A stretch of DNA of 21,306 nt from a virus. Where the stretch lies: positions 1 through 21,306 of the IMG/VR virus record IMGVR_UViG_3300037264_004915; one strand, 5' to 3'. Positions 1-21,306 of this stretch are shown one piece after another (position 1 is the stretch's first letter; each line of letters starts with the position of its first letter). The position numbers and the translations under genes are program-made. The notes under the pieces are model-generated. The model was not told the DNA's origin, did no database searches, and saw only the letters and a program-made list of their open reading frames with translations.

Positions 1-331
1 GGAAGCGGGCTTCCCTACGCCCCACTGCGGCCCTTTCGTTCAAAACCGTCGTGGCGTTACGATCTACAACTGTAACGGGGCCCGCGGAATAGTCATATAC
101 CGGCACGCCGTCTTCCAGCTGTACCGCTGTACCCAAAAAATTGTCGATCGTTACCGTAAACCAGGTATTGCCGACGCCAGGGTCCGAATCTGGAGGGGTT
201 GCCTCTTGCCACCCAGTAGCGACCGTCAGCACAGCGGAATCCACATTGCGAACACGCACGGCGACGTACGGCTGAGAGATAGCCTCTGTAACCAGCAGTG
301 CGAAGAACACTATTGCGTATCGGGCGTACAT
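1..331 (-). CDS. Partial exported-looking protein, C-terminus beyond window edge
   Basis: I translated this frame by hand: an ATG at 331 opens 110 codons without a stop and runs off the left edge. An AGGAG ribosome site lies 7 bases upstream, and the start is 22 bases after the stop of the 905-residue fibre gene, so it is the next gene in the operon. The N-terminus looks like a Sec signal peptide: Arg4, a hydrophobic stretch at residues 6-14 (AIVFFALLV) and an Ala-x-Ser site near residue 19 before Gln20. The visible mature part is polar and beta-rich, with Val/Thr-rich segments such as TWFTVTIDNFLG. I do not recognise the family. Position beside fibre genes suggests a virion surface or accessory adhesion protein, but that is inference. 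It could also be a secreted, non-virion protein. Confidence 0.7.
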   Translation of the reverse strand, partial: MYARYAIVFFALLVTEAISQPYVAVRVRNVDSAVLTVATGWQEATPPDSDPGVGNTWFTVTIDNFLGTAVQLEDGVPVYDYSAGPVTVVDRNATTVLNERAAVGRREARF

Positions 332-353
332 GACCACACTCCTGACTGGTTTC

Positions 354-3071
354 TTAAAGGCCTATTGTGTCCCAATACCCCATCACACCGACAGACACCG
401 TCGGTGTTCCGCCGCCACTAACGGAGAATCTGATAGATTGATCGGGGTTGGTGACCATAACCACAGTGTCGCGAGATACGCCGGTTCCGTCGGTAACGAC
501 GTCGATTCCAGAAACAACAGATGGGTTCGTGGCAGATCCGAAAAGCTGCAGCTGGGTTTGGCTCAACGAACTTGAGGATATGCTACTAAGGCTCAGCCAG
601 AGAAAGGCCTTGCGCGCCGTGGACGGCATTCGCGGGGCTAGATTCACAATTATTGGGGTCTGCGCGGTCAGCCCGAATGCCACCGCTCCGCCGTCGTTCG
701 TTAAACTAAACGCTATATTGTAGTTAAAATGTAAGAAGTCCCCTATCTGCAATGTGTTTATTAAATCTGCGCTCGTGTGCTTTGTGAAAATGGACCCGAC
801 GCGCCGCTTATATAGGTTCGACTGTAGGTTAGCACCTGTTGAAGAAGTGTCGAACTGGCACGTTGTTCCGGATGCTGTATTGTATACGAAGCCGTGGTAG
901 ATGTCGTTCGTTGTGGCCGCAGACGTTAGTCCAAGAGCTCCTATTGTCCCTGTGTTAACGGTGAATGAGCCGTTTTTCACTGTGATTGTTCTCCCACTGG
1001 AGTCGAACAGCTGAAGAGCTGTGTAGCTGACGATGACGCTAGTGGAGTTCGTCACTGATACGGTGAGGGTTCGGTCGCTCTGTCCCGCATCGATGCGCAG
1101 AAGCCCCGTCCCGTTCGGGTCAATTGTTATGGTCCCGTTGGTTGTCGCGCCAGTTAAGGTGTCGGTTCGAACAACCTTACCAGCCGTAACGTTAAGGTTC
1201 GTGCCGACCGGTGTAATCGTCATGTCCCCAGACACGTTTATAAGCGTGTTCGGGACCGTGGAAATCTTGTCCCCGGTGATAGACCCAGCCAGCATCGCAT
1301 TGGTAATGGTGGAGTACGCCAACACGTTACCGGCGCTAACGGTCAGCGCCGTTGACGCGGCCCCCTGCGCCAAGATTACGAAGAAGCTACCGTTGGACGC
1401 CAGAAGGTCACCAGACGCGGCCGTGGTGGGAGATACGGATACCGTGGACCCGGAGACGGATATGTTACTGCCGGCCACGGGGGAGCTCCCGCTCCCGGCA
1501 ATGGTGTAATCGATCGTGGAATTCGTGGGGTTTGAAGTTGAGGTCACGCCCGTACCCGTGATGTTGACCGTGCGGCCCAGCTGCGTGTTGGTCCCGTTGG
1601 TCTGCCACAGCGTATGCCCCCGAGCTGACATCCGAACCTCAGCGTAGAAGTACTCTATTGGGGTGGGAAGGTCGTCGTAGGGGTTCGTGCCGATGAACTG
1701 ATTCGTGATGTAGACCCACCCGGCATTACGCTGGTGGGCGAGCGCCATATCCGCTTCCATCTGAGACGCGATGTTAGTCCCGTCAGCCGTGTCTCCGTGG
1801 ACTATGTGGTAAAACTTACTAGGTGGATAGTTTTTCGTCCAGGCAACGGGGGAGTAGGTCTGGTACGTCGTGTGGTCCCCCTCAAACGTGCAGATGATGT
1901 CCCCACACCGCGTGTACAGTTCCGTGAGAGGCTCTGTCCCTGGGTTCAGAATGACGATCTTCTGTCCAGCTCTCTGGGTTTTTACGTAGTTGAAGAGCGC
2001 CTGAACGTAGGGCTGAAGGGCGACGGACGTAGGGCACTGGTCGAAGAACACACCGTCAATGTTGGGGAAGAGATAGTAGTAGGTGTCGATCTCAGCTTGG
2101 ACGGCGGCGGAGGATTTGGCCCCGTTCGTCAGGGCTACGTACCCCACCACAGAAATACCAACCGCAGTCACAGAGACGGATTGCGTCTGGTACACGCCGA
2201 TTGTTCCGGCGTCCGCATACGGTCCGGAGTTGGGGTTGATGACCGCAATGCCAACGGAAGGGGCCCCGGCGAGCAGATCGGGCCAGTAGGGGGCGCCGGG
2301 GAACGAGTATGCGGGGACCAGGAGACGGGGACCGCCGATGTTGCGGTTGACGGCGTAGTTCTGTGGGATGTCGACGTTTGCGATCAGCGTCGAAGACGTG
2401 TTCGCGGTCACCCCGGTCCCGCGGAAGTTGATCTCCGTCTGCGTCGTGGTTGTGGTGGGACTGGTGTTGTTGGTGACGAGAACGCCAAAGCCATCCGCGC
2501 CGGGGGTTGGGGTCTGCCACGTCACTGCCCCCGCGCCGTCTGCCGTGAGGACCTGCCCACTCGTGGCGGCCCCTGAGCTCACGTCGGCAGCCACGATGGC
2601 GCTGAAGGCCGGCACGGCCCCTCCGTGAAGCACTGTAGTTGCAATGCCCGCAGCCGTGGCGGCGTAGGCGGCCCCGGTGTCGTAGACGACCTTCCCGGCT
2701 CCAGATGGGGCGGGGTTGAACCGGACGTCATTGCCTTGGGCCGTCTTACCCGCCGCTGTGCCGAAGTCTGAAAAGATGTTGAGGACGTTGCTAGCAATGG
2801 TGCCCGTGAGCCCCGCGGTCACGTTCACAGTGGTGATTGCGCTGGTGGCGCCGTTGGCGATCTGCCCCAGGATCGACGCGGCGGCTGCCGCGCCCGCCTC
2901 GTATTTCCTGGTCGTCGAGTTGTAGACCGGGACCTGGCCGTTGCTTGGCGCCCCGATCGAGGCGTCGAGGGGGATGCCCAGGAAGTTGTCCATCAAGGTG
3001 GTCCACGCGATGGCTCCCACGCCCAGCGCGGCCACGAGGACCGGCAGTAACTTGATCAGCTTCCTTCGCAT
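354..3071 (-). CDS. Tail fibre/spike with Spherulin-4 (GH135-like) glycoside hydrolase domain
   Basis: 905 residues; ATG at 3071 with AGGAGG 7 bases upstream. Residues 1-22 look like a signal peptide or membrane anchor (RRK, then hydrophobic 8-22, with Ala20-Ile-Ala22). Residues 40-245 are Gly/Ala/Thr-rich fibre shaft with motifs common in tail fibres (GTAAGKTAQGNDVRF at 104-118, SGQVLTADGAGAVTW at 171-185). Residues about 249-480 match the Spherulin-4 pattern: LLVPAYSFPG, AVINPNSGP, VVGYVALTNG, DGVFFDQ (Asp344), then CTFEGDH (Glu397). Residues 490-905 are a second beta-rich Ser/Thr/Gly region, probably trimeric fibre. Known family activity (Sph3, GH135) is endo-cleavage of alpha-1,4-linked N-acetylgalactosamine polymers. 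I infer a capsule or exopolysaccharide depolymerase. Gln345 follows the Asp where I expect Glu, so activity is uncertain. The C-terminal third is visibly more AT-rich than the packaging genes. Confidence 0.85.
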   Translation of the reverse strand: MRRKLIKLLPVLVAALGVGAIAWTTLMDNFLGIPLDASIGAPSNGQVPVYNSTTRKYEAGAAAAASILGQIANGATSAITTVNVTAGLTGTIASNVLNIFSDFGTAAGKTAQGNDVRFNPAPSGAGKVVYDTGAAYAATAAGIATTVLHGGAVPAFSAIVAADVSSGAATSGQVLTADGAGAVTWQTPTPGADGFGVLVTNNTSPTTTTTQTEINFRGTGVTANTSSTLIANVDIPQNYAVNRNIGGPRLLVPAYSFPGAPYWPDLLAGAPSVGIAVINPNSGPYADAGTIGVYQTQSVSVTAVGISVVGYVALTNGAKSSAAVQAEIDTYYYLFPNIDGVFFDQCPTSVALQPYVQALFNYVKTQRAGQKIVILNPGTEPLTELYTRCGDIICTFEGDHTTYQTYSPVAWTKNYPPSKFYHIVHGDTADGTNIASQMEADMALAHQRNAGWVYITNQFIGTNPYDDLPTPIEYFYAEVRMSARGHTLWQTNGTNTQLGRTVNITGTGVTSTSNPTNSTIDYTIAGSGSSPVAGSNISVSGSTVSVSPTTAASGDLLASNGSFFVILAQGAASTALTVSAGNVLAYSTITNAMLAGSITGDKISTVPNTLINVSGDMTITPVGTNLNVTAGKVVRTDTLTGATTNGTITIDPNGTGLLRIDAGQSDRTLTVSVTNSTSVIVSYTALQLFDSSGRTITVKNGSFTVNTGTIGALGLTSAATTNDIYHGFVYNTASGTTCQFDTSSTGANLQSNLYKRRVGSIFTKHTSADLINTLQIGDFLHFNYNIAFSLTNDGGAVAFGLTAQTPIIVNLAPRMPSTARKAFLWLSLSSISSSSLSQTQLQLFGSATNPSVVSGIDVVTDGTGVSRDTVVMVTNPDQSIRFSVSGGGTPTVSVGVMGYWDTIGL

Positions 3072-3083
3072 CTGCGACCCTCC

Positions 3084-3533
3084 TTACTGAGAAGCCAGAA
3101 TAGCGTCGATGTCGACAGAATCTGGTGTGGCATTGTTCGTAGCCTGGAGTTGGACGCGCTTGCAGAACGGCACGCTGACAGCCACCACGTGCCAATTATC
3201 GTCAGTCAACGTGATGATTGTTCCGCCAGTCTCCGGCACGACAAAGTTCGTCTCGTCAATGGAGCACAACACTCGAATAGTGCAGTTGGTCGCTGTGATC
3301 CCGGCCGTAACCCCCCGCACCTGGATCGACATGTCCTTCGACTGGCCGATCGCTGTGAATTGCGGAGTCGCAGTGACGGTGGTCGTGGCGGTGATCGTCT
3401 GCGCCGCGAACATTATTTTGACGTCGGTGCGAAGGTTCGAGTCCGACGCCAGTAGTTGCGCGGGCGGCTGGTTCAGGCAGAGGGCGAGAAAGCCTGTCAG
3501 CAGAATCGCCGCTACAATGCGGGGGTAGGTCAT
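3084..3533 (-). CDS. Small exported-looking beta protein, function unknown
   Basis: 149 residues; ATG at 3533 with an AAGGAGGAG ribosome site, 27 bases after the end of the giant ejection-type gene and 12 bases before the fibre start. The N-terminus (Arg5, hydrophobic 6-18, Cys19, then QPPAQLLA) resembles a Sec signal peptide. The sequence before Cys19 (Leu-Ala-Leu) is a poor lipobox because position -1 is Leu. The mature part is Thr/Val-rich (TITATTTVTATPQFTAIG) with later segments suggesting a beta-sandwich, and has three cysteines (NCTIRVLC, then FCKR). I do not recognise the family. Its place between an ejection-type protein and the large fibre suggests a small virion or tail-surface component. 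A secreted accessory is the main alternative. Confidence 0.75.
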   Translation of the reverse strand: MTYPRIVAAILLTGFLALCLNQPPAQLLASDSNLRTDVKIMFAAQTITATTTVTATPQFTAIGQSKDMSIQVRGVTAGITATNCTIRVLCSIDETNFVVPETGGTIITLTDDNWHVVAVSVPFCKRVQLQATNNATPDSVDIDAILASQ

Positions 3534-3560
3534 AGGACTCCTCCTTGGGGTTGACTTATG

Positions 3561-6500
3561 TTACCAGTAACTGCTGGACTCGCGCTGCGCCCGCCGCCTC
3601 TCCCGGGTCCGATCCTTCTGATACTCCGTCTTGTACGGCTTCGAGGGGGCTGTAGACAAAGACTTGGTGGCGTGTTCAGAAACCTTTTCGGACCCCAGGA
3701 ACTTGCGGGCCAGGTCGCTGCCAGTACGGTACATAGCAACGCCAAAGGTATTGCGGATCTTGCGGTCCGCCTCATCCATGAAGTCCCTCCCCGATCCCCA
3801 CGACCGACCTTTCACCACATCCACCGCCGCCTCCCCACCGGAGCTGAGCAGGTCCGCGACGGTGGATATCAAGACGTCCAGGCCAGCAGCACTGACCACC
3901 GGGTCATCCCGGCGCTTCGGAGCCCCTGGCAACCCGAACTTGGTAGCCACCTGGGCGATCCGTTCGCCGAAGGGGAGCTCCGACCAGAGGATCCCCCACA
4001 TCTCATCATCATTCAGGTGCCCCAACGCCGCCATGGTTTTAACCACTGCGGCGGTGGTGAGCCCGTATTTCGTGAGCTTGCCCGCAGCTCCAGCAGCACC
4101 CTTGATGTCCCGGCCTTTGACGTTCTTGAAGACATCCCACGCCATGTTGCCAACGTGGCGTAACTGGGCCAGGTGGGACTTCTCGAAGAGCCCCAGGGCG
4201 CTGAACCCTGGGTGCCCCCCTGCCGGCGCCTGAACGAGGGCCAGCTGAGCATCCGACACCCGCAGTGCAAAGTCTGTGCACCGGTCCATGCGCTGTTCGC
4301 GCGTCAGGTTCGGATCCGTCCGCTGCAGACGGTTGCGCTCTGCCAGAAAGGCAGCGACCTTGGTCTGCGTGTCCGGAATGTATACATTGGAAGCGAGCGT
4401 CTTCCGCAGCATTGATGCTCGCTGGTCCACACCGTCGACAATGCTCTCCTGCTCCAGGACCCCCGACTCCCGGAGCTCCCCCATGATGTCGGCCGGCAAC
4501 TTGTTGAACCAGTACTTGAGCGCCTGGGAATGGCCGTAGGAGTAGTCTCGCAGAGCAGTCTCAGCCACGAGCCTACTCTGGCCCCCAGTCATCTGGCGCC
4601 AGAAAGACCTGGCGTTACCGAAGATGTGCTTGGCCGCGGCGAAGGTATTCATGCGTCCAATGATGGAGTCGCTCAAGGGGCGGGCCCCAGGCATATTCTC
4701 CCCCATCCGGAGAGCCGCGATCTGAGGGCCCGAGAACGCCTGGGGCCAGTCCTTCCCCCCGATCCGGACCTTCCAGGTCTGCCCACGGGTGGGGGAGACG
4801 TAGTCCTTCCCCACGACCTCAAAGGCCCCGTCGAGACCCAAGGCCCCGTCGAGAGGGAAGGTGTCGCCTGGCTTCGGTTCGGCCTTCAATTTGTCCCCGA
4901 GGTTCCATTGCTGCAGTCCCGCATCCCAGACGTGCGGAGACTTGAAAACAACACTCTCGACGTACCGGTCCAGCATCATCCGGCCCCGTTCGTCGAGGCC
5001 AGCCCGCAGGTCCGTCATCTTCTCGATCATCTGCCCGCGCACGATCTTGTCGATGACACTCTGGGCGTATTCCCACATCACATCGACGGAGTTCCGGACC
5101 GGCCTCGTGTCTGTCGTGCGGCGCTTCTCTGGCGCCGTCTTGGGTTCCTTCTCGTACCATGCGCGCGGGGGTCCGGATTGAGATCGGCGGGCCTGCCCCA
5201 GCTCATCCCTGACCAGGCTGTCGATGTTCCCGATGGTGCCCCATTCGTAGGGCCAGTACTTGTCTCCCAGGTTTCTGAACAGATTCCTGCCACGGACGAA
5301 ATCCAGGAATCCAGTCGCCGGCTCCAGCATCTGCTTGAAGATAGGCGCATGCTGCCGGGCGGCGGCCTGCTCCGCCGGCGTCAGAGACTGCCCTTCCCGT
5401 GTCTTGGCCACCGCCTCCCACAGATCAGGCCCGGCCTCCCGGTACCGCTCCTTCAACCACTGCCGGCCAGACTCATTGCCGAACAGGAAGGTCTCCATCG
5501 AGTCCGCCAGCACATTCCGCAACCGGGTGGCTTCTATGCCCAGCTGGTTGAGTCCCGTCTTCTGCATCCAACTGTCGGTAGCCGCTGGCTTCATGTAGGT
5601 GTCGGCGAAGCGGCGCATGTTCTCCAGGGCCCCACCAACCCCCGACACGTCCGGCAACAGGACCGGAGTCAGCTGCGCATTCAAGGTCTCGATCTGGAAA
5701 GGCACGCCAGACCCGGGGCCACCTGGCGCCCCCGGCGGTGGAGCTGGCTGGGGGCCGGGGCCCTGCATCTTGGTGAAAAGCTTCCGCCCCGTCCCTTTGA
5801 TCGCCCGCCCCAAGTTGCTGAAAGCCTGTTGGATGGCCGCCGCATTGGGTACGATCAGAGCCCCCTGCTGCCGGCGCTGAGATCTCCTTCCCACCGGCCG
5901 CACTCGCCCGGCGCCCCCGCCAGAGATCGAGATCCGCTTCTTCCCGGGGGCGATCTGACGTTCAGAAATCTTAACTTCTCCCTGCTTCGCCTGCTCAATC
6001 ATGGCGTCCACATCTTGGAAAGATATCGCACCTGGTTGGGATTCAAGCTTCCTGGCTGCCTCATCGGCGGCGATCTCCGCGCGCGACGGCGGGGGCGCCG
6101 GGGCCGGTTCCTCAGGGCCCAGCACCCGCATCTCCTGTCGGATCGCAGCCAGCTCCGGCGATACCGGGGCCTCGGTGGCTGGCCGTATGTTCACAGGGCC
6201 CGCTGCCACTGCGGCCTCCCCCGGAGGGACTGGTTCATTGGGAAGTAGTCGCATCTCCTGTCGGATCGCAGCCAGCTCCGGCGATACCGGCGGCTCCGCC
6301 ATGGGTGCAGCAGGCTCGGGCCTCATCCCGAACATGCGTCGCCCCGCTGGCATTGGGGCCAATGCAGGCTGGCGTCCACTGGATCCCCAATGGCCCATCA
6401 TTGTTGCACCCACGTACGCCTCGAGGGGCTGCTCCAGGTTCCGGTTCGACAACTCCGACAGATAGGCCTCCGAGCGCGCCAGGATCCCGGGCATCGAGTT

Positions 6501-7238
6501 CGGATCCTGGCCGGCGGCAAGAGCTGCAATTGAAGGAAGTGCCAACGTGTTCTCGACGAAGGTCTGCATGGGCTGCAGTAATCCTTGGGCCTGCGGGGTG
6601 AAGTTCTCCCCTCCGGGCGCCCCCAAAGCTGCATTGACCCCCGACCCCACGACGTTGCCGACCGCGGATCCGAACCCTGGATATGCCGCAGCCAGGTCCA
6701 GCGGGGCCTTGACTGCCCGACCGAGGAGGTAAGGGTCTGCAAACCCTTTGCCGCTGGCGGGCGGGATGCCGAAAGCATCCCGGACCGGGGCCATGACGCG
6801 CTCCATCGGGGTGCCTTCTTGTTGAATGGTGCGGTACTCCCCGGCCCCGATGGGCATGGTGGCGTAGTCGATGGCATCCGTCGGCAACTTTACGACGACG
6901 TCTGCATTCTCCAGGCCCGCCTCGATCCACCCAGGCCCCTCCTCGCCCTGCTGCAAAGGCTGCTTGGAGATCTTCTTCTTCAACCCCCGGGCTATTCGCT
7001 TGAACTCCCCTTCGCCCCACCGCTGGCGGAACTCATCTTGGCGAGAGTGCAGCAGCTGCGCCAGGTTCATTAGCCGGGCGCCGGGGTCCCTCTCCGCTTT
7101 GGCGCGGGCCACCTCTTCCTCCAAAGCCACGAGGCGCGGCGGGGCCGGTTCCGCTGCAGGCTCCTCCGGCGCCCAAGACACAGAGGCGTTGGTGATCTGA
7201 GCTTCATCGTCATCCGGTGCGAAGAGTCGCCGGGCCAT
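3561..7238 (-). CDS. Giant internal virion/ejection-type protein (1225 aa)
   Basis: I choose ATG 7238 (1225 residues). It overlaps the preceding TGA by one base (TGATG) and has GAGGTG five bases upstream; a TTG one codon earlier is less likely. N-terminal residues 1-110 are charged and helical. Residues about 160-280 have Gly/Ala-rich hydrophobic stretches (SAVGNVVGSGVNAALGAPGG). Residues 300-400 are a Pro/Ala linker holding the repeat PVSPELAAIRQEMR twice (317-330 and 358-371). A basic tract lies near 445-490 and a Pro/Gly linker near 497-512. The rest is long, mostly helical and soluble, ending in a basic Arg/Lys-rich tail. No catalytic motif was recognised. Size, linker architecture and position after the tail genes fit the large ejected proteins of podoviruses. 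This is a role inference, not a family match. Confidence 0.8.
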   Translation of the reverse strand: MARRLFAPDDDEAQITNASVSWAPEEPAAEPAPPRLVALEEEVARAKAERDPGARLMNLAQLLHSRQDEFRQRWGEGEFKRIARGLKKKISKQPLQQGEEGPGWIEAGLENADVVVKLPTDAIDYATMPIGAGEYRTIQQEGTPMERVMAPVRDAFGIPPASGKGFADPYLLGRAVKAPLDLAAAYPGFGSAVGNVVGSGVNAALGAPGGENFTPQAQGLLQPMQTFVENTLALPSIAALAAGQDPNSMPGILARSEAYLSELSNRNLEQPLEAYVGATMMGHWGSSGRQPALAPMPAGRRMFGMRPEPAAPMAEPPVSPELAAIRQEMRLLPNEPVPPGEAAVAAGPVNIRPATEAPVSPELAAIRQEMRVLGPEEPAPAPPPSRAEIAADEAARKLESQPGAISFQDVDAMIEQAKQGEVKISERQIAPGKKRISISGGGAGRVRPVGRRSQRRQQGALIVPNAAAIQQAFSNLGRAIKGTGRKLFTKMQGPGPQPAPPPGAPGGPGSGVPFQIETLNAQLTPVLLPDVSGVGGALENMRRFADTYMKPAATDSWMQKTGLNQLGIEATRLRNVLADSMETFLFGNESGRQWLKERYREAGPDLWEAVAKTREGQSLTPAEQAAARQHAPIFKQMLEPATGFLDFVRGRNLFRNLGDKYWPYEWGTIGNIDSLVRDELGQARRSQSGPPRAWYEKEPKTAPEKRRTTDTRPVRNSVDVMWEYAQSVIDKIVRGQMIEKMTDLRAGLDERGRMMLDRYVESVVFKSPHVWDAGLQQWNLGDKLKAEPKPGDTFPLDGALGLDGAFEVVGKDYVSPTRGQTWKVRIGGKDWPQAFSGPQIAALRMGENMPGARPLSDSIIGRMNTFAAAKHIFGNARSFWRQMTGGQSRLVAETALRDYSYGHSQALKYWFNKLPADIMGELRESGVLEQESIVDGVDQRASMLRKTLASNVYIPDTQTKVAAFLAERNRLQRTDPNLTREQRMDRCTDFALRVSDAQLALVQAPAGGHPGFSALGLFEKSHLAQLRHVGNMAWDVFKNVKGRDIKGAAGAAGKLTKYGLTTAAVVKTMAALGHLNDDEMWGILWSELPFGERIAQVATKFGLPGAPKRRDDPVVSAAGLDVLISTVADLLSSGGEAAVDVVKGRSWGSGRDFMDEADRKIRNTFGVAMYRTGSDLARKFLGSEKVSEHATKSLSTAPSKPYKTEYQKDRTRERRRAQRESSSYW
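6127..6290. repeat. Exact 41-bp direct repeat within the giant ejection-type gene
   Basis: Copies at 6127-6167 and 6250-6290 are identical, with a 123-base offset (41 codons). They encode the two PVSPELAAIRQEMR segments in the Pro/Ala linker. Exact DNA identity suggests a recent duplication or conversion. Confidence 0.9.
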
Positions 7239-8749
7239 CAATCCACCTCATCTACGTCTTCCAGTTCTGAGTCGAAGTCCCCCATGGTGGGGTCCTTTGC
7301 TTTCGCCGGCCCCCCAGATGGGCGAGACTTGGCAAGATCTAGGGCCATGAGCTGCTGGCGCTTTGCGATCCGGAGCTTCAACGCGTCGTAGTCCTGGGGA
7401 GTCGGGTTGGGGGGCAGCATATCTTTGAGAAGGTTCTTGCGGTCCAGCTTGCCCATGGTCCGATCCGCCTCGACCATGGACCTCCAACCCGAAGCCACAC
7501 TGGGTGTGGACGCCTTGCTCGCCCGGAGCTTTTCCGTCCCCCGGACCCGCTCGTTCGTTCGGATCTTCGCAATCCGCTCGGCCGACTCCTCCATGATGGT
7601 GTTGATTTCCCGCTGCCGAGCTACGCGGGGGGTCGTCCGCGCCCGCTCCGTTGCTGCAGCGATCTCTGGATTCAACTGCAGGTCCGCATACTTTTTCATG
7701 AACATGCGGTCCCCATATCCGGACGTGACCGCCGGCTGCCGCCCTTCCTCCTTGGCCTGGGCTTGCGACCGCTCATTCTCGTTGATGTCTCCCCGCATCG
7801 CAGTCTCTTGACTCACCCGGCCGGCGACCCGATTCGAAGCGCCAGCGTAGGACTTCCGCCCCTCCCGGTCTACGAGGATGGGGGTCATCAGAGTTTCGTC
7901 CGCCCGGCGCCGCTCGTTCTCTGCAGCGATCTTCCCCGGGTTCATCATCGTCTGCGTCCCGATCTTGGCAGTCTGCACTGCCCGCTCCTTCTCGCCGGCG
8001 TACTGCGATTCCAGGACCCCTTTCTTGGCCTGGTCCGCCAGCTCGTAGCTGCCGGCGAAAGGGTTCTCCTGCTGCATCTGCTGAACTACCTGGTTACTCT
8101 GGTTCTGCAGTTCCTGCAGCTTGGCCTGGAGGAGCAGGTCATGCGCTGTCTGGGCAGCTTCCCGGACCGGCACACCCTTCTTCCGGAGCTCCGTCACAAT
8201 GGCGACCATAGCGTCGGCCTTACCCTGCAGGTCGTCGCCCGGCAGGGGCGGCGCCCCGCTGGGAACCGGTGGCGCCATCTGGCTTGGCAGCTGCCCGCGC
8301 CGCGTGCGTGAGAACACCTTACCCAGGTCGGCATACCCTCCTTCGGTGTAGGCCTGGCTGATCCCCTGCGCGACCTCCGGATCAGAAAGCGCGGGCCCCA
8401 GGAGCTTCGGGGCCTTCTCATAGACGGCCAGCTTTTCCGCCATCCGTTCCGCCGGAGCTCGGGCCTGGGCATTCACTCGATCCGCATCCATTTGGCTTAT
8501 GTTCAGAATGGGGGCGGACACCAACCCCGGGTTAACGCTAGACAAATCCGACTGTGACTGTTCCGGCAATGGACCCGGCAGACCCTTAAGTCCTACAGCC
8601 CCCAAGAAATTCACGTTGCCGGCAGATCCCGTGCTTGCATCCAGCCCGGGGGATAACGAGTCACTCCCGGGGATAGACGGGGGCGTCCCAATGGAGTAGG
8701 ATCTCCGCGGGGTCCGGGACCGACGGGGCTGGTAGCTCTTGCGCCGCAT
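7238..8749 (-). CDS. Candidate internal virion protein, basic N-terminus and acidic C-terminus
   Basis: 503 residues from ATG 8749, which has AGGGGG eight bases upstream. A TTG at 8755 would add two residues but sits too close to that ribosome site. The N-terminus is strongly basic (MRRKSYQPRRSRTPRRSYS), as in DNA-contacting or packaged proteins, followed by a Gly/Pro/Ser-rich segment to about residue 75. Residues 95-300 are helical and Gln/Ala-rich, with a likely coiled coil at about 200-232 (LLLQAKLQELQNQSNQVVQQ). The C-terminus is acidic (DFDSELEDVDEVD). Its stop overlaps the next gene's start by one base. I recognise no enzyme domain. The position between the Gln-rich 269-residue protein and the giant protein suggests one of a set of three ejected or internal core proteins. 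Confidence 0.78.
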   Translation of the reverse strand: MRRKSYQPRRSRTPRRSYSIGTPPSIPGSDSLSPGLDASTGSAGNVNFLGAVGLKGLPGPLPEQSQSDLSSVNPGLVSAPILNISQMDADRVNAQARAPAERMAEKLAVYEKAPKLLGPALSDPEVAQGISQAYTEGGYADLGKVFSRTRRGQLPSQMAPPVPSGAPPLPGDDLQGKADAMVAIVTELRKKGVPVREAAQTAHDLLLQAKLQELQNQSNQVVQQMQQENPFAGSYELADQAKKGVLESQYAGEKERAVQTAKIGTQTMMNPGKIAAENERRRADETLMTPILVDREGRKSYAGASNRVAGRVSQETAMRGDINENERSQAQAKEEGRQPAVTSGYGDRMFMKKYADLQLNPEIAAATERARTTPRVARQREINTIMEESAERIAKIRTNERVRGTEKLRASKASTPSVASGWRSMVEADRTMGKLDRKNLLKDMLPPNPTPQDYDALKLRIAKRQQLMALDLAKSRPSGGPAKAKDPTMGDFDSELEDVDEVD

Positions 8750-8751
8750 GC

Positions 8752-9561
8752 TCAATACCCCCTTCGATAGGCTGAATAGAGGCTCTCGCCCCCGACATTA
8801 TTCACCAAGTTTCGAACGGAGATTGGCGTCGGAACCTGTGGCGTCTGGTAAGGGTTGAATAGCCGATACTGCCCTGCCAAGGCCCCCAAAGACTTCAACC
8901 CCTGGCCGAAATTGGCCTGGCCGATATCGAACTCATTGAGCTCAGACTGGTACTGGTTCTGAGCGTTGGTCTGACCCAGCTGCGCCCGGGTGTTATAGAG
9001 AGTCCCCAGCCCCTGCCGGGCTGCGACGGAGTTCGTGGATTTCTGCCCTTCGAGGCTCGCGAGTAACTGCTGGATGCGCCCTCGCTGGTCGAATTCCTGC
9101 TGCATCAGGTTGGTCCCGACCCCGGCCAACTGGTTCTGTGCGTTCTGCGCCAAGTTGCCCAGCTGCTGGCCGTAACTCTGATCGATCATCCCCTGGCGAA
9201 CACCGAGACCCCCAGAGCCCAGGAGCCCCAGCCGGTTGGCCTGCTCCGCCGACCCCCGGGTCGCGCGCTCGCGCTCCATGTTCAACTGCTCCGCCACCTG
9301 GCTGAAGCTGGTCCGTGCTTCGTTGCGCGCCTGGTCCAACATGGCCTGTCGATAGGCCGGAGGGAGCCCCCGGTCCTGCTGTTGCATGAGTCCCTGGCCG
9401 AACTGGCTGCCAGTCGGGTCGTAAATCGGCGCGGCTTGGTTCAGCTGCCCTGATATCTGCTGCAGATTGGGTTGCTGGGGCTGTTGATACTGCGGGGGTT
9501 TCTTACCGAAGAGCGAAGACACCGCGGAAAGAGCTGAAGGAACCAAAGAAAGCCAGTCCAC
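8752..9561 (-). CDS. Candidate Gln-rich internal virion/ejection protein
   Basis: 269 residues from a GTG at 9561; TAGGAGG five bases upstream supports this start and overlaps the region just after the collar-fibre stop. The N-terminus (MDWLSLVPSALSAVSSLFG) is amphipathic and hydrophobic, then residues 20-60 are Pro/Gln-rich (PPQYQQPQQPNLQQ). A long helical Gln/Asn/Ala-rich middle (about 65-215) follows, including a glycine-rich turn LGLLGSGGLGVRQG. Short, hydrophobic-ended, Gln-rich proteins of this size are typical of the smallest ejection protein in podoviruses such as the P22 gp7 or T7 gp14 roles; I infer that role from size, composition and order, not from a detected homology. The N-terminal segment could insert in membrane during ejection. 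Confidence 0.75.
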   Translation of the reverse strand: MDWLSLVPSALSAVSSLFGKKPPQYQQPQQPNLQQISGQLNQAAPIYDPTGSQFGQGLMQQQDRGLPPAYRQAMLDQARNEARTSFSQVAEQLNMERERATRGSAEQANRLGLLGSGGLGVRQGMIDQSYGQQLGNLAQNAQNQLAGVGTNLMQQEFDQRGRIQQLLASLEGQKSTNSVAARQGLGTLYNTRAQLGQTNAQNQYQSELNEFDIGQANFGQGLKSLGALAGQYRLFNPYQTPQVPTPISVRNLVNNVGGESLYSAYRRGY

Positions 9562-9570
9562 GATGTCCTC

Positions 9571-10482
9571 CTAGAGCTTGATGATCTTGTTCAAGATCAT
9601 CGTGGGTTGCAAAATCGGATGCGCATTTCCGGAGCCGGCGCTGTTGATAGTTATGCCAGTGGTTTTGGTATCCGTCATATTCGGGATGCCATCGCTAGTA
9701 TCTACCCCTGCGCCAGTGCCGTTGAGAGACGGGTTATTGGTGTGCTTGGCCGTGTGGAAGTGGCCAGGATCTGTTACGCCGTGGCTGTGTGCTGCCAGCT
9801 GCGCCATTGTGAGCGTGTGGTTCTGCAACCCCCCGGCCAAACCATTTGTTGTGCCGGCGAAGTTGCCGCCGGCAACCGTGATCCGCGAGGCGGTTGATCC
9901 GCCCATATTATCGGCGCCTGCCACAACTCTGCCACGCAGGTCTGGAATGACGATCGTCTTGTTCGCGGCGTAGTCGGTGGCCGCTTCGGCAGCTGTAGTC
10001 CCACTACCTGTACGACCTCCCGACACCGCAGCTTCCGCGTTGGTCATTGAGATGTAAATCAACACGAACAGCGCCTGCGTGTCTGCGTTCGCGCGCCCCG
10101 TCCCCCCGCTGGCCGCATTGCCCAGAGTCCGCCCACTTGCAAGAACATACCCAGGCGGGGCAACTATTCCGATGTAGTCCTTGACAACCCCTGTCTGCTC
10201 GAGCTTCAGAACTACGGCTGAGTCAAGCTTCGCTTCCGTCACTGCGTTAGCGATAATCTTGGGCGTCGATATGGCGTTATCCAGGAGGTTGGCGGTTCCG
10301 ATGTTCCCCTGGAGTTCGTTGTAGGCGGTGTCGTAGTCGGAGTTCAACTCCGACGCGCGAATGGTCCCACCCGCAGTGAAAGTAAAAGGCTTGGTGGGGG
10401 TTGTGGTGTTATTGGCCAGGGCCCCCGCGCTGAGCAATGCCACCGCCGAGACCAGAACCACGAATTGCCAACAGCTCTTCAT
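9571..10482 (-). CDS. Tail-collar-domain fibre with N-terminal signal-like sequence
   Basis: 303 residues from ATG 10482, which overlaps the upstream TGA by one base (TGATG); an in-frame extension to 10578 lies inside the previous gene and is not used. Residues 1-23 look like a Sec signal peptide: Lys2, hydrophobic 7-19, Ala-Leu-Ala at 21-23. Residues 31-55 match the fibre motif FTFTAGGTIRASELNSDYD. Residues about 102-195 form a phage tail-collar domain (DYIGIVAPPGYVLASG, then IPDLRGRVVAGADNMGG). The C-terminal part has the His-x-His pairs H232/H234 and H241/H243 and ends in HPILQPTMILNKIIKL. T4 gp12-type short fibres use such His pairs to bind metal in the trimer. Likely receptor-contacting fibre. 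The signal-like start is unusual for a virion protein. Confidence 0.88.
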   Translation of the reverse strand: MKSCWQFVVLVSAVALLSAGALANNTTTPTKPFTFTAGGTIRASELNSDYDTAYNELQGNIGTANLLDNAISTPKIIANAVTEAKLDSAVVLKLEQTGVVKDYIGIVAPPGYVLASGRTLGNAASGGTGRANADTQALFVLIYISMTNAEAAVSGGRTGSGTTAAEAATDYAANKTIVIPDLRGRVVAGADNMGGSTASRITVAGGNFAGTTNGLAGGLQNHTLTMAQLAAHSHGVTDPGHFHTAKHTNNPSLNGTGAGVDTSDGIPNMTDTKTTGITINSAGSGNAHPILQPTMILNKIIKL

Positions 10483-10820
10483 CAAAACACCATCACCTTC
10501 AAAGCGACATTGTTTCTGGCGCAATGGAGCACTATTTGAGCTGGCGTCCACAGGGCTTGGTCGGCCGCTGTCGCCCAAATGGTAGTCTCGTCGTTGGTGT
10601 GGACCAGGATAAAAAAGAGGGGCACCCAGCTCAATTTCAGAGCAGTGATATTTATAGTTTGAGGGCTATTATTCCCCGAGGTGTGTGTGTAGGAAACAAT
10701 GTGGCTCCTGGTCACGTTGTCGTGAAGATTCAGCCCCCCTCGCAGCAACCGAAAGACACGCTTGAGCTCGTCGTTGATCCGCTGATCCGCGGGGAAGTTG
10801 AGTTCTCCGGGCCGGGTCAT
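10482..10820 (-). CDS. Small virion-region protein, unknown
   Basis: 112 residues. The ATG at 10820 overlaps the stop of the tail-hub gene as ATGA, and its own TGA overlaps the collar-fibre ATG, so it is translationally coupled on both sides. The N-terminal third is charged and helical (ELNFPADQRINDELKRVFRLL). The rest alternates beta-like hydrophobic segments (LSWVPLFFILV) and polar turns. There is no signal peptide and no recognised motif. Small proteins between the tail hub and the first fibre often link the two or act in fibre assembly; that is inferred from position only. Confidence 0.75.
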   Translation of the reverse strand: MTRPGELNFPADQRINDELKRVFRLLRGGLNLHDNVTRSHIVSYTHTSGNNSPQTINITALKLSWVPLFFILVHTNDETTIWATAADQALWTPAQIVLHCARNNVALKVMVF

Positions 10821-12310
10821 TCGTCAGCGTCTCCTTTCACCAGCGCTTCCATGCGCGAGATGTTGAGTCCGATCGACGCCTGGCTGTTCCCCAGTTGGCA
10901 CTGCCAGAGCCGGCCGTGGCCGTCAGGGCGGTGGGTCAGGATGGCCTGCCCCTCTGCCGCAAACGCGTCCACATCGAAGATCGCAGTATCGTAGACGGCC
11001 CCCTCCTGAGCCGCGCCGATCGTGCCTCCGGAGGGGAGCGTCTGAAGATCGTAAGCGCTCCGGACTTCAACAACGGCACCGGCTGTGGAGCTAAGATCCG
11101 AAATGATAATCAGCTGCCGGACCTTGCGACGACGCGCCAGCGTACCGAAGTCCAACGGTTTGGTCTGCACGAAGGCATTGATGGCCAGGGTGTTGTCCAA
11201 GAATGTCGCCTGGTTCGACTTCTGCACCATTCCGTCGTACTCACCATAGCAAGGCTGCAGAGACGCGGACTCCGGCAGGTTGGCCCAGTAATTGGCGGCG
11301 AACCCGTCGTCAATCGTCCAGCGATCCAGCGAGTAATCGTAAGTGACGGTCATCTCATTCTGGGTCGAGGACCCGGTCGAGATCGAAAACCGAACCTCCG
11401 TGTGCTTCTCGTTGTGAATACCTGCTATGTACGGAAATCGAGCTGAGTTGATCGACTTCCAGGTCCCCTCGATCCGCTTCGAGATGTACTTGGGGACCCC
11501 ACCGTCGAAGAGAAAGATGCCCTTCTGATTCGCGAAGTAGATCGCCCCATCGACCTCGACGATGGCCTTCCCGGCCACCGTACCGATCGACGGGTGGGCA
11601 ATCGAGAACGCGAACGGCGTCACGTCATCGCCCGTGTAGGAAATCTGATAGATGCTGCGGTTCAGAAAAGCGTAGAGCTGGTCGCCAATCTGCCCGAACC
11701 CAACACCAAACTGCCCGCCCGCGTTCAGGAGATCATTGAAATTTGCAGCTGGGTACAGCTCCGCATTGTTGAGCTCTGACCAGCGGAACCGCGCGCGGCG
11801 ACGGGTGCCCCCCTCCTCCGTATTCAGAAAAATAAGGTAGTTCCGATAGGCCACGACAGCTCGAGCCTTGACCGGCGGGGTGCCTCCCAGCGCCAGCAGG
11901 TTCGTAGCTCCCCCCGCGTACTTGTAGATGGGGTCGACGTCGTTGGTGACGATCTGGAGGTTCGTCAGCTGCGCACCTTGCCAGATGATGTTTTGGCCAG
12001 CCGTGAGGGTAACAGCCCCTTTGATCGAGCTCCACACGGCACCGTTCCTCCGGGCAGCGGAGCCGCTAGAGAAGGCGATCACATCGACCGCTCCATCGTC
12101 CTTCGCAAGTTCGAAAATCCCAGTGATGGCCCCGGCGTCAACCGAAGGGGGGATGAGAGGTGCCGCGCCTTCCCGCTTGAATACAGAGTTCTTGCGGAAC
12201 CGGACGTTGCGACAGGACGGAGACTCCCGGTCCTCAATGTTGATTGGGTCGAGGCCGTTGTTCACCCCGGCGATGGGGAGGATCTCTATGGGCTTCCCGG
12301 TGAAGGTCAT
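10817..12310 (-). CDS. Tail hub/nozzle protein (P22 gp10-like role)
   Basis: 497 residues; ATG at 12310, three bases after the adaptor gene stop, with AGGATAGGA upstream. The opening fits the pattern of podoviral packaged-DNA stabilisation/tail hub proteins: an early Gly-Leu-Asp segment (NNGLDPINIEDRESPSCRNV) followed by FKREGAAPL. The body is repetitive beta structure with Trp/Tyr/Gly-rich blades (GVGFGQIGDQLYAFLNRSIY, AIYFANQKGIFLFDGG, YDYSLDRWTIDDG), consistent with a beta-propeller. P22 gp10 has a similar length and role: it sits under the portal/adaptor ring, plugs the DNA exit and carries the tail. Location directly after the adaptor supports this. Family assignment is by architecture and pattern memory, not by alignment. 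Confidence 0.75.
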   Translation of the reverse strand: MTFTGKPIEILPIAGVNNGLDPINIEDRESPSCRNVRFRKNSVFKREGAAPLIPPSVDAGAITGIFELAKDDGAVDVIAFSSGSAARRNGAVWSSIKGAVTLTAGQNIIWQGAQLTNLQIVTNDVDPIYKYAGGATNLLALGGTPPVKARAVVAYRNYLIFLNTEEGGTRRRARFRWSELNNAELYPAANFNDLLNAGGQFGVGFGQIGDQLYAFLNRSIYQISYTGDDVTPFAFSIAHPSIGTVAGKAIVEVDGAIYFANQKGIFLFDGGVPKYISKRIEGTWKSINSARFPYIAGIHNEKHTEVRFSISTGSSTQNEMTVTYDYSLDRWTIDDGFAANYWANLPESASLQPCYGEYDGMVQKSNQATFLDNTLAINAFVQTKPLDFGTLARRRKVRQLIIISDLSSTAGAVVEVRSAYDLQTLPSGGTIGAAQEGAVYDTAIFDVDAFAAEGQAILTHRPDGHGRLWQCQLGNSQASIGLNISRMEALVKGDADE

Positions 12311-12313
12311 GTC

Positions 12314-13192
12314 CTATCCTATGGGCTCCGGCAGTCGATAGTTCATGCGACGGTGCGAGGCCCCGCGGTCCCACCTCTGCAACCGGCCGGCGCCGACACC
12401 TGGCGCGCGGTTGTTGCGGGCCACGGCGGCGCGGAGCGAGTTCTCGAATCGGGACCGGCACCGGTCCGCGATCGAGTCGTCGATGTGCTCATACCCGATT
12501 GCGAACACGCCCTGGAGCAGGGCGTACCGCAAGTCCGTCGGCCAATCCAGGTCCGTTGAATCTGCAGTAGTTGTTGTAAATTCATTCGGAACACGATGAT
12601 ACCAGATCCGGACATTGTAGACCCCATCGGGCGGGGGCCAGAGGATCATCTTGCCGGCATGGAACCGGAAGTTCGTCGGCTGTCCGATGGTCTTCGACTC
12701 GTCGGGCCACTCCTCGAAGAGCAGATGGTCCGGCGTGTAGTGCAGCAGATTGACGCCGTCCCCCGTCTGGATCGTGGCCGTATAGAGCCTCGGCGGGGAG
12801 AAGTCAGTTGGCAGCGTCAGCTGGTAGGAGATGATCTGAAAGGACGCCGCGGCGTTCGTCGTACTGATGTAGGTCGAGTCCAGGGTCGCTGTAAAGGCAG
12901 TGTCCCTGGTGAGGATCTTGTAGTAGTGGCCCCCCGCCACGAACAGCTGGCCGGCGATGATCGCCGGCAGCGTGTTCGTGAACGTGAGCGTAGCCAGCCC
13001 GTTGGTCACCGAGACGGTCCCGGTGATGAAGGGGGCGACGGTGGGAAGAATCTTGTCCGCATCCAGGTGGCGCCACTGCGCAGCGGCAACCATCTCCTGC
13101 TGGACCTCGTTCAGCCACTCCGGCACTTCTGCCGCGAGCGACCGATCATGGATCCGGCTCAGGATTTTGTCCTTGAAGTTTCCCCAGTTCAT
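12314..13192 (-). CDS. Head-tail adaptor protein
   Basis: 292 residues; ATG at 13192 with GGTGGTGA upstream. The N-terminus (WGNFKDKILSRIHDRSLAAE, then WLNEVQQEMVAAAQWRHL) matches the helical opening typical of podoviral head-tail adaptors, in which short helices pack on the portal ring. The middle (about 50-215) is beta-rich with FRFHAGKMILWPPPDG. A helical part follows (TDLRYALLQGVFAIGYEHID), then a basic tail. This plan, helix-beta-helix with a WPPP-type turn, is common in phage adaptor/tail tubular A-type proteins. It lies just before the hub gene, the expected order. It should bind the portal externally and seat the hub. Confidence 0.75.
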   Translation of the reverse strand: MNWGNFKDKILSRIHDRSLAAEVPEWLNEVQQEMVAAAQWRHLDADKILPTVAPFITGTVSVTNGLATLTFTNTLPAIIAGQLFVAGGHYYKILTRDTAFTATLDSTYISTTNAAASFQIISYQLTLPTDFSPPRLYTATIQTGDGVNLLHYTPDHLLFEEWPDESKTIGQPTNFRFHAGKMILWPPPDGVYNVRIWYHRVPNEFTTTTADSTDLDWPTDLRYALLQGVFAIGYEHIDDSIADRCRSRFENSLRAAVARNNRAPGVGAGRLQRWDRGASHRRMNYRLPEPIG

Positions 13193-13211
13193 CCGTCACC
13201 ACCCCTCTTCC

Positions 13212-13475
13212 TCAGAGCTTCCGGTCGGCTGCTTTCTGCGTTTTCTCCTCTGCCGGCTTCGCCGCGGCCCGGCGTCGTCCGGCGTCCGGCGGTTCCCACT
13301 CCGGATCCACCGCCGGCGTCGGGGCCGGCGGGGTTGCTTTTGCCTTCGCGGCCTCCGTCAGTGCCGACTGATGGGGCTCGCAGGCTTCGTGGTGTTTGGC
13401 CAGCTGCTCCTTGGCTTTTTCGGAGTAGTACCGATTGCCGCAGTCCTCGCAGATTTCCAGGGTGTTGCCTTTCAT
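13212..13475 (-). CDS. Small zinc-finger-type protein
   Basis: 87 residues from ATG 13475, overlapping the upstream TGA by one base (TGATG); a GTG one codon earlier is also possible. Residues 9-32 carry Cys9-x2-Cys12, His28 and Cys32 (CEDCG, then KHHEAC), a compact C2HC zinc-binding pattern. The rest is Lys/Ala/Pro/Glu-rich and probably disordered (KAKATPPAPTPAVDPEWEPP). It sits between the capsid-decoration-like gene and the adaptor, with a 19-base gap to the latter. Function is unknown. Zinc-finger proteins of this size in phage head modules may bind DNA or stabilise assembly, but I cannot choose between these. Confidence 0.75.
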   Translation of the reverse strand: MKGNTLEICEDCGNRYYSEKAKEQLAKHHEACEPHQSALTEAAKAKATPPAPTPAVDPEWEPPDAGRRRAAAKPAEEKTQKAADRKL

Positions 13476-13975
13476 CACCAGCCCCTTACGAAGCCTTCGA
13501 TGGTGGTGTCAGCAGCGGTAGCCCCATCCAGCGCTCGCACGTGCGCCGCGAAGGCGGCCTCGACGCCAACATCGGTGTCGTGGATCAGCGTGAAGGTGGC
13601 GGTGACCGGCTTGAGCGAGTCGCCGGCAACGATAGCGGTACCGTCGCCCTTGACCCGGACAGCAGCCACGTAGCCATACCGACACACCCAGCCGAAGCCG
13701 GACGCGGGGATATCCCCCATCGCCACACCCAGCGGCTGCCCGAAGGTCGCAGTGACGAACTGCTTCACTTCGGAATCGGTGTCAGCGGCCAGCATATCGA
13801 TGCAGATCGGGTCTCCGACCGTCAGCGCGGATGCGTGGTTGTTCTTCACTAGCTGGTAGACCCGGCCCCCATTGTGAAGGGACCGGAACACGCCGGGGGA
13901 GAGCCCCGACCGGTGGAGATCCTGGAGCGTCGAATAGACCTGGGTCAATCCATCAGGATAGATCGTTGGGTACAT
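13475..13975 (-). CDS. Putative capsid decoration (cement) protein
   Basis: 166 residues; ATG at 13975 preceded by a near-consensus GAAGGAGGTGG, 13 bases after the major capsid stop. Residues about 40-140 are beta-rich with short Gly/Asp turns (ALTVGDPICIDMLAADTD, GQPLGVAMGDIPASGFGWV, KGDGTAIVAGDSLKPV). This pattern resembles DUF2190-type decoration proteins, small beta-sandwiches that bind at capsid three-folds. The next-to-capsid position and strong ribosome site, suiting a high-copy product, support this. The family call is from pattern memory. Confidence 0.68.
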   Translation of the reverse strand: MYPTIYPDGLTQVYSTLQDLHRSGLSPGVFRSLHNGGRVYQLVKNNHASALTVGDPICIDMLAADTDSEVKQFVTATFGQPLGVAMGDIPASGFGWVCRYGYVAAVRVKGDGTAIVAGDSLKPVTATFTLIHDTDVGVEAAFAAHVRALDGATAADTTIEGFVRGW

Positions 13976-13988
13976 GAGTCCACCTCCT

Positions 13989-14996
13989 TCAGGCGTCGAT
14001 GCCGAACAGGATGGCCATGTGTCGGCGGTTCACGAGTGTTGCGTTTCCTTCCCAGATATTCTGGGAAGTGATGGCCTCCTGATTGGCAGGCCGGATCCAG
14101 GGATCCTGCTTGAAGAATGCGTCCGGGTGGCACCGCAAGTACATGTACTTGCTGTTGATCCAGAAAAAGCGATCCTTGCCGCCGGAGTCCGCGGGGCAGT
14201 TCAGATCGAAGACGACCGGGATGCCCTTGTACCAGAGGCGGGCGAAGCCCGGGTCCAGATCCTTGGTCCCCTGATTCATGTAAAACAGCTGCTTGTTCGA
14301 GCCGTGGAACGCCTTCTCGAAAAAGTTGTACCCGTTGGCCGTCCCGATGATCAAATCGGGGATGCCGCTCGAGCGCCCGCGCGAAGTCTGGATCCAAGCG
14401 CGGTCGAACTCGTCGATGCCGTTGGAGGCAAACGAGCCCACCGACTTGAAGTAGTTCCTCCACCAGGTGCTGGTGGCTCCGGCGATACCTCCGACCAGGA
14501 TCGTCGGGTCGGACGACGGCGCCTCCTTGATGTACGCGGACAGTCCGCCGATGGCCTTCTGGAAGTTTCCCGTACCATCCAGATAGATATCAGCGTTGAT
14601 ATCGTCCTTGTTCCGCATCTGTGCGTGCATGATGCGGGCCTTCGCCAGGTCCTTGATCTGCCGCGAAGAACGGGACCGGAGCTCCTGGCCGGAGATCGTC
14701 GCCGACTGGTAGTACCCCTTTCTCCGGTACTCAGCGATGGTGAAATTCTCCCCCGGGTTTGTGTCCAAAACGTCGTAGTTGGCGTAAGATCCGCCACCAC
14801 CCGCCTTGTCATACATCAGGGGCTCCTGGATGATATCGCCGCCCTCATACCACTCCACGCGGCCCTTCTTCGCCAGGAATTCCAAGAGCGGAATCCCGTC
14901 GAAGATGTTGTCAGGGATCTCGTCCGGACGGGCCTGGTAGAACCCAGCCATCGTCAGAACGTCACCCCAATAATGGGTCAATGACTGCCCCGGCAT
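13989..14996 (-). CDS. Major capsid protein
   Basis: 335 residues; ATG at 14996 with the strongest ribosome site in the block (GGAGGTGATGATCC), as expected for the most abundant virion protein. It follows the scaffold gene by six bases. The N-terminal part (WYEGGDIIQEPLMYDKAGGG, then GYYQSATISGQELRSRSS) fits an HK97-fold N-arm and extended loop; the helical spine is at about 112-155 (IKDLAKARIMHAQMRNKDDI). The segment SSGIPDLIIGTANGYNFFEKA and the C-terminal strands fit the A domain and P domain of such capsid proteins. It forms the shell on the scaffold. Assigned from position, length, ribosome site and overall pattern. Confidence 0.88.
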   Translation of the reverse strand: MPGQSLTHYWGDVLTMAGFYQARPDEIPDNIFDGIPLLEFLAKKGRVEWYEGGDIIQEPLMYDKAGGGGSYANYDVLDTNPGENFTIAEYRRKGYYQSATISGQELRSRSSRQIKDLAKARIMHAQMRNKDDINADIYLDGTGNFQKAIGGLSAYIKEAPSSDPTILVGGIAGATSTWWRNYFKSVGSFASNGIDEFDRAWIQTSRGRSSGIPDLIIGTANGYNFFEKAFHGSNKQLFYMNQGTKDLDPGFARLWYKGIPVVFDLNCPADSGGKDRFFWINSKYMYLRCHPDAFFKQDPWIRPANQEAITSQNIWEGNATLVNRRHMAILFGIDA

Positions 14997-15002
14997 GGAT
15001 CA

Positions 15003-15923
15003 TCACCTCCCGGGCAGTCCACCGACTGCCCGCACCTGAGAGTAAGCTTTCTCGAACGCCTCGTCCCAGCTCATCTCTCGCTTGTCTACTTTGACGTGCC
15101 TCCGCGGCTGGGATTCAGCCGGGGCCTTTCGGGCCAAAACGTCTTTCACGACCGCCATCTGGCGGTCCGCGTTGACGACCTTCGCCCGGACCCTATCGTG
15201 GCTCGCGATCTTGTAGGCCGCAAGCAGCGACAGGTTCGGGAACTGTCCCCGGATCTCAGCCAGCTCCTTCTTGTCCGTCCACTTCTGCCAGTCCGGATGC
15301 TTCTCCTGCAGCGTGGCGAACTCGCGTTCGGCAGCCGATGTCACCATCTGCTCCTGGAAGGGGGCAACGATCTGCTCGATCTTGCGGAGCAACGTCTGCT
15401 CCCGGCGATCGTAGTACCGGTTCAGGGCCGTGCGATCCTTCTCGTCGTATTCAGCGAGGGGGTCGTCTTCCTCCGGGCCCGGGCTTTGCCGAGCTTCGTG
15501 AGCAGCAGCCTGCTGGTTGTCCCCATGCCAGAACTTCAGGATGTGGTCGCGAAGCGCTGGGTTCGACTCGACGTCATCGAGGAACTGACCGAACCGCTCG
15601 ACCCGCTTGGACATGCGCCCCTGCTGGGCGGTCTGGGCCTGCCCCCGGGCTGCAGCATCCTGCTCGACCCGCGCGTGCGCCGCGGCGGCCACCGGATCGG
15701 CGTTGCCCTCCGGGTCGCCGGCGTCGGGCTCCGGATCCACCCTCTTCAGGGGCCGGAGATCCCGCGGAACATCCTGCTCCGGGCCCCCCTGTGGGTCCAT
15801 GCCGGCGCCGGTGAGGGCGTTGTTGAAGGCTGCGTCGAAGTCGTCCAGCAACCCCTTCCGGCCCTGGGGCGTCGCCGGGGTGTCCTCGCCCTCCGCGGGC
15901 GGTTTTTCGTTCGGTAGCGGCAT
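15003..15923 (-). CDS. Scaffolding protein
   Basis: 306 residues; ATG at 15923 with GAGGT upstream. It is highly charged, with long helical, coiled-coil-prone stretches and no cysteines. The N-terminal 110 residues are Pro/Asp/Glu/Gln-rich and probably disordered. The core (about 150-270) is helical (DRTALNRYYDRREQTLLRKI, LPDLSLL-like turns). The C-terminus is basic and helical (RRHVKVDKREMSWDEAF), as in scaffold capsid-binding tails. It stands directly before the major capsid gene, the normal scaffold position. I see no Ser-protease fold. A short hairpin lies in its upstream gap. Confidence 0.82.
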   Translation of the reverse strand: MPLPNEKPPAEGEDTPATPQGRKGLLDDFDAAFNNALTGAGMDPQGGPEQDVPRDLRPLKRVDPEPDAGDPEGNADPVAAAAHARVEQDAAARGQAQTAQQGRMSKRVERFGQFLDDVESNPALRDHILKFWHGDNQQAAAHEARQSPGPEEDDPLAEYDEKDRTALNRYYDRREQTLLRKIEQIVAPFQEQMVTSAAEREFATLQEKHPDWQKWTDKKELAEIRGQFPNLSLLAAYKIASHDRVRAKVVNADRQMAVVKDVLARKAPAESQPRRHVKVDKREMSWDEAFEKAYSQVRAVGGLPGR

Positions 15924-15937
15924 AGGGCACCTCTGTG

Positions 15938-15952
15938 CTTACGGGTCGTAAG
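15938..15952. repeat. Short hairpin in the scaffold leader
   Basis: CTTACG, a three-base loop, CGTAAG: a perfect 6-bp stem in the 44-base gap between the small acidic gene and the scaffold, ending 8 to 9 bases before the scaffold ribosome site. There is no T-run, so a Rho-independent terminator is unlikely. It could tune scaffold translation or mark an mRNA processing site. Confidence 0.5.
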
Positions 15953-15967
15953 GTTAATGTTCAGCAC

Positions 15968-16282
15968 TTAGACGTCGAACTTCATGCCCATCCGGGACAT
16001 CCGGCCCATGGCGTTGGGGGTCTGCTTGAGCAAGTCGTCACCCATCTCGTTCGGCTTGGACGGCTTGGCCTCCGGCGGAACCTGTTTGGCGCCTTGCGCG
16101 TCAGATTCAAGACCACCTCCGGTTGACGGAGCAGCATACCGGCCAGTGACGTCGCCGATAGGCATGTCCTTGGTGTCGACCAGGAGCGAATCCTGATCCG
16201 CCTTGACGGTCGGTTTCGGGTCCGGTGCCCCGATCGTATCATCCTCCAGCATCATCAAGACTCTCTGCGTCACGGGATCCAT
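15968..16282 (-). CDS. Small acidic procapsid-region protein
   Basis: 104 residues from ATG 16282. TAGGAGG five bases upstream decides this start, and the TAG of the previous gene is part of it; an in-frame extension to 16381 overlaps that gene without a ribosome site. The sequence is hydrophilic, Pro/Lys/Asp-rich and mostly disordered (DDTIGAPDPKPTVKADQDSL), with a Met-rich helical C-terminus (NAMGRMSRMGMKF). No family recognised. Such short proteins between portal and scaffold can be procapsid accessory factors; that is inference. Confidence 0.72.
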   Translation of the reverse strand: MDPVTQRVLMMLEDDTIGAPDPKPTVKADQDSLLVDTKDMPIGDVTGRYAAPSTGGGLESDAQGAKQVPPEAKPSKPNEMGDDLLKQTPNAMGRMSRMGMKFDV

Positions 16283-16290
16283 GGTTCCTC

Positions 16291-16704
16291 CTATGAAGGG
16301 ATGCTCCCTCGTTCTTGCATCGCCCGGTCGATCGCCGCGTCGATTTTTTGTGACTGCTCCCGGATGTATTTCTCCCGACACTCTTTCGCGCGCCGGGCGG
16401 TATTTTCAACTTGAGCTCGCGCATCCCCCGGTTCGGCCGGACGGACGTTCTGGCGCTTCATCGCATCTTCCCAGTCGCGACGGGTCGTGAACACCGTGGG
16501 CTCCGCCCCCGGGTTCAAGGTCCGGTCGACCATGTAGTGCAGGCGGTTTCCAGTCCCGACCTCAGCGACCGGAACGATGACCCGCACCAGCTGCCCCCCG
16601 CAATGCTCGCACGCGGGGCGGTATCCGTTCCGGTAGTCGTCCATGGCGATGAAGTGATCCTGATCCATGGCGCACCCCGAACAGCGGAAAGGGTAAGTCG
16701 CCAC
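16291..16704 (-). CDS. Zinc-ribbon protein (FmdB-like pattern)
   Basis: 137 residues. The GTG at 16704 overlaps the portal TAG by one base (TAGTG), so it depends on coupling to portal translation. Residues 5-36 form a zinc ribbon: Cys8-x2-Cys11 and Cys32-x2-Cys35 (FRCSGC, then ACEHCGG), like FmdB-type putative regulatory ribbons. The rest is helical and charged (residues about 95-135, RAKECREKYIREQSQKIDAA). Role unknown. It is placed among packaging genes, so a portal- or DNA-associated assembly factor is as likely as a regulator. Confidence 0.78.
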   Translation of the reverse strand: MATYPFRCSGCAMDQDHFIAMDDYRNGYRPACEHCGGQLVRVIVPVAEVGTGNRLHYMVDRTLNPGAEPTVFTTRRDWEDAMKRQNVRPAEPGDARAQVENTARRAKECREKYIREQSQKIDAAIDRAMQERGSIPS

Positions 16705-18827
16705 TACTGTCCCACCTTTCGACTATCCACGCGGGTCTGCTGCGTGGGGTTGGGCGCTTGCTGGTTGAACATGCGCGGCTGGATGGGGTACCCCGGGGCG
16801 GGGTTGGCCCGACCCTGGCCTCCCTGGAGTGGTACCACATTGCCGCCCGGCCCCCCGCCGGGCGGTGGCACCCCCCCGAGAGGCGGGGGGCCCATGCCCC
16901 CCGCCGCCTGCTGGACTTGCTGCAGCATCATAGACTGTTGCATGGCAACGGCCATGCGCTGTTGCTCTTCGTAGTCCAAGTGCTTCTTCAAGTGCATGAG
17001 GCGCCTCCACCGATCCTGGTCATCCTTGGCCTCCTGCAGCCCCTGGGTGTGGATGAGAATGTGCTGGGGATGATTGTCGTTGGGGGAGAAGATCGGCATG
17101 CCCCCTTGGAACAGAAGCTCCTCTTCGTTCTCTGGATTGGCCGGCGGCCGGTTCTGATCATCGGAGACCAGGAACCGTTCCGGATTCGGGACCTCCAACT
17201 TCTCCATCAGATACCGCACCAGCTCGTCAAATTTCAGCAGGTCCGGCCTCTGCACCGCAATCGGCGCCAGGATGGAGAACTGGTCCAGGGCCCCCTTCTT
17301 TTCCAGTTCCTTGTCCGGCGGCAGCTGGGTCCCGACGTCGATGTCGATCTCGAAGTCCCCCTCCACCGCCTCCTTGTCCAGCTTCTCATAGGCCCAGTCC
17401 GCCCGGCCGGTGACCTTGATCCACTCCTCACGGTCCCAGTAGACCCGCAGCAACTGGTGGACCCCGACCGCCACCCAGCGGATCAGGGTCGAGACCTGGT
17501 ATCGCTGATATCCGATCCGCGCCGCGGTCGCGTTGGAGATCGCCCGGATCTCCGTCGCCGTGGTCCCCTCTGGCGCGGACCCCGCGCGCTGGTAGTCGGC
17601 GACCCCCGATATCTGCTGAACGTCTGTCTTGATCGCCGCTTCGCAGCGCCAGGTGTCCGCCGACACCGGGTTGGCCGGCATGCTGGTCACCATGCCCTCC
17701 GGCGAGCCATCGACCATGATGACCTGCTGGACGCCCTCGCGGAGGTCATCCTGCATCTGCTTGGACATCTTGCTCGCGTCCACCAGGTGCTTGGGAATTT
17801 CGCGCTTGATGTGGTCGAGCGTGTAGGTCCGGATCTTATTGAGCTCTTTCTGCTGGGGCTTCCACACCGAATTCGGCGGGATGGCGTAGGGAGTGTCCGG
17901 CACCGGAACGCCCAGCTGGAGCGCCGCGAACGGGAAGAACGGGTAGGGGTTGTCGTCCTCGCGCAGCATCACGCCTTGGTGGGGGCACACCACGTAGAGC
18001 TTGTTCTCCGTCTTGTGCCAGAACTCCCACAGCACGATCTGGTTGTCCTTGACCTTGGCCAGGGTCGTGATGCCGGACGCGTAGGGCCCCTGGTCATCGT
18101 TGATGTCGGGGGAGCTGCGGGACGGCGCCTTGGACGTCGAGAACAGGTCGTTGATCGGACCTGTTGCCGTCAGCTTGCTGGTGTTCTTGTACTTGGGGTC
18201 CTTTTTGACATCCTTGACGTCCCGGATGATTTCCTGCGCCAGCCACTCCGAATCGTTGAAGTCCCCGCAGAGCGGGTCGATCCAGGCGGAGAGGAGTGAC
18301 ACGCGCCCCAGGATGGGAGTCTCCCCCACCGCCATGGTCCGCTGCTCGACATCGAACTCCGACAGGTCGATTTCTTCCGTCTCGTCGACGACCTTCATGG
18401 CCCCGGTGGCCCGGTCGATGGTAACCGCGACCTCCACATCCCGGGTCCGGTACCCCAGCTTCACCAGCGCCATGGCCATACAGTGCGCATCCACAATGAG
18501 GCGCTGAACCGTGCGCTGCGTCCCCATCTTGCCCAGCGCGTACTGGACCGCCGCCTCGACGACGGGGGCCTTCACAATATCCTGGGGCCGGCGCGCGCGG
18601 GCCACGACGCGGGGATCGCGCCAGTAAAGGGTCGGCATGATGGCCATCAAGTTGGCCCACGCCAGGTTGACGTCCACCCGGTCGACATCCTCGAACTCGT
18701 GCTTGGGGCCGAACCGGCCCATCAGGAACCGGATGTTCTCGATCCAGTCCTCTTCCAGATCCCGGCGCAGCATCTGGGCCTGCGACACCATCTCGACGAT
18801 TTCAGCGACTTTCAGGGACGATGCCAC
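16704..18827 (-). CDS. Portal protein
   Basis: 707 residues; GTG at 18827, GGTGG seven bases upstream, four bases after the large terminase gene. Order, size and the helical N-terminus (VAEIVEMVSQAQMLRRDLEE) followed by VDVNLAWANLMAIMPTLYWR match portal proteins of podoviruses. The conserved wing and stem helices run to about residue 480 (LIRWVAVGVHQLLRVYW, FEIDIDVGTQLPPDKELEKK). The C-terminal 60 residues are Gly/Pro/Gln-rich (MGPPPLGGVPPPGGGPGG) and disordered. It forms the dodecameric vertex ring through which DNA is packaged and leaves. It binds the terminase before and the adaptor after packaging. Confidence 0.88.
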   Translation of the reverse strand: MASSLKVAEIVEMVSQAQMLRRDLEEDWIENIRFLMGRFGPKHEFEDVDRVDVNLAWANLMAIMPTLYWRDPRVVARARRPQDIVKAPVVEAAVQYALGKMGTQRTVQRLIVDAHCMAMALVKLGYRTRDVEVAVTIDRATGAMKVVDETEEIDLSEFDVEQRTMAVGETPILGRVSLLSAWIDPLCGDFNDSEWLAQEIIRDVKDVKKDPKYKNTSKLTATGPINDLFSTSKAPSRSSPDINDDQGPYASGITTLAKVKDNQIVLWEFWHKTENKLYVVCPHQGVMLREDDNPYPFFPFAALQLGVPVPDTPYAIPPNSVWKPQQKELNKIRTYTLDHIKREIPKHLVDASKMSKQMQDDLREGVQQVIMVDGSPEGMVTSMPANPVSADTWRCEAAIKTDVQQISGVADYQRAGSAPEGTTATEIRAISNATAARIGYQRYQVSTLIRWVAVGVHQLLRVYWDREEWIKVTGRADWAYEKLDKEAVEGDFEIDIDVGTQLPPDKELEKKGALDQFSILAPIAVQRPDLLKFDELVRYLMEKLEVPNPERFLVSDDQNRPPANPENEEELLFQGGMPIFSPNDNHPQHILIHTQGLQEAKDDQDRWRRLMHLKKHLDYEEQQRMAVAMQQSMMLQQVQQAAGGMGPPPLGGVPPPGGGPGGNVVPLQGGQGRANPAPGYPIQPRMFNQQAPNPTQQTRVDSRKVGQ

Positions 18828-18831
18828 TGGG

Positions 18832-20325
18832 CTACCACCGCTTCCCTAGTCTGAGCATCCGGGTGTGGATCAGTTCTGGCGGCATGTGCTCGTTCCCCAT
18901 CCGTTGGGAGGTTTTGACGGCCCGACCCCTCATCTGCCGGAGCCATTCCGGCGACATCTCCGGGGGTTCAGTCTCACGGGCTTGGGCCCGGGTCGGCGCA
19001 TGAATAACCCCATAACCCAGGCCATCACAGCAATCATCATCGAAATCTTGAGGCTCATCTTTCCCCCCGGTCTCGTCGCCTGGCTGTTTCTTCTTCCAGC
19101 TGTACCCCCGCATCTCGTCGAGGAGCGGGCCGCACCGGCCCCGCATGAAGACGATGCCGGGCCGCCCTTCGAGGGTGTCGGTGAGCAGCGCCCCCACGCG
19201 CTCGAGCCGGGTGTCGATGTCCCGGTCCGCGTTGTCCGCCGAGATACCGTACGGCAGGAGCTCCCGCCTGGTCCCCTGCGCCGAGGCGTCCAGGCGGAAC
19301 TGGGCCCGGATCGCCGCCCTTTCGCTGGGGATCTTCCGCTCCTCGATCGCCTTGAAGATCCGCTCCGCCGCGCCCGTGTCCACTGCGTGTGGTGCGTGCT
19401 CCATGTACATGCGAAGGATCGCGCGCGCGTGGTGGACCATGAGCTGCTCCGCCTGGGCGTAGACTTTCCACACCACGATCCGTCCGGTCTCGTCGACCGC
19501 CATGTTGATGGCCGCAAACGGGTGCCGAAATCCGTAGTCCATCCCGGTAATAAGGGGCCAGTGGGGCTGGAGCTCGAAGGGGTCCACCACATGTATCGAT
19601 TCGTCCAGCTGCGGCCAGATCAGACCTTCGAGCGAGACGAAATCTCCGTTCATACGGGCATTCCGGATGTTGGGGTTCATCCCCCCGAACACGCGCCGCA
19701 CGCGCTCTTCGTTCAGGCTCGTGTTCTCCGTCGTCTTCCACTGGAAGATCTGAAGGAGGGACTGGGGAAAGGACTTCCGCTTCGAGAAGATGCGCTTGTG
19801 GACCCAGGTCTTCCCCTGCAGCGGCGTCATCGTCACCCAATGGTTCCCCTGCTTCGCGATCAGGCGCACCATGACCTCGTCATAGACGGCTTCCGGGCAC
19901 TCCTCATCAAACCAGGCCCAGTCGATGCGGGCCCCCTGGAACTTCTGCCACCCCTGGCCGTAGGTCCGGAAGACGATCTTGGACCCGTTCTGCATCTCGA
20001 TGTGCACCACGTCCCCCTTGACCACGCGCAGAACCGACGATGGGGGTAGGAGCGGAAGAAGGGTCGGCAGCAGAACCTCATTGACGAAAGTACGGTCGAT
20101 GGTGATGATCCACCCAATCGACGGCTCCGCCACATCGCGATACGGGTGCAACCCCGTCGCATGCCACGCGGCCTCGCGGGCGCCGGCCGTCGACTTTCCG
20201 GACTGGTTCCCGGCGATGATCCACCGGGATTCGGCGGGGGATTGGTGGAACTCCGTCTGCTTGCCGACCGGCCGCATCGTGAACAGCAGATGCTCCTGGA
20301 TGTCCTCTGTGTCGGTGTCAGACAT
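18832..20325 (-). CDS. Terminase large subunit
   Basis: 497 residues from ATG 20325, which overlaps the small terminase stop by eight bases; a GTG at 20334 would add three residues. The N-terminal ATPase has Walker A at about 38-46 (AGNQSGKST), Walker B at about 134-142 (IDWAWFDEE) and a WVTMTPLQG coupling segment at about 163-171. The C-terminal RNase-H-like nuclease has the first acidic residue at about 263 (ITGMDYGFRHP) and the late acid-rich motif DFDDDCCDGLGYGV with Asp434. This is the packaging motor and headful or site-specific nuclease, working at the portal. All expected catalytic elements are visible; nothing is missing. Confidence 0.95.
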   Translation of the reverse strand: MSDTDTEDIQEHLLFTMRPVGKQTEFHQSPAESRWIIAGNQSGKSTAGAREAAWHATGLHPYRDVAEPSIGWIITIDRTFVNEVLLPTLLPLLPPSSVLRVVKGDVVHIEMQNGSKIVFRTYGQGWQKFQGARIDWAWFDEECPEAVYDEVMVRLIAKQGNHWVTMTPLQGKTWVHKRIFSKRKSFPQSLLQIFQWKTTENTSLNEERVRRVFGGMNPNIRNARMNGDFVSLEGLIWPQLDESIHVVDPFELQPHWPLITGMDYGFRHPFAAINMAVDETGRIVVWKVYAQAEQLMVHHARAILRMYMEHAPHAVDTGAAERIFKAIEERKIPSERAAIRAQFRLDASAQGTRRELLPYGISADNADRDIDTRLERVGALLTDTLEGRPGIVFMRGRCGPLLDEMRGYSWKKKQPGDETGGKDEPQDFDDDCCDGLGYGVIHAPTRAQARETEPPEMSPEWLRQMRGRAVKTSQRMGNEHMPPELIHTRMLRLGKRW

Positions 20326-20980
20326 CGTCCCCACCCCCGGCTTCTGGTCCAGCCCCTGGGGAGTAAGGGTCCTGAGGGTCCGTCCCAGTCGGCTCCAGTT
20401 CCTTGTCGGGAACGATCTCCAGGATCCTCCGCCCCTGCGCCCGGAGCTGCTCCTTAGCCCCCTTCAGGTCGGGAGCCAGCGTCTTGCCGGGGATCAAGCC
20501 CGCTAAACGTATCCCGATGTGGCTGGCTTTGACCCGGCTCGATCGGGGAGCATTCTCATCCGATGCCGCGTCGACCAACACCTGGGCGAACATCGGGGCC
20601 GAAGCCGCTAGCATGTTGTGCGCCCGCTCCAGCGCGCGCCGGGCGTAGCTCCGAAAATACGGGCTCGCCGTCCAGCGCGCGGCGATCTCCGCCAGGTGGT
20701 TGCGGGACCAGAAGATGTCAAACCCATCCTTGGTCTCGTACTCCGGGATGGGCCCCACATCCAGCTGCAAGACTTCGCGCGCAGCAGTGGCCGGATCCAT
20801 CCCCGTGGTCACCCGGAAGGCAAAGGTGTTCCGGAGCCTCTTCTCCGCCTTGCTGAGCCGATCCCACCCAACGTCTTCCCGATCCTCGCGGGCCCACCAT
20901 TTCCGAATATCCTGAACCACCTGCTGGGTGCCCAGCAGCAGCATGAACTTGGTGGCGGAGATGATGGGAGTGGGATTCAA
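20318..20980 (-). CDS. Terminase small subunit (probable)
   Basis: 220 residues from a TTG at 20980. AGGGGA six bases upstream decides this start; an in-frame ATG 17 codons earlier (21031) lacks a ribosome site and would use the control region. The sequence has a helical N-terminal part (QQVVQDIRKWWAREDREDV), a helical core at about 80-140 (FWSRNHLAEIAARWTASPYF, RRALERAHNMLAASAPM), and an acidic Gly/Pro tail. Small size, position before the large subunit and eight-base coupling overlap fit a small terminase, which recognises the packaging site. Sequence divergence in this family is high, so I cannot prove it by motif. Confidence 0.65.
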   Translation of the reverse strand: MNPTPIISATKFMLLLGTQQVVQDIRKWWAREDREDVGWDRLSKAEKRLRNTFAFRVTTGMDPATAAREVLQLDVGPIPEYETKDGFDIFWSRNHLAEIAARWTASPYFRSYARRALERAHNMLAASAPMFAQVLVDAASDENAPRSSRVKASHIGIRLAGLIPGKTLAPDLKGAKEQLRAQGRRILEIVPDKELEPTGTDPQDPYSPGAGPEAGGGDDV

Positions 20981-20986
20981 AATGGG

Positions 20987-20992
20987 TCCCCT
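20987..20992 (-). promoter_or_regulatory. Ribosome site deciding the TTG start of the small terminase
   Basis: AGGGGA, extended as AGAAAGGGGA to 20996, is six bases before the TTG at 20980. It is the only purine-rich site near an in-frame start here, and so fixes the N-terminus as Met-Asn-Pro-Thr-Pro. Confidence 0.6.
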
Positions 20993-21054
20993 TTCTCCCA
21001 CGATACGAGGCCTGGATCGGCCTGTCCACAACGTCGGGGAATGCGCACCCGCGG

Positions 21055-21160
21055 GCGCGCGAACATTTAGAGTCGGTTGAACCCTTTCTGTATGTCTACT
21101 TTATTTACAGCAGAATTCACCACCTTTTTTGCGGGTGGGCAATAGTGGAGGTTCGCGCGC
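21055..21160. repeat. 10-bp inverted repeat flanking an AT-rich patch
   Basis: GCGCGCGAAC at 21055-21064 and its exact reverse complement GTTCGCGCGC at 21151-21160, 86 bases apart. The interior holds the AT-rich patch and the possible rightward promoter. It may bound a regulatory or packaging element; CG-rich arms could also recur by chance in GC-rich DNA. Confidence 0.5.
21077..21105 (+). promoter_or_regulatory. Possible rightward sigma-70-like promoter
   Basis: TTGAAC at 21077-21082, a 17-base spacer, then TTTATT at 21100-21105, in the AT-rich patch. Four of six bases match the consensus in each box. It would read rightwards out of the window, divergent from the late operon. Weak evidence. 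Confidence 0.25.
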
Positions 21161-21214
21161 ATCCCCCGGGAGACGACACTTCCTCCCCCGCCGACCGCAC
21201 CCGCCACCACTGCC

Positions 21215-21267
21215 TATATACCATGGCTAGTGTGTCAATACCCTATACACACAAGGGCTGGTATATA
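21215..21267. repeat. Nested 53-bp inverted repeat
   Basis: Symmetric dyad centred at 21241: TATATACC (21215-21222) pairs with GGTATATA (21260-21267), and GTGTGT (21230-21235) pairs with ACACAC (21247-21252). The spacers between outer and inner arms are equal in length (7 bases) and only partly complementary. An operator or replication/packaging protein site is likelier than a terminator, as there is no T-run. Confidence 0.75.
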
Positions 21268-21306
21268 TGGCGGGGCTCGGGCCTGATGCTTGGGGGAGGC
21301 GAGTGT

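Follow-up and report, generated by a model that had tools for sequence, protein, structure and literature searches.

The last gene of the late operon in a 21,306-nucleotide stretch of viral DNA (hereafter the window) encodes a probable fibre protein of 905 residues, into which a Spherulin4, or GH135-like, (beta/alpha)8 domain is set, with the catalytic Asp/Glu pair of this enzyme group conserved. We consider, with a probability of roughly two in three, that this gene, from a divergent phage of podovirus type, encodes a receptor-binding protein in the form of a tail fibre or of a tailspike-like protein, and that its GH135-type barrel has the putative activity of cutting a host exopolysaccharide. 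The family assignment, the predicted fold, the location of the gene among virion genes and the association of the same domain with tail genes in other phages all bear on this reading, and are presented below together with three competing explanations. The features of the window are collected in Table 1.

Table 1. Features of the window discussed in the text (all coordinates refer to the whole 21,306-nucleotide stretch).
Feature	Position	Strand	Basis
Gene of 905 aa for a probable tail fibre or receptor-binding protein	354..3071	-	ORF, ribosome-binding site, operon position, flank composition
C-terminal 425 residues: Ser/Thr/Gly-rich, no Glu; putative fibre-like shaft and head	354..1631	-	
Spherulin-4 / GH135-like (beta/alpha)8 domain, residues 250-477	1641..2324	-	PF12138, AlphaFold2, VIA-align
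E397, opposite Sph3 Glu222 (general acid/base)	1881..1883	-	Glu in 60/63 relatives
Q345, opposite Sph3 Glu167	2037..2039	-	Relatives: Glu 46/63, Gln 5, other 12
D344, opposite Sph3 Asp166 (nucleophile)	2040..2042	-	Asp in 63/63 relatives
N-terminal 248 residues: hydrophobic signal/anchor-like start, fibre-type sequence	2328..3071	-	Hydropathy, short shared motif
Upstream gene, 149 aa, hydrophobic N-terminus	3084..3533	-	ORF
Tail collar/fibre-type protein, same operon	9571..10578	-	PHROG 8763 tail, E 3.6e-42
Major head protein, Mx8-like family	13989..14996	-	PHROG 9953, E 2e-46
Portal	16704-18827	-	
Terminase	18832-20334	-	

The late operon and the fibre-like gene

The window constitutes an unplaced virus record (21,306 bases; G+C content 53-66%). 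Its minus strand carries the late gene set of a tailed phage, in which the 905-residue reading frame comes last. This gene shares its strand with the terminase, the portal, the major head protein, the collar-type protein and further structural genes, and thus belongs to the late virion operon; an AAGGAGG ribosome-binding site is found 8 nt ahead of its ATG. The operon is podovirus-like, of the terminase-portal-major head-tail type, and the phage itself is very divergent. The major head protein matches Myxococcus phage Mx8 and others (tblastn), and no viral relatives of it were retrieved when it was used as query of the viral contigs scanned; the terminase, used in the same way, matched one fragment. 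Three large structural-type genes (3561-7241, 7238-8755 and 8752-9561) gave no convincing match in Pfam, PHROG or NCBIfam.

An initial annotation of the window, made from the letters and their translations, had proposed fibre shaft on both sides of the Spherulin4 domain. This proposal finds support in the composition of the flanks, which contain 8-9% charged residues and are rich in Gly, Ser, Thr and Ala; the domain has 12.5% charged and, counting His, 15% aromatic residues. The Spherulin4 domain also folds in a prediction of the full-length protein, in which the flanks have no confident fold (mean pLDDT 54) and are mostly beta or coil. No fibre family of PHROG, Pfam or NCBIfam matched the flanks, the N-terminal and C-terminal parts had no match among 50,697 phage records, and the C-terminal part as query found no viral relatives in the viral contigs scanned. 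Their sole sequence match is a 30-residue motif common to the fibre-like proteins of three other loci (L095-L097), residues 29-58 being 60% identical to the protein of L095. Composition, position and this short motif indicate that the flanks are likely fibre shaft, and the protein would then be carried by the virion, possibly in the trimeric form of a fibre.

The start of the protein deserves separate mention, as hydropathy analysis reveals a hydrophobic segment at residues 5-23, preceded by a basic start. Similar signal-peptide- or membrane-anchor-like hydrophobic starts were observed on three late genes of the minus strand in all (354-3071, 3084-3533 and 9571-10578). Such starts, with their resemblance to signal peptides or membrane anchors, are unusual in proteins of the virion.

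The Spherulin4 domain and its putative catalytic residues

Residues 250-477 match the Pfam family PF12138 (Spherulin4) with an E-value of 2.2e-36 over profile positions 2-237 of 239, and the score of 126 bits lies above the curated cut-off of 30.2, which places the domain in this family, whose fungal and bacterial enzymes can cleave exopolysaccharide coats; a six-frame search located the match at 1641-2324 on the minus strand. The domain had been recognised in the initial annotation from a set of short motifs, all of which are indeed present (VPAYSFPG, INPNSGP, VVGYVALTNG, DGVFFD and CTFEGDH). When a control profile was built from 57 relatives with the window copy left out, the real domain reached 196.6 bits, against 4.6 for the highest-scoring of 500 shuffled sequences. 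In the PDB, the only sequence relatives are structures of the fungal enzyme Sph3 (5d6t and 5c5g; phmmer E 6e-10), which was again the sole sequence relative in a profile search (E 4e-40).

The fold predicted by AlphaFold2 with a 58-sequence alignment is a (beta/alpha)8 barrel with a mean pLDDT of 90.4, and its best solved match is Sph3 (Foldseek E 8e-15). Superposition on Sph3 5d6t using VIA-align gave a Z-score of 27.1 and an rmsd of 2.8 over 233 residues; the next fold match had a Z-score of 16.3, with GH18, GH191 and other barrels at approximately 16. No right-handed beta-helix was predicted for the catalytic domain, the model being instead the TIM barrel that the original family assignment implied. 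PelA (GH166) was absent among the fold matches listed, which excludes nothing, and the GH114 profile (PF03537), which did match two control genomes, found nothing in this record.

The putative catalytic residues of Sph3 are Asp166, Glu167 and Glu222 (PMC10485009), and related families use a retaining mechanism with an Asp/Glu catalytic pair (PMC12054363). The latter paper prints Asp196 as the nucleophile, a number at odds with our alignment and probably a typographical error for 166. Residues were matched to Sph3 by chain-to-query alignment and the numbering of the chain, using the catalytic residues given in PMC10485009. Both members of the pair are kept in the window copy as D344 and E397 (Table 1), and the third putative catalytic acid, Glu167 of Sph3, is not, its place being taken by Q345. 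Glutamate at this position is not family-defining, since just 46 of the 63 relatives carry it. Accordingly, the domain is filed here under PF12138, and no activity identical to that of Sph3 is claimed for it. Nor can Q345 alone serve as an argument for a dead enzyme, because the catalytic pair is kept and position 345 varies among the relatives.

Further changes occur at positions that are otherwise nearly invariant. Position 285 is Tyr in the window copy and Gly in 63 of 63 relatives, which were gathered via one conserved peptide pattern permitting G or Y at 285 and are hence not a random sample. At position 314 the window copy has Leu, where all 63 relatives have Thr or Ser, and the replacements of Tyr by Asn at 316 and by Val at 356 are found in almost no sampled relative. 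Positions T314 and Y316 come after a core strand, the motif of which, GYVxTxY, typifies the aligned relatives. The altered residues may reshape the pocket and hence lead to a different sugar or to weaker catalysis, and, given that they lie in or next to conserved motifs, a substrate shift away from the alpha-1,4-GalNAc polymer of Sph3 seems likely. Because of Q345, G285Y, T314L and Y316N, neither activity nor GalNAc specificity should be assumed. The early suggestion of a depolymerase acting on a GalNAc-rich polymer is supported in part, as to family, fold, two catalytic acids and embedding in a probable fibre, and its named substrate, a capsule or biofilm polymer, is no more than putative.

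Spherulin4 domains in other phages

The initial annotation knew of no phage fibre of this family; phage proteins carrying the domain do exist, in phage records, in IMG/VR phages and among BFVD entries. Among 50,697 phage records, PF12138 domains were detected in two, Virus Rctr41k and Rothia phage Spartoi. Gene product 21 of Spartoi comes after four minor tail proteins, and gp46 of Rctr41k, which starts with a lipoprotein-like signal, is encoded in the tail region a few genes past the tape measure gene. The window domain, used as a single sequence to scan viral contigs, gave no match; the IMG/VR phage copies were found with alignment queries. In one of these copies, a protein of 1023 aa (L012/L014), a pair of Spherulin4 domains precedes a stretch with homology to proteins annotated as minor tail proteins in Streptomyces and Arthrobacter phages. 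Other copies are found near a baseplate wedge gene (L013), immediately after the tape measure gene (L011), between the major tail and tape measure genes (L007/L008), flanked by two major tail genes (L103/L104) or shortly past the tape measure gene (L106/L107), and the phage of L010 shares the head-protein family PHROG 9953 with the window. In BFVD, several siphovirus proteins of 463-1052 aa share the fold, one of them being a tip attachment protein of J type, and BFVD/UniProt entries already named 'Spherulation-specific family 4' occur among phage proteins. The domain therefore turns up repeatedly in the tail regions of phages, and in one protein its fusion to a known tail protein is demonstrable. 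Since it occurs in the tails of other phages or next to them, its probable role is to help the virus through the coat of the host.

Several of these loci offer observations in their own right. The record containing L012 (G006) has two separate long genes, at 1664-3208 and 20205-21851, each with two tandem Spherulin4 domains. At L103 (6053-10407), a Spherulin4-bearing protein of 929 aa is encoded between two genes for major tail proteins that are paralogues of each other; a beta-helix-like, tailspike-like part after its barrel was perceived by eye and set aside, having no profile or PDB match. In L010 (3740-4999) the domain lies inside a 687-aa protein that is unrelated to the window fibre. The exception is L009 (9998-10645), where a stand-alone Spherulin4 protein of 215 aa is encoded beside helicase and primase genes, i.e., in a replication context.

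By identity, the nearest relatives of the window domain are bacterial, namely those of Chloroflexota (L015, 42-43%), Rubrobacter (L016) and Vitreoscilla, and the Chloroflexota protein looks like a secreted enzyme. In the tree, the window copy groups with L007/L008 near bacterial relatives with moderate support. The viral copies are scattered (8 changes); since a single viral clade was not rejected (AU p 0.29), repeated captures by phages are not claimed.

Proposed function, competing explanations and known systems

In the reading that we favour, the barrel, set between fibre segments, would be displayed at the surface of the virion, and on a tail fibre it would be the part that first meets the outer polysaccharide of the host. 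A chain held in the groove of the barrel would be hydrolysed by a retaining mechanism, with D344 as nucleophile and E397 as acid/base, the substrate presumably being an amino-sugar-rich surface or matrix polysaccharide. This cutting would clear a path along which the virion could move inward to a receptor at the cell surface.

Binding is required of tail receptor-binding proteins, and cleavage is not always. The main rival explanation holds that the barrel binds carbohydrate with little or no catalysis, its fold and groove being kept for attachment to a surface glycan without cutting. The replacement of Glu167 by Q345 and the unusual residues at the near-invariant positions 285, 314, 316 and 356 would agree with such a binder, but the nucleophilic Asp and the acid/base Glu are both kept, and a residue other than Glu at the Glu167 position in 17 of 63 relatives indicates that this Glu is not strictly conserved; we consider pure binding unlikely. 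Somewhat more doubtful still is the view that the protein is a secreted or membrane-anchored enzyme outside the virion, exported by its hydrophobic N-terminus and loosening the matrix for release or spread of the progeny. The hydrophobic residues 5-23 after a basic start, at a start codon supported by a strong ribosome-binding site, speak for export, as do the lipoprotein-like signal of Rctr41k gp46 and the secreted appearance of the nearest bacterial relative. However, a hydrophobic N-terminus does not mark a non-virion gene here, because a similar start is found on two further late genes, including the one of tail collar type; moreover, the long fibre-like flanks would have no obvious use in a secreted enzyme, and most other phage copies are found in tail regions and are devoid of such a signal.

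The literature offers yet another explanation. Three viral copies, from Atacama desert viruses, were reported in 2021 and read as sporulation genes, the viral SSF proteins averaging 1,265 aa in length and the gene order around unlike SSF proteins being shared (PMC8269230). By this account, the window gene would be an auxiliary gene that aids sporulation or stress survival of the host, and the name of the Pfam family and the presence of such genes in three desert viruses are in its favour. On the other hand, the relative that has been characterised acts as a glycoside hydrolase (PMC12054363, PMC10485009), most of the phage copies seen here are found in or beside tail genes and one is fused to a minor tail protein, and the mean length in PMC8269230 suits long tail proteins and not a 230-aa enzyme, so that we give this explanation hardly any credence. 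In our view, the length and the shared gene order given there for the Atacama proteins would fit modular tail proteins better. It is an evenly balanced proposition that the phage 'Spherulation-specific family 4' genes in general are not sporulation or stress genes but little-noticed tail-borne TIM-barrel exopolysaccharide depolymerases, placed in unrelated tail proteins and retuned, strongly so in the window fibre.

Phage depolymerases known so far are mostly of beta-helix fold, and Sph3 and PelA-type enzymes have already been studied for breaking biofilms. Tail-borne depolymerases are known as a kind, and the GH135-type fold appears to be undescribed in that role, no paper describing a GH135-type or Spherulin4 tail depolymerase having been found in the literature searched. 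If our reading is true, a tail-carried GH135-type barrel would be a further enzyme fold with which phages cut polysaccharide of hosts or biofilms, and the published interpretation would be corrected, viral 'spherulation' genes being tail enzymes and not helpers of host dormancy.

Among characterised enzymes, Sph3 of Aspergillus (GH135; 5c5g, 5d6t) is the closest, having the same (beta/alpha)8 fold and the equivalents of the Asp166 and Glu222 that are kept here. The two differ by sequence (23% identity), by the Gln in place of Glu167, by the changes at positions 285, 314, 316 and 356, and by context, as Sph3 is a membrane-bound enzyme of a fungus and the window domain lies inside a phage fibre-like protein. 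GH166 PelA and the GH191 and GH114 endo-galactosaminidases share the overall barrel architecture and the Asp/Glu pair (PMC12054363), but GH191 structures match the window domain (Z ~16) much more weakly than Sph3 does. Spartoi gp21 and Rctr41k gp46 are likewise PF12138 phage proteins in or after the tail region, annotated as hypothetical only, with 26-33% domain identity to the window copy and other flanking parts. The phage proteins that BFVD lists under the name 'Spherulation-specific family 4' share the fold of the window domain and come from metagenomic viruses, and the Atacama virus SSF genes share the family name and were read as sporulation helpers (PMC8269230). Finally, the tailspike capsule depolymerases, for example those of Klebsiella phages, have the same role as that proposed here, i.e., tail-borne cutting of polysaccharide. 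Differently from these beta-helix proteins, the window protein has a TIM barrel, which forms one domain within a longer fibre-like protein.
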